Notes under the pieces: model-generated
What the model saw: the letters and a program-made list of their open reading frames with translations, nothing else
Told to the model about the DNA's origin: nothing
Database searches by the model: none
Position numbers and translations under genes: made by a program
Source of the DNA: Rhizobium sp. BK602
Lineage (GTDB): Bacteria > Pseudomonadota > Alphaproteobacteria > Rhizobiales > Rhizobiaceae
DNA length: 64,000 bases
Assembly: GCF_014195095.1 (NCBI RefSeq)
Contig: NZ_JACIBC010000001.1
Location: 744,001-808,000, forward strand
Direction of reading: 5' to 3'
Part shown: positions 1 through 64,000 of the stretch, one piece after another
Layout of the letters: every line of letters starts with the position of its first letter
Position numbering within the stretch: the first letter of the stretch is position 1

Positions 1-1526
1 ATGTAGTCCGCACCGAGCTTGACCACCCATTCCTCGCGCAGCGGCCCCGCCGCCGGCCGCAGCCTGTCGGCATAACGCTCGCGGCGGCCGGAATCGATCA
101 GGCCACAGGACAAGGCAATGGCGGCGAGCACCGCGATGTCCTTGCCGTGCGGCGTCATCGGCGCGAAACCGTCCGGATATTCCTCGGCGATGAAGCCGGT
201 GGAGAGACGACCCTCGCGCCAGCGCGGATGTTTCATCAATGCCGACAGGAACGGCATGTTATGCTCGATGCCATCGACGACGAATCCGTCCAGCGCCTCG
301 GCCATGGCATCGATCGCGGCAAGCCGCGTCGGCGCCCAGGTGCAGAGCTTGGCGATCATCGGATCGTAATACATCGAGATTTCGGCGCCCTCGAAGACGC
401 CGGTATCGTTGCGGACGACGCTGTCGCCGTTCTGGCCCTCGCGCGGCGGGCGATAGCGGCTGAGACGGCCGATCGACGGCAGGAAATTGCGATAGGGGTC
501 TTCGGCATAGAGGCGGCTTTCGATCGCCCAGCCATTGAGCTTGATATCATCCTGCCCGAACGGCAGCGTTTCGCCAGCGGCGACGCGAATCATCTGTTCG
601 ACGAGATCGATGCCGGTGACGAGTTCGGTTACCGGATGTTCGACCTGCAGGCGGGTATTCATTTCAAGGAAATAGAAATTGCGGTCGCGATCGACGATGA
701 ATTCGACCGTGCCGGCGCTCTGGTAATCGACCGCCCTGGCAAGCGCGACGGACTGTTCGCCCATGGCCTTGCGCGTCGCTTCGTCCAGGAAAGGCGAGGG
801 CGCCTCCTCGGCCACCTTCTGGTTCCGGCGCTGGATGGAGCATTCGCGTTCGCCGAGATAGACGACATTGCCATGGCTGTCAGCCAGAACCTGGATCTCG
901 ATATGGCGCGGATCGACCACGAATTTCTCGATGAAGACGCGATCGTCGCCGAAGGAGCTCCTTGCCTCGGAACGGGCACGATCGAAGCCGTCGCGGACCT
1001 CATCCTTGCTCCAGGCGATGCGCATGCCCTTGCCGCCGCCGCCCGCCGATGCCTTGATCATCACCGGATAGCCGATCTCGCCGGCGATCCTCTCGGCATG
1101 GTCGGCATCGTCGATGACGCCGAGATAGCCGGGCACGGTGGAAACCTTGGCGGCATTGGCGAATTTCTTCGATTCGATCTTGTCGCCCATGGCCTCGATC
1201 GCCCTGGGTTTCGGGCCGATGAAGACGATGCCCTCCTTCTCCAGCGCCTGGCAGAAAGAGGCGCGCTCGGAGAGAAAGCCATAGCCGGGATGCACGGCCT
1301 CGGCGCCGGTCTGCTTGCAGGCGGCGATGATCTTGTCGGCAACGAGATAGCTCTCGGATGCCGGCGCCGGCCCGATATGCACGGCCTCGTCGGCCATTTC
1401 GACATGCAGGGCGTCGCGATCGGCGTCGGAATAGACGGCGACGGTCCGGATGCCCATCCGGCGCGCGGTCTTGATCACACGGCAAGCGATCTCGCCGCGA
1501 TTGGCGATCAGGATTTTCTTGAACAT
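1..1526 (-). CDS. pccA: Propionyl-CoA carboxylase alpha subunit (biotin carboxylase part), 3' end outside window
   Basis: Reading leftward from an ATG at 1526 gives about 508 residues with no stop before the window edge, so the C-terminal part with the biotin carrier domain is missing here. The N-terminus MFKKILIANRGEIA, the ATP-grasp loop GGGGKGMR and the motif EMNTRLQVEHPVTE identify a biotin carboxylase. Continuation past residue 450 into a BT-type region fits PccA rather than the shorter AccC. The enzyme uses ATP and bicarbonate to carboxylate propionyl-CoA to methylmalonyl-CoA together with PccB, in the cytosol. It lies 80 bases downstream of the DMT permease gene on the same strand. A methylcrotonyl-CoA carboxylase alpha subunit is the main alternative. 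Confidence 0.92.
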   Translation of the reverse strand, partial: MFKKILIANRGEIACRVIKTARRMGIRTVAVYSDADRDALHVEMADEAVHIGPAPASESYLVADKIIAACKQTGAEAVHPGYGFLSERASFCQALEKEGIVFIGPKPRAIEAMGDKIESKKFANAAKVSTVPGYLGVIDDADHAERIAGEIGYPVMIKASAGGGGKGMRIAWSKDEVRDGFDRARSEARSSFGDDRVFIEKFVVDPRHIEIQVLADSHGNVVYLGERECSIQRRNQKVAEEAPSPFLDEATRKAMGEQSVALARAVDYQSAGTVEFIVDRDRNFYFLEMNTRLQVEHPVTELVTGIDLVEQMIRVAAGETLPFGQDDIKLNGWAIESRLYAEDPYRNFLPSIGRLSRYRPPREGQNGDSVVRNDTGVFEGAEISMYYDPMIAKLCTWAPTRLAAIDAMAEALDGFVVDGIEHNMPFLSALMKHPRWREGRLSTGFIAEEYPDGFAPMTPHGKDIAVLAAIALSCGLIDSGRRERYADRLRPAAGPLREEWVVKLGADY

Positions 1527-1606
1527 GCAAACTCCGCCCAATGCATATGCCTGTCAGCGTTTTAGCCACAAATCGCCCCGGCGGTCCATGAGGAAGATGA
1601 ACGGCC

Positions 1607-2542
1607 TCAGGGCGAGGGTACGGATCGCGCCTGCACCCGCTCGCGCCAGATGATGAACAGGCCTGATCCGACGATGATCAGGATACCGATCCATTTGGAG
1701 AGATTGGGAAAATCACCAAAGAGCGCATAGCCGAGAATGGTGGCGGAGATGATCTCGAAATACTGGAACGGCGCCAGCAGCGACAGGGGCGCCAAGCGGA
1801 AGGCGCGCACGACGAGCATATGCGCATAGCCGGAGATCGAGCCGAGAATCAGCAGCAGCAAGAGACCGAGCCATGAGGCGGGCAGGGACGGCGCAAAATC
1901 GGCGACGCCTGCAGACGAGCCGGCCCAAACAGCGGCCGCCATGAAAATCGTGCCGCCGATACCGGACATGATCTGCATGGTCAGTGGCGAGTCGGCCTCG
2001 CCGATGGCTCGGTTCATGAAAAGATAGAGCGCATAGACGAAGGCGCAGCCGACCGGCAACAGCGCCTTCAGGCCGAAAACCTCGAAACTCGGCTGAATGA
2101 CGATCATCGCGCCGCAGAAGCCGATGAGAATCGCCAACCAACGCCGCCAGCCGACCTTATCGCCGAGAAACAGGGCGGAAAGCGCGGTCAGGATGAAGGG
2201 TTCGACGAAATAGATCGCAAAGACGTCGGCAAGCGGCATGTATTTCACCGCCGCGAAGAACAGCAGGCTCGCCAGGCCGTGCAGGACGCCGCGCAGCAGG
2301 TTCAGCCACGGCCGTTTCGCCGAAAGGGTCGACCAGCCGTAAACCGTCATCAGCAGCGGCAGGGTGCAGGCGAGCTGGAAGAAGAAGCGGTAGAAGGTCA
2401 CCTGTCCCGGCGACATGCTCTCGAAGGTCGCCATATATTTGGCGATCGCATCCATGACCGGCAGCACGATCATGGCGCCGGTCATGATGGCCATGCCCTG
2501 CAGAGAGTTCTGTTGAGTGGGTGCGGCGGTGGGATCGGACAT
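1607..2542 (-). CDS. DMT superfamily permease (EamA domains)
   Basis: A 311-residue protein made almost entirely of hydrophobic helices, about ten, in the two-fold EamA arrangement. The pattern GDKVGWRRWLAILIGFCGA after the first half is typical of drug/metabolite transporters. The C-terminus is a short basic tail (WRERVQARS). It should sit in the inner membrane and export or import a small metabolite; the substrate cannot be read from sequence. No strong Shine-Dalgarno is seen before the ATG at 2542. It reads toward pccA, 80 bases away, and may be co-transcribed with it, but a functional link is not evident. Confidence 0.85.
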   Translation of the reverse strand: MSDPTAAPTQQNSLQGMAIMTGAMIVLPVMDAIAKYMATFESMSPGQVTFYRFFFQLACTLPLLMTVYGWSTLSAKRPWLNLLRGVLHGLASLLFFAAVKYMPLADVFAIYFVEPFILTALSALFLGDKVGWRRWLAILIGFCGAMIVIQPSFEVFGLKALLPVGCAFVYALYLFMNRAIGEADSPLTMQIMSGIGGTIFMAAAVWAGSSAGVADFAPSLPASWLGLLLLLILGSISGYAHMLVVRAFRLAPLSLLAPFQYFEIISATILGYALFGDFPNLSKWIGILIIVGSGLFIIWRERVQARSVPSP

Positions 2543-2758
2543 GGTGAGCCATCAATCACAGGAACGCCGATCGATCAAGGCGCGGTTGCAGCTGCACTGC
2601 CGGTTTCATCACATGATTTGGCCCGGACTTTCCCAAATGGGACAGATCATGGTGGCGGCATGACGCCCTTAGACCTATCTCTACCCGGTTAATCCGCTAA
2701 AAATTTAAGCGCGCCGCTTAGAATTTCACCGGCGCGACCGAAACGGAGGATCGCACCG

Positions 2759-3181
2759 ATGTTGAAGACGGAACAAGAAACGACCGTTTTTTCGGATGAA
2801 GGCGACGATACCCTGGGCGGGCGAATCTCCATGGCCCGCGATGCCGCCGGCATCAATCTCGAATCACTGGCACATCAGCTCGGCGTCAAACGGGAAACGA
2901 TGCTTGCCTGGGAATCCGACCGCTCCGAACCAAGCCCGTCCGTTCTGGCGACGATGGCGAGCCTGTTCGGCGTTTCGCCGGCCTGGCTGATGAGCGGAAC
3001 CGGCGAGGGGCCGGGCGAGGACAGCGATCAGCGCGCGCTGGAAGCGGTCAAGCTCGAATTGTCGCGCTTGCGCTCCGCCCATCAGGAAATCGGCCGGCTG
3101 ATCGAATCGACCACCCGCCAGATCGAGAGACTTGATTATCAGGTCCGCCTGCGCAACGTCAGCAAGGACGTCGCGCATTAG
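2759..3181 (+). CDS. XRE-family transcriptional regulator
   Basis: 140 residues. Residues about 20-80 form a Cro/C1-type helix-turn-helix: GGRISMARDAAGINLESLAHQLGV is followed by a recognition region with RETMLAWESDRSEPS and the usual LFGVSPAWLM end. The last 50 residues are charged and helical and could form a coiled coil for dimerisation. A clear GGAGG lies 9 bases before the ATG. It is divergent from the DMT permease gene and convergent with lipB. Its targets are unknown; an autoregulatory or DMT-regulating role is only suggested by position. Confidence 0.85.
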   Translation: MLKTEQETTVFSDEGDDTLGGRISMARDAAGINLESLAHQLGVKRETMLAWESDRSEPSPSVLATMASLFGVSPAWLMSGTGEGPGEDSDQRALEAVKLELSRLRSAHQEIGRLIESTTRQIERLDYQVRLRNVSKDVAH

Positions 3182-3196
3182 GCAATAGGCTAGGCG

Positions 3197-3913
3197 TCAG
3201 GCCTCGTTGACCGTTTCGCCGAAAACCTGTTCGAAGGATTCGCGCAGGCGGATATCCACATCCGCCATCATCACCGGCAGGCCGAGATCGACGAGGCTGG
3301 TGACGCCGTAGGCGGATATTCCGCAGGGAACGATTCCCGAGAAATGCGTGAGATCGGGATCGACGTTCAGCGACAGGCCGTGAAACGTCACCCATTTGCG
3401 CACGCGGATGCCGAGCGCGGCGATCTTGTCCTCGGCGACAGTCCCATCCGGCAGCAGCGGTTTTTCCGGGCGGCGCACCCAGACGCCGACACGATCCTCG
3501 CGCCGCTCGCCGCGGACATTCATCGAATCAAGCGTGCGGATGATGACTTCTTCCAGCGCGGCGACGAAAGCGCGGATGTCCTGACGCCGGCGCTTCAGAT
3601 CCAGCATGACATAGGCCACGCGCTGGCCGGGACCATGATAGGTATATTCGCCGCCGCGTCCGGTGGCGAAGACCGGGAAACGCTCGGGCTCGATCAGATC
3701 CGACGCATTGGCGCTCGTGCCGGCCGTATATAAGGGGGGATGCTCGACCAGCCAGACGAGTTCCGCAGCCGCGCCATCGGCGATCGCGGCCACTTCGGCC
3801 TCCATGGTCGCCACCGCCTCGTCATAGGGCACGGGACAGTCGGCGATGCGCCAACGCACCGGCGGCGAGCCGGCAAGCGGAAACATTTGATGTTCGAGAT
3901 CAGTGCGGAGCAT
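3197..3913 (-). CDS. lipB: Octanoyl-[ACP]:protein N-octanoyltransferase LipB
   Basis: Transfers octanoyl groups from acyl carrier protein to lipoyl domains of 2-oxoacid dehydrogenases and the glycine cleavage H protein, the first step of lipoate synthesis. The family motif [12 protein letters not shown], the catalytic lysine in [10 protein letters not shown] and the catalytic cysteine in [12 protein letters not shown] are all present. The reading frame is open further upstream to 4108, but the ATG at 3913 ([11 protein letters not shown]) gives 238 residues and places AAGGA about 10 bases upstream. The extra N-terminal sequence resembles no LipB. It is convergent with the XRE gene, with 15 bases between the stops. 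Confidence 0.95.
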
Positions 3914-4118
3914 CCAGCCAGTCCTTGTGCAGCCCATGCGGCCGGGCATCTCTGACAAAAAGCGGACGGGCCGGCAAGCACCGCCTATATGGAGGCTTCC
4001 ACAGGCTATTTCAAACGCCTGTGAAAACTCTTCAAAAAAACTGACATATATCCCTTGTGCCCCCCGAATGCTTTTGCTACATGCAGCCCCGCCGGAGCAA
4101 TTCGGCACCTACCACGAT

Positions 4119-4203
4119 GCGGTCGTGGCGGAATTGGTAGACGCGCAGCGTTGAGGTCGCTGTGGGGCAACCCGTGGAAGTTCGAGTCTTCTCGACCGCA
4201 CCA
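4119..4203 (+). tRNA. tRNA-Leu, anticodon GAG
   Basis: The sequence folds as a class II tRNA. The acceptor pair GCGGTCG / CGACCGC is followed by A and an encoded CCA. The D arm contains GGCGGAATTGGTAGAC, and the anticodon stem CAGCG/CGCTG encloses the loop TTGAGGT. A long variable arm is followed by the T loop TTCGAGT. Anticodon GAG reads CUC and CUU leucine codons. An intrinsic terminator follows within 10 bases. Confidence 0.96.
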
Positions 4204-4210
4204 AACAAAT

Positions 4211-4233
4211 AACCCGCTTCGGCGGGTTTTTTA
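4211..4233 (+). terminator. Rho-independent terminator of tRNA-Leu
   Basis: AACCCGC and GCGGGTT form a stem around TTCG, followed by a run of six T residues. It starts eight bases after the CCA end of the tRNA. Confidence 0.9.
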
Positions 4234-4440
4234 CTTTCTGGCTCCCTGCAGTCATCGATATCCTTTTAGGCTGCGCCCATCTGCGATATTCTCGTAATAA
4301 TCGGTAATTTCGTACAGTTACCGTTCATGTTCGACGCCATATGGTATCGCTCATCGAACCCGATTGGGCGTCAATTGACAAACCGGGAGGGCGAGATGAT
4401 TAATAGTTTCGACATTCGTCATAGAGCGGAGGATATGCCA

Positions 4441-4962
4441 ATGACAAGTCGTGCCATCCTGTTGATGTCTTTTGCATCTTTTGCAGTCCTGGGTTCGATG
4501 GCCCTCTCATCACCAGCTTCTGCGCTGACGATGAAGGAATGCAGCACCAAGTATCAGGCCGCCAAAGACGCCGGCACCCTGAACGGCCAGAAGTGGAATG
4601 ACTTCCGTGCCGCACAGTGCGGCGCCGATGCTTCCGCCGCCACCACGCCGGCAGCCACGGCACCGGCCGCTACGACGCCTGCAAAGACCACGACGACCGC
4701 CAAGGTTGATCCGAACGAGCCGGATGTCACCAAGCCGCCGGCCAAGGAGCCTGCGAAGCCGACGACCGTCGCTCCGTCGGGCGTAAAGTTCCCAAGCGCG
4801 GTTGATACCAAGTATTCGAGCGAAACGCCCGGCAAGGCTCGCTTCCACACCTGCGTCGACGCCTACAATGCCAACAAGGCTGCAAACAGCCTCAATGGCC
4901 TGAAGTGGATCCAGAAGGGTGGCGGTTACTACAGCCTCTGCAACACCAAGCTGAAGGGCTGA
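4441..4962 (+). CDS. Secreted protein with two Cys/LNGxKW repeats
   Basis: 173 residues. The reading frame is open from 4327, but GGAGG at 4428-4432 sits 8 bases before the ATG at 4441. That start gives a clean signal peptide (MTSRAILLMSF..., cleavage after PASA). The mature protein has two related modules, one at each end: C-x3-Y-x-A-x-K with GTLNGQKW and a closing Cys, and C-x3-Y-x-A-x-K with NSLNGLKW and a closing Cys. They are separated by a linker of about 60 residues rich in Ala, Thr, Pro and Lys. Each module could be closed by a disulphide. It is probably periplasmic or secreted. Function is not known. A terminator follows at 4989. Confidence 0.8.
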   Translation: MTSRAILLMSFASFAVLGSMALSSPASALTMKECSTKYQAAKDAGTLNGQKWNDFRAAQCGADASAATTPAATAPAATTPAKTTTTAKVDPNEPDVTKPPAKEPAKPTTVAPSGVKFPSAVDTKYSSETPGKARFHTCVDAYNANKAANSLNGLKWIQKGGGYYSLCNTKLKG

Positions 4963-4988
4963 TCTCCACAGCTTTCATGCAAATCGAG

Positions 4989-5017
4989 CGGGCGCCCCAG
5001 TGGCGCCCGTATCGTTT
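4989..5017 (+). terminator. Intrinsic terminator after the secreted repeat protein
   Basis: CGGGCGCC and GGCGCCCG form a perfect 8-bp stem around CCAGT, followed by TATCGTTTT. It also lies just beyond the 3' end of the deformylase-like gene on the other strand, but the T-rich side fits plus-strand transcription. Confidence 0.75.
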
Positions 5018-5029
5018 TATGAGGACGAA

Positions 5030-5539
5030 TCAGGATTTCGCCTTTTCCCATTTCTTTACGAGCCGGTCGCGCTTCAGCTTGGACAAGCGCTGCAGCCAGA
5101 ATATGCCGTCGAGCTGGTCGACCTCGTGCTGGATGCATGTGGCGAGAAAACCCTCGGCTTCGGCTTCCCGGAGCTCACCGCCGATATCCTGATAGCGCAA
5201 CCGGATCGCTTTCGGCCTGATAATCTCGTCGGTAAAGCCGGGCATCGACACGCTGCCTTCGATATGTCGCTGCATGTCCTCGGAAAACCAGGTGATTTCC
5301 GGATTGATATAGGTGCGCGCACCGTCTTCACGGCTGAGCTCGATCACGGTGACACGCTGGAGCACGCCGATATGGGCCGCCGTGATGCCGACGCCTGGCG
5401 CGGCATGCATCGTCTCCAGAAGATCGGTGACGAGACTGCGCAAGTCATCGTCGAAAACGGTCACCGGTGCGCAAGCGGCTTTCAGCAGCGGGTCGGGGAA
5501 GCGGAGGATGGAACGGACTGTCACGGTTCTCTCTATCAA
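5030..5539 (-). CDS. Peptide deformylase-like protein with degenerate metal site
   Basis: 169 residues align throughout with peptide deformylase: the N-terminal ILRFPDPLLK, motif 1 as GVGITAAHIG, motif 2 as EGSVSMPG, motif 3 as HEVDQLDG. In active enzymes motif 1 ends in Gln, motif 2 is EGCLS and motif 3 is HExDH. Here the metal-binding Cys is Ser96 and the second metal-binding His is Gln142. The first His (138) and the catalytic Glu (139) remain, and the motif 1 Gln is His. Removal of N-formyl groups by the normal metal mechanism is therefore doubtful. It may bind nascent N-termini or have another role. It is convergent with the secreted repeat protein and divergent from mgtE. A canonical def gene is not in this window. 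Confidence 0.85.
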   Translation of the reverse strand: MIERTVTVRSILRFPDPLLKAACAPVTVFDDDLRSLVTDLLETMHAAPGVGITAAHIGVLQRVTVIELSREDGARTYINPEITWFSEDMQRHIEGSVSMPGFTDEIIRPKAIRLRYQDIGGELREAEAEGFLATCIQHEVDQLDGIFWLQRLSKLKRDRLVKKWEKAKS

Positions 5540-5641
5540 CGGGGCGGCATGGCCGAGGCCTCGAGAACAGGCTCGACAGGCGCTGCCATCACTATCTTAC
5601 AGACACGATAAGAAATGTTAGCTTTCCCGTCTATCCAATTG

Positions 5642-5670
5642 TTGACAATCAGCTTTTAGCCGCCATTCTC
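5642..5670 (+). promoter_or_regulatory. Possible promoter of mgtE
   Basis: A consensus -35 element TTGACA is followed 17 bases later by ATTCTC, a weak -10. It lies 44 bases upstream of the mgtE start. The -35 is convincing; the -10 is not. Confidence 0.3.
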
Positions 5671-5713
5671 GATATTGAATTCCCATGACGGAACCCGGAA
5701 TGCGAGGCGGCAC

Positions 5714-7126
5714 ATGACGACGACCGACGAAGACGTTCGCAAGGCCGCCACCGACGCCGGCCTCGATATCTACAACGAGGACGGTGTCGTCCGCTCCGAT
5801 TTCCTGGCGGATGTCAGTCATGCCATCGAGCGCGACGACCGCGCATTCCTGCAGCAAAATGTCGTCCGGCTGCATGATTCCGAGCTCGGCGATCTCCTCG
5901 AATCCTTGCCGCCACATGAGCGCCTGGCGCTGGTACGGCTGCTCGGCGACGATTTCGACATGACGGCGCTGACGCAGGTCGACGAGGCGATCCGCATGGA
6001 AATCGTCGACCAGATGCCGAACGACCAGATCGCCGCCGGCATCGGCGAACTGGATTCGGACGATGCCGTCTATATTCTCGAGGATCTCGACCAGGAGGAC
6101 CGCGACGAGATCCTGTCGCAGCTGCCGTTTACCGAACGGGTGCGCCTGCGGCGCGCCCTGGATTATCCCGAAAGCTCCGCCGGGCGCCGCATGCAGACGG
6201 AGTTCGTCGCCGTGCCGCCGTTCTGGACCGTCGGGCAGACCATCGACTACATGCGCGACGAGGAGGGGCTGCCGGAGAGCTTCTCGCAGATCTTCGTCAT
6301 CGATCCGACCTTCAAGCTGCTCGGCAGCGTCGATCTCGACCGTATCCTGCGCACCAAGCGGAAGACGAAGGTCGAGAGCATCATGCGGGAAAGCTCCCAT
6401 CCCATTCCCGCCGAAATGGACCAGGAAGAGGCGGCCCGGCTTTTTGAACAATATGACCTGCTGTCGGCCGCCGTGGTCGACGAAAACGACCGGTTGGTCG
6501 GCGTGCTGACCATTGACGACGTCGTCGACGTCATCAACGAGGAGGCCGACGAGGACATCAAGCGGCTCGGCGGCGTCGGCGACGAAGAACTGTCGGACAA
6601 TATCATCTCGACGGTACGGTCACGCTTCGTCTGGCTGGCGGTCAACCTGATCACGGCGATCCTGGCTTCCAGCATCATCGATGTCTTCGACGGCGCGATC
6701 GAGAAGATGGTGGCGCTGGCCGTGCTGATGCCGATCGTCGCCTCGATGGGTGGCAATGCCGGCACGCAGACCATGACCGTCACCGTCAGGGCGCTCGCCA
6801 CCGGCGACCTCGATATCTACAACGCCTTCCGCGTCATCCGCAGGGAGGCGGGCGTCGGTTTGCTGAACGGCGTTCTTTTCGCCGTCATCATGGGGGCGAT
6901 CGCAACCTTCTGGTTCCACGATTTTCAGCTCGGGATCGTGATTGCGGCGGCGATGATCATCAATCTGGTTGCCGCCGCGCTTGGCGGTATCCTGTTGCCG
7001 CTGGTGCTGCATCGATTCGGGGCCGATCCGGCCATCGCCTCGTCGGCCTTCGTCACCACGGTCACGGATTGCACCGGATATTTCGCCTTCCTTGGCCTTG
7101 CGACCTGGTGGTTCGCGATACACTAG
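5714..7126 (+). CDS. mgtE: Magnesium transporter MgtE
   Basis: 470 residues starting at MTTTDEDVRK. The order is a helical N domain with HDSELGDLLESLPPHER (residues about 45-140), two CBS domains (about 140-265, with VVDENDRLVGVLTIDDVVDVI), a connecting plug helix and five membrane helices from about residue 300. Family signatures PIVASMGGNAGTQTMTV and TVTDCTGYFAFLGLA are intact; the latter carries the conserved pore Asp. MgtE is a Mg2+-gated, homodimeric Mg2+ channel of the inner membrane whose cytosolic domains close the pore at high Mg2+. The first in-frame ATG (5675) is not used here because the family begins at 5714. Confidence 0.95.
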   Translation: MTTTDEDVRKAATDAGLDIYNEDGVVRSDFLADVSHAIERDDRAFLQQNVVRLHDSELGDLLESLPPHERLALVRLLGDDFDMTALTQVDEAIRMEIVDQMPNDQIAAGIGELDSDDAVYILEDLDQEDRDEILSQLPFTERVRLRRALDYPESSAGRRMQTEFVAVPPFWTVGQTIDYMRDEEGLPESFSQIFVIDPTFKLLGSVDLDRILRTKRKTKVESIMRESSHPIPAEMDQEEAARLFEQYDLLSAAVVDENDRLVGVLTIDDVVDVINEEADEDIKRLGGVGDEELSDNIISTVRSRFVWLAVNLITAILASSIIDVFDGAIEKMVALAVLMPIVASMGGNAGTQTMTVTVRALATGDLDIYNAFRVIRREAGVGLLNGVLFAVIMGAIATFWFHDFQLGIVIAAAMIINLVAAALGGILLPLVLHRFGADPAIASSAFVTTVTDCTGYFAFLGLATWWFAIH

Positions 7127-7159
7127 ACCTGAGCGAGGCTTATCGCCGTTCTGCGCAAA

Positions 7160-7181
7160 TTGACTATTACGTAAAAGTCAA
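7160..7181. promoter_or_regulatory. Palindromic operator upstream of the MerR gene
   Basis: Half-sites TTGACTATTAC and GTAAAAGTCAA match as an inverted repeat at 10 of 11 positions. The dyad lies 37 bases before the GTG start of the MerR gene. MerR proteins bind such dyads between -35 and -10, so autoregulation is likely but inferred. Confidence 0.5.
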
Positions 7182-7217
7182 TATTATGTGATCTCGCAAG
7201 ACATGGGCGGATGACGA

Positions 7218-7604
7218 GTGGAAAGATTCTATAGCATAACGGAGCTGACGCGGGAATTCGGAGTTTCGACCCGGACGCTTCGCTTTTACGAGGACGAGGG
7301 GCTTATCCATCCCGAGCGTCGGGGCCGCACGCGCTTGTTCCGGACAGCGGACCGCCGCCTGATCCAGGAAATCCTGCGCGGTCGCCGCATCGGCTTCACC
7401 ATCGCCGAAATCCGCGAGATCATCCAGGTCTACAAGGAGCCGCCGGGCGAAATCGGCCAGCTGAAGCTGCTGATGAAGCGCGTCGATGAGAAGCGCGAGG
7501 AGCTGCGCCAGAAGCGCAAGGATATCGACGATACGCTGACCGAACTCGACAATGTCGAGGAAGCGTGCCTCGGCCGCCTGGCCGAAATCGGCGTGGGGAC
7601 TTGA
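7218..7604 (+). CDS. MerR-family transcriptional regulator
   Basis: 128 residues from a GTG start at 7218. The N-terminal winged helix-turn-helix reads YSITELTREFGVSTRTLRFYE, then DEGLIHPERRGRTRLF and RRLIQEILRGRRIGFTIAEI, the normal MerR core. A long dimerisation helix follows (LLMKRVDEKREELRQKRKDI) and a short tail with one Cys (EEACLGRL). No dedicated metal- or drug-binding domain is visible, as in the MerR regulators that control catabolic acyl-CoA genes in proteobacteria. A strong dyad upstream suggests autoregulation. Target genes are not adjacent: the next gene is a GST on the other strand. Confidence 0.88.
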   Translation: MERFYSITELTREFGVSTRTLRFYEDEGLIHPERRGRTRLFRTADRRLIQEILRGRRIGFTIAEIREIIQVYKEPPGEIGQLKLLMKRVDEKREELRQKRKDIDDTLTELDNVEEACLGRLAEIGVGT

Positions 7605-7710
7605 TTCCCTGGACCTGTTTACTCCCCTAAGGCGAACATACGTTGGATTCCTAACAACCAACGCTTAGAGGCCACGGCGCGACCATTGGCATCGAACTCT
7701 GCACGAACGC

Positions 7711-8349
7711 CTATTCCCAGAGGGAAATTCCCTCTTGCAATATGGCGCGCTGCACCGCTTCGCGGGTCTCCAATCTTCGAGCATGAGATGTCCAGGCTGG
7801 ATAGTCATTTTGCATATCGATGGCCATGCGATTCCCCCACCTGTAGAATACGAGCAGATAGGGATCGACAATGGAATAATGCTCTCCCACAGCCCAGATT
7901 TTGCCATTCAGCTTGGATTCTATCAATGCAAATGCGGAAGCCAGATGCTCCTTTCCTTTGTTAACCAAGGGTGCGTACATCGATTCATCCGGCAAGAAAA
8001 AGTCAGCGCGCCAGATCATTCGAACAGCGACCGCATGAACCGCACTGGATAACCAGTTAAACCATTCGATGGATCGGACGATACTTATGGGGTCAGTTCC
8101 CAGGAGTTTCGCATCGGGATTCTCCAGACCGAGATGCAACAGAATTGCAGGCGCTTCCGTGAGGCTGAAATTTTCGGCGAGGAGGATGGGGATTCGCCCT
8201 TTCGGGTTCAAGCGACGGAATTCGTCGGTCTTGGTTTCAGGGTGGCCGGGAGACATTAGCGCTAACGAATATGGCCTTCCGATTTCCTCCATGATGATGT
8301 GAGGCGCCAAGGAGCACGAGCCGGGTGCAGCATGCAGCGTGTAATGCAT
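7711..8349 (-). CDS. Glutathione S-transferase family protein
   Basis: 212 residues from the ATG at 8349, preceded by GGAGGA. The N-terminal thioredoxin-like domain has the beta-class pattern APGSCSLAPHI, the cis-Pro segment NPKGRIPIL and the glutathione-binding LTEAPAIL. The C-terminal all-helical domain ends with HYSIVDPYLLVFYRWGNR. It probably conjugates or reduces electrophiles in the cytosol. Base composition is clearly different from the neighbours: 119 G+C in the 240 bases 7861-8100, about 50%, against 41 of 60 in the neighbouring line 8701-8760. This suggests recent acquisition. It stands alone, with no partner gene on its strand close by. Confidence 0.85.
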   Translation of the reverse strand: MHYTLHAAPGSCSLAPHIIMEEIGRPYSLALMSPGHPETKTDEFRRLNPKGRIPILLAENFSLTEAPAILLHLGLENPDAKLLGTDPISIVRSIEWFNWLSSAVHAVAVRMIWRADFFLPDESMYAPLVNKGKEHLASAFALIESKLNGKIWAVGEHYSIVDPYLLVFYRWGNRMAIDMQNDYPAWTSHARRLETREAVQRAILQEGISLWE

Positions 8350-8626
8350 CGATTCCTCCGAAATCAGTATTCCTATTTTAAGGTTGCGATGACTGACCTG
8401 GATAAGCAGGATCGTCAAAGTCCGGGCGCAGTAAAAACAGTTAGTCGCGGTTCGTCATTTCATTCCCTTCCGATTGCAGCGCATTATAGAGAGACAGCGC
8501 GTGCCAATGCTTTACCGCTGAGAAAAAGAAGAATCGCGACTTGGTCGTCAGGCCCCCCGTCACCCCGCATGCCCTTCATAAAGGGTACGCGGCCAGCTCT
8601 GATCGATGAGCTTTAGGTCCAAACGT

Positions 8627-9100
8627 CTAGATCCAGCGGCGGGTATGCCTGCAGTAGAACTCGAATTCGCAGCCGAAGCGCGCGAGCAGATGCATCTCCT
8701 CGCGATGAATGACCAGCATCGTGGTCAGGGCCGCCGCCACCGCCGCCATGGCGATGAACCAGAGATTGCCGATCAACAGGCCGAGGCTCATCGTCAGCAG
8801 CGTGTAGCCGAGATAGGTCGGGTTGCGGCTGAAGCGGAATGGCCCCTTGGTGACGAGATGCGTGCTGCAACGCTGCGTCAGCACGGTCGTGCGGCTTTCG
8901 ATCAGGGTCTTGACCGCCCAGACATTCAGCGTAACCGCGACGAAGGTCAGGAGCGCGCCGATCGCCCAGCCGATGGCGGCAAACGGCTGAGGCAGCCGCA
9001 TGGGATAATCCTGGTTGAGATACAACGCCGCTATGACTGCGAGACTATACAATACAGGCGGCCACGGAAAACTCAGCGACTTGGAACGATAGGCATTCAT
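8627..9100 (-). CDS. Isoprenylcysteine carboxyl methyltransferase-like membrane protein
   Basis: 157 residues with about four hydrophobic helices. The C-terminal half has the ICMT/phospholipid methyltransferase pattern: KGPFRFSRNPTYLGYTLL, then HREEMHLLARFG and YCRHTRRWI, the SAM-binding and catalytic face of this family. It is likely an inner-membrane methyltransferase. Bacteria lack prenylated CaaX proteins, so the substrate is unknown. The gene starts 12 bases after the DUF1624 gene ends and is probably in the same transcript. Confidence 0.8.
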   Translation of the reverse strand: MNAYRSKSLSFPWPPVLYSLAVIAALYLNQDYPMRLPQPFAAIGWAIGALLTFVAVTLNVWAVKTLIESRTTVLTQRCSTHLVTKGPFRFSRNPTYLGYTLLTMSLGLLIGNLWFIAMAAVAAALTTMLVIHREEMHLLARFGCEFEFYCRHTRRWI

Positions 9101-9112
9101 AGAATAACCCTG

Positions 9113-10102
9113 TCATTGCGCTTGTTCCGTGCATTGTAGCGCGATTCGCGTCACTCGTTCATCGCTATCTGCCTTGATTGCGCCCGACATCAGCGGCGAA
9201 AACAGATTTTGTGCCTGCAGCCGCTCCAGCGTGCACTGGCAGAAGCTGCGGCACATGGTTTCGCTGCCGGAGCGCGTGCAGGAGGTCTCGCATTGCCTGA
9301 TATAGTCGACCGCCTGGTCGACGGGTTGCGGTGGCATGACCAGCGACAGAAGATAGACGAGGCTGATGAGCAGCGGCTGGTGGACAAGGTAGAAGATCAG
9401 GCTGTGGCGGCCGGCGCGGGCGATGAGGTTGCGGCCGGAGCCGAGCTTCGCCAGCGAATGAAGCCATCCGAACCGGATTGCCAGCTGCGCCATGCCCAGA
9501 CCGAAAAGGAAAGGCGTCAGCCAGGGAAAGAGCGGCACATAGTCGTTCGACCGGGGGATGCTCTGGGACAGGCCGACCCAGTAGAGCCACGGGGCGTCGA
9601 AAAAAGCGGAATGCAATGAGAAGGGTGCGACGACATTGTCGACGATGATGCCGGCCGCAAGCAGCAGGGCGACCGACAAGGTCGCGAAAGCCGGCAGGCG
9701 CAGGAAGAGCAGCCCGATGATGCTGGCCGCCGCAATGCTGTGCAGGATGCCGAAGAAAATCCATTCGTCGCGCATGCCGATGAAGGTGACGATGGAAATC
9801 GCGGCTGCGGCTGCGACGATCATGCCGAGGCGCTTGAAATAGGATTGCCAGCGGATTTCCGGCGTGCTGGCAAGCACCAGGCTGACGCCGGCGAGAAACA
9901 GGAAGGTGCTGGCAATGGCGCGGGCGTAGAATTTCAGCCAGCCGGTCTCCGCCGTACCGGGATCGAGATAGCCGAAGAATTCGAAATCCCAGGTGCCGTG
10001 ATAGCTGGCCATCGCCAGGAGTGCGGCGCCACGCGCCGTATCCAGAATGCCGATGCGGGGCGTTTTCTGCGGCGCATCGGTACTCTCGGCAATAACGGCC
10101 AT
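9113..10102 (-). CDS. DUF1624 membrane acyltransferase-like protein with Cys-rich C-terminal tail
   Basis: 329 residues. The first 260 contain about eight to nine membrane helices with the DUF1624/HGSNAT pattern: RIGILDTARGAALLAMASYH near the start, FFGILHSIA in the middle and HSLIFYLVHQPLL near the end. The family includes the lysosomal acetyl-CoA:glucosaminide acetyltransferase, so membrane transacetylation is the general inference. The last 65 residues are unusual: two CX3C pairs eight residues apart, a further CxC and a Cys close to the C-terminus (ALQCTEQAQ). The tail looks like a small disulphide-bonded domain outside the membrane. GAAGGA precedes the ATG. Confidence 0.82.
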   Translation of the reverse strand: MAVIAESTDAPQKTPRIGILDTARGAALLAMASYHGTWDFEFFGYLDPGTAETGWLKFYARAIASTFLFLAGVSLVLASTPEIRWQSYFKRLGMIVAAAAAISIVTFIGMRDEWIFFGILHSIAAASIIGLLFLRLPAFATLSVALLLAAGIIVDNVVAPFSLHSAFFDAPWLYWVGLSQSIPRSNDYVPLFPWLTPFLFGLGMAQLAIRFGWLHSLAKLGSGRNLIARAGRHSLIFYLVHQPLLISLVYLLSLVMPPQPVDQAVDYIRQCETSCTRSGSETMCRSFCQCTLERLQAQNLFSPLMSGAIKADSDERVTRIALQCTEQAQ

Positions 10103-10169
10103 CGGCGGGTCCTTCCAGGCATGAATTCAGATCGTCGGCGCCGGCACCTTCAACGGCGGAGTGGCGCTG

Positions 10170-10862
10170 TCATGGCACATCGATATCCATGATGGCCAGA
10201 CGGGCGTCGGAAAAAAACTGCCGGCGAACCAGTACCACGATGATGAAGAGCGTGGTGATCATGAAGACATAGGGGCTCAGGAACCAGCCGAGATAACCGA
10301 TCGACAGGAAGATTGCTCTGAGGCCCGCATTGAAATTGCGGGCGGCGATGACGTTCATGCGGATCACGCGCTCGGCGGCGCGTTCCGCCGCCGGCGGATC
10401 GAGCTCGGCATCCTGCCGCATCGGCAGGGCGCCGAAGAGGATGGTGCAATAGTTGAACAGGCGATAGGCCCAGCCGAACTTGAAGAAGGCATAGCCGAAC
10501 AGGCAGGCAAGCCCCGCCACCTTGATTTCGAAAGCGGCGCGGCCGCCATTGAGAATGAAAGGCAGGTCGGAAAAGAAGGCGTTGACCTTGTCGGTGGCGC
10601 CAAGCAGGGCGAAGCAGCTGCCGATGGCGAAGATCGACGTGGACGCGAAGAAGCCGGTTCCGTTCTGCAGGCCGGACAGGATCTGCGTATCGATCATCTT
10701 CAGGTCGCGGCGCAGCGAATTGTGAATCCATTCCCGGCGGCGTTCGTTCATCGCCAGCGTCAGGCTGGTGCGATTGAAGAAACTGGCGCTGGTGGTGATC
10801 CAGTTGAGCGCGATCCAAAGCACAACAAAGAGGGCGAGGGCGACATAGTCGGCAGTCGTCAT
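10170..10862 (-). CDS. DUF599 family membrane protein
   Basis: 230 residues from MTTADYVALALF at 10862. Four to five hydrophobic helices are spaced by a basic segment (NERRREWIHNSLRRD) and the conserved RNFNAGLRAIFLSIGYLGW region of DUF599. It is predicted to sit in the inner membrane. The family has no assigned function. It is divergent from sdaA, with about 200 bases between the starts, and lies 67 bases upstream of the DUF1624 gene on the same strand. Confidence 0.82.
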   Translation of the reverse strand: MTTADYVALALFVVLWIALNWITTSASFFNRTSLTLAMNERRREWIHNSLRRDLKMIDTQILSGLQNGTGFFASTSIFAIGSCFALLGATDKVNAFFSDLPFILNGGRAAFEIKVAGLACLFGYAFFKFGWAYRLFNYCTILFGALPMRQDAELDPPAAERAAERVIRMNVIAARNFNAGLRAIFLSIGYLGWFLSPYVFMITTLFIIVVLVRRQFFSDARLAIMDIDVP

Positions 10863-11060
10863 GAAGGCAGATTCTCCAAATCCATAGGGTGCCGATTCTA
10901 GCTGACGGGCGTTTGCGCGCAATGGCCTTATGTTTGCACCGCCTGATGCCTATATGGTATGTCGCAGGGATGAAATCCGATGTCGGTTGATCGCCGTACA
11001 GGGGGGCCTCGATGGCGTAGCCTTGTGACGGCTCGATTTGCCGAGGAGCACCAAAGGTCC

Positions 11061-12470
11061 ATGTTTCTTTCAGTTTTCGATGTTTTCAAAATCGGTGTCG
11101 GACCGTCCAGTTCGCACACGATGGGCCCGATGTCCGCCGCCAATCGGTTTCTCGACCTTCTGCTGTCGAACGAATGGCCGCGCCCGTCCTCGAACGTACA
11201 TGTCGCGTCGATCAAGGTGAGCCTGCACGGTTCGTTGGCGCATACCGGTATCGGCCATGGCACGGGCAGGGCGGTGATTCTCGGCCTGATGGGCGAACGT
11301 CCGGACCAGGTCGATCCCGACCGGATGGATATCGTCATCGACGAGGTCGAGCGCAGCGGCCGCATCATGCCGCCGGGCCATCCGGCCTATCAGTTTCAGC
11401 CAAAGACCGATCTGATCTTCGACAAGAAGGTGCCGCTGCCGGGCCATGCCAACGGCATGAGCTTCTCCGCCTTCGACAAGGACGATCGCCTGCTCGTCAA
11501 GCGCATCTATTATTCCGTGGGTGGCGGTTTCGTCGTCACCGATACCGAGCTCGAACAGATGCGCGCCGACAAGAAGAAGTCCGCGGCATCCGGTGAGCGC
11601 ATACCTTTCCCCTTTGCCACGGCAAAGCAGATGCTGGAGATGTCCGAGCGCTCCGGCCTGTCGATCGCGCAGATGAAGCGGGCCAATGAAGAGACGCGCA
11701 TGAGCAGCGACGAGCTCGACGCCGGGCTCGACCGCATTTGGGCGGCGATGAGCAGCTGCATCGATCGGGGCCTGAAGGTCGATGGCATCATGCCGGGCGG
11801 ACTGAAGGTACGCCGCCGCGCCCGCGCCATCCACGACAAGCTGCAGGAGGAATGGCGCAGCAACCGCATCAATCCGCTGCTCGCCAACGACTGGCTGAGC
11901 GTCTACGCCATGGCCGTCAACGAGGAGAATGCCGCCGGCGGCCGCGTGGTCACGGCTCCGACGAACGGCGCGGCTGGCGTCATTCCCGCGACCATCCGCT
12001 ACTACCAGCATTTCCACGAGGACTGGGACCAGGACGGCATCCGCAACTACCTGCTGACGGCCGCCGCCGTCGGCGGCATCATCAAGCACAATGCCTCGAT
12101 CTCCGGCGCCGAAGTCGGCTGTCAGGGCGAGGTGGGTTCGGCGGCCGCGATGGCGGCTGCGGGACTTGCCGCCGTCATGGGCGCTTCGCCGGAGCAGATC
12201 GAGAATGCCGCCGAAATCGCGCTGGAACACCATCTCGGCATGACCTGCGATCCGGTCGCGGGTCTCGTGCAGGTGCCCTGCATCGAGCGCAATGCGCTGG
12301 GCGCCGTCAAGGCGGTGACGGCCGCCTCGCTCGCCATCAAGGGCGACGGCCAGCATTTCGTCCCGCTCGACGCCTGCATCGAGACCATGCGCCAGACCGG
12401 CTACGACATGAGCGAGAAGTACAAGGAAACCTCGACGGGCGGCCTTGCCGTGAACGTCGTCGAGTGCTGA
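11061..12470 (+). CDS. sdaA: L-serine ammonia-lyase (serine dehydratase), iron-sulfur type
   Basis: Converts L-serine to pyruvate and ammonia. At 469 residues it is the single-chain form with the beta domain first ([23 protein letters not shown]) and the catalytic alpha domain after. The Fe-S cluster cysteines are seen in [21 protein letters not shown] and [12 protein letters not shown]. The closing [15 protein letters not shown] is also conserved. The frame opens upstream, but the ATG at 11061 is where the family begins. The enzyme is oxygen-sensitive and cytosolic. It is followed 59 bases later by the DUF1489 gene. Confidence 0.95.
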
Positions 12471-12529
12471 GTGTGGACGCCCGCCGATAAGAGCTTGACG
12501 CTGCCGGTCAAAAGGATTTCAACGGCGTC

Positions 12530-12967
12530 ATGGCTTTGCATATCATCAAATTGTGCGTGGGCGCGGACTCACTGGAGGACCTGCGCGAATGGGTTTCCGA
12601 GCGGGCGATGAGCGCCATCGCCGCCGGTCTGGAGCCGCATACGACCCATACCACCCGCATGGTGCCGAAGCGCGTGGACGAGCTGCTGGACGGCGGCTCG
12701 CTCTATTGGGTGATCAAGGGGCAGGTGCAGGCGCGACAAAAGCTCTTGGGCATAGAAACCTTCACCGATGTCGACGGCATCCATCGCTGCCGGCTCATCC
12801 TCGATCCGAGCGTGATCGAGACCGCCAGCCAGCCGCGTCGGGCCTTTCAGGGCTGGCGCTACCTGCCGCAGGAGGACGTGCCGCGCGATCTCGACAGTCT
12901 CGGCGGCGGCGTCAACGAACTGCCCGCGGATCTCCGCCGCGAGCTTTCCGAGCTGGGCTTGCTCTAA
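12530..12967 (+). CDS. DUF1489 family protein
   Basis: 145 residues, soluble. It matches the alphaproteobacterial DUF1489 family from end to end: an opening HIIKLCVGADS, HTTRMVPKRVDELLDGGSLYW, a central RCRLILDP and a closing AFQGWRYLP. AAGGA lies upstream of the ATG. No enzymatic motif is recognisable. It is in line with sdaA, 59 bases downstream, and may share its transcript. Confidence 0.85.
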   Translation: MALHIIKLCVGADSLEDLREWVSERAMSAIAAGLEPHTTHTTRMVPKRVDELLDGGSLYWVIKGQVQARQKLLGIETFTDVDGIHRCRLILDPSVIETASQPRRAFQGWRYLPQEDVPRDLDSLGGGVNELPADLRRELSELGLL

Positions 12968-12977
12968 AACAAGCCGC

Positions 12978-13256
12978 TCAACGCAGCCGTATCTGCACCG
13001 GAGCCTGGCCGTTCGGCGAGGTGATGTGCAGGTGGATATGGGCTTCCGGCTGCGAATAGCGCCAGGCGCGGGCGCCGTGGCAGAGCAGAATGCCGATCAG
13101 ATCTTTCGTCTTGTTGCGCGAACGCGAACGGTTGAGGCCGAGATCGGCCAACCGCAATGCCGCCTCATGCAGCGGATGAAGGGCAAAGCCGCCCTTCGGC
13201 TTGATCTTTCCCGCGCCATCGAGCGAGAAACCAGGAAAGTTCTCGTTCATCGCCAT
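12978..13256 (-). CDS. Small conserved hypothetical protein
   Basis: About 92 residues from ATG 13256, with GGGG 9 bases upstream; ATG 13250 is an equally possible start. It is soluble and basic in the middle (LNRSRSRNKTKDLIG) and His-rich near the end (EAHIHLHITSPNG). I do not recognise a family. It is convergent with the DUF1489 gene, with 10 bases between the stops. The frame has rhizobial codon use and no overlapping rival gene, which supports it as real. Confidence 0.6.
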   Translation of the reverse strand: MAMNENFPGFSLDGAGKIKPKGGFALHPLHEAALRLADLGLNRSRSRNKTKDLIGILLCHGARAWRYSQPEAHIHLHITSPNGQAPVQIRLR

Positions 13257-13385
13257 TTCACATCCCCGTAACACATTACAAACTCAGGGCCGGCCCGACG
13301 AACATTCGGGACCGGAACGCCGGGTCTCGCCACGCGCAACCCGGCAATCTCTCGGCAATGCGATGCACAGACGGTGATCGCATTC

Positions 13386-14897
13386 CTATTCCAAACTCGC
13401 CCAGCACTTCACGCCGGCTTTCTTGAGTGCCTTGCAGGCATTGACCGCCGCATTCTGGTCGGCAAAGCCGCCGAAACGGGCGCGATAGCCGCCATCATAG
13501 GCAACCGCATAGGGCTTGGCGGCGCGCAGCGCCTTGCCGCCCTTGCTCTTGGCATTGTCGAGCAGATCGCCGGCACCATCCTTGCTGGAGGAGACGCCGA
13601 TCTGTACGACCCAGCCGGTCGGACCCTTTTCAGCCTTGCTCGCCTTTTCGGGCTTTTCAGCCTTCTCGACCTTCTGCGGCTTGATGATCTTCGTATCGGC
13701 CTTGGAGGTGGATGCCGTCGTCACGCTATCGACTTCGACGGCATCGTCTTCATCGTCAGATGCGGGCGTCGGAGCGATGGACGCGACTTCGTTCGATGCG
13801 GCGCGCTGCTTCTGCTTGGTCGCGAGCAGCGGATTGGCCGACTTCGGCGTTACCGCGGCGAATGCAGCGGCGCTCGACGGCTGCTCGTCATCATCCGCTT
13901 CCGCCGCTGGCGCGATATTGGCCTTTGCCGTGGTGACGGCAACCATGCGGGCGCTTGCCGCCTTGACGTTCGGCGTCTCCGCAACGGTCTGGGCGACGAT
14001 GTTGGAGGAAATATGCTTCGTCGATGCCTGCGGCAGATAGGTGGCGATCAGCTTGCGCATCTGGTTGTCGCGGGCAGGCGTCGAGGTGCCGCCGAGCACG
14101 ACGCCGACGATCGACCGGCCATCGACCTTGACCGAGGTCGCGAGATTGTAGCCGGCCGCGCGCGTATAGCCGGTCTTGATGCCGTCGACGCCGCGGACGC
14201 TGCCGACAAGGCGGTTGTGACCCAGAATGACCCGGTTACCGAGATGGAAGCTCGTTTCCGAAAAGAAGGGGTAATATTGCGGGAAATGTTCGCGCAGGGC
14301 GACGCCAAGGCGGGCCTGGTCGCGCGCCGTCGTCATCTGCGCGGTGTTCGGCAGGCCGTTCGGGTTGCGGTAGGTGGTGCGCGTCATGCCGAGCGCACGA
14401 GCCTTGTCGTTCATCATGCGGGCGAAACCGTCTTCCGAACCGCCGAGCATTTCACCAAGTGCCATGGCGGCGTCATTGGCGGATTTGGTCACGATGCCCA
14501 GGATAGCCTCGCGCACCGTCACCGAGCGCCCCGTGCCGATGCCGAGCTTGGTCGGCGCCTGCATGGCGGCGTTCTTGGAAAAGACGACGGGGGTATCGAG
14601 CGTGATCCGGCCGGCTTCAAGCGCCTCGAAAGTCAGATAGACCGTCATCATCTTGGTCAGCGATGCCGGATAATGGAGCGTGTCCGCATTCTCGCTATAG
14701 AGGACATTGCCGGTATTCGCGTCGATGACGATACCCGCATATTTCGGGCCTCCGGCTGCATTCGACGCATCGACGGTGATGGTCACCGTCACGGTCGAAA
14801 TAGCAAGACCAAACAGCACCTTCGTCAGAAGCTTACCGGTATGCGACGAGGATGCGGAGAAAATTGATCTGGACACTACTTCACTCTCTGCTTGCAT
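13386..14897 (-). CDS. D-alanyl-D-alanine carboxypeptidase with C-terminal SPOR domain
   Basis: 503 residues. A signal anchor near residue 25-45 is followed by a penicillin-binding peptidase S11 domain with SLTK (nucleophile Ser), SAN and KTG motifs. A linker of about 130 residues is low in complexity, with KAEKPEKASKAEK-type repeats. The last 75 residues form a SPOR domain (GWVVQIGVSS ... YRARFGGF). It trims the terminal D-Ala of peptidoglycan stem peptides in the periplasm. The SPOR domain binds denuded glycan and usually targets proteins to the division septum. It is a single gene. Confidence 0.93.
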   Translation of the reverse strand: MQAESEVVSRSIFSASSSHTGKLLTKVLFGLAISTVTVTITVDASNAAGGPKYAGIVIDANTGNVLYSENADTLHYPASLTKMMTVYLTFEALEAGRITLDTPVVFSKNAAMQAPTKLGIGTGRSVTVREAILGIVTKSANDAAMALGEMLGGSEDGFARMMNDKARALGMTRTTYRNPNGLPNTAQMTTARDQARLGVALREHFPQYYPFFSETSFHLGNRVILGHNRLVGSVRGVDGIKTGYTRAAGYNLATSVKVDGRSIVGVVLGGTSTPARDNQMRKLIATYLPQASTKHISSNIVAQTVAETPNVKAASARMVAVTTAKANIAPAAEADDDEQPSSAAAFAAVTPKSANPLLATKQKQRAASNEVASIAPTPASDDEDDAVEVDSVTTASTSKADTKIIKPQKVEKAEKPEKASKAEKGPTGWVVQIGVSSSKDGAGDLLDNAKSKGGKALRAAKPYAVAYDGGYRARFGGFADQNAAVNACKALKKAGVKCWASLE

Positions 14898-15014
14898 TTA
14901 TGGTCTCGATTATCCGGCCGCCGCCTCCATGAACGCCCGTTGCGTTCCAACCTAGAGACTTAGCGTTACCAATCGGTTTATGATGAACAGTTGGTTTCAA
15001 GTTTTGGCACCATT

Positions 15015-15785
15015 TTAGCCGTCATTAGCCGACCTAGCGCCGGCGTTCGGTGCCGCGACGAGCCGGGCCTTGACGAAGGCTTGAACAGCCTCGTCCATCG
15101 CCCGCCAATCCTTGAGCTGATTGCTGGAAAAACGATAAAGTACGCTGAGATCCTTGCCGATCGCGACATCGCGCTGGCAATCGCCGCTCGTCGCCTGATC
15201 GGGCGAGGCGGGCAGGATGCAGCGCACGACATAATCGGGTTGATTGGCGCGGGGCGCGGTCAGCAGTACCTCGCCGCTATAGCCGGCATCGGCGCGCAGG
15301 CGATGGCCCGTCAATCCGTAAGGACCGGCAAATGCCTCGCCCTCCGTCAGATGCGAATAGATCGGCTCCAGCCGGCCGGACATGTCGCGTGACATTGTGC
15401 TCTGGCTGATCTGGAGAAAGATCAGCGGCGAAGATTGCGAGATGTCGTCAAAGCGCAGCCGATCGGCCTCGCTGTACCCCTGCATCTGCGGCCAGGTGAG
15501 GTAGAGATCGATGCGTTCGGCGGCGCCATCGATCCTCTGGCTTGGAAAGCGGATAGTATTGGCGCCGAGCCGCAGCGTGTCTTCCCCGACCATGACGGTG
15601 ACCGGTTTCGTGCTCGCCGTATGGCCGGCAAGCGAGATCCTTTCCCCGAGCCAATGGCCGCCAACGGTGATCGCGATCGTCAATCCCGCGAGCACGGCGA
15701 CGCCTGCCGTCAAACGGTAGACAAGACCGCTCGATATCAGCGGCCGTTCATCGATCATGGAGGCGGACGACAAAGGAGGGGTCAT
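15015..15785 (-). CDS. Membrane-anchored conserved hypothetical protein
   Basis: 256 residues. One hydrophobic helix lies near the N-terminus (LTAGVAVLAGLTIAITVGG); the rest is predicted periplasmic and has two Cys about 15 residues apart (VRCILPAS and GDCQRDV) that could pair. An alternative start is MIDERPLISS at 15758. I do not recognise the family beyond rhizobial conserved hypothetical proteins. A CtrA-like box lies about 107 bases upstream of the start. It follows the D,D-carboxypeptidase locus on the same strand but is upstream of it, with a gap of about 117 bases. Confidence 0.65.
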   Translation of the reverse strand: MTPPLSSASMIDERPLISSGLVYRLTAGVAVLAGLTIAITVGGHWLGERISLAGHTASTKPVTVMVGEDTLRLGANTIRFPSQRIDGAAERIDLYLTWPQMQGYSEADRLRFDDISQSSPLIFLQISQSTMSRDMSGRLEPIYSHLTEGEAFAGPYGLTGHRLRADAGYSGEVLLTAPRANQPDYVVRCILPASPDQATSGDCQRDVAIGKDLSVLYRFSSNQLKDWRAMDEAVQAFVKARLVAAPNAGARSANDG

Positions 15786-15891
15786 GCGCTTGCCTTCGGT
15801 TTCCAGTCGCCCGCATCATCACCTCTTGATGATGTCGCGGTAGCAAAAGACCCTGATGAGTCCCGTTACCGAATGATTGTCGCCATGATGG

Positions 15892-15906
15892 TTAATGGGT
15901 CGTTAA
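15892..15906. promoter_or_regulatory. CtrA-type box TTAA-N7-TTAA
   Basis: An exact match to the alphaproteobacterial cell-cycle regulator CtrA consensus, with seven bases between the two TTAA half-sites. It lies upstream of the membrane protein gene starting at 15785. Chance matches occur, so binding is inferred. Confidence 0.45.
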
Positions 15907-15963
15907 AAATGGGCAGGCTTGCATGTTTAATAGCGCATGCACGACGCGGATAGCCGGAAGGAA

Positions 15964-15993
15964 GAGCCGTTCCCGGGACAGCGGGAACGGCTC
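15964..15993. terminator. Perfect 12-bp hairpin, probably terminator of the LapG-like gene
   Basis: GAGCCGTTCCCG and CGGGAACGGCTC pair perfectly around GGACAG. It lies 95 bases beyond the end of the minus-strand peptidase gene. In that direction the stem is followed by TTCCTTCC, only weakly T-rich, so termination is likely but not certain. The rest of 15786-16088 holds the CtrA-like box and no gene that I can support. Confidence 0.5.
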
Positions 15994-16088
15994 GAGGCGC
16001 CGGTCAGGACAGAATGCGGGGACAGACCGGTGCCCCTGACCCGGATCGCCGGCGCTAGGCCACCGCCGATCTCCAGGTTCTTGGAGAC

Positions 16089-16694
16089 TTATTTCAAGCT
16101 GCCGACGGCGACGGCGCGGCCGTCCTGTATCTTGACCCAGCGAGCGGGATCATCAGCGGACTGGCGCTTGAGGAAGGTGTATTCGGTGTCCGACCAGAGA
16201 TTTACCTTGTTGCGCATATTGTCGAGAATGAAATCGCCGCGATCGGTGCGCACCGTCAATACGGCGTGCCCCTCGCCATTCGGCTGCAGGACGACGGTCA
16301 TCAGCAGGTCGGAGGGAGAGAAGCCGGCTTCGATCAGCTCCTTGCGCTTCAGGAGCGCGAAGTCCTCGCAATCGCCGGCGACGGTCGGGATCGCCCATTT
16401 TTCCTCGACGCCATAAAGGTCCATGTCGGTCATCGGCTTGATCGTCGTATTGACCGTGTAGTTGATCTTCAGGAGGGTCTTCCAGCGGTCCTCGGTGAGG
16501 ATGGCGGGACCGGCATCGCCGCCCGCATAGGCGCATTCCTTCGGATTCTCCTTGCAGAACTGATAATGACCGATCGGCGGAGCGGCATCGCCCGTGATCG
16601 TCATGTTGGCAGGCGTCGCGTGAGCGAAGCCGAGACAGCCGAAGGTGAAGAGAGCTATTGCGGCGTAACCGCGAAGAAGGAATTGAAAGCTCAT
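16089..16694 (-). CDS. Transglutaminase-like cysteine peptidase (BTLCP, LapG-like)
   Basis: 201 residues with an N-terminal signal peptide ending near AHA. The catalytic triad of bacterial transglutaminase-like cysteine proteinases is visible: Cys in AGDCEDFALLKR, His in GEGHAVLTV and Asp in FILDN. Periplasmic LapG proteins of this family cleave large surface adhesins when the c-di-GMP receptor LapD is not engaged. That role is a family inference; no lapD or RTX adhesin gene lies nearby. Two Cys before the domain (FCKENPKECAYAGG) may pair. The gene stands alone, with an AT-rich upstream region. Confidence 0.88.
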   Translation of the reverse strand: MSFQFLLRGYAAIALFTFGCLGFAHATPANMTITGDAAPPIGHYQFCKENPKECAYAGGDAGPAILTEDRWKTLLKINYTVNTTIKPMTDMDLYGVEEKWAIPTVAGDCEDFALLKRKELIEAGFSPSDLLMTVVLQPNGEGHAVLTVRTDRGDFILDNMRNKVNLWSDTEYTFLKRQSADDPARWVKIQDGRAVAVGSLK

Positions 16695-17084
16695 GTCCGT
16701 GTCCCTGTTTTATTAGGACCAGAATGACATGCAGGCTTTTATCCCACGCAAAATTACGCAGTTAAATTAAGTGCTTAGTTGAATCAAATACCGCGAAAAT
16801 TATCATAAAATTTGAATCAAATTCGAGATAAAGCGGAAAGCAGGTCTGAAAAACCGCCGGCGCCGGGAAAAGCGGCAGGGAATATTTTATCCAATTGTTT
16901 TCATTGGATTTATTTCTCCAAAATCCGGCTTTTCCATTCGTTTTGCCGCCCGGCGGCTTTCTGGATGGCGATCGAGAACATCGTTCCCGTGTGCCGTCAT
17001 GATCGCGCCAAGACGGCGAATGTCCGCGCGTCGTGCCATTTTGAAACAGAGTGCCGAAAATTATTTTTGGATTTTTTACTGCCT
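16695..17084. other. 390-base AT-rich intergenic region
   Basis: No gene is supported here. Bases 16740-16900 are much richer in A+T than the surroundings and hold two copies of TTGAATCAAAT. This looks like promoter DNA for the minus-strand peptidase gene at 16694. The part next to 17084 has an AT-rich patch just past the end of the prolyl aminopeptidase gene, with no clear hairpin. Confidence 0.5.
16779..16822. repeat. Two direct copies of TTGAATCAAAT
   Basis: Identical 11-base copies occur at 16779-16789 and 16812-16822, 33 bases apart, which is about three helical turns. They lie 85-130 bases upstream of the LapG-like gene, a position suited to an activator or repressor. Confidence 0.45.
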
Positions 17085-18047
17085 TCAGGCGAGGGCGCGG
17101 AATTCGTCGGTTGCCGCGACGATGGCCGCGGCCATCTCCGATGTTCCTGGCGAATGCGCCGCGTTGGGAACGATGACGAGCTGCGCCGCCGGCCAAGCCT
17201 GCGACAATTCCCAGGCCGTGGTCATCGGCCCTTCGAGATCAAACCGGCCCTGAATCATCTTGCAGGCAATACCCTGCAGCCTGCCGACATTCCGCAAGAT
17301 CTGCCCGTCCTCCAACCAGCCGCGATGATGGAAGTAATGCGTGATGATACGGGCTCTCGCCGTGACATAGCGTGGGTCGGACCAGCGCTCCGGCAGGCTC
17401 GCGCGCGGATCGACGAGGATCGAGGCCGCTTCCCATTCATGCCAGTCCCTGGCCGCCTTGACGTGAACGGCCGGGTCCGGATCGCGGAGCAGGTGGTAAT
17501 AGGCTGCCACCAGATCGCCGTCCCGCATAGTCTGCGGGACAGCCGCGCGAAAGCGCGCCCACTCCGCCGGAAAGAAGCGAGCGAGCCCCTTGTAGAGCCA
17601 GTCGATTTCCGATGGGCGGGTCATGGTCACGCCGGTGACGACGAGCCCAGTGACATGGTCCGGATGGGCCTGGGCATAGAGCAGGGCCAGGGTGCATCCC
17701 CAGGAATTGCCGAAGACCAGCCAGCGCTCGATGCCAAGAAAACACCGGAGCCGCTCGATGTCGGCCACAAGATGCCAGGTCGTATTGGCGCTCAGATCGG
17801 CCTCCGGCTCCGATGCGTGCGGCAGGCTGCCGCCGCAACCTCGCTGATCGAACTGGACGATGCGATAATGATGCGGATCGAAGAAGCGGCGGATGCTGCC
17901 GGAGCTCCCCGATCCCGGACCGCCATGCAGGATAAGGACCGGCTTGCCGTTGGGATTTCCCGATTGCATCCAGTGAATGCTGTTGGCATCGCCAACATCG
18001 AGCATGCCCCGCTCATGGGGTTCGATTTCCGGATAGAGCGTCGTCAT
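17085..18047 (-). CDS. Proline iminopeptidase (prolyl aminopeptidase)
   Basis: 320 residues from MTTLYPEIEPHERGM at 18047, the usual start of the family; the frame stays open upstream to 18302, but that part is the shadow of the PilZ gene. It is an alpha/beta hydrolase of peptidase family S33. HGGPGSGSS forms the oxyanion hole, FDQRGCGGS is the family signature, GNSWG carries the nucleophile Ser, and the catalytic His is in NAAHSPG. It releases N-terminal proline from peptides in the cytosol. It ends the run toward 17085 with no partner gene. Confidence 0.93.
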   Translation of the reverse strand: MTTLYPEIEPHERGMLDVGDANSIHWMQSGNPNGKPVLILHGGPGSGSSGSIRRFFDPHHYRIVQFDQRGCGGSLPHASEPEADLSANTTWHLVADIERLRCFLGIERWLVFGNSWGCTLALLYAQAHPDHVTGLVVTGVTMTRPSEIDWLYKGLARFFPAEWARFRAAVPQTMRDGDLVAAYYHLLRDPDPAVHVKAARDWHEWEAASILVDPRASLPERWSDPRYVTARARIITHYFHHRGWLEDGQILRNVGRLQGIACKMIQGRFDLEGPMTTAWELSQAWPAAQLVIVPNAAHSPGTSEMAAAIVAATDEFRALA

Positions 18048-18117
18048 CGGTGGCCACGTTGTTGCGCGAATGGAGCGCCTCTGTTTCCAGAAGCAACGTG
18101 ACGGCAGAATGACGCGA

Positions 18118-18747
18118 TCAGAGGAATTCGCGCAATGTCTCGCGCGATTGCACCGACAGGAATTCCACGGCGACGCCCTCGATGAAATGGCGCACGACGC
18201 GGCCGCGCATGTTGCCCAGTCGAACAGGTGTTCCAATCGGCGGACGCGCCTCGACGTCGACGGCGGCGCCGGAGAGGGAAAGATCCATGATGCGGCAGAC
18301 ATAGCGGGTGCCGTCTTCCAGCGTCAGCTCGCTCTGGGTACTGCGCGGCGTCAGGCGATCGTGGCGCCGATCTTCCGGTAGGCCGAGTTCATGCTTGTTG
18401 GCAAGCCAGGTAAGCTGGGCGGCGAGCTTCTCCCGCTTGCGGTCGGTCGCGTTGATCGACATGGTGAAGCCACGACCGTCGACGGCGACGACATTGCCCT
18501 CGACGCGGCCGAGATGATCGATATAGGCGACGACGCGCTCATCGGCGCGCGGACGTCCCAGGCAGGTGACATACATGTCGCCCGGCGACATATCCGTGAC
18601 CAGGCATTCGAACTCTTCATAGCTTGCCAGCATCAGACGACCCTGCATATTGATCGGAACCCGCTGAAAGGTCCGCTGATCGCTGCGGGGCGCAGTCCGT
18701 GCCGTCAGATTGGAGCGCGTCGACTGATCTGGCTGGAATGAATGCAT
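18118..18747 (-). CDS. Tandem PilZ-domain protein (c-di-GMP receptor candidate)
   Basis: 209 residues with two PilZ-like halves. The second has both c-di-GMP motifs: RRHDR (RxxxR) and DLSLSG (DxSxxG). The first has RTFQR but a variant DMSPGD, so it may be structural only. There is no enzymatic or membrane domain, which makes this a stand-alone PilZ adaptor in the cytosol. PilZ proteins change motility, polysaccharide or adhesin output when c-di-GMP binds. The LapG-like peptidase gene is two genes away, but a link is not shown by the sequence. Confidence 0.85.
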   Translation of the reverse strand: MHSFQPDQSTRSNLTARTAPRSDQRTFQRVPINMQGRLMLASYEEFECLVTDMSPGDMYVTCLGRPRADERVVAYIDHLGRVEGNVVAVDGRGFTMSINATDRKREKLAAQLTWLANKHELGLPEDRRHDRLTPRSTQSELTLEDGTRYVCRIMDLSLSGAAVDVEARPPIGTPVRLGNMRGRVVRHFIEGVAVEFLSVQSRETLREFL

Positions 18748-18832
18748 GAACGAGCTTCTTCAACCGATTATGAGTTCCTGCAATCATTAGCCGAAACTTC
18801 TTAAAGCAAGGTTGTCTTTTCGGACCAGCAAC

Positions 18833-19516
18833 TTAGAAAGGGCGGCTAAATCTGTCTCGCGATGAAGCAACAGGCCCTTGATCGCGGGCGGCGGGCTTGG
18901 AGTTCAGAAGTCGGCGCATCAGTTCGCCGATCCCCGCTGCCTTGTCGCGTGGCGCGGCCAAATCGACCGGATCGGGATATAGTGGTGGTTCGACCGCGCG
19001 GGCAGGGCGCTCATGCAGCAAACGGCTGCGATCGAGTGCCAGGAACTCCAGTCGGTCGTTGCTCAGCCAGGCCATTTGCGCTGCCGGCGTCAGACAGCCG
19101 AGCAGGCGATCGCAGCATTCGGCGGACGAGCGCAGCGGCATCAGCACCATCTCGAAGGCCATGTGCCGGCCGCCGATGCTGTAACCCGTGGCGTTGATCA
19201 GGGCGGGGACGACATGCTCCATGACGCCGGTTGCGATTCCCACGGGATCGCTGGCCTGGCTGCCTGCCCACAGGGCCGTGAAACTCTCGCCGCGAATCTC
19301 GCGTCCCATGAGGCTGCAGATCGCCGTTCCCGCCAGCCGAAAACGCGGCGCGGCATCCGGCATCCGCTCCAGGATGAAGAGCTGCGGCAGGATATGGCGA
19401 ACCGCGGACGGCTGTATCAAATTGCGCTGGGGCGCGTCCGCATTGCCGCGGAGCTGCTCCCAGTAGGTAAATATCTCGATGCTCGGCTTTTGGCGCATGA
19501 CGCGTCCGTGTCCCAT
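18833..19516 (-). CDS. PAS-domain (PAS_5-like) protein
   Basis: 227 residues. Residues about 10-150 resemble the alphaproteobacterial PAS_5 family: IFTYWEQLRG ... RNLIQPSAVRHILPQLFILE, then FRLAGTAICSLMGREIRGESF. The C-terminal 60 residues are basic and probably disordered. No kinase, cyclase or DNA-binding domain is attached. It is probably a cytosolic sensor or adaptor; ligand and partner are unknown. Confidence 0.75.
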   Translation of the reverse strand: MGHGRVMRQKPSIEIFTYWEQLRGNADAPQRNLIQPSAVRHILPQLFILERMPDAAPRFRLAGTAICSLMGREIRGESFTALWAGSQASDPVGIATGVMEHVVPALINATGYSIGGRHMAFEMVLMPLRSSAECCDRLLGCLTPAAQMAWLSNDRLEFLALDRSRLLHERPARAVEPPLYPDPVDLAAPRDKAAGIGELMRRLLNSKPAARDQGPVASSRDRFSRPF

Positions 19517-19599
19517 TTCGGTTCAATTTCCGGGGCGCTCATCGCCCTTACATCTTGCCTTGCGTATTTCATGCCAAGCCGGACCCGTTAGGGTTAACG

Positions 19600-19762
19600 G
19601 AGTGTTTCGCTTGTCTTCGCGGCACGGTAATGGGAGAAACGGACATCACTTCATGAGGGTGACCTACAGCACGAACTGACGGGCGCGGGATGAAGCCATT
19701 GCGGCGGAGACCCCGGCGGGGAGCGTCCGAACAAGCCGTCCGGCCAGGACGGCTTTTTTTTT
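19600..19762 (+). ncRNA. Candidate small RNA or leader ending in an intrinsic terminator
   Basis: Between the PAS gene (minus) and the rhomboid gene (plus) a strong plus-strand terminator ends at 19762, but no gene of normal size precedes it on that strand. The upstream stretch contains a GC hairpin (CCCCGGCGGGG near 19711) and two tiny overlapping reading frames of eight codons, MGETDITS and MRVTYSTN. It could be a free small RNA or an attenuated leader of the rhomboid gene. The 5' end given is a guess; I see no clear promoter. I do not recognise a known RNA family. Confidence 0.35.
19734..19762 (+). terminator. Strong intrinsic terminator upstream of the rhomboid gene
   Basis: AGCCGTCC and GGACGGCT form a perfect 8-bp stem around GGCCA, followed directly by nine T residues. 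On the other strand there is no such T run, so it acts on plus-strand transcripts. Confidence 0.88.
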
Positions 19763-19813
19763 GAATTTTGCTGCGGTATGTCTCGGTTCCCTTTCAGGAC
19801 AGCAGAGCAAGAC

Positions 19814-20584
19814 ATGGATGATGCAGAGGCGCCGCGCCGCCAGCCAGAAGACCCTCGGCCGCCGCAGCGCGTGCCGGCTTTCAACCTTCCGCCGGTCATC
19901 CTGGCAAGCTTGGCGTTGCTGATTGCCGTCTTCGCGATCCAGAACCTGCCCTGGTGGTCGGACGATACGCTGAACTGGCTCTATTTCACCTTCAGCTTCA
20001 TGCCGGCGCGCTATGCCTTTCCGCTGTCGCAGCAGGGACTGGAATGGCTGTGGACGCCGGTCACCTATTCGCTTCTGCATGGCGGCATCGAGCATATCGT
20101 GTTCAACGGACTGTGGCTGATGGTCTTCGCCGCGCCGGTCGCGCGACGTATCGGCGCCACGCGTTACGTCATCTTCTGGGTGTTTTCGGCGGCCGCCTCC
20201 GCATTTCTGCATGCCGTGATCTATTGGGGCGACCAGACCCTGCTGATCGGCGCATCGGGTGTCGTCTCAGCCCTGATGGGCGCCGCCTGCCGCTTCGCTT
20301 TTCCTGCGATGGATGGACGCCGCGGCGGCATGCGGCAGGCGCATCTCAATCCGCGCCTGTCGATCCTGGGCTCGCTGCGCAGCCGCACGGTCGTCGCCTA
20401 TATCGTCATGTGGGTCGCCGGCAACGCGCTGGTCGCCTTCGGCATCACGCTTGTCGGCGACAACGCGCAGCCGGTCGCCTGGGATGCGCATATCGGCGGC
20501 TTCCTCTTTGGTTTCCTGCTGTTTTCCCTGTTTGACCGCCAGCCTGGCATCGAAGTCGAAAACTCCGCTACTCCGACGGAATGA
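19814..20584 (+). CDS. Rhomboid-family intramembrane serine protease
   Basis: 256 residues from ATG 19814; ATG 19778 in the same frame is possible but overlaps sequence just after the terminator. About six membrane helices are seen. The nucleophile Ser lies in IGASGVVSALMG and the catalytic His in DAHIGGFLFGF; HGGIEHIVFNGLWL supplies the conserved His/Asn of helix 2. The N-terminal 30 residues are Pro-rich and cytosolic. Rhomboids cleave membrane-spanning substrates within the bilayer. The substrate is unknown. Confidence 0.88.
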   Translation: MDDAEAPRRQPEDPRPPQRVPAFNLPPVILASLALLIAVFAIQNLPWWSDDTLNWLYFTFSFMPARYAFPLSQQGLEWLWTPVTYSLLHGGIEHIVFNGLWLMVFAAPVARRIGATRYVIFWVFSAAASAFLHAVIYWGDQTLLIGASGVVSALMGAACRFAFPAMDGRRGGMRQAHLNPRLSILGSLRSRTVVAYIVMWVAGNALVAFGITLVGDNAQPVAWDAHIGGFLFGFLLFSLFDRQPGIEVENSATPTE

Positions 20585-20749
20585 AGCTGTTGCTTTCTTG
20601 CCTGCACAGGCGCAAGATTCACGCTTATCGGCCGCGCGAGCGTGGAGAGTAGCGTGACCGATGAAGGGGCGTCGGGCCGGAATCTGGGGTGATTTCGGAA
20701 CAAAGCCGGGGCTTCGATGTTCACTGTGCTTTCGAGATTGGAGGATCGA

Positions 20750-21184
20750 ATGTCAGTTTCCGTAAAGGCCATACTCGACATCAAGGGTCGCGACGTCGTT
20801 ACCACCGGGGGTAATACGACCGTCGCGGAGGCCGCGAGGATTCTCAACGAGAATCGTATCGGCGCCATCGTTGTCGTCGGCATGGCAGGCAAGATTTCCG
20901 GCATCTTCACCGAGCGCGACGTGGTCAACGCCGTTGCCAAGCATGGTCACGGCTGTCTCGACCAGCCGATCGCCTCGCTGATGACGGCAAAGGTTCATCG
21001 CTGCAAGGAAGAGACCACCACCGATGAATTGATGGAAGTGATGACCCAGCGCCGCTTCCGCCATGTTCCCGTCGAGGAAAAAGGCAAGCTCTCCGGCATC
21101 ATCTCGATCGGCGACGTCGTCAAATGGCGCATCCGTGAAATCGAGCTCGAGGCCGAACAGATCAAGGCCTATATCGCCGGGTAA
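20750..21184 (+). CDS. CBS-domain pair protein
   Basis: 144 residues, started at ATG 20750 because GGAGG lies just before it. The whole protein is a Bateman module: the first CBS has TVAEAARILNENRIGAIVVV and GIFTERDVV, the second TDELMEVMTQRRFRHVPV and GIISIGDVVKWRI. Such small proteins bind adenine nucleotides and regulate partner enzymes in the cytosol. It reads in the same direction as the rhomboid gene, 165 bases downstream. No partner enzyme is adjacent. Confidence 0.88.
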   Translation: MSVSVKAILDIKGRDVVTTGGNTTVAEAARILNENRIGAIVVVGMAGKISGIFTERDVVNAVAKHGHGCLDQPIASLMTAKVHRCKEETTTDELMEVMTQRRFRHVPVEEKGKLSGIISIGDVVKWRIREIELEAEQIKAYIAG

Positions 21185-21354
21185 GAAGCGGCTCGGCAGG
21201 GTCGAAGCAATCGACCGGCGGTCGGTCGCGACCGCGATTGCGCCGCGTGTAAAGCGAGGGGCCGGGTGGTGCATCCTATACGCATCCATCCTGCCCTTCT
21301 AGGCAAGCTGGCCCGCAGCGATCATTTCCCAAAAGCTTTTCCGTCTATTTGACG

Positions 21355-22320
21355 CTACCGCGCGTAGGCTTCCTGCATGCGCCGGATTTCGGTAATCCGC
21401 GCCGAGGTTTCCTCGTAGCCGCGTTCGATCGCCTCGCCGGCGCGGTGAAATTCCGAGAGGCCAACATCGCTGAGGCGCGGATGCAGCGCCAGGTCCGGCG
21501 GGTCGCCGGCAAGGCGGGCGCGGGAGATGCGATCCTGAATGATGTTGAAGGCCTGTACCATGACGCTGGTCATGCCGAGCTTGGTGGTTGGCACTTCTTC
21601 GCGCCGCTGCGGCTCGCCACCGGGCGGGCCGGCATTGTGCTTGACGACGGCCGACCGGCCGAAAAGATCGTAATGCAGGTTGACGGCAACCACGAGCGGC
21701 TGCTCGTAGGCGCGGCAGACAGAGACGGGTACGGGATTGACCAGTGCGCCATCGACCAGCGTCCGGCTGTTGGTGCGAATGGGTTCGAAAATGCCGGGCA
21801 GGGCATAGGATGCGCGGATGGCGGTGATCAGCGAACCGTTGGCGATCCAGACCTCGTGGCCGGTGTTGAGCTCGGCTGCGACGGCAACGAAGGGGCGGTT
21901 CAAATCCTCGATCGACAGACCTTCGAGATGCTCCTGCATGCGCTTGGTGAGCCGCATGCCGCCGAAGAGGCCGCTGCCGCCGATGGTGAGATCGAGCAGG
22001 CTTGCGATGCGGCGCATCGTCAGGGATCGGGCGAAGCTTTCCAGCTCATCCAGCTTGCCGGCAAGATAACAGCCGCCGACCAGGGCGCCGATGGAGGTGC
22101 CGGCGATCATGCCGACCTCTATGCCGGCTTCGTCAATGGCCCGCAGCACGCCGATATGGGCCCAGCCACGAGCGGCGCCGCCACCCAGCGCCAATGCAAT
22201 TTTTGCTTTCTTTGGGGGAGCAGGCGCAACAGGGGGAACAAGCGCACCTTGCGATCCTGTCGGCCCCGGATCCACCGAAGCCTGCCCGGCACCCTGACGC
22301 CCCAAACCCCAATTCAGCAT
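21355..22320 (-). CDS. Patatin-like phospholipase family protein (RssA-type)
   Basis: 321 residues from ATG 22320, preceded by GGAGGA. The patatin fold signatures are complete: LALGGGAARGWAHIGVL (oxyanion glycines), nucleophile Ser in IAGTSIGALVGG, and catalytic Asp in LVDGALVNPVPV. There is no signal peptide or membrane helix; the first 55 residues are Gly/Pro-rich. It is expected to hydrolyse acyl esters of phospholipids in the cytosol or at the inner membrane. It lies 108 bases after hisI on the same strand but has its own ribosome binding site. Confidence 0.88.
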   Translation of the reverse strand: MLNWGLGRQGAGQASVDPGPTGSQGALVPPVAPAPPKKAKIALALGGGAARGWAHIGVLRAIDEAGIEVGMIAGTSIGALVGGCYLAGKLDELESFARSLTMRRIASLLDLTIGGSGLFGGMRLTKRMQEHLEGLSIEDLNRPFVAVAAELNTGHEVWIANGSLITAIRASYALPGIFEPIRTNSRTLVDGALVNPVPVSVCRAYEQPLVVAVNLHYDLFGRSAVVKHNAGPPGGEPQRREEVPTTKLGMTSVMVQAFNIIQDRISRARLAGDPPDLALHPRLSDVGLSEFHRAGEAIERGYEETSARITEIRRMQEAYAR

Positions 22321-22428
22321 GGCATCACTTCCTCCGAGACGTATGCGTGCTCTGCTAGAAGATTGGCCCTTTTTGGTTTCCAAATCGTATATTTAGCTAT
22401 GGCCGCCGCGCAAGCGGCTCGCCGCGTC

Positions 22429-22878
22429 TTATTGACGATAGACGTCGCTGGGATCGAAATGCAGGTGATCGTCGACGACCTTCACCACCGGTTTGCCATC
22501 CTCCAGCTCGACCGTGCGGTAGAAGCAGGAGCGCCGTCCAGTATGGCACGTTGCATCGTGTCCGGCGACCTCGACTTTCAGCCAGATGGCGTCCTGGTCG
22601 CAATCGGTCCGGATCTCCCTCACCGTTTGCAGGTTTCCGGAGGTTTCGCCCTTTTTCCAGATTTTGGCGCGCGAGCGGCTGAAATAATGGGCCGTTCCGG
22701 TCTTGATGGTCAGCGCCAAAGCTTCGGCATTCATATGCGCGACCATCAGCAGCTCGCCGTCTTTTGCGTCGGTAACGATCGCGGTGATCAGGCCGCGATC
22801 GTCGAAACGGGGCGTGAAGTCGCCCGCATCCTCAAGCTCGGACTTGTCCGCAGAAGGTGCGTTGAATACCAGGTTCAT
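22429..22878 (-). CDS. hisI: Phosphoribosyl-AMP cyclohydrolase HisI
   Basis: 149 residues. It opens the purine ring of phosphoribosyl-AMP in histidine synthesis. The metal and catalytic motifs are present: [13 protein letters not shown] (Asp ligands), [15 protein letters not shown] (Zn-binding Cys residues) and [14 protein letters not shown]. It is the single-function form without a HisE domain, as usual in alphaproteobacteria. It begins 27 bases after folE, so the two are probably one transcript. Confidence 0.95.
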
Positions 22879-22905
22879 ATCTCCGGTTCTTTCGTTGAAG
22901 CCTTT

Positions 22906-23529
22906 TTAGCGGCTCCGGACCATCGTCATGAAGCGGACCTGTTCGGCCGGATCGGCCTTGAAGGCGCCGGTGAACGTCGTCGTCAGCGTCGAAGCGCCCT
23001 GCTGCTGCACGCCACGCATCGCCATGCACATATGCTCGGCTTCGATCATGACGGCGACGCCGCGCGGACGCAGGGAATCGTCGATGGCATTGGCGATCTG
23101 GGCGGTCATCGCCTCCTGCGTCTGCAGGCGGCGGCCAAAGATTTCGACGACGCGGCCGATCTTCGACAGGCCCAGCACGCGGCCGTTCGGCAAATAGGCG
23201 ACATGCGCCTTGCCGATGATCGGCACCATATGGTGTTCGCAATGCGAGTAGAACGGAATGTCGCGCACGAGGACGATGTCGTCGTAGCCCGAAACCTCTT
23301 CGAAGGTGCGACCAAGCACGTCCTCGGGGTTCATGTCGTAGCCGGCGAAAAGCTCGCGATAGGCCTTGGCGACGCGGGCCGGGGTATCCAAGAGGCCCTC
23401 GCGCTGCGGGTCGTCGCCTGCCCAGCGCAGCAGCACGCGAACGGCGTCCTCGGCTTCCTTCTGCGACGGACGATCCAATATCGGATCGGTTTCAACGGCC
23501 TGCGGAAAGTTCTTTACAATGGCGTCCAT
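22906..23529 (-). CDS. folE: GTP cyclohydrolase I FolE
   Basis: 207 residues from [15 protein letters not shown] at 23529, with AGGAG upstream. It makes dihydroneopterin triphosphate from GTP, the first step of folate synthesis. The zinc site is seen in [10 protein letters not shown] and in [12 protein letters not shown]; the core [13 protein letters not shown] and [13 protein letters not shown] are conserved. The enzyme is a cytosolic decamer. It is followed by hisI and divergent from the Fe-S scaffold gene, an arrangement common in rhizobia. Confidence 0.95.
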
Positions 23530-23755
23530 TACCTGTGGTCTCCTGACCCGCACTTGCGGATATCATCTTGTCGGACTCGCCACTGGTATTTCCCGAAACA
23601 CGGAGAATATGTACCTTTGGCGGGCTCCGGGGCGTTCTGGCTGGCGGACAAGCCTGCCGTCCTGCACGGTTTCCCATCAAACTTACAGAAGACCATTGCA
23701 TTTCTGTGGCCTTCGAACGACATACATATAGTATGGCATTGCCCCTGTGAAAGTC

Positions 23756-23788
23756 TCCTAACAAGAGACGCTATGTTTTTTGTTAGGA
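23756..23788. promoter_or_regulatory. Perfect inverted repeat before the Fe-S scaffold gene
   Basis: TCCTAACAA and TTGTTAGGA are exact complements 15 bases apart. The repeat ends 31 bases before the ATG at 23820. It could be a regulator site or a hairpin in the 5' leader. It lies in the 290-base gap shared with divergent folE, which otherwise shows no gene. Confidence 0.55.
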
Positions 23789-23819
23789 AACGCAAACAGG
23801 GTACATCGGAGCAAGATCG

Positions 23820-24284
23820 ATGATGGACGAGATCTACAACAGCAAGATTCTGGAGTTCGCCGGCAATATCGAACGCATTGGCAGTCTTTCCGACGCCGAT
23901 GCAAGCGCTCAGGCCCATTCCAGACTTTGCGGTTCCCGCGTCAAGATCTGGCTGAAGATGGACGGCGATGTCGTTACCGATTTTGCGCACGACGTCAAGG
24001 CCTGTGCGCTCGGTCAGGCCTCTTCTTCGATCATGGCTCGCCATGTGGTTGGTGCTACCGCCGGCGAATTACGCCAGGCACGCGAAGATATGCTCGCCAT
24101 GCTGAAAGCGGATGGAGAAGGCCCCGACGGGCGCTTCGAAGACATGCGCTACCTCCGGCCGGTCAGGGACTACAAGGCTCGCCACGCATCGACGATGCTG
24201 ACCTTCGATGCCGTCGTAGACGCGATCGGGCAGGTCGAGGCGGCACGCAATGGTCCTGTCGTCTCGTCGGCGGAAGCCGTCTGA
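23820..24284 (+). CDS. IscU/SufU-like iron-sulfur cluster scaffold protein
   Basis: 154 residues, one NifU N-terminal-type domain. Two of the three cluster-ligand cysteines are present, in SRLCGSRV and KACALGQASSSIMA. At the third position the sequence reads KARHASTML, with His where IscU/SufU has Cys. GGAG lies 9 bases before the first of two adjacent ATG codons. It should assemble or carry Fe-S clusters in the cytosol, but the altered ligand set may change this. It is divergent from folE and followed 16 bases later by yidD. Confidence 0.85.
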   Translation: MMDEIYNSKILEFAGNIERIGSLSDADASAQAHSRLCGSRVKIWLKMDGDVVTDFAHDVKACALGQASSSIMARHVVGATAGELRQAREDMLAMLKADGEGPDGRFEDMRYLRPVRDYKARHASTMLTFDAVVDAIGQVEAARNGPVVSSAEAV

Positions 24285-24300
24285 TCGAGATCGAACCGCA

Positions 24301-24732
24301 ATGTGTCAATTCTGTCTCATGCAGGACGACGATGAAGACGAGGGCGGCGCTGCTCCTTCCAATCATGCGCGCCGCAATTCATCACCACCTGGTGATAAGG
24401 TGGTCAGATCTCGGAATTACTCCGGTCCCTTCCGCAAGACGCCCGACAGGCTGCTCGGCATGGCCCTCATCCGCCTCTACCAGCTGACGCTTTCCGGTTT
24501 CGTCGGCAATGGCTGTCGTCATGTCCCGACCTGTTCGGAATACGGCTATGAATCGGTCGCCCGGCACGGCCTTTGGGCCGGTGGCTGGATGACGCTGTTC
24601 AGGGTGGCGCGCTGCGGCCCCGGCGGCACGAGCGGGCTCGATCCCGTGCCGGAGCGCCTGGATCGGCGCTATCATTGGTGGGCGCCGTGGCGCTATTTCG
24701 CCATCGGCCGAAAACCCGCCGGAGCGGCATGA
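24301..24732 (+). CDS. yidD: Membrane protein insertion efficiency factor YidD
   Basis: 143 residues. The DUF37 core is clear: ALIRLYQLTLS, GNGCRHVPTCSEYGYESVARHG and RVARCGPGGTSGLDPVP, with all conserved Cys residues. YidD helps YidC insert inner-membrane proteins and sits at the membrane through an amphipathic helix. The N-terminal 55 residues are an extension beyond the core and start MCQFCLMQDDDEDEGG, a CX2C pair plus an acidic run. A start at 24319 would remove the CX2C. The stop overlaps the next gene by ATGA. Confidence 0.9.
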   Translation: MCQFCLMQDDDEDEGGAAPSNHARRNSSPPGDKVVRSRNYSGPFRKTPDRLLGMALIRLYQLTLSGFVGNGCRHVPTCSEYGYESVARHGLWAGGWMTLFRVARCGPGGTSGLDPVPERLDRRYHWWAPWRYFAIGRKPAGAA

Positions 24733-25259
24733 GGACTTACGTCGCATTGCTGCACAGCATCGTGCTCGGCCCTGGACGCAGGGTGATCATGAGCGATCTG
24801 AAGGCAATGGCAGAAGAACTCGGCTTTTCGAACGCCAGAACCTTGGTCGCGACCGGCAATCTGGTTTTCGAAGCACAGGAACAGCCGATCAGGGAGATCG
24901 AAACGCGACTTGAAGCCGGATTCGTCGGCGCTTTCGGCAAATCCGTCGATATTATCGGCCGCGATGCCGGGGCATGGCTGAAACTTGCCGCCGGCAATCC
25001 GTTCAAGGACGGAAAGGGCAGCGAGGTCATCGTCCGCGTCATGCGCCAGCCGCTCGATGCCGCCATCCTCACGATGCTCGACAAGAATCGCAGCAGTACC
25101 GAACGCATGGCCATCGTTGACGGCGATCTCTGGATCGACTTCGGTGGCAAGGCAAGCGAAACGCGTCTGCTTCCGGCACTGACGACGAAACGCCTTGGCG
25201 TGGGCACGTTGCGCAACTGGAATACGGTGCAAGGACTGGCCGCAATGATCGATCCGTAA
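24729..25259 (+). CDS. DUF1697 family protein
   Basis: 176 residues starting in the ATGA overlap with yidD, which indicates translational coupling. It matches DUF1697: MRTYVALLHSIVLG at the start, MSDLKAMAEELGFSNARTLVATGNLVF, then WNTVQGLAAM at the end. It is soluble with no catalytic motif that I can name. The function of the family is unknown. The overlap with yidD says only that they share a transcript. Confidence 0.87.
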   Translation: MRTYVALLHSIVLGPGRRVIMSDLKAMAEELGFSNARTLVATGNLVFEAQEQPIREIETRLEAGFVGAFGKSVDIIGRDAGAWLKLAAGNPFKDGKGSEVIVRVMRQPLDAAILTMLDKNRSSTERMAIVDGDLWIDFGGKASETRLLPALTTKRLGVGTLRNWNTVQGLAAMIDP

Positions 25260-25380
25260 AGCGCTTTTTCTTTACTAGACGGCCAAATATCGCTATCAGG
25301 CGACCGCGCTCAACACGTCATTGACCGCATCTATTGAAACCACCCGCATTCGTTGGCGGGACTGGACAAGGAGAATTTCG

Positions 25381-27369
25381 ATGTCCCAATCCGTTTCCCT
25401 GACATTTCCCGATGGTTCCGTGCGCAGCTACGATGCTGGTGCAACCGGCCGGGATGTCGCCGAATCCATTTCCAAATCGCTTGCCAAGAAGGCTGTCGCC
25501 ATTGCGATCGACGGCACCGTACGGGACCTTTCCGATCCGGTGACCGAAGGCAAGATCGAGATCATCACCCGCACCGACGACCGCGCGCTGGAACTGATCC
25601 GGCACGATGCCGCGCACGTCATGGCCGAAGCGGTGCAGGAATTGTGGCCCGGCACGCAGGTGACGATCGGCCCGGTCATCGAAAACGGCTTCTACTACGA
25701 CTTCGCCAAGAACGAGCCCTTTACGCCCGATGACCTGCCGGTCATCGAGAAGAAGATGCGCGAGATCATCCAGCGCAACGCCCCCTTCACCAAGCAGATC
25801 TGGTCGCGCGACAAGGCGAAGGAAGTCTTTGCCGCCAAGGGCGAGCGCTACAAGGTGGAGCTGGTCGACGCCATTCCCGAAGGCCAGGATCTGAAGATCT
25901 ACTATCAGGGCGATTGGTTCGACCTTTGCCGCGGTCCGCATATGGCCTCGACCGGCCAGATCGGCACGGCCTTCAAGCTGATGAAGGTGGCCGGCGCCTA
26001 TTGGCGCGGCGACAGCAACAATCCGATGCTGACCCGCATCTATGGCACGGCATTCGCCGAGCAGGCTGATCTCGACAACTACCTGCACATCCTCGCCGAA
26101 GCCGAAAAGCGCGACCATCGCCGCCTCGGTCGCGAAATGGACCTGTTCCATTTCCAGGAGGAAGGCCCCGGCGTCGTCTTCTGGCACGGCAAGGGCTGGC
26201 GCATGTTCCAGACGCTGGTCTCCTATATGCGCCGGCGGCTGCAGGGCGACTATCAGGAGGTCAACGCGCCGCAGGTGCTCGACAAGTCGCTTTGGGAAAC
26301 CTCGGGTCACTGGGGCTGGTATCGCGACAATATGTTTAAGGTCACGGTCGCCGGCGACGAGACCGACGACGATCGCGTCTTCGCGCTGAAGCCGATGAAC
26401 TGCCCCGGCCACATCCAGATCTTCAAGCATGGCTTGAAGTCCTACCGCGAATTGCCGATCCGTCTTGCGGAATTCGGCGCCGTGCATCGCTACGAGCCTT
26501 CGGGCGCGCTGCACGGGTTGATGCGCGTGCGCGGCTTTACGCAGGACGACGCGCATATCTTCTGCACCGATGAGCAGATGGCGGCTGAATGCCTGAAGAT
26601 CAACGATTTGATCCTGTCGGTCTACGAAGATTTCGGTTTCGAGGAAATCGTCGTCAAGCTCTCCACCCGTCCGGACAAGCGCGTCGGCTCCGATGCTCTC
26701 TGGGATCGTGCCGAAAGCGTGATGATGGACGTGCTGAAGACGATCGAGGAACAGTCCGGCGGCCGCATCAAGACCGGCATTCTGCCGGGCGAGGGCGCGT
26801 TCTACGGGCCGAAGTTCGAATATACGCTGAAGGACGCCATCGGCCGCGAATGGCAGTGCGGCACGACGCAGGTCGACTTCAACCTGCCGGAACGCTTCGG
26901 TGCATTCTACATCGACCAGCATTCCGAAAAAACGCAGCCGGTGATGATCCATCGCGCCATCTGCGGCTCGATGGAACGCTTCCTCGGCATCCTGATCGAG
27001 AACTTTGCCGGCCATATGCCGCTCTGGGTTTCGCCGCTGCAGGTGGTGGTCGCGACCATTACCTCGGAGGCCGATGCCTATGGCGAAGAGGTTGCGGAGG
27101 CGCTGCGCGATGCCGGTCTCACGGTCGAGACCGATTTCCGCAACGAGAAGATCAACTACAAGATCCGCGAGCATTCGGTGACGAAGGTTCCGGTGATCAT
27201 CGTCTGCGGCAAGAAGGAAGCCGAGGAGCGCTCGGTCAACATCCGCCGCCTCGGCAGCCAGGCGCAGACGGCGATGTCGCTCGACGAAGCGATCGCATCG
27301 CTCGCGCTCGAGGCCACCGCGCCCGATATCCTGCGCAAGCAGGAAGCCAAGCGGATCAAGGCCGCTTGA
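25381..27369 (+). CDS. thrS: Threonyl-tRNA synthetase
   Basis: 662 residues from ATG 25381, with AAGGAG upstream. The order is TGS domain (1-65), editing domain with [11 protein letters not shown] and the Zn-type motif CRGPH (about 70-240), class II catalytic core (about 250-540) with [29 protein letters not shown] and the motif 3 region [17 protein letters not shown], and the anticodon-binding domain (to the end). It charges tRNA-Thr in the cytosol and clears mischarged Ser-tRNA. It stands alone and is convergent with the hypothetical gene at 27508. A GC hairpin at 27381-27406 lacks a T run and is only a weak terminator candidate. Confidence 0.97.
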
Positions 27370-27507
27370 TGGAACACTCTCTGGCGGCGTCTTCAGGCGC
27401 CGTCAGAGGACCGGCGCCGAGGTCCGAGGAATCGGTCGTCGAAGCTCCAAACATGGTCTTTTGAAAACGACCAGACGGCATGGCGGGAAGCCGGCCAAAT
27501 CCCGCCC

Positions 27508-28623
27508 TCAATCCATGCTTTCGCCATCGTCCCCACCGGCTGCCGGAGCCAGTTGCTCATAGGTCGGCAGCGGCTGCTGGCGGGTCGAGATTGCGGGCGT
27601 CTGGTTCGGCGCCGCCTGCGGCGTCTGGACAGGGATCTGCTGCGCCGGCTGCTGGTCGTTGGCATCCTGCGGCTGCTGTTCCTTCATCAGCACCTCGACA
27701 TCGGTGTTGGTGCCAGCAACCACGGTGAAATCGCGCTGGTAGATCTTGTCCTTGTTGCGGGCGATGGCGGTGTACTGGCCTTCGGCCAGCACCATCGCCG
27801 GGAAGGCACTCAGGCTTTCGCCGACGATGTCGCCGGCGGAAGTCAGGATCGACCAGGCCGTATCGGCGATCGCTTCGCTGCCGGCATCTGAGACCAGCTT
27901 GAAGGTGATCTTCGCAGCCCGGTGCTGGATCGTCGCTTCCGTGACCTTGCCGGCCTCCACCTGGATATCGGCGCGGATGACGGCATTGACTTCGCCATAC
28001 TCGGAAACGACGTGATAGGTGCCGGCGCTGAGGCCGACCAGCGTGTTTGGCTTGACATCGGACATGACGAGGCCGCGCTCGCCATCTTCCTTGGCATCGC
28101 TGGAATAGATCGAGAAGCTCAGTTCGGCAGGCGGGATGCGCATATCGGAACCGGACACGGCATTCAACACCATGCCGCCGGCGTCGAGCACCATGGTCTG
28201 TTTGCGCACGTCACCGCTTTCCGGCACGGTGAGCTTCTTGGTCACGCCGGCGCGGCCGAAGGAGACGTTGACGAAGTAGTCGCCGGGCAGGAGATGGAAG
28301 GAGGCCGAGCCGCCCTTCGAACTTGCCACCAGCGGCAGCTTGCCGTCCGTGCCGGCAAAGGGGCTGAAGACATACCAGGACAGGCCCTGCTGTTGCGGCC
28401 CGCTGTCCGGCGAAAGCTTCGCTTCCAGCGAGACGTCCCGCAGCGTCCCGGCGGCTGAGTTCTCGCCGTCAGGAGCGACGAAGGCGTTGAGCTTCGGCAT
28501 CTTGACGCTGCCGTCGAGCTGCTTGAACTCCTGAAAGGCATCCTGCGCCGGGGCCGCCGTGCTCCAGCATGCGACCATCGCCAAAGCCGCGCTCAATCGG
28601 CGAGCGGATGAAATGCCTAACAT
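27508..28623 (-). CDS. Secreted hypothetical protein with repeated beta-sandwich-like segments
   Basis: 371 residues from ATG 28623 ([20 protein letters not shown]), a signal peptide cleaved near APAQ. The body has several segments with the pattern [30 protein letters not shown] and [12 protein letters not shown], like the carboxypeptidase-regulatory or SpaA-type beta folds. The last 65 residues are rich in Gln and Pro and probably disordered. It is periplasmic or outer-surface by prediction. I do not recognise the family. It is convergent with thrS and divergent from the nitroreductase. Confidence 0.72.
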
Positions 28624-28732
28624 GAGTTCCCAACCGATTGACTTCCGATATAACACAGGCCACTTCAAGACCAACGCGATGGCAAATTCAAGACCCACAT
28701 TCCCCGCGCATGAAAATGAAAGCAATCATTCC

Positions 28733-29320
28733 ATGAAAACCGATATCAAGCTTGTCGATTATCTGGCGGTTCGCCGGTCCATTCCAGCGTTTCAAATGAG
28801 CGAGCCGGGCCCGGACAAGGCCGAGATCGAGGACATCCTGCGGCTGGCCTCGCGCGTGCCGGATCACGGAAAGCTCGCCCCCTGGCGCTTCATCGTCTAT
28901 CGCGGCGAGGAAAGGGTGCGGATCGGCGAGGGGCTGTTGAAGCTCGCGCTGGAAGCCAAGCCGGACCTGTCGGACGAGATGATCCAGGTCGAGCGCACGC
29001 GCTTCACCCGCGCGCCGGTCGTCATCGCCGTGGTCAGCAAGGCGGCACCGCATTTCAAGATCCCGGAATGGGAGCAGTTGATGTCGGCCGGCGCATTGTG
29101 CCTCAACCTGCTGATCTCCGCCAATGCCCACGGCTGGGTGTCGAACTGGCTGACCGAATGGTTCGCCTATGACGAGCGCGCCTATCCGCTGCTCGGCGTC
29201 CAGCCGGGCGAAAAGGTGGCCGGCTTCATCCATATCGGCTCCTCCGACTTCCCGCCCGTCGAACGCCCGCGTCCGGAACTGACGGAAACCGTAAGCTGGG
29301 TCGGCGGCGAGGACGCGTAA
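28733..29320 (+). CDS. Nitroreductase-family flavoprotein
   Basis: 195 residues from [16 protein letters not shown] at 28733; the open frame upstream overlaps the divergent gene and is not family sequence. FMN-binding elements [24 protein letters not shown] and [22 protein letters not shown] are conserved, as is the closing GFIHIGSS. It probably reduces nitro compounds or quinones with NAD(P)H in the cytosol. Its TAA stop overlaps the ATG of the flavin reductase gene by one base, so the two are translated together. Confidence 0.88.
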
Positions 29321-29925
29321 TGTTCTATACGACGGATACCAACCAGCACGGCCTGTCCCACGATCCCTTCAAGGCGATCGTCGCGCCAAGGCCGATCGGC
29401 TGGATCGGTAGCAAGGGCAGGGACGGTTCGCTGAACCTGTCCCCCTATTCCTTCTTCAACGCCATCAGCGACCGGCCGAAGCTGGTGATGTTTTCCTCCA
29501 CGGGGCGTAAGGACAGCGCCCGCAATGTCGAGGAAACCGGTGTCTTCACCGCCAATCTCGTCAGCCGCAACCTCGTCGAGAAGATGAACCATTCATCCAT
29601 CTCCGTGCCCTATGGGACGAACGAGTTCGAGCTTGCCGGCCTGACTGCCGAGCCGGGCAGGCTGGTCGATGCTCCCTATGTGGCTGAAGCCCTTGCCGTT
29701 CTCGAATGCCGGGTGACCGAGATCATGCGCCCCAGGGATCTCGATGGCCAGCCGACGGACAATGTCATGGTCTTCGGCCAGGTCGTCGGCATCCATATCG
29801 ATGAGACGATCATCCGCGACGGGCGACTTGACATGGCGCTCGCGCGTCCCGTGGCCCGGATGGGTTACATGGACTATAGCGAAGGCAGCGATGTTTTCGA
29901 GCTGCTGCGGCCGAAAGCGCCGTAA
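29320..29925 (+). CDS. Flavin reductase-like domain protein
   Basis: 201 residues with the split-barrel FMN-binding domain: VAPRPIGWIGSKGRDGSLNLSPYSFFNAIS is the family hallmark, followed by MFSSTGRKDSARNVEETG and MNHSSISVP. It may supply reduced flavin or act as an NAD(P)H:flavin oxidoreductase. The one-base TAATG overlap with the nitroreductase gene suggests the two act on related chemistry, though the substrate is unknown. Confidence 0.88.
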   Translation: MFYTTDTNQHGLSHDPFKAIVAPRPIGWIGSKGRDGSLNLSPYSFFNAISDRPKLVMFSSTGRKDSARNVEETGVFTANLVSRNLVEKMNHSSISVPYGTNEFELAGLTAEPGRLVDAPYVAEALAVLECRVTEIMRPRDLDGQPTDNVMVFGQVVGIHIDETIIRDGRLDMALARPVARMGYMDYSEGSDVFELLRPKAP

Positions 29926-30053
29926 GCCCCGCTCGTCAGCTCCGCGCATTAGTGGTTAATAAACAAGGTAAACGGCCCGTAAACCTTTCGTCAGTAACGT
30001 CACCGATATGAGTTTGCGGGCCGGGAATCGTCCCGCCGCTATCGGGGCAATAC

Positions 30054-31193
30054 GTGATCATAGAAGCATTTCTTCGCTGGGCCGAGACCGCCAAGGCAGA
30101 GGGTAGGGCAAGGGCGGCCAATGCCCTTGGCCGCGCCTATCTGCAATCGGCAATGTCGCCCGAGGAGCGCTCGGCGGCCGAGATGGCGATGATCTATATC
30201 CTTGATGATTCCTCGCCGCGCGTACGCCTGTCGCTCGCCGAGGCCGTGGCGCGCGCGCCGAATGCGCCGCGCAATGTCATCCTGGCGCTTGCCGAGGATC
30301 AGCCGGAGATCGCCGGGCAGGTCATTCTCCTTTCACCGATCTTCACCGATGGCGATCTCGTCGATCTTGCGCTGCGCGGCAGCGACGTGACGCGCGTGCT
30401 GATCGCCTCGCGCGGACAGGTATCGCGGCCGGTTTGCGCGGCTCTTGCCGAAATCGGCGGCGAGACAGAAATCCTTTGCCTGCTCGAGAACGACGGCGCG
30501 TCCCTGCCGCGCGCCTCGCTGAAGCGTATTGCCGAGCGGTTCGGCGGCCAGGCCGATATTCGCGGCCTGCTTCTGGCGCGTGACGCCTTGCCATCGGATG
30601 TGCGGCACCTGCTGATGCGCCATGTCTGCGACGCTATGGCGGGCTCCGGTCTCATCCAGGCCACGATCGATGCGGGCCGGTTGCAGCACATTACGCGCGA
30701 GGCGGGCGAGGCGGCGACGGTCTCCATCGCCGGAACGGTTGCGCACGACGACATTTCCGATCTCGTCGAGCATCTGCGCCAGTCCGGCTGCCTGACGCCG
30801 GCCTTTCTGATGCATGCGCTCTGCACCGGCAAGGTCGATTTCTTCGCCGGCGCCATCACCAATCTCTCCGGCTGCGACGAGCGTCGCGTCCGTTCGATCC
30901 TTTCGAGCGGACGGACCTACGCCGTACGCGCCCTCTATGAATCCGCCGGGCTGCCGCACGATATCAGCATCGTCTTCGTCGAGGCGACGCTGATCTGGCG
31001 GGAAGCATCGCGCGTGGCTGATGGCACGAAGCTCGACAATGTCTCCGCCCGGCTGATGCGCAAATTCCGGGTCGCTGAACAGTCGCCGGCTGCGGCTATC
31101 CAGTTGCTCGAGATGGTCGAGAAGCTCGCCAATGCCGAGCGGCGGCAATCGGCGCGGGATTTCGTCGCGCTGGCCGCGCTGACGGCCGCGTGA
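30054..31193 (+). CDS. DUF2336 family protein
   Basis: 379 residues from a GTG start at 30054. The protein is all helical and repeat-like in its first half (SSPRVRLSLAEAVARAPNAP, then IAGQVILLSPIFTDGDLVDLA), in the manner of HEAT-type repeats, and matches the alphaproteobacterial DUF2336 family. No catalytic motif is visible. It is probably a cytosolic protein-interaction scaffold. The stop shares GTGA with a possible start of the next gene. Confidence 0.82.
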   Translation: MIIEAFLRWAETAKAEGRARAANALGRAYLQSAMSPEERSAAEMAMIYILDDSSPRVRLSLAEAVARAPNAPRNVILALAEDQPEIAGQVILLSPIFTDGDLVDLALRGSDVTRVLIASRGQVSRPVCAALAEIGGETEILCLLENDGASLPRASLKRIAERFGGQADIRGLLLARDALPSDVRHLLMRHVCDAMAGSGLIQATIDAGRLQHITREAGEAATVSIAGTVAHDDISDLVEHLRQSGCLTPAFLMHALCTGKVDFFAGAITNLSGCDERRVRSILSSGRTYAVRALYESAGLPHDISIVFVEATLIWREASRVADGTKLDNVSARLMRKFRVAEQSPAAAIQLLEMVEKLANAERRQSARDFVALAALTAA

Positions 31194-31222
31194 TATGGAT
31201 CGGCCTTCGCAGTTTCGGGACC

Positions 31223-31681
31223 ATGTTCTTGCTGACCATTGCCATTGAATCGCCGCGCCAGGACGGCGTCATCCGTCTCCTCGACATGTCGACCGCCTAT
31301 GCGGAATCGCTTTATCCGGCGGAGAGCAATCATCTGCTCGACCTGGCCTCGCTGGAGAAGCCCGAAGTCACCTTCTGGGTCGCGCGGCTGGAAGGCGAAA
31401 TCGTCGGCTGCTGCTCGCTGGTCGAAGCGGGCGACGGCACGGCGGAGATCAAGCGCATGTTCGTCGATCCGGTCGCCAGAGGGCAGAGGGTCGCTCAGAA
31501 GCTGATGGACGTGCTCGAAGAAAAGGCCTCGCAAAGAAGGCTGACGGCCGTGCGTCTCGAAACCGGCATATACCAGCCGGAAGCCATCGCCCTCTATCGC
31601 AAGTTCGGTTATGTCGAGATCGAGCCGTTCGGCGACTATCAGCCCGACCCGCTCAGCCTGTTCATGGAAAAGGCGCTTTAA
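31223..31681 (+). CDS. GNAT-family N-acetyltransferase
   Basis: 152 residues from ATG 31223; an in-frame GTG at 31190 overlaps the DUF2336 stop and could add 11 residues. The acetyl-CoA site is seen in IKRMFVDPVARGQRVAQKLMD, and the C-terminal LETGIYQPEAIALYRKFGY is the GNAT motif B region. It should acetylate a small molecule or protein in the cytosol; the substrate is unknown. It is probably co-transcribed with the DUF2336 gene. Confidence 0.87.
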   Translation: MFLLTIAIESPRQDGVIRLLDMSTAYAESLYPAESNHLLDLASLEKPEVTFWVARLEGEIVGCCSLVEAGDGTAEIKRMFVDPVARGQRVAQKLMDVLEEKASQRRLTAVRLETGIYQPEAIALYRKFGYVEIEPFGDYQPDPLSLFMEKAL

Positions 31682-31757
31682 GTTTTTGTTTTGACGCAAT
31701 TCCGGGCGGAAAGCGGCTCACGCATTTTTCCTGGAATTGCGCCAGATCCCGGCTCGG

Positions 31758-32936
31758 TCAGCCGTCGGAGCCATCCCGGACATGCAATTGCAGTTCCGGC
31801 TCCTGGGCATGCTGCTCCTCGCTCAATTCCGCCTCGCGAATCCATTCGCGCCAGATCGCGACAATGATCGCCATCAACACCGGGCCGATGAAAAGACCGA
31901 GGAAGCCCATGGTCTTCACGCCGCCGACCAGACCGAAGAAGGTGGGCAGGAACGGCAGCTTGATCGGACCGCCGACGAGCTTCGGGCGCAGGGTCTTGTC
32001 GACGATGAACAATTCGATCGTGCCCCAGAGGAACAGCCCGATCCCGGCCCAAAGCGACCCGCTGGCGATCAGATAGATCGAGACAAGGGACATCGAAAGC
32101 GGCGCGCCGCCCGGCACCAGTGCCATGATGCCCGTGAGAACGCCGAGGGTGACCGGCGAGGGGGCTCCGGCGATCCAATAGGCGACGCCGAGAATGACGC
32201 CTTCACCGATGGCGATCAGCGTCATGCCCATGACGGTGGAGCTGATCGTTGCCGGCACCACGCGGGAAATCCGCTCCCAGCGGTTCGGCAGGATGCGTTC
32301 GCCCAAAAGATCGACCTGGCCGACGAACCGTGAGCCATCGCGATAGATGAAGAACAGCGCGATCAGCATGAAAAGCAAGGTCAGGATGACGTGGAAAGCG
32401 CCGCCGCCGGCGGCCAGCACCGCGCGGTAGATATTGCCGATATGCGCGCCGCTGACGAGCTGCGCCAATTCGCCGATGGAACCGGGGCTACCGATATATT
32501 GCGTCCATTGCTCGCCGAGCCAGGCGCCGATGACCGGCAGGGCCAGTATCCATTGCGGCGGCGGGGCGCCGTCGCGGTTGACGTGCACCGCCCAGCTAAA
32601 CCATATGCGCACCTCGCCGGACATGTAGATGGCCGAAAGCACGATCGGCAGTACCAGAAAGGTGACGATGAAGGCGATCGCGATCGACGCGGCGAGCGTC
32701 GTATTGCCGCCGGTCCGGCGCACGAGATCGCTGTAGAGCGGCCAGGTGGCGAAACCAATGACCGCGGCGGCGAGCACCGGAACGAGAAAGCCATAGAAAA
32801 AATAAATGCCCGCGGCCGCAATCAGGATCAGCAGCCAGCGCGCCGCCGAAATGGACGGAATAAGGGCCATGCGGGAGGGAGCGGTCGGCCCCAACCAACG
32901 CGGCTCCCTAGGCTTATGACGTTCGAATACACCCAC
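31758..32936 (-). CDS. AI-2E-family permease
   Basis: 392 residues from a GTG at 32936, or 370 from ATG 32870; neither has an ideal ribosome binding site. About eight membrane helices follow the AI-2 exporter (TqsA/PerM) pattern: ATWPLYSDLVRRTGG near helix 2, FIYRDGSRF and LGVLTGIMALVPGGAPLS, then DKTLRPKLVGGPIKLPFLPTF. The acidic C-terminal tail is cytosolic. Family members export AI-2 or move ions, so the true substrate here is open. It is convergent with the GNAT gene. Confidence 0.86.
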   Translation of the reverse strand: MGVFERHKPREPRWLGPTAPSRMALIPSISAARWLLILIAAAGIYFFYGFLVPVLAAAVIGFATWPLYSDLVRRTGGNTTLAASIAIAFIVTFLVLPIVLSAIYMSGEVRIWFSWAVHVNRDGAPPPQWILALPVIGAWLGEQWTQYIGSPGSIGELAQLVSGAHIGNIYRAVLAAGGGAFHVILTLLFMLIALFFIYRDGSRFVGQVDLLGERILPNRWERISRVVPATISSTVMGMTLIAIGEGVILGVAYWIAGAPSPVTLGVLTGIMALVPGGAPLSMSLVSIYLIASGSLWAGIGLFLWGTIELFIVDKTLRPKLVGGPIKLPFLPTFFGLVGGVKTMGFLGLFIGPVLMAIIVAIWREWIREAELSEEQHAQEPELQLHVRDGSDG

Positions 32937-33074
32937 CGGACTTGCTTCACCTTTTTATTGGATCAATAGGTTATGGGCTATGATCTGGGCCGATTCAAGG
33001 GCCGCCGCCCGAAAGCCTATATAATCCGTTGTCGCCACCATGCGACGACTACCGATACGGGCAGAGCCGGTCGC

Positions 33075-34205
33075 TCAGGATGGCCGGCGCACGACCTTGA
33101 ACGCAAAGAACTGGGTCTTCTGCGTCGGATTGAAATTGTTGTCGGCAACGAAGATCAGCACGTCCGTGCCATCCTTCGCCTTGCCGAAGGTGACGCCCTC
33201 GATATTGTCCGGCGCTAGGCCAAGCGCCCGCAGATCCATGATCTGGGTCTTGCGCACCGGCACGATGCGCTGATCGGTCTTGGCGAGCGACGGAATAGCC
33301 GAAACATCGGTCGCGCCGTCCAGATCGAACATGTTGATGACGACCGAATTGCCGATGCCCTGCGCATAGCCGCGCTCGATCGACAGGAGATGCCGGTCGT
33401 CGAGCGCCAGGATTTCCGACATGCCGAAATCGTTCCAGCCACCGGCCTGGGCCGGCGCCTGCGGGATCGGCGAGACCGGATAGACATATTGGGCTTTCTG
33501 CCCGCCGGTTGCCGCGTCATAGCGGATGAGGCGGGCAAGCGCTCCATTTGTCAGCGTCGTCATCGGCCCGTCCTGATAAAGGGCCGACTCCATGCCGACG
33601 AGCAGATCGCCGCCGGACAGAAACGCGAGCCCCTCGAAAGCCAGATTGTCACGGATGCCCGTGCTCTTGTCGGCGGTCGGGGCAAAGCCGTCCGGCAGCG
33701 GCAGTTCGCGTACGAAGCTGCCATCGCGATTGGCGACACGCACGAAAGGCGGCAGCAGCGCCTTGCCGTCGCCTTCGCTGCTCCAATAGATCCCGTCCTC
33801 GCCGATGCGGATCGACTCGGCGTCGACCTTGCGGAAGGCGAAGGGCTGACCGTCCTTGTCCTTCAGCGTGACATGATCGAGAATCGTCACGCCCTTGAGG
33901 CCATCGGCACCGACATCGATGTCGAGATCGTAGAAGCGGGCCGGCGCCTTTTCGGAACGGTCGTCGCTGATGGAGATATAGCGGCCAGTCGATGGATCGA
34001 AATCGATGCCCGACAGACCGCCGACCTCGACGCCGTTTTCAACGAATCCAGTCGGAATATCGTATTCGCCGAGATAGGAAAGGCTGATACCCGCCTTGCA
34101 GTCGCCAAAGGGGCAGGGCACGTCGATCACTGCGCCAATATCGGCGGCCCGGACGGTCGTGGACAGAAGAAGAGCGGCGGCAGTCGTCAGAAGGGGCTTC
34201 AGCAT
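33075..34205 (-). CDS. Secreted esterase-like (phytase-like) protein
   Basis: 376 residues from MLKPLLTTAAALLLS at 34205, a signal peptide ending at VRA. The body matches the phytase-like esterase domain of alphaproteobacteria: GLSGIDFDPSTGRYISISDDRS, VDAESIRIGEDGIYWSSEGD, and LSIERGYAQG near the end, with NIEGVTFGKAKDG. Such proteins form a beta propeller in the periplasm. Phosphatase or esterase activity is a family guess only. The last eight residues of the motif region, VADNNFNP, are conserved as well. Confidence 0.8.
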   Translation of the reverse strand: MLKPLLTTAAALLLSTTVRAADIGAVIDVPCPFGDCKAGISLSYLGEYDIPTGFVENGVEVGGLSGIDFDPSTGRYISISDDRSEKAPARFYDLDIDVGADGLKGVTILDHVTLKDKDGQPFAFRKVDAESIRIGEDGIYWSSEGDGKALLPPFVRVANRDGSFVRELPLPDGFAPTADKSTGIRDNLAFEGLAFLSGGDLLVGMESALYQDGPMTTLTNGALARLIRYDAATGGQKAQYVYPVSPIPQAPAQAGGWNDFGMSEILALDDRHLLSIERGYAQGIGNSVVINMFDLDGATDVSAIPSLAKTDQRIVPVRKTQIMDLRALGLAPDNIEGVTFGKAKDGTDVLIFVADNNFNPTQKTQFFAFKVVRRPS

Positions 34206-34341
34206 GGCGATATCGTTACATCCGGATACGAGTTGGCGGGTCGGGCCGCATCTACGCATCCGCCCATGACGCTTTCGTAACGGATTGGGCTTTGTTCGAT
34301 GAAAATGTTGTGTGGTCGGCTTGCGCTTGCCGCCGCTGAAA

Positions 34342-34746
34342 TCAATCGTCATCCGACATGAAGGTGTGGCGCATGGCCGACACAAAAACGTCTGCCTGAC
34401 CGACGATTTCTCGCGCATCGCTCAGCTCAATAAGTTCACCCGTATAATCGGCGACCAAACGAATTTCTTCCGCCCGCTTCAACAATCTCCCCATGTCCTT
34501 GGAGATCGGTCCATTCTTTATCAGATATTCGCTGAAGGCGTTGATGAGGCCGCGATGGGTTTTGCCAATGTCTTCCCTGGCAAGGCGGCCAGAAGCAAAA
34601 AGAGCAGCTCGTGCAGCGTCGAACATGGCGTAATAGGCACGATTACAAGCGCCATCCGCATCACCCAATTCAAGCAGGGGGCGCGCTGATTTGCACGCCT
34701 GCTCCGCTTTGGCCATCAGACCTTTCGGCGCCAATTTGTCGCTCAC
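34342..34746 (-). CDS. HEPN-domain protein, partner of the nucleotidyltransferase
   Basis: 134 residues, all helical, from a GTG start that overlaps the stop of the upstream gene by four bases. The HEPN fold is recognised from ACNRAYYAMFDAARAALF and LLKRAEEIRLVADYTG. Active HEPN RNases carry R-x(4-6)-H; here the matching segment is RLVADY, with Asp and no His, so RNase activity is uncertain. With the MNT protein this forms a classic two-gene toxin-antitoxin-like module. The 240 bases 34441-34680 have 128 G+C (53%), below the neighbouring core genes, which fits horizontal acquisition. Confidence 0.82.
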   Translation of the reverse strand: MSDKLAPKGLMAKAEQACKSARPLLELGDADGACNRAYYAMFDAARAALFASGRLAREDIGKTHRGLINAFSEYLIKNGPISKDMGRLLKRAEEIRLVADYTGELIELSDAREIVGQADVFVSAMRHTFMSDDD

Positions 34747-35081
34747 ACCCGGATGCCTTCCCTCGCGATGTTATGAAGCAAACCCGGATTTGAATATCGC
34801 TCCGGATGCTCCCACTCATCGAGCCAGATCGGCAACGGCGAGATGTTAATTCCAGTCTCAAGCAATACATCGAAAGCAATGTCAGCCATCGCCAGCTTGG
34901 TGGACAAAAAGCGCTGATGTTTGCCACCCAAAAGAACGGCAACATCGGCATCGCTATCGGAACGATGTTTTCCGCGAGCGCGGCTGCCATAAACAACGGC
35001 GCCAGCCATCTCATAGCGATCTGCGATCAGCCCTAGAAACCGCTCAACTGCCCGTCTGGTATCAAGATCAATCTTGTGCAT
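34743..35081 (-). CDS. MNT-type minimal nucleotidyltransferase
   Basis: 112 residues. The nucleotidyltransferase signature GSRARGKHRSDSDAD fits GS-X10-DxD, so the metal-binding Asp residues are present. The third Asp is probably in IAFDVLLE. In characterised MntA/HepT pairs the MNT protein is an antitoxin that adenylylates a Tyr of the HEPN toxin. The gene comes first and overlaps the HEPN gene by GTGA. It lies 88 bases upstream of the parE stop on the same strand. ATG start. Confidence 0.85.
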   Translation of the reverse strand: MHKIDLDTRRAVERFLGLIADRYEMAGAVVYGSRARGKHRSDSDADVAVLLGGKHQRFLSTKLAMADIAFDVLLETGINISPLPIWLDEWEHPERYSNPGLLHNIAREGIRV

Positions 35082-35169
35082 GGGCCCTCAGTGCTCCGAC
35101 AAGCCTCCAACGCATGCACCAAAACCATGGACCGGAGGCGGCACCAAGCAATGATGCCACCTCATCCTG

Positions 35170-37230
35170 TCAGATATCCAGATTCTCAGCAAATGCGGCG
35201 CGTTCCTGGATGAAGCGGAAGCGGGCGTCGGCCTTGGTGCCCATGAGATTGTCGACGGCGTCGCGCGTGCCCTCGAAATCCGCTTCGTCGATCTCGACGC
35301 GCAGCAGCGTGCGCTTGGTCGGGTCCATCGTCGTTTCCTTGAGCTGCGCGGGAAGCATTTCGCCCAAGCCTTTGAAACGGCTGATTTCGACCTTGCCCTT
35401 GCCTTTGAACTCCGTCTCCATCAATTCGAGCCGGTGGGCGTCGTCGCGGGCATAGATCGTCTTTGCCCCTTGCGTGATCTTGTAGAGTGGCGGCACCGCC
35501 AGGAAGAGATGCTGGCCGCGGATCAGCTCCGGCATTTCCTGATAGAAGAAGGTGATTAGCAGCGAAGCGATGTGAGCGCCGTCGACGTCGGCATCGGTCA
35601 TGACGACGATGCGTTGGTAACGAAGATCCTCCTCGCGATATTTCGAGCGTGTGCCGCAGCCGAGCGCCTGGATGAGGTCGGCGATCTGCTGGTTGGCCGA
35701 CAGCTTCTCACGGCCGGCGCTGGCGACGTTGAGGATCTTGCCGCGCAGCGGCAGGATCGCCTGGTTCATGCGATTGCGCGCCTGCTTGGCCGAGCCGCCT
35801 GCCGAATCGCCCTCGACGATGAAGAGTTCCGCGCCCTCGGCGGTGTTCTGCGAGCAATCGGCAAGCTTGCCCGGCAGACGCAGCTTGCGCACCGCCGTCT
35901 TGCGGTTGACTTCCTTTTCCTTGCGCCGGCGCATGCGCTCCTCGGAGCGCTCGATCACCCAGTCCAGCAGCTTTTCGGCTTCGGCCGGATTGTCGGTCAG
36001 ATAGTGATCGAAGGGATCGCGCAGGGCGTTTTCGACGATGCGCTGCGCCTCGACGGTCGCAAGCTTGTCCTTGGTCTGGCCGACGAATTCCGGCTCACGG
36101 ATGAAGATGGACAGCATGCCGACGCCGGAGATCATCACGTCGTCGGTGTTGATGTTGGCCGCACGCTTGTTCTGCGTCAGCTCGGCGTAGTTCTTCAGCC
36201 CCTTGGTGAGCGCAATGCGGAAGCCGGCCTCATGCGTGCCGCCTTCGGGGGTGGGAATGGTGTTGCAATAGGAATGGATCTGCGGATCGCCACCATACCA
36301 GGTGATCGCCCATTCGAGCGAACCGTGGCCGCTTCCCTTTTCCGACTTGCCCGCGAAGATTTCACGCGTGACGGTAAACTCGTTGCCCATCGTCGCCTTG
36401 AGATAATCCTTCAGGCCGCCGGGGAAATGGAAGACGGCCTTTTCCGGCACGTCCGCGCCCTCGGGCGCCAGCTCAGGGTCGCAGCTCCAGCGGATCTCGA
36501 CGCCGCCGAACAGGTAGGCCTTGGAACGGGCCATGCGGAAGACGCGCGCCGGATCGAACCTGGCATGATCGCCGAAAATCTGCGGATCGGGATGGAAACG
36601 GACGCGGGTGCCGCGACGATTATGGACGTCGCCGAGCTCCTCCAGCCCACCCTGCGGGATGCCGCGCGAGAAGCGCTGACGATAGAGCTTGCGGTTGCGT
36701 GCCACCTCCACTTCGAGATCGTCCGACAGCGCGTTGACGACGGAGACGCCGACGCCGTGCAGACCGCCGGAGGTCTCGTAGGCCTTGCCGTCGAATTTGC
36801 CGCCGGCATGCAGCTTGGTCATGATGACTTCGAGCGTCGACTTGCCCGGAACCTGCGGATGGTTCTCGACAGGAATGCCGCGGCCGTTGTCGGTCACGGT
36901 CAGGTAGCCGCGCTGATCGAGATGTACTTCGATGAAATCGGCATGGCCGGCGACGGCCTCGTCCATGGAGTTGTCGATGACTTCGGCGAAGAGGTGATGC
37001 AGCGCCTTTTCGTCCGTGCCGCCGATATACATGCCGGGACGCATGCGTACCGGCTCGAGCCCTTCGAGAACGCGGATGGAATTCGCACCGTATTCCTCGG
37101 CGGAGGAAACCGCCGGCGCCGGGCGCGGGGCAGGGGCGGCAGCGGGGCTTTCAGCCTTGGCTGCCGGCTTTTCCGCCGCCTGCTGCTTCGTGACGGGCAT
37201 TCCGGAGAAGAGATCGTTGCTGTTATCCAT
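35170..37230 (-). CDS. parE: DNA topoisomerase IV subunit B
   Basis: 686 residues from MDNSNDLFSGMPVTK at 37230. A Pro/Ala-rich N-terminal 45 residues precede the GHKL ATPase (EVIDNSMDEAVAGHA, TDNGRGIPV, GGLHGVGVSVVNAL), the transducer, and the TOPRIM region (FIVEGDSAGGSAKQARNR and MTDADVDGAHI). The length, with no GyrB-type insert, and AQLKETTMDPTKRTLLRV favour ParE over GyrB. With ParC it decatenates replicated chromosomes in the cytosol. The gene is divergent from the secreted hydrolase at 37415. Confidence 0.95.
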   Translation of the reverse strand: MDNSNDLFSGMPVTKQQAAEKPAAKAESPAAAPAPRPAPAVSSAEEYGANSIRVLEGLEPVRMRPGMYIGGTDEKALHHLFAEVIDNSMDEAVAGHADFIEVHLDQRGYLTVTDNGRGIPVENHPQVPGKSTLEVIMTKLHAGGKFDGKAYETSGGLHGVGVSVVNALSDDLEVEVARNRKLYRQRFSRGIPQGGLEELGDVHNRRGTRVRFHPDPQIFGDHARFDPARVFRMARSKAYLFGGVEIRWSCDPELAPEGADVPEKAVFHFPGGLKDYLKATMGNEFTVTREIFAGKSEKGSGHGSLEWAITWYGGDPQIHSYCNTIPTPEGGTHEAGFRIALTKGLKNYAELTQNKRAANINTDDVMISGVGMLSIFIREPEFVGQTKDKLATVEAQRIVENALRDPFDHYLTDNPAEAEKLLDWVIERSEERMRRRKEKEVNRKTAVRKLRLPGKLADCSQNTAEGAELFIVEGDSAGGSAKQARNRMNQAILPLRGKILNVASAGREKLSANQQIADLIQALGCGTRSKYREEDLRYQRIVVMTDADVDGAHIASLLITFFYQEMPELIRGQHLFLAVPPLYKITQGAKTIYARDDAHRLELMETEFKGKGKVEISRFKGLGEMLPAQLKETTMDPTKRTLLRVEIDEADFEGTRDAVDNLMGTKADARFRFIQERAAFAENLDI

Positions 37231-37414
37231 GGAGCTGTTCAGATTGTCCTTGAAGGGGCATTCCCCAAAAATCATCGCTATCGCGAATCACCTTGATTCT
37301 GCCAGAAACGACGCACAAGCGCGATGGCACCCCGCTGGCGGGCAAACTCGAAAAAACATTTGCGTTGCCGGGCAGCGAATGGCAAGCCGTGGGCCTCCGA
37401 AGGAAACTACGCCC

Positions 37415-38311
37415 ATGCGAATGTCCACAGCTCATTTGTCGATCCTAGCCGCAATTGCGGCCTTTTTGCCGATGGCCATCGCCTCGGAGGCTTCAGCCGA
37501 AGCGCTGAAACCCTTCAAGGACAATCTGTTTTCCGATCAGACCGTGATCGAAAGCCATGACAACGGTGCGTTCCAGACGATCGACTACCAGGAAATGCGG
37601 GATATCAACGGCCGCGACCAGATTCCGGAAAAGCGCGTCAAGCCGGACTATATCGAGACGGGCGTTCGCTGGAAGGCGCAACAGGACGAGACCCTGGCAC
37701 TCGTAGACCGGAAGCTCGACGTCACCCGCGTCGGGCCGGCCTCCGGACAGGGGTTCACCGTGATCTTCATCCATGGCAGGGGCGGCGACCGCCGGCTGGG
37801 ATCGAACGACTACACCTTCGGCGGCAACTTCAACCGCCTGAAGAACCTGGCCTATGGCAATGGCGGCACCTATTATGCGCCGAGCGTGAAGAGTTTCGAC
37901 AGCAATGGCGTCGCTGATATCGCCGCGCTGATCCGCTATTCCTATGAGCAGTCCGGCGGCAAGCCGGTGATCCTGACCTGCGCCTCCATGGGCAGCTTCA
38001 TCTGCTGGGGCATCACGCGCGACGCCGAAAGCGTCAAACGGCTGAAGGGCATGGCGATCCTGAGCGGCGTGACCGATCCGGATTTCACCAAGAGCGCCTT
38101 CTACAAGGCCAAACTGCCTCTCTGGTTCACCCACGGCAGCAAGGACCCGGTCTATGCCGCGGCCGATCAGCAAGCCCTGTTCGAAAAGCTCTACAAGGGA
38201 GGGTATCCGACACGCTTCACCCTGTTTGCCACCGGCAATCATGGCACGCCGGTGCGCATGACCGACTGGCGCAAGGTGCTGAACTGGATTCTAGACCCGC
38301 AGCCGTCATGA
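37415..38311 (+). CDS. Secreted alpha/beta hydrolase
   Basis: 298 residues from ATG 37415, preceded by AAGGAA. The signal peptide ends near ASAEA. The hydrolase fold shows FIHGRGGDRRLG (oxyanion region), a nucleophile-elbow candidate TCASMGSFICW, Asp in THGSKDPVYAA and His in GNHGTPVRM. The elbow reads A-S-M-G-S instead of strict GxSxG. It is predicted to act in the periplasm on an ester or similar bond; the substrate is unknown. It lies upstream of tpiA with a gap of 136 bases. Confidence 0.82.
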   Translation: MRMSTAHLSILAAIAAFLPMAIASEASAEALKPFKDNLFSDQTVIESHDNGAFQTIDYQEMRDINGRDQIPEKRVKPDYIETGVRWKAQQDETLALVDRKLDVTRVGPASGQGFTVIFIHGRGGDRRLGSNDYTFGGNFNRLKNLAYGNGGTYYAPSVKSFDSNGVADIAALIRYSYEQSGGKPVILTCASMGSFICWGITRDAESVKRLKGMAILSGVTDPDFTKSAFYKAKLPLWFTHGSKDPVYAAADQQALFEKLYKGGYPTRFTLFATGNHGTPVRMTDWRKVLNWILDPQPS

Positions 38312-38314
38312 TCC

Positions 38315-38345
38315 TTTCGGAAAATTTCGATTTATTTTCGGAAAA
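38315..38345. repeat. Two direct copies of TTTCGGAAAA upstream of tpiA
   Basis: The copies are at 38315-38324 and 38336-38345, 21 bases apart (two helical turns). They lie about 100-130 bases upstream of the tpiA start, just after the hydrolase stop. Confidence 0.35.
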
Positions 38346-38447
38346 GCGCCCGTCTAACCGATTTGAACCCATTTCCACGCAATCGGTAACTTTTCTTTCC
38401 CTCGCAGTTTTGTTAGTGCGGCGCATGGATGAAGGGGGAATGAGGAC

Positions 38448-39218
38448 ATGACCAAGACGATACGGCCGCTTCTGGCGGGCAACTGGAAAATGAACGGCAC
38501 GCGCGCCAGCCTGGATCAGGTCAAGGCCATCGCCGATGGCGTGAAGACGCCGCTGTCGGAGAAGATCGACACGCTGCTGTGCCCGCCGGCAACCCTCCTC
38601 TATGTCGCGACAGCCCTCTGCGACGACAGCCCGCTGGCGATCGGCGCGCAGGATTGTCACCAGCTGGTGAGCGGCGCGCATACCGGCGATATCTCCGCCG
38701 CGATGATTGCCGATTGCTTCGGAACCCACGTCATCGTCGGTCATTCCGAGCGCCGCAGGAACCATGCCGAAAGCGATGCGCTGGTGCGCGCCAAGGCGGA
38801 AGCGGGGCTTGCGGCCGAACTCACCACCATCATCTGCATCGGCGAGACGGCCGAAGAGCGCGACCAGGGCCAGACCCTGGATGTGCTCAAGCGTCAGCTA
38901 GCCGGCTCGACGCCCGACAGCGCCACGTCGGAGACGACCGTCATCGCCTATGAGCCCGTCTGGGCGATCGGCACGGGCAAGGTTCCCACATTGGCGGATG
39001 TCGAGGAGGCGCATGCCTTCATCCGCAAGGAACTTGCGGCACGCTTCGGCGGCGATGGTGAAAAGTTCCGGCTTCTCTATGGCGGCTCCGTAACCGGCGC
39101 GAATGCGGCGGAGCTGCTCGGGGTCGCCAATGTCAATGGCGTGCTCGTCGGAGGACAGAGCTTGAAAGCCCCCGATTTCCTCGCCATCTATGGCGCATTC
39201 GAACGGCAGTTCGCCTGA
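38448..39218 (+). CDS. tpiA: Triosephosphate isomerase
   Basis: 256 residues. Interconverts dihydroxyacetone phosphate and glyceraldehyde 3-phosphate. Catalytic residues are in LAGNWKMNG (Lys), IVGHSERRR (His) and [15 protein letters not shown] (Glu and loop 6); the phosphate-binding GGSVTGAN and [10 protein letters not shown] are intact. A purine-rich GAAGGGGGAATGAGG precedes the ATG. Order tpiA-secG-pyrG is usual in alphaproteobacteria. It is cytosolic and part of glycolysis and gluconeogenesis. Confidence 0.96.
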
Positions 39219-39333
39219 AGCACACACTTGCCTGAATTCCGATCTCAAAAGGGCTTGGAATAGGCGATAGCCTCATGTAAAGAGCCGCGAGCTTTTATTT
39301 TTGATGCCCGTGCCTGCGGGCAGGACTGGACCC

Positions 39334-39822
39334 ATGCAAACCGTACTGCTTGTCATCTATCTCATGGTTGTCATCGCCCTTATCGGCGTGGTGCTGATTC
39401 AGCGCTCGGAAGGCGGTGGCCTGGGCATCGGCGGCGGATCGGGCTTCATGTCGGCGCGCGGCACGGCCAATGCGCTGACGCGCACCACGGCAATCCTGGC
39501 GACGCTGTTCTTCGTCCTGGCACTGGGTATGAACATCCTGTCGCGCTTCGAGGGACGCCCGACCGATATTCTCAACCGCATCCCGAGCACGGCGGGCCAG
39601 GGCAGCGGCATTCTCGATTCGCTCGGCGGCAGCGCGGCTCCGGCGGGCGGCCAGCAGCAGCCGGCCAACAATAACAGCGGCGTTCCGAACAGCGGCGCAG
39701 TTTCTCCGCAGTCGCAGACAACGCAGCCTGCTCAGGCGCCAGCCGCCGGTCAGCCGGCCGCTCCGGCGGCAACCACTCCTGCGCCTGCCCAGAGCGGTAA
39801 CGGCGTTCCGACCGGCAACTAA
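39334..39822 (+). CDS. secG: Preprotein translocase subunit SecG
   Basis: 162 residues from MQTVLLVIYLMVVIAL. Two membrane helices are separated by the cytosolic loop IQRSEGGGLGIGGGSGFMSARGTANALTR that defines SecG (the family hallmark is the GGG run and RG). The last 80 residues are a Gln/Ala/Pro-rich tail that makes it longer than the roughly 110 residues of E. coli SecG; this tail is typical of alphaproteobacteria. It belongs to the SecYEG translocon of the inner membrane. A terminator follows at 39846. Confidence 0.93.
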   Translation: MQTVLLVIYLMVVIALIGVVLIQRSEGGGLGIGGGSGFMSARGTANALTRTTAILATLFFVLALGMNILSRFEGRPTDILNRIPSTAGQGSGILDSLGGSAAPAGGQQQPANNNSGVPNSGAVSPQSQTTQPAQAPAAGQPAAPAATTPAPAQSGNGVPTGN

Positions 39823-42574
<2,752 letters not shown>

Positions 42575-42589
42575 GATCTTTACGCTATA

Positions 42590-42603
42590 TGGCATTATGG
42601 CCA
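42590..42603. promoter_or_regulatory. Short dyad between the GlxA-type regulator and rhodanese genes
   Basis: TGGC-N6-GCCA lies in the 90-base divergent gap, within TATGGCATTATGGCCAAT. It is a candidate operator for the AraC-type regulator. The arms are short, so support is modest. Confidence 0.3.
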
Positions 42604-42664
42604 ATTTCAATCCCCCGAGGCTTGCCCCACAAGCATGCGTGTCAACCAAAGCAGGAGCCTCCCC

Positions 42665-43060
42665 ATGCCAAGCCGTGTCAGCGAAGTACCCGCCGCTCTT
42701 CCCGCCGTCGTCGCCGAATATTACGCCCAGAAGCTCGCCTTCGAGACGGATTGCTCGGACGTGCAGCTCTCCATGACCGCCGGAACCGTCGACTTCGTTC
42801 TTCTGGACGTTCGCGGCCCGGCGCTGTTCGAGCAGAAGCACATTCCGGGCGCGACCAACCTGCCGCACGGCAAGATCACCGCACGCAAGATGGCGGAATG
42901 GTCCGACGATACGCTCTTCGTCGTCTATTGCGCCGGTCCGCATTGCAACGGAACCGACAAGGCAGCCCTTCGCCTTGCCTCGCTCGGCAAGCGCGTCAAG
43001 GTCATGATCGGCGGCATGGCAGGCTGGGCCGACGAAGGCTTCACTTTCGTTGAAGCCTGA
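42665..43060 (+). CDS. Rhodanese-domain sulfurtransferase
   Basis: 131 residues from ATG 42665 with AGGAG upstream. A single rhodanese domain: FVLLDVRGPALFEQKHIPGA at the N-terminal side and the active loop VVYCAGPHCNGTDKAA with the catalytic Cys. The ending IGGMAGWADEGF is typical. It moves sulfane sulfur or detoxifies related compounds in the cytosol. It is divergent from a GlxA-type regulator, and this pairing is frequent in proteobacteria. Confidence 0.9.
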   Translation: MPSRVSEVPAALPAVVAEYYAQKLAFETDCSDVQLSMTAGTVDFVLLDVRGPALFEQKHIPGATNLPHGKITARKMAEWSDDTLFVVYCAGPHCNGTDKAALRLASLGKRVKVMIGGMAGWADEGFTFVEA

Positions 43061-43200
43061 GAGAACCGACAGCGAGAGCCCGGCGCGGGCAGGGCTTTCC
43101 GGCTGCACATTGCAAAAAATCACGCTGCTACGTCATTTGACTGTCGACGGCGCCTTCGTTTCCATGGCACCTTGCCGGTAAGCATAATGGGAACGAAAGT

Positions 43201-44250
43201 ATGATCCTCAATCCATTCGACGACCGGGTCGAACGCTCGAAGACCAAGATCGCCATTACCTTTGTTAGCTTGATTGCGTTCAACATCGCGGCCTGGATTT
43301 GGGCATGGGTTGCCTTCGCCGACAGGCCGTCGCTGCTGGGCACGGCCTTTCTCGCCTATATGTTCGGCCTCCGGCATGCGTTCGACGCCGACCATATCGC
43401 CGCGATCGACAATGTGGTGCGCAAATTGATGCAGGAAAAGAAACAGCCTCATGCCGTCGGCTTCTTCTTTTCGTTCGGTCATTCGTCCATCGTCATCATC
43501 GCCTCGATCGTGATCGCCGCCACGGCGGCGGCGATGCAGAACCAGCTCGATTCCTTCCATGAGGTCGGAGGCGTCATCGGAACGGCGGTCTCGGCCGCCT
43601 TCCTGCTGCTGATCGGCATCGCCAATCTCTTCGTGCTGAAAGGCGTATGGTCGGCCTTCAACCGTGCCCGGAGAGGCGAAAGGATCGCCGACGAGGATCT
43701 CGACATGCTTCTGGCCGGAGGCGGTTTCCTCGCCCGCATCTTCCGGCCGATGTTCAAGGTGGTCACGCGTTCCTGGCACATGTATCCGATCGGCTTCCTG
43801 TTCGGCCTCGGCTTCGATACGGCGACGGAAATCGGGCTTCTCGGCATATCTGCGGCGCAGGCGGCGCAAGGCATGTCGATCTGGACGATCCTCGTCTTCC
43901 CGGCGCTCTTCACCGCTGGCATGTCGCTGATGGATACCATCGACAGCACGCTGATGACCGGTGCCTATGGCTGGGCCTTCGTCAAACCGGTGCGCAAGCT
44001 CTGGTACAATCTGACCATCACCGCCGCTTCTGTCGTCGTCGCCATCTTCATCGGCGGCATCGAGGCGATGGGGCTGATCTCCGACAAGCTCGGCCTCGAA
44101 GGCGGCATCTGGCGCTTCATTGGCGAACTCAACGACAATCTCGCCAATTTCGGCTTTGCGATCGTCGGCATCTTTCTGCTGAGCTGGCTGGTTTCGACCA
44201 TCCTCTACAAGACAAAAGGCTACGACAGCTTGCAGATCAACCACTCCTGA
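43201..44250 (+). CDS. Nickel/cobalt permease of the NiCoT (HoxN/NixA) family
   Basis: 349 residues with about eight membrane helices. The signature RHAFDADHIAAIDN in helix 2 binds the metal; FFFSFGHSS and LFGLGFDTATEIGLL are the second and third family motifs. It is an inner-membrane secondary transporter for Ni2+ or Co2+; the two cannot be told apart here. No nickel or cobalamin riboswitch or NikR site is apparent in the 140 bases upstream. It precedes the FecR gene by 86 bases. Confidence 0.92.
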   Translation: MILNPFDDRVERSKTKIAITFVSLIAFNIAAWIWAWVAFADRPSLLGTAFLAYMFGLRHAFDADHIAAIDNVVRKLMQEKKQPHAVGFFFSFGHSSIVIIASIVIAATAAAMQNQLDSFHEVGGVIGTAVSAAFLLLIGIANLFVLKGVWSAFNRARRGERIADEDLDMLLAGGGFLARIFRPMFKVVTRSWHMYPIGFLFGLGFDTATEIGLLGISAAQAAQGMSIWTILVFPALFTAGMSLMDTIDSTLMTGAYGWAFVKPVRKLWYNLTITAASVVVAIFIGGIEAMGLISDKLGLEGGIWRFIGELNDNLANFGFAIVGIFLLSWLVSTILYKTKGYDSLQINHS

Positions 44251-44336
44251 CGCATCATCGGTGGTATCGACGTGGCATGCCGTGGGACCGACATCATTGT
44301 CCGCGGCCTGCGGCTATGTGCAGTGAGGGGCATGAC

Positions 44337-44867
44337 ATGACCCAAACGAGCGGCATTCTCGGTCTTGCGCTGATGGTTGGCATCCTGTCGGTTGCTGCCA
44401 TCGATCCCGTTCTGGCGCAGGCCGCAAACTGTTCACGGCAGCCAACGGTCAGCGATCGAAGGCAGACGCTCGATTGCGAGCCGGGTCTCAGCGTCACCAT
44501 CGAACGCGGCGCGCACTACCGGTTTGCCGACCGCAATCGCGACGGCCAGCTGGACGCCATCGTCCTCAACAGCAAGGCAGCGCTGGTCGATGTCGAGGGC
44601 GGCCGCATTCGCGGCGGCTTCGAGGTGGTGACGCCGCAGGCGATCGCGGCGGTGCGCGGCACGCGCTGGGCGGTGGATGCAGAGCGTGGCAAGACGTCGG
44701 TGCTGGTGCTGCGCGGCCGCGTCGCCGTCAACAAGGTGGCGACCGGCGAGGGCGTCACGCTCGGACAAGGGCAGGGCGTGGATGTCGACCGTGGACGTTC
44801 GCCCCTTCGCGTCACCCAGTGGGGACAACCTCGCATCAACGCATTGATGGCCCGTCTCGGCCAGTGA
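44337..44867 (+). CDS. FecR-domain periplasmic protein
   Basis: 176 residues from ATG 44337. A signal peptide (MTQTSGILGLALMVGI ... VLAQA) is followed by a FecR domain: VEGGRIRGGFEVVTPQAIAAVRGTRWAVDAE and SVLVLRGRVAVNK. Here the protein is not an anti-sigma partner: there is no sigma factor gene nearby, and it has no N-terminal cytosolic part. Five bases later begins the CHASE2 cyclase gene. FecR-CHASE2 cyclase pairs recur in alphaproteobacteria, so the protein may deliver a signal to the periplasmic CHASE2 domain. Confidence 0.85.
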   Translation: MTQTSGILGLALMVGILSVAAIDPVLAQAANCSRQPTVSDRRQTLDCEPGLSVTIERGAHYRFADRNRDGQLDAIVLNSKAALVDVEGGRIRGGFEVVTPQAIAAVRGTRWAVDAERGKTSVLVLRGRVAVNKVATGEGVTLGQGQGVDVDRGRSPLRVTQWGQPRINALMARLGQ

Positions 44868-44872
44868 GAACC

Positions 44873-46732
44873 ATGCGCAGACCGCCACTGCAGACGCTGA
44901 TCGCGCTTGTCCTGACCGCCGTCTGGGGTGCAAGTCTCGGAATCGCGCATCTGCGGGGCGACATCCCCTTTATCGACGGCGCCGAGGCGACACTGACGAA
45001 TCTGAGGAATATGCTGGGCGGCAGCCGCCAGCCGCCCGATATCGTCACCATCGTTGCCATCGATGATGAAACGGCGCGCGTCGCCGGACATTATCCGCTG
45101 CCTCGCGCCACGCTCGCCAAGGTCGTCGATGCCATTGCCGCGCTGGGACCGAAGGCGATCGCGCTGGACATGTTGCTGGTCGATCCCGGCACGGAGGCCG
45201 ACGACGCGGCTCTGGAACAATCGCTGAGGCGCACCAATGCGGTGCTGGCCGCCGCCGGCATCTTTCCCGAAAGCCGGCAACGCGTCGCCGACAGCAGCCG
45301 GGAGCCGCTTGCCCGCGTGCCGAGCGCGTTGCAATTCCTCGAACCGCTGCGGCGTTTTGCCGAGGCCGCAAGCTACGGCATCGTCAATGTCCAGACGGAC
45401 AAGACGGGAACACCGCGTTTCGTGCCGCTGCTGTTTCGCAGCGGCGAGCGCATCGAGCCATCCTTCTCCCTGCGCGTCGCCTCCGCGGCAACCGGAGAGC
45501 ATACGACCGTCATCTCCGACCTCATCAAGATCGGCGACCGCTCGGTGCATACCGATACCGGCTATCTCATGCCGCTCTCCTTCTACGGTCCGCGCGGCAC
45601 GATCCGCACCATCAGCGCCAGCGCCGCCCTGAACGGACAATTACCGGACGAAGCGATCAGGGACCATATCGTCGTCATCGGCGCGACCGTGACCGGGGCA
45701 GGTGACGTGTTTCCGACACCGTTCGATCCGATCCTGCCCGGTGTCGAGGTCATCTCCACCTCGATCTCTCATCTCATCGCCCGCGACGGCCTCATCCGCG
45801 ATCACGGCGTACGCCTGCTCGACGTTTATTTCGCCATCGGGATGCCGCTGCTTCTCGTCGGCCTGCTGGCCTGGCGCCGCAATACGATCGGCCTGATACT
45901 GACGATCCTGGTGGTCCTTGCATGGATGGCGATCAATATCAGCGCCTTCAAGCACGGTATCTGGCTGAGCGCCGCTCTGCCCGCCGCCGCGACAGTGCCG
46001 CCGGTCCTGCTTTTCGGCGCGGCGCAACTCTGGCTCGGCCGCCGGCAGGCCAGGCATTTTGCCGAGCAAAGCGACCTCCTGCAGCGCATCCAGGCGCCAG
46101 GGCTCGCCGAACATCTTGCCCGCGATCCCGGTTTCCTGGCCCAGCCCGTGCGGCAGGAGGCGGCTGTGGTCTTCATCGACATCAACGGCTTTACAGGCTT
46201 GAGCGAAGCCATCGGTCCGACGGCGGTACGCGAATTGCTGAACGGATTTTACGATCTCGTCAGCGAAGAGGTGACAGCCAGCGGTGGCGCCATCACCAGC
46301 TTCATGGGTGACGGCGCCATGATCCTCTTCGGCCTGCCGCAGCCGAAACGAGCCGATCCCGCCAACGCAGCCCGCTGCTGCATCCGCCTTGCAGACCGCA
46401 TGCGGCACTGGCTGGCGATGCTGCCGGAAGCGACGGCATCGCGCATCGGCTTCAAGATCGGCGCACATTTCGGCACCATCGTCGCCTCCAGGCTCGGCGG
46501 TGGCGATCGCCAGCAGATCACGGCGACGGGCGATACGGTCAATGTCGCCAGCCGCCTGATGGAGGTGGCCGCGCGCAACGGTGCGGAAATCGCCATCAGC
46601 AACGATCTGCTGCAATCGGCCGGACGGGACAGCGAGCCCTATCTACAGGGCAAGCTGGACGGCCCGATCGATGCGAGCCTGCGCGGCCGCGCCGGCTCCT
46701 TGTCCGTATGGCTGTGGCGCAGCCAGGGATGA
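44873..46732 (+). CDS. CHASE2-domain class III nucleotidyl cyclase
   Basis: 619 residues: a first membrane helix, a periplasmic CHASE2 domain (about 30-325, with IVTIVAIDDETAR and FDPILPGVEVISTSI), three membrane helices (about 330-400), and a cyclase domain (about 430-610). Both metal-binding Asp residues are present, D436 in FIDINGFTGL and D480 in FMGDGAM, and the transition-state motif VNVASRL is intact. The residues that select adenine in adenylate cyclases, Lys and Asp in mammalian enzymes, are Ser476 and Thr550 here. It probably makes cAMP, but another nucleotide is possible. It is coupled to the FecR gene upstream. Confidence 0.88.
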   Translation: MRRPPLQTLIALVLTAVWGASLGIAHLRGDIPFIDGAEATLTNLRNMLGGSRQPPDIVTIVAIDDETARVAGHYPLPRATLAKVVDAIAALGPKAIALDMLLVDPGTEADDAALEQSLRRTNAVLAAAGIFPESRQRVADSSREPLARVPSALQFLEPLRRFAEAASYGIVNVQTDKTGTPRFVPLLFRSGERIEPSFSLRVASAATGEHTTVISDLIKIGDRSVHTDTGYLMPLSFYGPRGTIRTISASAALNGQLPDEAIRDHIVVIGATVTGAGDVFPTPFDPILPGVEVISTSISHLIARDGLIRDHGVRLLDVYFAIGMPLLLVGLLAWRRNTIGLILTILVVLAWMAINISAFKHGIWLSAALPAAATVPPVLLFGAAQLWLGRRQARHFAEQSDLLQRIQAPGLAEHLARDPGFLAQPVRQEAAVVFIDINGFTGLSEAIGPTAVRELLNGFYDLVSEEVTASGGAITSFMGDGAMILFGLPQPKRADPANAARCCIRLADRMRHWLAMLPEATASRIGFKIGAHFGTIVASRLGGGDRQQITATGDTVNVASRLMEVAARNGAEIAISNDLLQSAGRDSEPYLQGKLDGPIDASLRGRAGSLSVWLWRSQG

Positions 46733-46757
46733 CGGCGAATGCTCGGCGCGTCGCATC

Positions 46758-47357
46758 TTATCCGCGCCACATGGGAATGATGGACATGACCAGCAGGCAG
46801 GCGAGCGAGATGTTCAGTACTCGCCATTGCCATGCCGCTTTCAGCAGGCGGCCAAGCAATCGCCCGAGAGCGCACCAGACCGCGAGCGAGAATGCGGCGA
46901 CGAGGCAGAAGGTCGAGCCGAGCAGAACTGCCAGGACAGCCGGGCTGCTCGCCAGGGCGGCGAATGAGGCCGCGGCGCCGACCGTCATCGCCCACCCCTT
47001 GGGATTGTACCAGAGCATCCAGACACCGGCCGCGAAGCTGGTCGGCTTAACCACGCTCCCTGCAATGCGCGGCGGGCCGCTTCTGCCGATGCGGACGGCA
47101 AGCCAGACGAGGTAGAGTGAACCGAGCGCCTTCATCACGACCTGCAGCGCCGGCAGGGCCATCAGCAGGCTGCCGAGGCCGGCTGCCGCCGCGCAGGCGA
47201 TCGAACCGAGACCGACGGCGCAACCGGCCATGACCGGGATGGAACGACGAAAGCCGAAATGGGCGCCGGAAGCGGTGGCAAGGGTCGTGGCACCGCCCGG
47301 CGTGATCGTCGAGACAAGGGCAAAGAGGATCAGCGGCAGCAGGGATTCGATGGTCAT
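46758..47357 (-). CDS. LysE-family amino acid exporter
   Basis: 199 residues with five to six membrane helices. The first helix segment STITPGGATTLATASGAHFGFRRS is the LysE/RhtB signature, and ALGSLYLVWLAVR is also conserved. It exports an amino acid or related compound across the inner membrane; the substrate is unknown. It is divergent from a LysR regulator with 98 bases between the starts, the usual arrangement for a LysR-controlled exporter. Confidence 0.88.
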   Translation of the reverse strand: MTIESLLPLILFALVSTITPGGATTLATASGAHFGFRRSIPVMAGCAVGLGSIACAAAAGLGSLLMALPALQVVMKALGSLYLVWLAVRIGRSGPPRIAGSVVKPTSFAAGVWMLWYNPKGWAMTVGAAASFAALASSPAVLAVLLGSTFCLVAAFSLAVWCALGRLLGRLLKAAWQWRVLNISLACLLVMSIIPMWRG

Positions 47358-47361
47358 ATGA

Positions 47362-47391
47362 GCCTATCTCCATTTTCAGCGAGAGATAGGC
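47362..47391. promoter_or_regulatory. 9-bp inverted repeat in the LysE leader
   Basis: GCCTATCTC and GAGATAGGC are exact complements 12 bases apart, immediately upstream of the LysE start at 47357. It could be a regulator site or a leader hairpin that hides the ribosome binding site. Confidence 0.45.
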
Positions 47392-47431
47392 GAAGGCACG
47401 GCATCAGAAAAACGAATGTTGAAGGCCATAT

Positions 47432-47450
47432 GCATTAGCATCTATAATGC
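47432..47450. promoter_or_regulatory. LysR-type operator (T-N11-A dyad)
   Basis: GCATTA-N7-TAATGC is a perfect dyad containing the T-N11-A arrangement of LysR boxes. It ends six bases before the LysR ATG and lies in the divergent gap with the exporter gene. Confidence 0.5.
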
Positions 47451-47455
47451 TACCC

Positions 47456-48331
47456 ATGGCCCGAAATTTCGACATCGCCCTGATCAGAACCTTTGCGACC
47501 GTCGCCGACCACGGCAGCATGACGGTCGCCGCCAACAGGCTGCACATGACGCAAGGTGCCGTCAGCCAGCAGATCAAGCGGCTGGAGGACATGCTCGACA
47601 GTGCACTTTTCGAACGCGACAGGCGCGGTCTGAAGCTGACGGACAAGGGGGAGCGTCTGCTCGGCAATGCACGGCTGCTGCTGATCCTCAACGACGACAT
47701 CTGGGCCGATATGACCGAGAGCGCCGTGGAGGGCAGCGTGCGGCTTGGCGTCCCCTACGATCTCGTCGGGACGACATTGGCGCCCGTTCTGAAATCCTAT
47801 GCCGAACGCCATCCGCAAGTGGAGATTTCGCTCGTCTGTGCCTCCTCGCCGGAACTGCTGCAGGCGCTGGACAATGGCGGCATCGATCTCGGCATCGTCG
47901 AGGAGCCGGTCGGCGCCTCGCATGGCGAGTGCCTCGCTGTCGATCGGCTCGTCTGGGTCGGCGCAAGGGCAGGCAATGCCTATCGCAAGGATCCTTTGCC
48001 GGTCTCGATGGTCGCCGATACCTGCGCTTTCCGGCCATCGGTCTTCGCGGCGCTGCGCGACGACGGGCGGCGCTGGCGAACCGTATTCGAAAACGGCAAT
48101 ATCGAAGCGACGACTGCGACGGTGCGCACGGATCTTGCCGTAACCGCTTGGCTTGCCTCCACCGTTCCGGCCGATCTCGACATCCTTGGCGCAGGTGAGG
48201 GACTACCGGAGCTGCCGGCCTTTTCCATCAATCTGCATATGCCCAGGGGCAAGGCGTCACCGCCTGCAGGCGAACTCGCCCGCCATATTCGGGACGGCTT
48301 GATGCGGCCGCGACAGGTCACGGCCGCTTGA
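47456..48331 (+). CDS. LysR-family transcriptional regulator
   Basis: 291 residues from MARNFDIALIRTF. The N-terminal winged helix-turn-helix has SMTVAANRLHMTQGAVSQQIKRLE and LFERDRRGLKLTDKG. The C-terminal effector domain starts near residue 90 (GSVRLGVPYDL) and has the usual periplasmic-binding fold (GGIDLGIVEEPV). It probably controls the divergent LysE exporter and itself. The stop is 15 bases from that of the convergent citrate synthase gene. Confidence 0.9.
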   Translation: MARNFDIALIRTFATVADHGSMTVAANRLHMTQGAVSQQIKRLEDMLDSALFERDRRGLKLTDKGERLLGNARLLLILNDDIWADMTESAVEGSVRLGVPYDLVGTTLAPVLKSYAERHPQVEISLVCASSPELLQALDNGGIDLGIVEEPVGASHGECLAVDRLVWVGARAGNAYRKDPLPVSMVADTCAFRPSVFAALRDDGRRWRTVFENGNIEATTATVRTDLAVTAWLASTVPADLDILGAGEGLPELPAFSINLHMPRGKASPPAGELARHIRDGLMRPRQVTAA

Positions 48332-48346
48332 GGACGTATCAGCCGG

Positions 48347-49441
48347 TTACGCCGCCCGCGGCAGCGGACCGACATAGCGTGACTGCGGCCGGATGAGACG
48401 ACCATCCAGGATCTGCTCGCGCGCATGGGCGATCCAGCCGACCGTGCGGCCGATCGCGAAAACGCCGGTGAAGGAGCTGCGCGGGAAGCCGAGGGCGTCG
48501 AGCAGCAGGGCGGTATAATATTCGACATTGACGTCCAGCGGCCGATCCGGCTTGCGTTCCTTGAGGAGCGCCAGGGCGGCGGCCTCGATCGCCTCGGCGA
48601 GCGCGATGCGGCCGGCATCGGCCTGGCCGCTTGCGAAGATGGGTTTCAGCGCCGTCTTCAACGCATCGGCGCGCGGATCGCGAACCCTATAAATGCGATG
48701 GCCGAAGCCCATCAGGCGCTCGCCATTATCGAGCGCCTGCGATAGCCACGGCCGCGCATTGGCCGGCGTGCCGACGGCATCGAGCATATCCAGAACCGGG
48801 CCGGGAGCGCCGCCATGCAGCGGCCCCTTGAGAGCGCTGATCGCCGCCAGGACCGACGAAGCGAGCCCCGCATGGGTCGAGGCGATGACGCGGGAGGCGA
48901 AGGTGGAGGCGTTCAGGCCATGGTCGGAGATCGTCACCAGATAGGCGTCGAGGCCGGCCGTCTGCTCCGCCGTCGGGAGCTTGCCCGTCAGCATGCGCAG
49001 GATGTCGGCGGATTGCGACAGCGAAGCGTCCGGTCTGATCGGCGCTTCGCCCTTCTGAAGGCGCAGTATGGCCGGCAGGAACACAGCAGGCGCGGCCATC
49101 AGGCGGATCGCCGTGGCGAAATCCTCTCCGTCCGCGATACGGGCAAGCAGCGCGCGCATGGCCTCCACCGGCGACAGGGCAAGCACGCCCGCGTCGGCTG
49201 ATTCGACATGTGCGAACAACTCTTCTCGGGCAGGGCCTAATTGCGCCTTGATGCTTTTCGCGTCGACGTGTTCCTCGAAGAGACCGTCGAGCAGCAGGGC
49301 GGCGACATCCTCGAAACGGCTGGTCGCCACCAGATCGTCCAGCGAGACGCCGCGAATGATCAGCCGGCCGGCAGCGCCGTCCACATCGGACAGCTTGGTT
49401 TCGGCGGCAATGACATCCTCAAGACCACTTTTCATCATCAT
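48347..49441 (-). CDS. Citrate synthase-family protein (citrate/methylcitrate type), Glu at catalytic Asp position
   Basis: 364 residues. The two catalytic His regions are clear in DHGLNASTFASR with GPLHGGAPG and in GFGHRIYRVRDPRADAL. At the third catalytic site, where most citrate synthases have NVDF, this protein reads NVEYYTA. Glu in this place is known in some family members. The closing GWIAHAREQ and LIRPQSRYVG are intact. It should condense oxaloacetate with acetyl- or propionyl-CoA. It is divergent from the HTH-fused citrate synthase, with 78 bases between the starts that hold two palindromes. Confidence 0.88.
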   Translation of the reverse strand: MMMKSGLEDVIAAETKLSDVDGAAGRLIIRGVSLDDLVATSRFEDVAALLLDGLFEEHVDAKSIKAQLGPAREELFAHVESADAGVLALSPVEAMRALLARIADGEDFATAIRLMAAPAVFLPAILRLQKGEAPIRPDASLSQSADILRMLTGKLPTAEQTAGLDAYLVTISDHGLNASTFASRVIASTHAGLASSVLAAISALKGPLHGGAPGPVLDMLDAVGTPANARPWLSQALDNGERLMGFGHRIYRVRDPRADALKTALKPIFASGQADAGRIALAEAIEAAALALLKERKPDRPLDVNVEYYTALLLDALGFPRSSFTGVFAIGRTVGWIAHAREQILDGRLIRPQSRYVGPLPRAA

Positions 49442-49478
49442 TCTCCTTTGACTATGCCCCTAGATCAGACCTATTTTT

Positions 49479-49490
49479 ATTGACGTCAAT
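49479..49490. promoter_or_regulatory. Palindrome ATTGACGTCAAT in the citrate synthase divergent gap
   Basis: A perfect 12-base palindrome midway between two divergent citrate synthase genes. Its centre is 20 bases from that of a second palindrome with the same ATTGA ends (49500-49509), which puts both on one face of the helix. Confidence 0.55.
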
Positions 49491-49499
49491 CTTGATGCA

Positions 49500-49509
49500 A
49501 TTGATCAAT
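49500..49509. promoter_or_regulatory. Palindrome ATTGATCAAT in the citrate synthase divergent gap
   Basis: A perfect 10-base palindrome ending 10 bases before the ATG of the HTH-citrate synthase. It shares ATTGA/TCAAT half-sites with the palindrome at 49479-49490 and overlaps the translation start region, which fits repression. Confidence 0.5.
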
Positions 49510-49519
49510 GTGAGGACAT

Positions 49520-50653
49520 ATGAGCTGGCTGACGGCCGAGCAGGCACTGAACCTGCTGGGCACAAAATCGCAGACGCTTTACGCCAATGTCAGCCGCGGC
49601 CGTATCCGCGCGAAGCCGGATCCGGCCGACAGCCGACGCAGCCTCTACTTCACCGATGATGTGAAGCGGCTGGCGACGCGCCATGCCGGGCGGCGCAAGA
49701 CCGAGACGGTGGCGGCGGAAGCCATTCAATGGGGCGACCCGGTGCTGCCTTCGGCATTGTCGACGGTCTCCGACGGGCGGCTCTTTTATCGCGGGCGGGA
49801 TGCCGCCGGTCTGGCCGAGCATGCCACATTGGAGGAAATCGCGCGTCTTCTGTGGGATATGAAGCGACCATTGCGGCTCGAGAGGCAAGGTGGGAGCAAG
49901 AATCCGCCATCCCTGAGCGCTGCCTTCTCCGCCCTGGCCGAGCGCGCCACCACCGACCTGCCTTCACTGGGGCGTTCGCTGTCAGCCCTCCAGAACGAAG
50001 CGGAAAGCGTCTTCGGCAGCATCGCGGAAGCACTGGCGCCCGGAAATCGCGACCTGCCGCTGCATCAGCGCCTCGCCATAGCCTGGGACAGGCCAGACGC
50101 CAGCGATATCATTCGCCGCTGTCTCGTGCTCTTCGCCGATCACGAACTTAACGCCTCGACATTTACGGCCCGTATCACGGCTTCGGCCGGCGCGACCCTG
50201 TCGGCCTCGGCACTCTCCGGGCTTTCCACCTTGACCGGACCGCTGCATGGCGGCGCATGGCAAAGCGTGCGATCGCTGATGATCCGCGCCGCGGCGATCG
50301 GGCCGGAGGAGGCGGTGCGTGGCTATCTGGCGGAAGGGCGGCCGCTGCCGGCGGTCGGCCATCCCCTCTATCCCGACGGCGATGCACGCGCCAAGGCGTT
50401 GCTCCCGCATATGACATTGCCGCCCTTGTTCGCGGAGGTTCGCGAAAAAGCTGAGGAACTGGTGGGCGAGCGCGTCAATGTCGACTTTGCCTTGACGGCG
50501 ATGACCTCGGCCTATCACCTGCCTCCCGACGCGCCGCTGATCATCTTCGCGCTTGCCCGCACGGTCGGCTGGCTGGCGCATGCCATGGAGCAATCGACAA
50601 GCGGTCATCTCATCCGCCCACGGGCGCGTTACGTCGGACCAGCGGTGACGTGA
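49520..50653 (+). CDS. Citrate synthase with N-terminal helix-turn-helix domain
   Basis: 377 residues. The first 60 form a MerR/excisionase-like HTH: WLTAEQALNLLGTKSQTLYANVSRGRIRAK, then a wing with SRRSLYFTDDVKRL. The remainder is a citrate synthase with its key residues kept: DHELNASTF, GPLHGGAW, AVGHPLYPDGDARAKA, catalytic Asp in VNVDFALTAM, and ARTVGWLAHAMEQ. It is likely both enzyme and DNA-binding protein. It is divergent from the plain citrate synthase gene, and two palindromes lie between them. The 3' end overlaps that of the VOC gene by 25 bases. Confidence 0.9.
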   Translation: MSWLTAEQALNLLGTKSQTLYANVSRGRIRAKPDPADSRRSLYFTDDVKRLATRHAGRRKTETVAAEAIQWGDPVLPSALSTVSDGRLFYRGRDAAGLAEHATLEEIARLLWDMKRPLRLERQGGSKNPPSLSAAFSALAERATTDLPSLGRSLSALQNEAESVFGSIAEALAPGNRDLPLHQRLAIAWDRPDASDIIRRCLVLFADHELNASTFTARITASAGATLSASALSGLSTLTGPLHGGAWQSVRSLMIRAAAIGPEEAVRGYLAEGRPLPAVGHPLYPDGDARAKALLPHMTLPPLFAEVREKAEELVGERVNVDFALTAMTSAYHLPPDAPLIIFALARTVGWLAHAMEQSTSGHLIRPRARYVGPAVT

Positions 50654-51006
50654 CAGACGGCCTCAATATTGTGGCCATCGGGGTCGAGGACGAAGGCGCC
50701 ATAATAATTCGGATGGTAATGGGAGCGGATGCCGGGCGGCCCATTGTCCCGCCCACCGGCCGCCAGCGCTGCTTCGTAGAACCGGTCCACGACGGCCCTG
50801 TCTTCAGCCGTAAAGGCGACATGGACGCCCGTCTGCGGCACATCCCGCTGTCCGATCCAGAAGAAGGCTTTCGGCCGGACACCATATCCGGCAAAGGTCT
50901 CACCTTCGGCATAAAGACGCATAATGCCCAGCGGCAGCAGGGCCGCATCGTAAAAGGCCTTCGAACGCTCCACATCGCGAACGCCGATCGTCACATGATC
51001 CAGCAT
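50629..51006 (-). CDS. VOC-family (glyoxalase-like) protein
   Basis: 125 residues from MLDHVTIGVRDVERSKAFYD at 51006, the standard start of a single-chain VOC fold. Metal-ligand candidates are His in DHVTIGV and in GVHVAFTA, and Glu in HNIEAVCH; FVLDPDGHNIEAV is the family C-terminal motif. It may be a lyase, dioxygenase or binding protein; the substrate is unknown. A perfect dyad lies 24 bases before the start. The gene converges on the citrate synthase gene and overlaps it by 25 bases. Confidence 0.86.
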   Translation of the reverse strand: MLDHVTIGVRDVERSKAFYDAALLPLGIMRLYAEGETFAGYGVRPKAFFWIGQRDVPQTGVHVAFTAEDRAVVDRFYEAALAAGGRDNGPPGIRSHYHPNYYGAFVLDPDGHNIEAVCHVTAGPT

Positions 51007-51029
51007 ATTCCCTCCAGACATCACTTGTG

Positions 51030-51045
51030 CCGATATCCATATCGG
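51030..51045. promoter_or_regulatory. Dyad CCGATAT-CC-ATATCGG upstream of the VOC gene
   Basis: A perfect 7-base inverted repeat with two bases between its arms, 24 bases before the VOC start. The position and size fit an operator for a dimeric repressor. Confidence 0.45.
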
Positions 51046-51260
51046 TCGCCTCACGATGCGGATCATGCAGGCAGCTGGCAAGGTGGACTGATGAATTTCG
51101 ACCGATGATGCGAGTCGGGCGCGGGTGGGGCTTCACAGATTCGTGAGTGAGCCGATCCGGCGCGGCTGCATAGCTCGCCCGTCATTTGTTCATTGGAAAA
51201 TACCGCGAAATGTCTTTATGGAATTTCAACCGATAAAAATCCTTCCAAGGAGATAGAGAT

Positions 51261-52286
51261 ATGCAGATCGGAATGATTGGCCTTGGCCGCATGGGCAGCA
51301 ACATGGTGCAGCGCCTGATGAAGGGCGGCCACAGCGCCGTCGTTTTTGACGCGCGCCCCGAAAGCATCGCGACGCTTGAAAAGCTCGGCGCCACCGGCAG
51401 CACGTCACTTGAAGATTTCGTATCGAAGCTCGCCCGTCCGCGCGCCGTCTGGCTCATGCTGCCGGCTGCTATCGTCGATCAGGAGCTGGCTGCGATCGTT
51501 CCGCTGCTCGAGGAGGGCGATATCGTCATCGACGGCGGCAACTCCTACTATCACGACGACATTCGCCGCGCCGACGAACTGAAGGCCAAGGGCATCCACT
51601 ATGTCGACGTCGGCACCAGCGGCGGCGTTTTCGGCCTGGAGCGCGGCTATTGCCTGATGATCGGCGGCGAGACGGATACGGTCCAGCATCTATCGCCGAT
51701 CTTCGCGACGCTGGCACCCGGCGTCGGCGACGTTCCCCCGTCGAAAATGCGCTCCGAGGAAGCCTCCAAGGCAAGCACCGCCGAGCAGGGTTATCTGCAT
51801 TGCGGCCCGTCCGGCGCCGGCCATTTCGTCAAGATGGTCCATAACGGCATCGAATACGGCCTGATGGCCGCCTATGCCGAAGGCTTCAACGTGCTGCGTC
51901 ATGCCAATATCGGCCTTGAAACCGCCGAGAAAGACGCTGAAACCGCGCCGCTCTCTCATCCGCAATATTATCAGTACAATCTCGACATTGCCGAGATCAG
52001 CGAAGTCTGGCGCCGCGGCAGCGTCATTACTTCCTGGCTGCTCGACCTTACCGCAGACGCCCTGCACGGCGATGCGGCGCTGTCGCAATATGCCGGCCGC
52101 GTCTCGGATTCCGGCGAGGGCCGCTGGACCATTTCGGCGGCGATCGACGAAGGCGTGCCGACGCCGGTGCTCAGCGCAGCGCTCTACGGCCGATTCGCCT
52201 CGCGCGGCAATGACGACTACGCCAACAAGGTTCTCTCGGCCATGCGCGCAGGCTTCGGCGGCCATCACGAGAAGCCGGTCAAGTAA
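51261..52286 (+). CDS. gnd: 6-phosphogluconate dehydrogenase (short form)
   Basis: 341 residues. The Rossmann motif IGMIGLGRMGSNMV binds NAD(P); the substrate motif GTSGGVFGLERGYCLMIGG and the catalytic Lys in GHFVKMVHNGIEYGLM are conserved. The length is that of the short GntZ/YqeC-like form, not the 470-residue dimeric enzyme. It oxidatively decarboxylates 6-phosphogluconate to ribulose 5-phosphate. An AAGGAG lies just before the ATG. A strong terminator follows at 52313, and the next gene is convergent moeA. Confidence 0.95.
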   Translation: MQIGMIGLGRMGSNMVQRLMKGGHSAVVFDARPESIATLEKLGATGSTSLEDFVSKLARPRAVWLMLPAAIVDQELAAIVPLLEEGDIVIDGGNSYYHDDIRRADELKAKGIHYVDVGTSGGVFGLERGYCLMIGGETDTVQHLSPIFATLAPGVGDVPPSKMRSEEASKASTAEQGYLHCGPSGAGHFVKMVHNGIEYGLMAAYAEGFNVLRHANIGLETAEKDAETAPLSHPQYYQYNLDIAEISEVWRRGSVITSWLLDLTADALHGDAALSQYAGRVSDSGEGRWTISAAIDEGVPTPVLSAALYGRFASRGNDDYANKVLSAMRAGFGGHHEKPVK

Positions 52287-52312
52287 TTCGCATCCGGATT
52301 TGCTGATGCTTC

Positions 52313-52342
52313 TGCCGGGCAGGTCAAACTGCCCGGCATTTT
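52313..52342 (+). terminator. Intrinsic terminator after gnd
   Basis: TGCCGGGCAG and CTGCCCGGCA form a perfect 10-bp stem with loop GTCAAA, followed by TTTTCG. It lies just outside the end of moeA on the other strand. Confidence 0.88.
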
Positions 52343-52352
52343 CGTGTCCGGT

Positions 52353-53579
52353 TTAGCCCAGCAATTCCGGACGCAACAGCAGCACCCGGCATTCATCACC
52401 CACTGCAAGCTCCGGCGCATGCGCCGGGCGGATGATGAGGCAATCCGAGCGGGAAAAAACCTTCATCATCGACGAATCCTGCTTGGAAAAGGGCTCCGCC
52501 AGCCAGCCGCCGTCGGCGGAGGCCCTCAGCGTCGCGCGGACATAGTCCTGGCGCTGATCATTGGCCTTGAGGGTTATCGCGGCGCGGGCCGTCGCTTCAC
52601 GCTTCACGGGCGGCAGCAAGGCGAGCTTGCGGATCAGCGGCTCCAGGAAAAGCAACCCGCAGACGAGGCTGGAAACCGGGTTGCCGGGCAAGCCGAGAAC
52701 ATGGATGTCGCCGAGGCTGCCGACCATCAGCGGCTTGCCGGGGCGCATGGCGATACGCCAGAAGTCGAGCTGCATGCCCGCCTCGACGAGCGTCGCCTGC
52801 ACGAGATCGTGGTCGCCGACGGAGGCACCGCCGAGCGTGACGATGATATCCGCCTTCGCCACCTGCGCCCGGCCGATCGCGGCGGTAATTTCCCCTTTGT
52901 CGTCAGGAACGATGCCCAGATCGAGCACATGGGCGCCGGCGCTGCGAGCGAGTGCTGCAATACCGAATGTGTTCGAGGCGATGATCTGCGAAGGCCCTGG
53001 TTCAGCTCCCGGCGTCACCAGTTCGTCGCCTGTCGCAAGGATCGCCACCAGAGGACGGCGATAAACGTCGAGCGCCGGGTGGTTCATGGCGGCGGCGACC
53101 GTCAGCCGCGAAAAATCCATCACCGTGCCTGCCGGCAGCACAATTTCGCCCTCGGTGAAATCCTGGCCGCGCGGGCGGATATGCTGCCCCTGGCGCAGAG
53201 GGTAGGTGGTGCGGATGCGGCCGTCCTCCAGCGCCGCGGCGTCCTCCTGTAGCAATACGCTATCGGCGCCGGCGGGAACCGGCGCACCAGTGAAGATACG
53301 CACGGCCTCACCCTTGCCGACCTTGCCTTCGAACGCATGGCCGGCCGCGGCGGCACCGATGACGTTTAGTTCCGAGCCCGGCTGGGCGGCATCCTCGTAG
53401 CGCAGGGCGTAACCATCCATCGCCGAGGCATCGAAAGGCGGCTGGGTGATGCGGGCGGCCAGGTCCTTGGCCAATACGCGGCCTTCGGCCAGATCGAGCG
53501 GAACGCTTTCGACACGATGCAGCGGCGTTGCGCTGTTCAGCAGACGGGCCTGGGCGTCGGCTACCGGTAAAAGGCTCAT
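52353..53579 (-). CDS. moeA: Molybdopterin molybdotransferase MoeA
   Basis: 408 residues. Inserts molybdate into adenylylated molybdopterin. The opening [15 protein letters not shown] is the MoeA signature, with [15 protein letters not shown] and [10 protein letters not shown] from the MPT-binding domain, and [20 protein letters not shown] near the C-terminal domain. It is the last gene of the ppiD-trpD-trpC-moaC-moeA run, three bases after moaC. It is cytosolic. Confidence 0.94.
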
Positions 53580-53582
53580 GCG

Positions 53583-54077
53583 TCAGGCCTCCGGGTGACG
53601 GAAATCGCCGGACTTGCCGCCGGATTTCTCCAATAATCTGATGCCGCCGATCTCCATCGTCCGGTCGGCGGCCTTGGCCATGTCGTAGATCGTCAGGCAG
53701 GCGACGGAGACCGCCGTCAGCGCCTCCATCTCGACGCCGGTGCGACCGGTGAGCTTTGCGGTCGCAACGACACGCAGGCCGGGCAGGGCGGCATCTTCGG
53801 TGATATCGACCGAAATCTTGGTCAGCATCAGCGGATGGCAGAGAGGAATGAGGTTGGCGGTCTGCTTGGCGGCCATGATGCCGGCAAGCCTCGCCGTGCC
53901 GATGACATCGCCCTTCTTGGCGTTGCCCTCGCGGATCAGGGCAAGCGTCTCCGGCTGCATGGCCACATGGCCTTCGGCGGTGGCGACACGCACCGTTTCG
54001 GCCTTGTCGCCGACATCGACCATATTCGCCTCGCCGGAGGCGCCGATATGGGTGAGGCCGGGCTCGCGCGCGCTCAT
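53583..54077 (-). CDS. moaC: Cyclic pyranopterin monophosphate synthase MoaC
   Basis: 164 residues. Makes cyclic pyranopterin monophosphate from the MoaA product in molybdenum cofactor synthesis. The conserved [29 protein letters not shown] and [21 protein letters not shown] are present, the last containing the key active-site Lys/Asp/Glu region. One base separates it from the end of trpC and three from moeA, so it is translated within the same transcript. Confidence 0.95.
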
Positions 54078-54078
54078 G

Positions 54079-54900
<822 letters not shown>

Positions 54901-55923
54901 CTACCCCTGTTCTTCGGCATTGGAGACGGCGATCAGCTTTTCCAGTGCGGCGGCAGTTGCACCGCTGTCGAGCGACTGGGTCGCGATTTTCATTCCATCA
55001 TGGAGCGTTTCCGCCTTGCCGGCAATCACCAGCGACGCGGCGGCATTGGCAAGCGAAATATCGCGATAGGCATTTTTCTCGCCGGCGAGCACGGCGCGCA
55101 GCGCGGCCGCATTGGCCACACCGTCGCCACCCTTCAGCGCGTCGAGCGAGGCATGCGGGAGACCGAAATCGGCAGGCGTCAGCTCGAAGGTGCGGATCTT
55201 GCCGTCTTCGAGTGCTGCAACCGAGGTGGTTCCGGTGGTGGTGATTTCATCAAGGCCATTGCCGTGCACGACCCAGACGCTCTCGGCGTTCAGGTCCTTC
55301 AGCACCTCGGCGAGCGGCAGGACCCATTGCGGGGCGAAGACGCCGAGCAATTGCCGACGGGCGCCGGCCGGATTGGAGAGCGGGCCCAGCAGGTTGAAGA
55401 TCGTCCGCGTGCCAAGTTCGACGCGGGAAGGGCCGACATGGCGCATCGAGGAATGATGCAACTGCGCGAACATGAAGCCGATACCGGCTTCGCGGATACA
55501 GCGGGCGATCGTCTCCGGGCCGATATCGAGCTTGATGCCCAGCACGGACTGTGTGTCCGCCGTGCCGGCCTTGGAGCTCTGGGCGCGGTTGCCGTGCTTT
55601 GCCACGGGCACGCCGGCGCCAGCGACGATGAAGGCCGCCAGCGTCGAAATATTGTAAGTGCCGAAGCCGTCGCCGCCGGTGCCGACGATATCGATCGCAT
55701 CCGCCGGCGCTTCCACCGGCAGCATCTTGGCGCGCATGGTGGTGACGGCGCCGACGATCTCATCGACGGTTTCGCCGCGCACGCGCAGGGCCATCAGGAA
55801 TCCGCCGATCTGCGAGGGCGTGGCTTCGCCCGACATCAGGATCTCGAAGGCCTGACGGGCTTCGTCGCGCGTCAGGACCTCGCGATTGGCGACCTTGGCA
55901 AGGAAAGGTTTCAACTCAGCCAT
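54901..55923 (-). CDS. trpD: Anthranilate phosphoribosyltransferase
   Basis: 340 residues. Adds phosphoribosyl to anthranilate in tryptophan synthesis. The PRPP-binding motif [18 protein letters not shown] and the anthranilate site [17 protein letters not shown] are complete, as is [16 protein letters not shown]. No TrpG domain is attached, so anthranilate synthase must be coded elsewhere. It begins 25 bases after the ppiD-like gene and is followed by trpC. Confidence 0.96.
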
Positions 55924-55948
55924 CGGCTATCGATCCTCCCCACCGGGC

Positions 55949-57841
55949 CTAGCGAGACATCGCCTGATCGGCGAGGCTCTGATTGACCGTTACGGTATAT
56001 TTGGACTGCAGGTCGCTGACCATCTGATCCAGAATGTCGTCGCCGGCGGCGTTGGCGATCTGCGCCGCCTGCTGATCGGCATTGCTCAATGCGTCCGTCG
56101 TCGGATTGTTGTTGACGTCCGTGACCTTCAGCAGGATCTGCGTGGTATCGTCGGCGCCCACCGCATTGGCAACGGCATCGACCGGACCGGAGAAGACCGC
56201 CGCGACGCCGCCGCGACCCAGCACCGGATCGTCGGTCGTGCGGGTGACATCGGCCTTGCTTTCGACCGCGATGCCCAGCGGCGCGGCGATATCGGCAAGC
56301 GACTTGCCCTTCTGGGCTTCCTGCTTCAGCTCGGCGGCCTTGGCGGCAAGTGCGACCTTCTGCTGCTCGGCGGTCCAGTCGGCAACGGCCTTCTCACGCA
56401 CGTCCGTGAGCGGACGGTCGTGGTCGGGCGTGACGTTCAGGACGTCGTACCAGACATAGCCGTCATTGCCGACGGTCAGTGGCGCGGCATTGCTGCCCTG
56501 ATCGGCCTTGAAGATTTCCGCCAGCAATTGCTGCTTGGCCGGCAGGTCCTTGACCTCGTCGCCGTTCTGATCGAGCCCCTTCGCATCGATCGCATCGATG
56601 GTCACGGTCTTCAGCTTCAATTGCTGCGCCGCTTCCTGCAGCGATGCGCCGGAGCCGCGCAGGTCTTCGAACTTGTCGTGAACGCTGGTGATTTCGCTAG
56701 CGGCATTGTTGAGCGCAATCAGCTTGCGAACGTCTTCCTTGACCTCGTCGAAGCCCTTTGCGGTCTCGTCCTTTACGTTCGTGACGCGCAGGATCACCGG
56801 GCCGAAGGAGCCATCCACGACGGGCGTCGTGCCGCCTTCCTTGGTGACGGCAAAGGCAGCCTGGGCGATCGTCTGATCCGGAACCTGATCCTTGGTGAAG
56901 GTGCCGAGCAGCACATCGCTGGGCTTCTTGCCCTGGTCGGAAACGAGCTGATCGAAGGTCGTGCCGGTCTTCAGCGCATCCGCGGCCGCATTCGCCAGAT
57001 CCTTGTTGGCGAAGGTGATCTGCTCGATGGTGCGCGTCGCCGGCGTCGTGAAACTATTCTTGCGCTTCTCGAATTCGGCGCGAACGGCGTCATCGGGGAT
57101 GCCTGCGGGATCGGCGATGTCGGCGGCCTGCAGCTTCACATAGGCGACCTTGCGGTATTCGGGAGCGCGGTAACGCGACTTGACGCCATCGAACCACTTC
57201 GACAGCACGTCATCGGCCGGAGCCTTCACCGGATCGATATTGGCATTGGTCAGTAGCAGGTAGTCGATGCTGCGGCTTTCGTCGTGATACTGCTTGACGG
57301 CATCGACCAGAACCTTGGGAGCGGTGAAGCCGTTGGAGACGGCCTCGACGATCTGGCTGCGGACGGCGACCTTGCTGCGCTCCTTGATATAATCATCAGG
57401 ATTGATGCTGCTGTTGCGCAGCAGGAGCTCGAACTTCTGCCGGTCGAACGTGCCGTTCACCGCCTTGAAGGCCGGATCGTCGCCGATGAGTTGCGCGAGA
57501 CGGTCCTGCGACAGGCCGAGATTCATGTCGCTTGCGAGCTGGTCGAGCGATGCGCCGGCCACGAGCTGCGCCACCGTCTGCTGTCCGATGCCGAAAGCGC
57601 GCGCCTGGTCCGGCGTGATCTGCATGCGCAATTGCTGGCTGATCGCCTGGATCTGGCGGCGATAGGCGAGGCGGAATTCGTTGGCGTCGATGTGCTGGTC
57701 ACCGACGGTGACGACGGTATTGCTGCTGCCGCCGGTGATGAGGGAGCGCTCGACCCCCCATATGCCGAAGGCGGCGGCCAGAAGCAGCAGCAAACCCTTG
57801 GCAAACCAGGTATGGGCGATTTTTCTCAGCACATCGAACAT
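55949..57841 (-). CDS. PpiD/SurA-type membrane-anchored peptidyl-prolyl isomerase
   Basis: 630 residues from MFDVLRKIAHTWFAKG at 57841. One membrane helix (GLLLLLAAAFGIWGV) anchors a periplasmic body. It has a SurA_N chaperone region (RQIQAISQQLRMQITPDQARAFG, LVAGASLDQLASD), a parvulin-like domain (about 240-390, with RTIEQITFANKDLANAAAD) and a C-terminal chaperone lobe. PpiD-type proteins help outer-membrane and secreted proteins leave the Sec channel. The parvulin active site is not clearly complete. It is the first gene of the trp-moa run. Confidence 0.87.
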   Translation of the reverse strand: MFDVLRKIAHTWFAKGLLLLLAAAFGIWGVERSLITGGSSNTVVTVGDQHIDANEFRLAYRRQIQAISQQLRMQITPDQARAFGIGQQTVAQLVAGASLDQLASDMNLGLSQDRLAQLIGDDPAFKAVNGTFDRQKFELLLRNSSINPDDYIKERSKVAVRSQIVEAVSNGFTAPKVLVDAVKQYHDESRSIDYLLLTNANIDPVKAPADDVLSKWFDGVKSRYRAPEYRKVAYVKLQAADIADPAGIPDDAVRAEFEKRKNSFTTPATRTIEQITFANKDLANAAADALKTGTTFDQLVSDQGKKPSDVLLGTFTKDQVPDQTIAQAAFAVTKEGGTTPVVDGSFGPVILRVTNVKDETAKGFDEVKEDVRKLIALNNAASEITSVHDKFEDLRGSGASLQEAAQQLKLKTVTIDAIDAKGLDQNGDEVKDLPAKQQLLAEIFKADQGSNAAPLTVGNDGYVWYDVLNVTPDHDRPLTDVREKAVADWTAEQQKVALAAKAAELKQEAQKGKSLADIAAPLGIAVESKADVTRTTDDPVLGRGGVAAVFSGPVDAVANAVGADDTTQILLKVTDVNNNPTTDALSNADQQAAQIANAAGDDILDQMVSDLQSKYTVTVNQSLADQAMSR

Positions 57842-58124
57842 CGGAAGGCAAACCTCGTCATAAACACCGTCTTCACCCCGGGGGCGAAGCAATCGCAGTT
57901 CCTTAGAACAATCCGAACCGGAATTGAAGAGCTACAAGGGAAATCACCGGGCCGGGTATGGCGATGTCGGAACCTTTACCCAGGATTGACGTTGAATGCC
58001 GAGAGCGCATCGCGATCCTTCGGATTCGCTTCTTGCGCTTTCGGTCTTTGATTTTGCGCATGTCGTGGCCGCAAACCGCTGCACACTTTGCGCGACATGC
58101 TTTAGCAAACAAGAGGAGCCGACG

Positions 58125-58406
58125 ATGGTCGAAACGAAATCCGCTTCCGCCCAATCCGCCGCCGCAAAGGCCCGCGCCGACGTCGCGGTCGACGATCTCG
58201 CCGCACAGATTGCCGCACTGCGCGAGGACCTGACGAAGCTTTCCCAGAGCGTGGCAGCGGTCGGGCAGGGCGCGAAATCCGTCGTTACCGAGGAAGCCCA
58301 GGAGATCACGGAACAGCTTAGGGAGCGGGTGCGCCAGGAGCCGATCTTCATGGTGGCGGCCGCGGCCGGCATCGGTTACCTCATCGGCCTGCTCAGCCGC
58401 CGCTAA
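58125..58406 (+). CDS. DUF883 family (ElaB/YqjD-like) membrane-anchored protein
   Basis: 93 residues from ATG 58125, which has GAGGAG upstream. It has a helical, charged N-terminal part (AQIAALREDLTKLSQSV) and a C-terminal membrane anchor (FMVAAAAGIGYLIGLLSRR), the YqjD/ElaB arrangement. In E. coli these bind ribosomes at the inner membrane in stationary phase; the role here is inferred. A long 5' leader contains an inverted repeat, GCATGTCG at 58058 and CGACATGC at 58093. Confidence 0.85.
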   Translation: MVETKSASAQSAAAKARADVAVDDLAAQIAALREDLTKLSQSVAAVGQGAKSVVTEEAQEITEQLRERVRQEPIFMVAAAAGIGYLIGLLSRR

Positions 58407-58661
58407 GATTGACGCATCGCGACGCCGATCAAAATCCTATCTCCGCAGTCACAGCCACCTGCAGGTTCATGCAAGCGCTGAAGCCGCTCATATGAGGCGC
58501 CGGATTTTATCGTTCCCTCACACGGGCGGCGATCCGGCACCTCCCGTTGGCCAGGGACGACTGCTGCATCTTTGTGACACCTCCCGCGACATTTTCGACC
58601 ATCCTTATTTGTGATCGCGCACCCTCTTGAATCGAGCGGGCACTTACTATACGTCACGGCA

Positions 58662-58679
58662 TTATAAGGTTGCTTATGA
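58662..58679. promoter_or_regulatory. MarR-type operator
   Basis: TTATAAG-GTTG-CTTATGA, an inverted repeat matching at six of seven positions. It lies 19 bases before the marR-type ATG. This is the common place for autoregulation of marR-emrAB operons. Confidence 0.5.
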
Positions 58680-58698
58680 ATAGCAGGCTTCTCATATC

Positions 58699-59163
58699 AT
58701 GACCACGGCCCCGACCCTCGGATTTCTCCTGCATGACGTTGCCCGGCTTCTTCGGAAGCGGTTCGAGCAGCGCGCGAAGGATATGGGATTGACGCGTTCG
58801 CAATGGCAGACGCTCGCCTATCTCTCGCATAACGAAGGCATCCATCAGGCCGGTCTCGCCGAAATATTGGAGGTCGAGCCGATCACCCTCGTGCGCATCC
58901 TCGACAAGCTGGCCGAACGCGGCCTTGTCGAGCGCCGCCAGCATCCGAAAGACCGCCGGAGCTGGCTGCTCTACATGCACGACGAGGCCCGGCCGTTGCT
59001 CGAGGCGATGCGCAATGCAGGCGACCTGACCCGTAAGGAGGCGCTCGAGGGTGTCCCGCCCGAAGAACACGAGCACCTCTACCAACTGCTTACCCTTATG
59101 AAATCCAACCTGGTCCAGGCCTGCCGCTCGACGGTCGGCGACAAAGAGACACATCATGGCTGA
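58699..59163 (+). CDS. MarR-family transcriptional regulator of the efflux operon
   Basis: 154 residues. The winged helix-turn-helix is clear: LTRSQWQTLAYLSHNEGIHQ, LAEILEVEPITLVRILDKLAERGLVERR and PKDRRSWLLYM. It is expected to repress the hlyD-MFS genes until a phenolic or similar ligand binds. Its last eight bases overlap the start of the HlyD gene, so the operon is translationally coupled. A dyad sits just upstream. Confidence 0.92.
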   Translation: MTTAPTLGFLLHDVARLLRKRFEQRAKDMGLTRSQWQTLAYLSHNEGIHQAGLAEILEVEPITLVRILDKLAERGLVERRQHPKDRRSWLLYMHDEARPLLEAMRNAGDLTRKEALEGVPPEEHEHLYQLLTLMKSNLVQACRSTVGDKETHHG

Positions 59164-60394
59164 CGCATCCACTCCGCTCCGAGTACCCGCAAATGCAAAC
59201 TCCGCCGATGAACAAGCGGCAATCGAACAGAACCAGACAACCGTGGCCGAGGCACCGTCCTCCAGCCCGACGCCCGCGCCGGCCGCGGCTGGAAATGCGG
59301 CTCCGACCGCGAATTCCGAAAAGCCGCGCAAGCGCCGCAGCCCGACCCGGCCGATCCTCTTCGCGCTGCTGCCGGTCGCGCTGGTGGTCGGCGGTTATTA
59401 CTACGTCACCGGCGGGCAGGTCATGTCCACCGACAATGCCTATATCCAGGCCGATATGGTCGGCGTCTCCACCGATGTTTCCGGCACGGTGATCTCGGTC
59501 GATGTGCATGAGAACGAGGTGGTGAAGAAAGGGCAGGTGCTGTTCCGGCTGAAGCCCGATTCCTTCCGCATCGCGCTCGAAGGCGCGCAAGCGCAGCTCG
59601 GCAATGCCCGCAACCAGATCCTGAACCTGCAGGCAAGCTACAAGCAATCTCTCGCCGAAATCGCCCAGGCGCAGGCCGACATCCCTTATTACCAGACCGA
59701 ATATGAGCGCCAGCAGAACCTGATCAGCAGCTCGGTCGCCTCCAAGGCCGCCTACGATCAGGCCAAGCACAATCTCGAAGCCGCACAGCAGAAGGTTTCG
59801 GTCGCCCAGGCGCAGGCGGCAGCCACGCTCGCCCAGCTCGGCGGCAATGCCGATCTGCCGGTCGAACAGAACCCGGTCTACCTGCAGGCCAAGGCCACCG
59901 TCGACAATGCCCAGCGCGAACTGGACGACACCGTCGTGCGCGCGCCCTTCGACGGCATCGCCACCAATGTTCCCTCGCTGCAGGTCGGCGCCTATCTGAC
60001 AGCCGCCCAGCAAGGCTTCTCGCTGGTCTCGACCACCAATATGTGGATCAACGCCAGCCCGAAGGAAACCGAGCTGACCTATGTCCGCATCGGCCAGAAG
60101 GTCGACATTTCCGTCGACGCCTATCCGGGCGTCACCTGGAAGGGCACCGTCGCCAGTATCTCGCCGGCCTCGGGGGCGAGCTTCTCGCTGCTGCCGGCGC
60201 AGAACACTACGGGCAACTGGGTGAAGGTGGTACAGCGCATTCCGATGATCATCAGCATCGACGACATGCAGGGTAAACCGCCGCTGCGCGTCGGCATGAG
60301 CGTGGTCGCCGATGTCGATACCGGCCATGCACGCGGCCTGCCGGATGCCATCGCCGGCCTATTCGGCCAAGCCCGCGGTCAGGATCATGAGTAA
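59156..60394 (+). CDS. HlyD-family membrane fusion protein (EmrA-like)
   Basis: 412 residues. The first 60 are cytosolic and rich in Ala, Pro and Thr; a helix follows at about 62-82 (ILFALLPVALVVGGYYYV). Then come a lipoyl-like half (NEVVKKGQVLFRLKPDSFRI), a long coiled coil (about 140-245) and the second lipoyl half with VRAPFDGIATNVPSLQVGAYL. EmrA-type proteins link an inner-membrane MFS pump to an outer-membrane channel. It overlaps the MarR gene and the MFS gene by eight bases each. Confidence 0.93.
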   Translation: MADASTPLRVPANANSADEQAAIEQNQTTVAEAPSSSPTPAPAAAGNAAPTANSEKPRKRRSPTRPILFALLPVALVVGGYYYVTGGQVMSTDNAYIQADMVGVSTDVSGTVISVDVHENEVVKKGQVLFRLKPDSFRIALEGAQAQLGNARNQILNLQASYKQSLAEIAQAQADIPYYQTEYERQQNLISSSVASKAAYDQAKHNLEAAQQKVSVAQAQAAATLAQLGGNADLPVEQNPVYLQAKATVDNAQRELDDTVVRAPFDGIATNVPSLQVGAYLTAAQQGFSLVSTTNMWINASPKETELTYVRIGQKVDISVDAYPGVTWKGTVASISPASGASFSLLPAQNTTGNWVKVVQRIPMIISIDDMQGKPPLRVGMSVVADVDTGHARGLPDAIAGLFGQARGQDHE

Positions 60395-61925
60395 CGCGGC
60401 AGTCTCTTCCGGCCCGATCGCCAATCGCGGCGCGATCACCGCCTGCGTCATCCTGGCGGTGATCATGCAGGCGCTGGACACCACCATCGCCAATGTCGCC
60501 CTGCCGCATATCCAGGGCGACGTTTCGGCCAGCGCCGACCAGATCAACTGGGTGCTGACCTCCTATATCGTCGCCGCCGCGATCATGACGCCACCCTCCG
60601 GCTTCCTGTCGGCCAAGTTCGGGCGCAAGCGCGTGCTTCTGGTGGCGATCGCCGGTTTCGTCGTCGCCTCCGTGCTGTGCGGCCTGTCGGAATCCCTGGT
60701 GCAGATCGTCGGCTTCCGCCTGCTGCAGGGCCTGTTCGGCGCCTCGCTGGTGCCGCTGTCGCAGGGTATCCTGCTCGATATCTATAATGTCGAGGAACGC
60801 GGCCGTGCCATGGCGCTGTTCGGCGTCTCCGTCATGGTCGGTCCGGTGCTCGGCCCCGTCATCGGCGGCTGGCTGACCGATAACATAAGCTGGCGCTGGG
60901 TGTTCTACATCAACGTGCCGATCGGCGCGCTCGCCTTTTTCGGCATCGTCGTCTACGTCACCGAAACCAAGCTGGATGCGCTCGCCAAGCTCGACTGGTT
61001 CGGCTTCGGCATGCTGTCGATCGCCATCGCAGCGCTGCAGCTTTTCCTCGATCGCGGCGAACAGCTCGACTGGTTCTATTCCGGCGAGATCATCATCGAG
61101 GCGCTGGTCTGTGCCTGCGCCTTCTATCTCTTCATCGTGCACACGTTCACGGCCGAAAGAAGCTTCGTCAATCCACGGCTGTTCCTCGACCAGAACTTCG
61201 CCGTCAGCATGCTGTTCATCTTCATCGTCGGCGTTACCTATCTGGCCTCGCTGGCGCTGATGACGCCCTATCTGCAGACGCTGATGGGCTATCCGGTCGT
61301 CACCGCCGGCATCGTCATGGGCCCGCGCGGTCTCGGCACCATGTCCTGCATGTTCCTGGTGGGACGGCTGATCGGCAAGGTGGACACGCGCTGGCTGCTG
61401 TTCATCGGCCTGGCACTGACGGCCTGGGCGATGTACGACATGACCGGCTGGACGCCCGATGTCTCGCAATGGACGCTGATCTCTGTCGGCTTCGTGCAGG
61501 GGGCGGGGCTCGGCTTCCTCTTCGTGCCGCTGACCACCATCGCCTTTGCAACCCTGCCGGCGCAGATGCGCGGCGAGGGGACCGGCCTCTACAATCTCTC
61601 GCGCAATATCGGCTCCAGCGTCGGCATCTCCGTCGTCTCGATGCTGATCACCGAGAATACGCAGGTCAACCACTCGACCATCGCCGCCTATGTGACGCCG
61701 TTCAACCGATATTTCGACGCGACGGCGGCGCAGGGCCTGAGCCCGGTGACGGCCGTCGGCCGCGCCGCGCTCGACAACGTCATCACCACGCAGGCGACGA
61801 TCATCGCCTATATGGACGATTTCAAGCTGCTGATGCTGATGTCGATCTGCGCCATGCCGCTATTGATGCTGCTGCGCAAGCCGAAGGCGCCGCCGGCGGT
61901 CGACCATAGCGTCGCGATGGAATAG
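60387..61925 (+). CDS. MFS multidrug efflux pump, DHA2 family (EmrB-like)
   Basis: 512 residues from MSNAAVSSGPIANRG at 60387. Fourteen membrane helices are expected. The DHA2 motif C-like LDTTIANVALPHIQGD in helix 1, the motif A loop SAKFGRKRVLL, and GPVLGPVIGGWLTDNISWRWVFYINVP are all conserved. It exports hydrophobic compounds with the HlyD partner. Start and HlyD stop overlap by eight bases. A terminator at 61961 ends the operon. Confidence 0.94.
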   Translation: MSNAAVSSGPIANRGAITACVILAVIMQALDTTIANVALPHIQGDVSASADQINWVLTSYIVAAAIMTPPSGFLSAKFGRKRVLLVAIAGFVVASVLCGLSESLVQIVGFRLLQGLFGASLVPLSQGILLDIYNVEERGRAMALFGVSVMVGPVLGPVIGGWLTDNISWRWVFYINVPIGALAFFGIVVYVTETKLDALAKLDWFGFGMLSIAIAALQLFLDRGEQLDWFYSGEIIIEALVCACAFYLFIVHTFTAERSFVNPRLFLDQNFAVSMLFIFIVGVTYLASLALMTPYLQTLMGYPVVTAGIVMGPRGLGTMSCMFLVGRLIGKVDTRWLLFIGLALTAWAMYDMTGWTPDVSQWTLISVGFVQGAGLGFLFVPLTTIAFATLPAQMRGEGTGLYNLSRNIGSSVGISVVSMLITENTQVNHSTIAAYVTPFNRYFDATAAQGLSPVTAVGRAALDNVITTQATIIAYMDDFKLLMLMSICAMPLLMLLRKPKAPPAVDHSVAME

Positions 61926-61960
61926 CAGCGCGGTCTTTCCAGTTCGCTGCGCGGCTGACT

Positions 61961-61992
61961 GGCCGCCGGATATCGTGCCGGCGGCCTTTTAT
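61961..61992 (+). terminator. Intrinsic terminator of the efflux operon
   Basis: GGCCGCCGG and CCGGCGGCC form a perfect 9-bp stem around ATATCGTG, followed by TTTTATTAT. It lies between the MFS stop and the end of the convergent glycosylase gene. Confidence 0.87.
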
Positions 61993-62004
61993 TATCTCCC
62001 CCTG

Positions 62005-62601
62005 TTAGGGGAAACGACGGCTCAAAAAGCGCGAGCCGGCTGCGCCGAAACGCCAGAGCGGATCGACATTCTTGCTGATCCCGATCCGCTTGCCCGCGAC
62101 CAGGGGCAAAGGCTCCGCTTGTGCGATTTCAAACGGTGCCACATCCAGCGCCAAGCCGTTCTGGCCGATATCGATGCCGAGCGCCTGCGTCAGCTTTCCC
62201 GGGCCGCTGCAGAGCGCCGCCATATCGGCGACACCGCGTCTGCGGATCATCTCCTCGATCCCGCTCTCCGGCTCCAATGCCCGGATCAGCACGGCGCTGC
62301 CGGTCGTGCAGACGAAATTCACGCACCAATGGATGCCGTAGGAGCGATAGACATAGACATGCCCAGCCGGGCCGAACATCGCCGCATTGCGCGCCGTCGG
62401 CCCGCGAAAGGCATGCGACGCCTCATCGTCAGGCCGATAAGCCTCCGTCTCCACGATCCGCCCGCCGACCCCGGCCGCCAAAAAGCGCATGCCGATCAGA
62501 TCCGCCGCAACGGCCACGGCATCGCGGGAGAAGAAGGCGGTCAGGGCAGGGCCGGCAAGCGGCATCGTGCCAAGGGGCAAAAGCTGATCTTGCGGCGTCA
62601 T
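62005..62601 (-). CDS. DNA-3-methyladenine glycosylase (MPG/AAG type)
   Basis: 198 residues from [11 protein letters not shown] at 62601. It has the AAG family motifs: [20 protein letters not shown] with the catalytic Glu, [24 protein letters not shown] and [13 protein letters not shown]. It removes alkylated purines such as 3-methyladenine in base excision repair. The start at 62637 in the same frame would add 12 residues that do not look like the family. It is convergent with the efflux operon and separated from tRNA-Ser by about 190 bases. Confidence 0.92.
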
Positions 62602-62792
62602 GGACGGGCAATGTCCTTCCGGAGAGTCGATCCGCAAACCAGTATCGCGCCTTCTCCGAAACGCCTAGCCCAATCCCCACCTTCTCCTTCGGCGCGGATT
62701 TGCGTCAGCCACGAACGCTGCCGGTTGACGCTCCGGCCCGAATAGCTGTAAAGCCAGCCGACCACATTGCTGAACATCGTGCTTCGGCAGCA

Positions 62793-62882
62793 GGAAGAGT
62801 GTCCGAGTGGTTTAAGGAACCGGTCTTGAAAACCGGCGTGCGGGAAACCGTACCGTGGGTTCGAATCCCACCTCTTCCGCCA
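62793..62882 (+). tRNA. tRNA-Ser, anticodon TGA
   Basis: A class II tRNA. The acceptor pair GGAAGAG / CTCTTCC is followed by G and an encoded CCA. The anticodon stem CCGGT/ACCGG encloses CTTGAAA, with anticodon TGA for UCA codons. It has the long variable arm of tRNA-Ser and the T loop TTCGAAT. A terminator follows at 62915. Confidence 0.97.
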
Positions 62883-62914
62883 TTTCCCTTTCCAATTGCA
62901 TCGCAAATAGCCGG

Positions 62915-62960
62915 CGAGGCGACCGGGTCAAATGATCTGGACGTCGCCTCGGGTATTTTT
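62915..62960 (+). terminator. Terminator after tRNA-Ser
   Basis: CGAGGCGAC and GTCGCCTCG form a perfect 9-bp stem with a 19-base loop, then GGTATTTTT. It lies between tRNA-Ser and the end of the convergent FkbM gene. Confidence 0.75.
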
Positions 62961-62971
62961 GAACCAAGGAC

Positions 62972-63727
62972 TTACACCGGCGTGCAGAAGAGCTGCGTGA
63001 ATTTGAAGCTCGTCAGCCAGGCAATATCCGGAGACATGCCGACGTCGTGAATTTCCTTGTCGTCATAGGCGTCGATTTTGAAGCTATATTCCAGATCCTG
63101 AAATATCTCGATGATCTTCGAGACCGTTTTGGTTGGATTGTCGAAGAGGAAATTGTGAAGTTCGAGGTTGATATAGGGCCGGTCGGACAAGATCCTCGGC
63201 GCTCCGAGCAGCACCTCCAGATCGGCGCCGTCAACGTCGATTTTCAGAAAGTCGACCTTTCTGGAATGATCATAATCGTCATCGAGCCGGACGACCTCCA
63301 CCTTCGTCGACATTCTCGGGTCCTGATCCGAGGACAGGACCATGAACGAGCCCATATTGTCCTGAACAGGCAGGAAGCCTCTTTGATCTCCGGCGGCACG
63401 GGGATGGACGACAACATTGCGAAGCCCGTTCAGTTTCGCATTGCGCTCGATCAGGGCGGCATTGCGAGGTGAGGCCTCCCAGGCATGAACCACGCCGGTC
63501 GGCCCCGCGCATAGCGCCAGAAGAACCGTGGTCAGCCCCTGATGGGCGCCGCATTCAAGAACCGTCGCCCCCGGCTTGATGGTGTCGATCCACCATTGCC
63601 GCTCGCTCTGCCATTGATTGGGATAGTTATACCACTGTCGCCCCAGCTCATCCTCGACATGGACGTCAAACTTATACGGTCCGATAGATCGCTCTCTGGC
63701 AATAAACGGCTCAAAGATCTCCGACAT
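62972..63727 (-). CDS. FkbM-family methyltransferase
   Basis: 251 residues. The SAM-binding fold shows VLECGAHQGLTTVLLALCAG (motif I), VHAWEASPRNAALIERNAKLNG (Glu binding the ribose), and KVDFLKIDVDGADLEVLLGA, the FkbM hallmark. It O-methylates a sugar or similar hydroxyl; polysaccharide or nodulation-type substrates are possible but not shown. The 240 bases 63001-63240 have 122 G+C (51%), lower than the core genes. It lies next to tRNA-Ser, a common insertion site. Nothing else of its cluster is in the window. Confidence 0.88.
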   Translation of the reverse strand: MSEIFEPFIARERSIGPYKFDVHVEDELGRQWYNYPNQWQSERQWWIDTIKPGATVLECGAHQGLTTVLLALCAGPTGVVHAWEASPRNAALIERNAKLNGLRNVVVHPRAAGDQRGFLPVQDNMGSFMVLSSDQDPRMSTKVEVVRLDDDYDHSRKVDFLKIDVDGADLEVLLGAPRILSDRPYINLELHNFLFDNPTKTVSKIIEIFQDLEYSFKIDAYDDKEIHDVGMSPDIAWLTSFKFTQLFCTPV

Positions 63728-64000
63728 GCTAGTATGCCCCCTTTAACCAACAACAAGGCATTCAACCGGAAGCTGAACGCAGCTCCATAATCTATATGCA
63801 CGCGCGACATCAGGCAATAATTAGAATTGACTAATGATTACCCAGGCCGATCGTGATTTCCACAATAGCAATGCGACATTGCAGGGCGGGCGAAGCGGAT
63901 ATCGGCTCGCGGTCCGCAGACTTTGCCGGAGATCGGTCGCCCGCGAAAAGGTGATTGGCCTTCCGCCTTCCGCAACGCTACTAAGGCCGTTGGAATGACA
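63728..64000. other. Intergenic end of window
   Basis: I see no gene in these 273 bases. The part next to 63727 is AT-rich and probably holds the promoter of the FkbM gene. The rest is cut by the window edge. Confidence 0.4.

Follow-up and report, generated by a model that had tools for sequence, protein, structure and literature searches.

An annotated citrate synthase of Rhizobium sp. BK602 that is most likely a DNA-binding switch on itself and the adjoining enzyme gene

The HTH-citrate synthase (HTH-CS) of Rhizobium sp. BK602 comprises a predicted helix-turn-helix (HTH) followed by a citrate-synthase fold. Although it is annotated as a citrate synthase, comparison with its homologues indicates that it is most likely a DNA-binding switch acting on its own gene and on the adjoining enzyme gene, here citA. 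We consider it probable that HTH-CS is a one-component, autoregulating transcription factor whose pocket senses a metabolite resembling oxaloacetate or (methyl)citrate, and which represses its own gene and citA. The window analysed is a 64,000-nucleotide stretch of this genome, and the two divergent open reading frames given in a preliminary description of that stretch were recovered with the same boundaries (Table 1).

Table 1. Features of the divergent HTH-CS/citA locus, in positions of the window
Feature	Position	Strand	Details
CitA-type citrate synthase gene	48347-49441	-	364 aa; H174, H209, H248, catalytic position E307
Divergent intergenic region	49442-49519		78 bp, start codon to start codon
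12-bp perfect palindrome ATTGACGTCAAT	49479-49490		Overlaps left arm of the dyad; in 27 of 102 dyad-bearing loci
Conserved dyad, proposed operator TCAATCTTGATGCAATTGATCAATGT	49486-49511	+	Arms ATCTTGAT (49489-49496) and ATCAATGT (49504-49511)
HTH-CS gene	49520-50653	+	377 aa; proposed autoregulating transcription factor
Predicted MerR-type winged HTH	49520-49684	+	HTH-CS residues 1-55
Citrate-synthase-fold domain	49742-50650	+	HTH-CS residues 75-377; H208, H243, H281, R290, D322, R347, R366, R368

The citA product matches PF00285 in a Pfam profile search (318.6 bits) and exceeds the cut-off of NCBIfam model NF009005 (470.6 bits, versus 332). Both catalytic histidines (H209 and H248) are present, and glutamate (E307) replaces the catalytic aspartate. 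The same glutamate is found in all 86 partner CitA proteins examined, and the NVEF motif also occurs in B. subtilis CitA (2c6x) and M. tuberculosis CitA (8s9d). The CitA of the window aligns over nearly its full length with these structures and with 8gm9, and has the Glu (NVE) motif in common with them. The glutamate that had been singled out is the rule in this CitA subfamily and no peculiarity of the Rhizobium sp. BK602 gene.

HTH-CS also matches PF00285, at 176.3 bits against a cut-off of 27, and it exceeds no curated NCBIfam citrate synthase cut-off: 21 such models matched, all below threshold, the best being TIGR01800 (133.4 bits, with a cut-off of 421.3). Its fold aligns with that of M. 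tuberculosis CitA (8gi7_D) over 301 residues, with Z 31.7 and an rmsd of 3.2. The HTH of the window protein gives a weak match to HTH_17 (E=0.0087), under the Pfam cut-off. When 63 members of the family were scanned at E 0.01, HTH_17 was matched in 51, MerR_1 in 24 and MerR in 23, and residues T19, L20, Y21, S25, R26, G27 and Y43 are invariant in the 63-sequence alignment. The HTH is predicted with pLDDT 91, and the predicted structure resembles DNA-bound GlnR (TM 0.73) and SoxR (TM 0.68), with weak Foldseek E-values, none of them below 0.001. MarR-family chains are among the top Foldseek matches by E-value, and the best TM-scores among the matches listed belong to MerR-superfamily chains. Comparison of an HTH profile with solved structures gave a single weak match (2dbo, E=0.091), and the VIA-align rows, which mostly span HTH-CS residues 55-368, are uninformative on the HTH. 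By the family-wide profile matches and the predicted structure, the N terminus conforms to a MerR-type winged HTH, and the earlier reading of a MerR/excisionase-like HTH joined to the catalytic His regions and Asp is borne out.

HTH-CS would share its winged HTH fold and a dyad operator with the MerR superfamily (GlnR, SoxR, BldC and LiuR), but it differs in what follows. In the predicted structure, no dimerising coiled coil directly succeeds the HTH, nor is any known MerR effector domain present; a low-confidence linker (residues 57-74) leads to the citrate-synthase fold, which makes up the remainder. Of the regulators compared, LiuR represses branched-chain amino acid use; one report describes it as a MerR-family repressor (PMC3223726).

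The pocket of this fold is conserved unevenly. The catalytic His, His and Asp are kept in 110, 108 and 109 of 110 HTH-CS members, respectively, and are present in the window protein; the complete triad is found in 108. Each of three Arg positions common to GltA and CitA is kept in all 110 members, and nearly all retain the pocket's oxaloacetate/citrate side. The CoA side, in contrast, is eroded. At the position of GltA Lys310, which by comparison with Arg324 of pig citrate synthase we take to be a CoA-phosphate contact, 94 of the 110 members have Pro (Pro285 in the window protein) and nine have Lys or Arg. The segment from the DPR Arg to the catalytic Asp has a median of 32 residues versus about 49 in GltA and CitA, so that HTH-CS is about 17 residues shorter before this Asp. 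HTH-CS has its fold in common with CitA-type enzymes, but it adds the HTH, retains Asp, is missing these roughly 17 residues and, in most members, also the CoA-side Arg or Lys. With the oxaloacetate/citrate side preserved and the CoA side changed, we consider an effector resembling oxaloacetate or citrate more probable than acyl-CoA.

Since the triad is intact in nearly all members, HTH-CS may retain enzyme activity. It might then be a trigger enzyme, one that regulates and at the same time catalyses (methyl)citrate synthesis, with turnover as the signal. The preserved fold agrees with this idea, but the Pro at the Lys310 position, the shortened segment before Asp, and the proper PrpC that is encoded close to HTH-CS in four prp loci make it unlikely.

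The proposed operator is a dyad with the consensus ATMTTGAT-N7-ATCAAYRT, mostly found as a single copy just upstream of HTH-CS. Apart from distant or partnerless members, most HTH-CS carry it. Among 80 named loci, the dyad is exact in 58, within one mismatch in 69 and within two in 73; the best of 80 shuffles in a control for these loci had five mismatches. All 33 genomes searched first have a dyad with at most one mismatch at the HTH-CS locus, with three off-locus sites among them. By eye, the off-locus one-mismatch sites of G023 and G093 are placed within genes or downstream of them; the third is in G171. Such dyads are present in 20 of 22 further genomes, where 22 of 23 sites are at the HTH-CS locus, and none was found at the HTH-CS locus of G328 or G400. 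No dyad within two mismatches was found at loci L093, L105 and L108, or in seven of 20 wide-sample regions, all from distant members. One Bryobacterales locus and one Chloroflexota locus have a form with a 6-bp spacer, and in two loci where HTH-CS is the last gene of an operon, the operon head bears two dyads.

This dyad is similar to the FNR box, TTGAT-N4-ATCAA. Perhaps, then, the HTH is structural, HTH-CS is an ordinary enzyme, and another regulator, such as an FNR/FixK protein, binds the dyad. However, the dyad spacer is 7 (or 6) bp, compared with 4 in the FNR box, and sites with at most one mismatch occur almost only at HTH-CS. Moreover, the dyad is absent from 29 of 33 genomes of the same order that lack HTH-CS; it is found within one mismatch in the other four, and one HTH-CS-less genome has an exact match. 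Together with the persistence of the dyad through the partner changes described below, these data render this explanation very improbable.

A genome-wide regulon was also sought in Rhizobium sp. BK602 and rejected: the genome contains six matches besides the operator, all with two mismatches, and the regulon is for this reason taken to be local. In a separate observation by eye, two genomes (G041 and G081) share a second site with two mismatches upstream of an AbrB-like gene, near ccoN-/hemN-like genes.

Within the order, HTH-CS is present in 33 of 199 genomes, and the family is wide, extending far beyond the rhizobia in which the earlier remark had placed such proteins. In 31 of these 33 genomes it is paired with CitA. 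Citrate synthases form dimers whose subunits share active sites, and the near-constant pairing is suggestive of a mixed oligomer, in which CitA tunes the regulator or HTH-CS is the regulatory subunit of the enzyme. This arrangement is improbable, because HTH-CS adjoins a CoA-transferase gene in 15 of the 80 named loci and other enzyme genes elsewhere, with no adjoining CitA, and because the paired genes are divergent instead of sharing an operon.

The dyad is kept beside partners as different as CitA, a CoA-transferase, a 2-hydroxyacid-dehydrogenase cluster and the methylcitrate genes prpBC/acnD. In four genomes, the divergent neighbour of HTH-CS is prpB-prpC, with acnD next in two of them; in one genome, it is acnD-prpF. 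A quick tree covering 137 HTH-CS shows at least eight changes of partner; well-supported branches alone force four changes for CitA and three for CoA-transferase. Thus, the dyad tracks the HTH-CS gene, not its neighbour, across bacterial classes. Citrate synthases and CoA-transferase aside, clustering of neighbours, which used crude gene calls and includes some clusters that are antisense frames, revealed no other conserved neighbour in more than 10 of the 80 loci. Five Mesorhizobium loci adjoin poly-hydroxybutyrate-type genes, as seen by eye (thiolase in all five, phaB-like in four, patatin in four and phaR-like in three). The pair in R. leguminosarum, identified by name as RL2508/RL2509, is recorded as neutral in both media listed for a transposon screen (PMC5118466).

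The position of a conserved dyad between the two divergent genes, and its association with HTH-CS across classes and partners, strongly support, on comparative grounds, regulation of both genes by HTH-CS. The preliminary description had proposed such a sensor-regulator; its regulatory part is supported by this comparison, and acyl-CoA, which it had offered as one possible ligand, is disfavoured. In the mechanism that we propose, the citrate-synthase fold would form the HTH-CS dimer and hold the sensor pocket, and the two MerR-type winged helices of the dimer would read the dyad. Bound HTH-CS would control its own gene and citA. The dyad lies 44 bp upstream of the CitA start codon on one side and 8 bp upstream of the HTH-CS start codon on the other, and because of the latter spacing, the simplest reading is that HTH-CS represses itself and citA. 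Occupation of the pocket by a compound resembling oxaloacetate, citrate or methylcitrate would lift the repression. CitA would then be a second, conditionally made citrate synthase besides the housekeeping GltA, perhaps used when the cell has an abundance of acetyl units or C4 acids.

Alternately, HTH-CS might be an activator that remodels the promoter upon ligand binding, as classical MerR proteins do. The MerR type of the HTH fits such a role, and the dyad could sit between promoter hexamers; TATAAT-like letters are seen by eye within the dyad in many loci. Nonetheless, an activator is rather unlikely. With mechanically picked start codons, the end of the dyad falls anywhere from 31 bp upstream of the HTH-CS start to 4 bp past it in 96 of 102 loci, and 42-73 bp upstream in the remaining six, a placement that favours repression. 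In a scan limited to spacers of 16-18 bp, no sigma-70-like promoter pair was found on the citA strand and no promoter with 19-20 bp spacing was identified.

The repressor that we favour resembles some known systems in part. PrpR regulators (the Salmonella sigma-54 type and those of M. tuberculosis and Xanthomonas citri) also serve the methylcitrate operon, as HTH-CS would at prp loci, but they are different proteins. CoA and acyl-CoA are reported as ligands of M. tuberculosis PrpR (PMC6765138). The X. citri PrpR site is given as GTTGCAA-N2-TTGCAAC, with binding unaltered by propionate or 2-methylcitrate (PMC12153269). In Streptomyces coelicolor, the citrate synthase genes SCO5831/SCO5832 (citA3/citA4) have a common intergenic region, and both are described as raised late in an mtrA mutant (PMC12323332). 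Their reported regulator is MtrA, and the likeness to the HTH-CS/CitA pair is one of gene arrangement. Searches of the open-access (PMC) literature listed no paper on an HTH-citrate synthase regulator. They also gave no match to cd06102, a CDD class for citrate-synthase-like proteins that bear a MerR-like N-terminus. A 2012 comparative-genomics paper in J Bacteriol on malonate and propionate regulation in proteobacteria reportedly introduced four new regulators, and the prp branch of HTH-CS may already be in print there.

It is slightly more likely than not that HTH-CS represents a widespread, undescribed transcription factor family that uses a citrate synthase as its sensor and reuses one near-invariant operator for several carbon pathways. 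These would be a second citrate synthase, the methylcitrate cycle, family III CoA-transferases and 2-hydroxyacid clusters, with oxaloacetate- or citrate-like metabolites as effectors acting via the old active site. If so, many "citrate synthase" annotations in soil and plant bacteria would be regulators, and annotations and metabolic models that count HTH-CS as enzymes would be wrong. The family would also clearly exemplify the conversion of a central enzyme into a sensor, one whose DNA site is defined and whose ligands can be tested directly. HTH-CS would then be a candidate switch for the disposal of acetyl-CoA or propionyl-CoA, including in some proteobacterial methylcitrate operons.

The preliminary description was right in observing that two divergent genes encode unlike citrate synthases, one fused to a helix-turn-helix (HTH) domain. 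Both open reading frames are where it had placed them, and their start codons are 78 bp apart. Together with one GltA-like gene elsewhere, they are the only citrate synthase genes in the 6.3-Mb genome. The plain gene encodes a CitA-type enzyme, for which the NCBIfam model NF009005 is passed. The Glu at its catalytic Asp position had been remarked on beside the Asp of the fused protein (HTH-CS), yet it is ordinary, because it also occurs in the CitA proteins of B. subtilis and M. tuberculosis and in 86 of 86 CitA partners of HTH-CS. The exporter and regulator genes that adjoin the pair have an ordinary layout, and three further genes stand in a row beyond them.

Features of the gene pair, its surroundings and related loci
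Feature	Location	Strand	Remark
citA	48347-49441	-	plain citrate synthase
HTH-CS gene	49520-50653	+	HTH-citrate synthase fusion
Dyad	49486-49511		predicted HTH-CS site
LysE-type exporter, LysR regulator	46758-48331	-, +	divergent
Nickel/cobalt transporter-like gene, FecR-like protein, CHASE2-type adenylate/guanylate cyclase	43201-46732		by eye
HTH	HTH-CS residues 1-55		AlphaFold model
Linker	HTH-CS residues 57-74		AlphaFold model, poorly ordered
Citrate-synthase fold	HTH-CS residues ~75 onward		AlphaFold model
Facing dyads	L149:3093-3118 and 3260-3285		operon head
Facing dyads	L194:1096-1121 and 1263-1288		operon head
Second dyad-like site	L144:3259-3284		2 mismatches
Second dyad-like site	L145:2928-2953		2 mismatches

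The closest named relative of HTH-CS among the matches listed, which may omit records very near this genome, is a Rhizobium sp. protein with 83% identity. Matches at E 1e-20 occur in 40 of 199 genomes of the order; they span the HTH as well in 33, and the other seven are different citrate synthases. In a 398-genome sample of the phylum, 53 genomes match the HTH-CS family profile at E 1e-60. Judged by their titles, the 80 named loci (the best 80 of 593 matches) are mostly from alpha-, beta- and gammaproteobacteria, with one from Bryobacterales and one from a Chloroflexota MAG.

A putative operator is found directly upstream of the HTH-CS start. The pattern TCAAT(C/A)TTGA-N9-TCAA(C/T)(A/G)T, exact or with one mismatch, is present at all 30 loci first read, and corresponds to the dyad ATMTTGAT-N7-ATCAAYRT. 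Among the 102 of 110 loci with at most two mismatches to this dyad, the two arms agree at seven or eight of eight positions in 57, at six in 33 and at five in 12. Genome-wide, a site within one mismatch lies at the HTH-CS locus in 33 of 33 HTH-CS genomes, which hold only three such sites elsewhere (genomes G023, G093 and G171); among 33 control genomes of the same order that lack HTH-CS, sites of this quality occur in four, with an exact match in one. A second search covered 22 of the 53 phylum-sample genomes; the remainder were 12 from the first search, 11 near relatives and the eight with the most distant members. Sites within one mismatch were found in 21 of these 22, at the HTH-CS locus in 20, and 22 of the 23 sites sit at that locus; G328 has no such site and G400 has only one, away from the locus. 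The best matches in the 200 bp upstream of the 80 named loci are exact in 58, with one mismatch in 11, two in four and three to nine in seven, against five to nine mismatches in shuffled controls (one per locus).

In two of the seven poor matchers, L127 and L142, the arms of the dyad are 6 bp apart, as read by eye. By the same kind of reading no dyad was found at L093, L105 or L108, all of which lack a divergent CitA or CoA-transferase gene. The L105 and L108 proteins are from Caulobacterales and have neither partner; catalytic residues also depart in L108, which is perhaps a decaying copy. Catalytic residues depart in L141 too, yet this locus keeps the dyad with two mismatches. L144 and L145, whose genomes belong to a single family, have a second dyad-like site, identical in both, a short way upstream of a gene for an AbrB-like membrane protein and near ccoN- and hemN-like genes (by eye). 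This site is possibly an extra HTH-CS target.

The enzyme genes beside HTH-CS vary. A divergent CitA gene accompanies HTH-CS in 31 of the 33 genomes of the order that have it (28 from the 30 loci that were read, plus G041, G081 and G116 from coordinates) and in 58 of the 80 named loci. A family III CoA-transferase gene, assigned by PF02515 for three and by similarity to those three for the remainder, is a neighbor in 15 of the 80 (14 divergent, and L093 co-oriented). By the same test seven have neither, including L065, which is cut by a contig end, and L097, which is of a 2-hydroxyacid type. Seven plasmid regions were read of 61 records found. Their partners are CoA-transferase (L148), CitA (L154), a 2-hydroxyacid dehydrogenase-FAH-SDR-transporter cluster (L153) or an MFS transporter with 2-hydroxyacid dehydrogenase (L150), and L149 and L151 have an operon ending MFS-VOC-HTH-CS, with SDR first in L149; L152 has none of these types. 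In four genomes (L186, L188, L192 and L199), prpB and prpC are divergent from HTH-CS and each passes its own NCBIfam equivalog. In L188 and L192 acnD is next, truncated by the end of the stretch; its scores of 958.9 and 1114 bits fall short of the full-length cut-off (1419.85). In L189, acnD (1781.8 bits) is divergent, followed by prpF (616.7 bits, cut-off 440.55). The X. citri prp promoter is described as still propionate-induced without PrpR, and its authors suggest further regulators (PMC12153269). Five Mesorhizobium pairs (L095, L096, L103, L106 and L110) lie near genes of poly-hydroxybutyrate type, named by eye: thiolase in five of five, phaB-like and patatin in four each and phaR-like in three. 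A tie to acetyl-CoA partition is possible.

In a quick tree of 137 HTH-CS proteins, in which some long branches meet and are possibly misplaced, the partner changes at least eight times; well-supported branches alone force four changes for CitA and three for CoA-transferase. The dyad, exact or with one mismatch, accompanies CoA-transferase (L148, L190, L193 and L195), 2-hydroxyacid clusters (L153, L191 and L198) and prp genes (L186, L188, L189, L192 and L199). Because the dyad is retained whichever type of partner is present, it appears to belong to HTH-CS. It is within one mismatch in 13 of 20 wide-sample regions; the other seven, from distant members, have none within two. Where HTH-CS is last in an operon (L149 and L194), no dyad is directly upstream of it, and two dyads face each other ahead of the SDR-MFS-VOC-HTH-CS operon, in the intergenic region that separates its first gene from a divergent D-glycerate dehydrogenase gene. 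The L151 record, with the same operon type, starts there.

The AlphaFold model of HTH-CS (63-row alignment) has a pLDDT of 90.5, and its citrate-synthase part matches M. tuberculosis CitA with Z 31.7 over 301 residues (rmsd 3.2). The HTH modeled alone (pLDDT 91) resembles the MerR-superfamily DNA complexes of GlnR (TM 0.73, rmsd 1.8) and SoxR (TM 0.68, rmsd 2.4), with weak Foldseek E-values. Among 63 members, HTH_17 matches 51, MerR_1 24 and MerR 23, and a TLYxxVSRG helix is almost invariant in their alignment. The HTH-CS encoded here passes no NCBIfam model, and the plasmid records that annotate such a protein call it citrate synthase, citrate synthase family protein or citrate/2-methylcitrate synthase.

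The oxaloacetate- or citrate-binding side of the predicted ligand pocket is largely conserved among 110 HTH-CS proteins. Of these, 109 have the substrate His, 110 and 108 the two catalytic His, and 109 the catalytic Asp. Three Arg residues common to GltA and CitA are present in all 110, as is a fourth Arg (R368 here) that is usually Gln in CitA. The position of GltA Lys310, a CoA-phosphate contact (pig Arg324), is Pro in 94 of 110 and Lys or Arg in only nine; all 86 CitA have a basic residue (Arg or Lys) there. A median of 32 residues (range 32-39) lies between the DPR Arg and the catalytic Asp in HTH-CS, compared with 49 in GltA and a median of 49.5 in CitA. These features fit a pocket that may still hold oxaloacetate or a citrate-like compound and bind CoA poorly.

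In this genome, 8 bp separate the dyad from the start codon of HTH-CS and 44 bp separate it from the start codon of citA. With start codons chosen mechanically, the HTH-CS end of the dyad falls no further than 4 bp into the gene and no further than 31 bp ahead of it in 96 of 102 loci. This closeness favors autorepression of the HTH-CS promoter. A simple scan of the citA strand found no promoter, so an effect on citA is proposed from the position of the dyad. Perhaps a ligand bound by the HTH-CS dimer would alter the spacing of the two HTHs, releasing the DNA. Of the three candidate citrate synthases of R. leguminosarum (PMC1557990), we take RL2508 and RL2509, by their adjacent names alone, as the CitA/HTH-CS pair. 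Both scored neutral in the two media listed, in one of which RL2234 scored as growth-impaired (PMC5118466), as expected of a conditional system.

No account of an HTH-citrate synthase regulator was found in the open-access literature. In S. coelicolor, SCO5831/SCO5832 are described as a pair whose common intergenic region is bound by MtrA (PMC12323332). The earlier proposal that HTH-CS is a regulator is well supported by comparison, that is, by the dyad and the changes of partner. The new facts are a conserved predicted operator and the change of partners. Because methylcitrate genes and, in Mesorhizobium, poly-hydroxybutyrate-type genes adjoin HTH-CS, the common theme suggested is disposal of short acyl-CoA via oxaloacetate.
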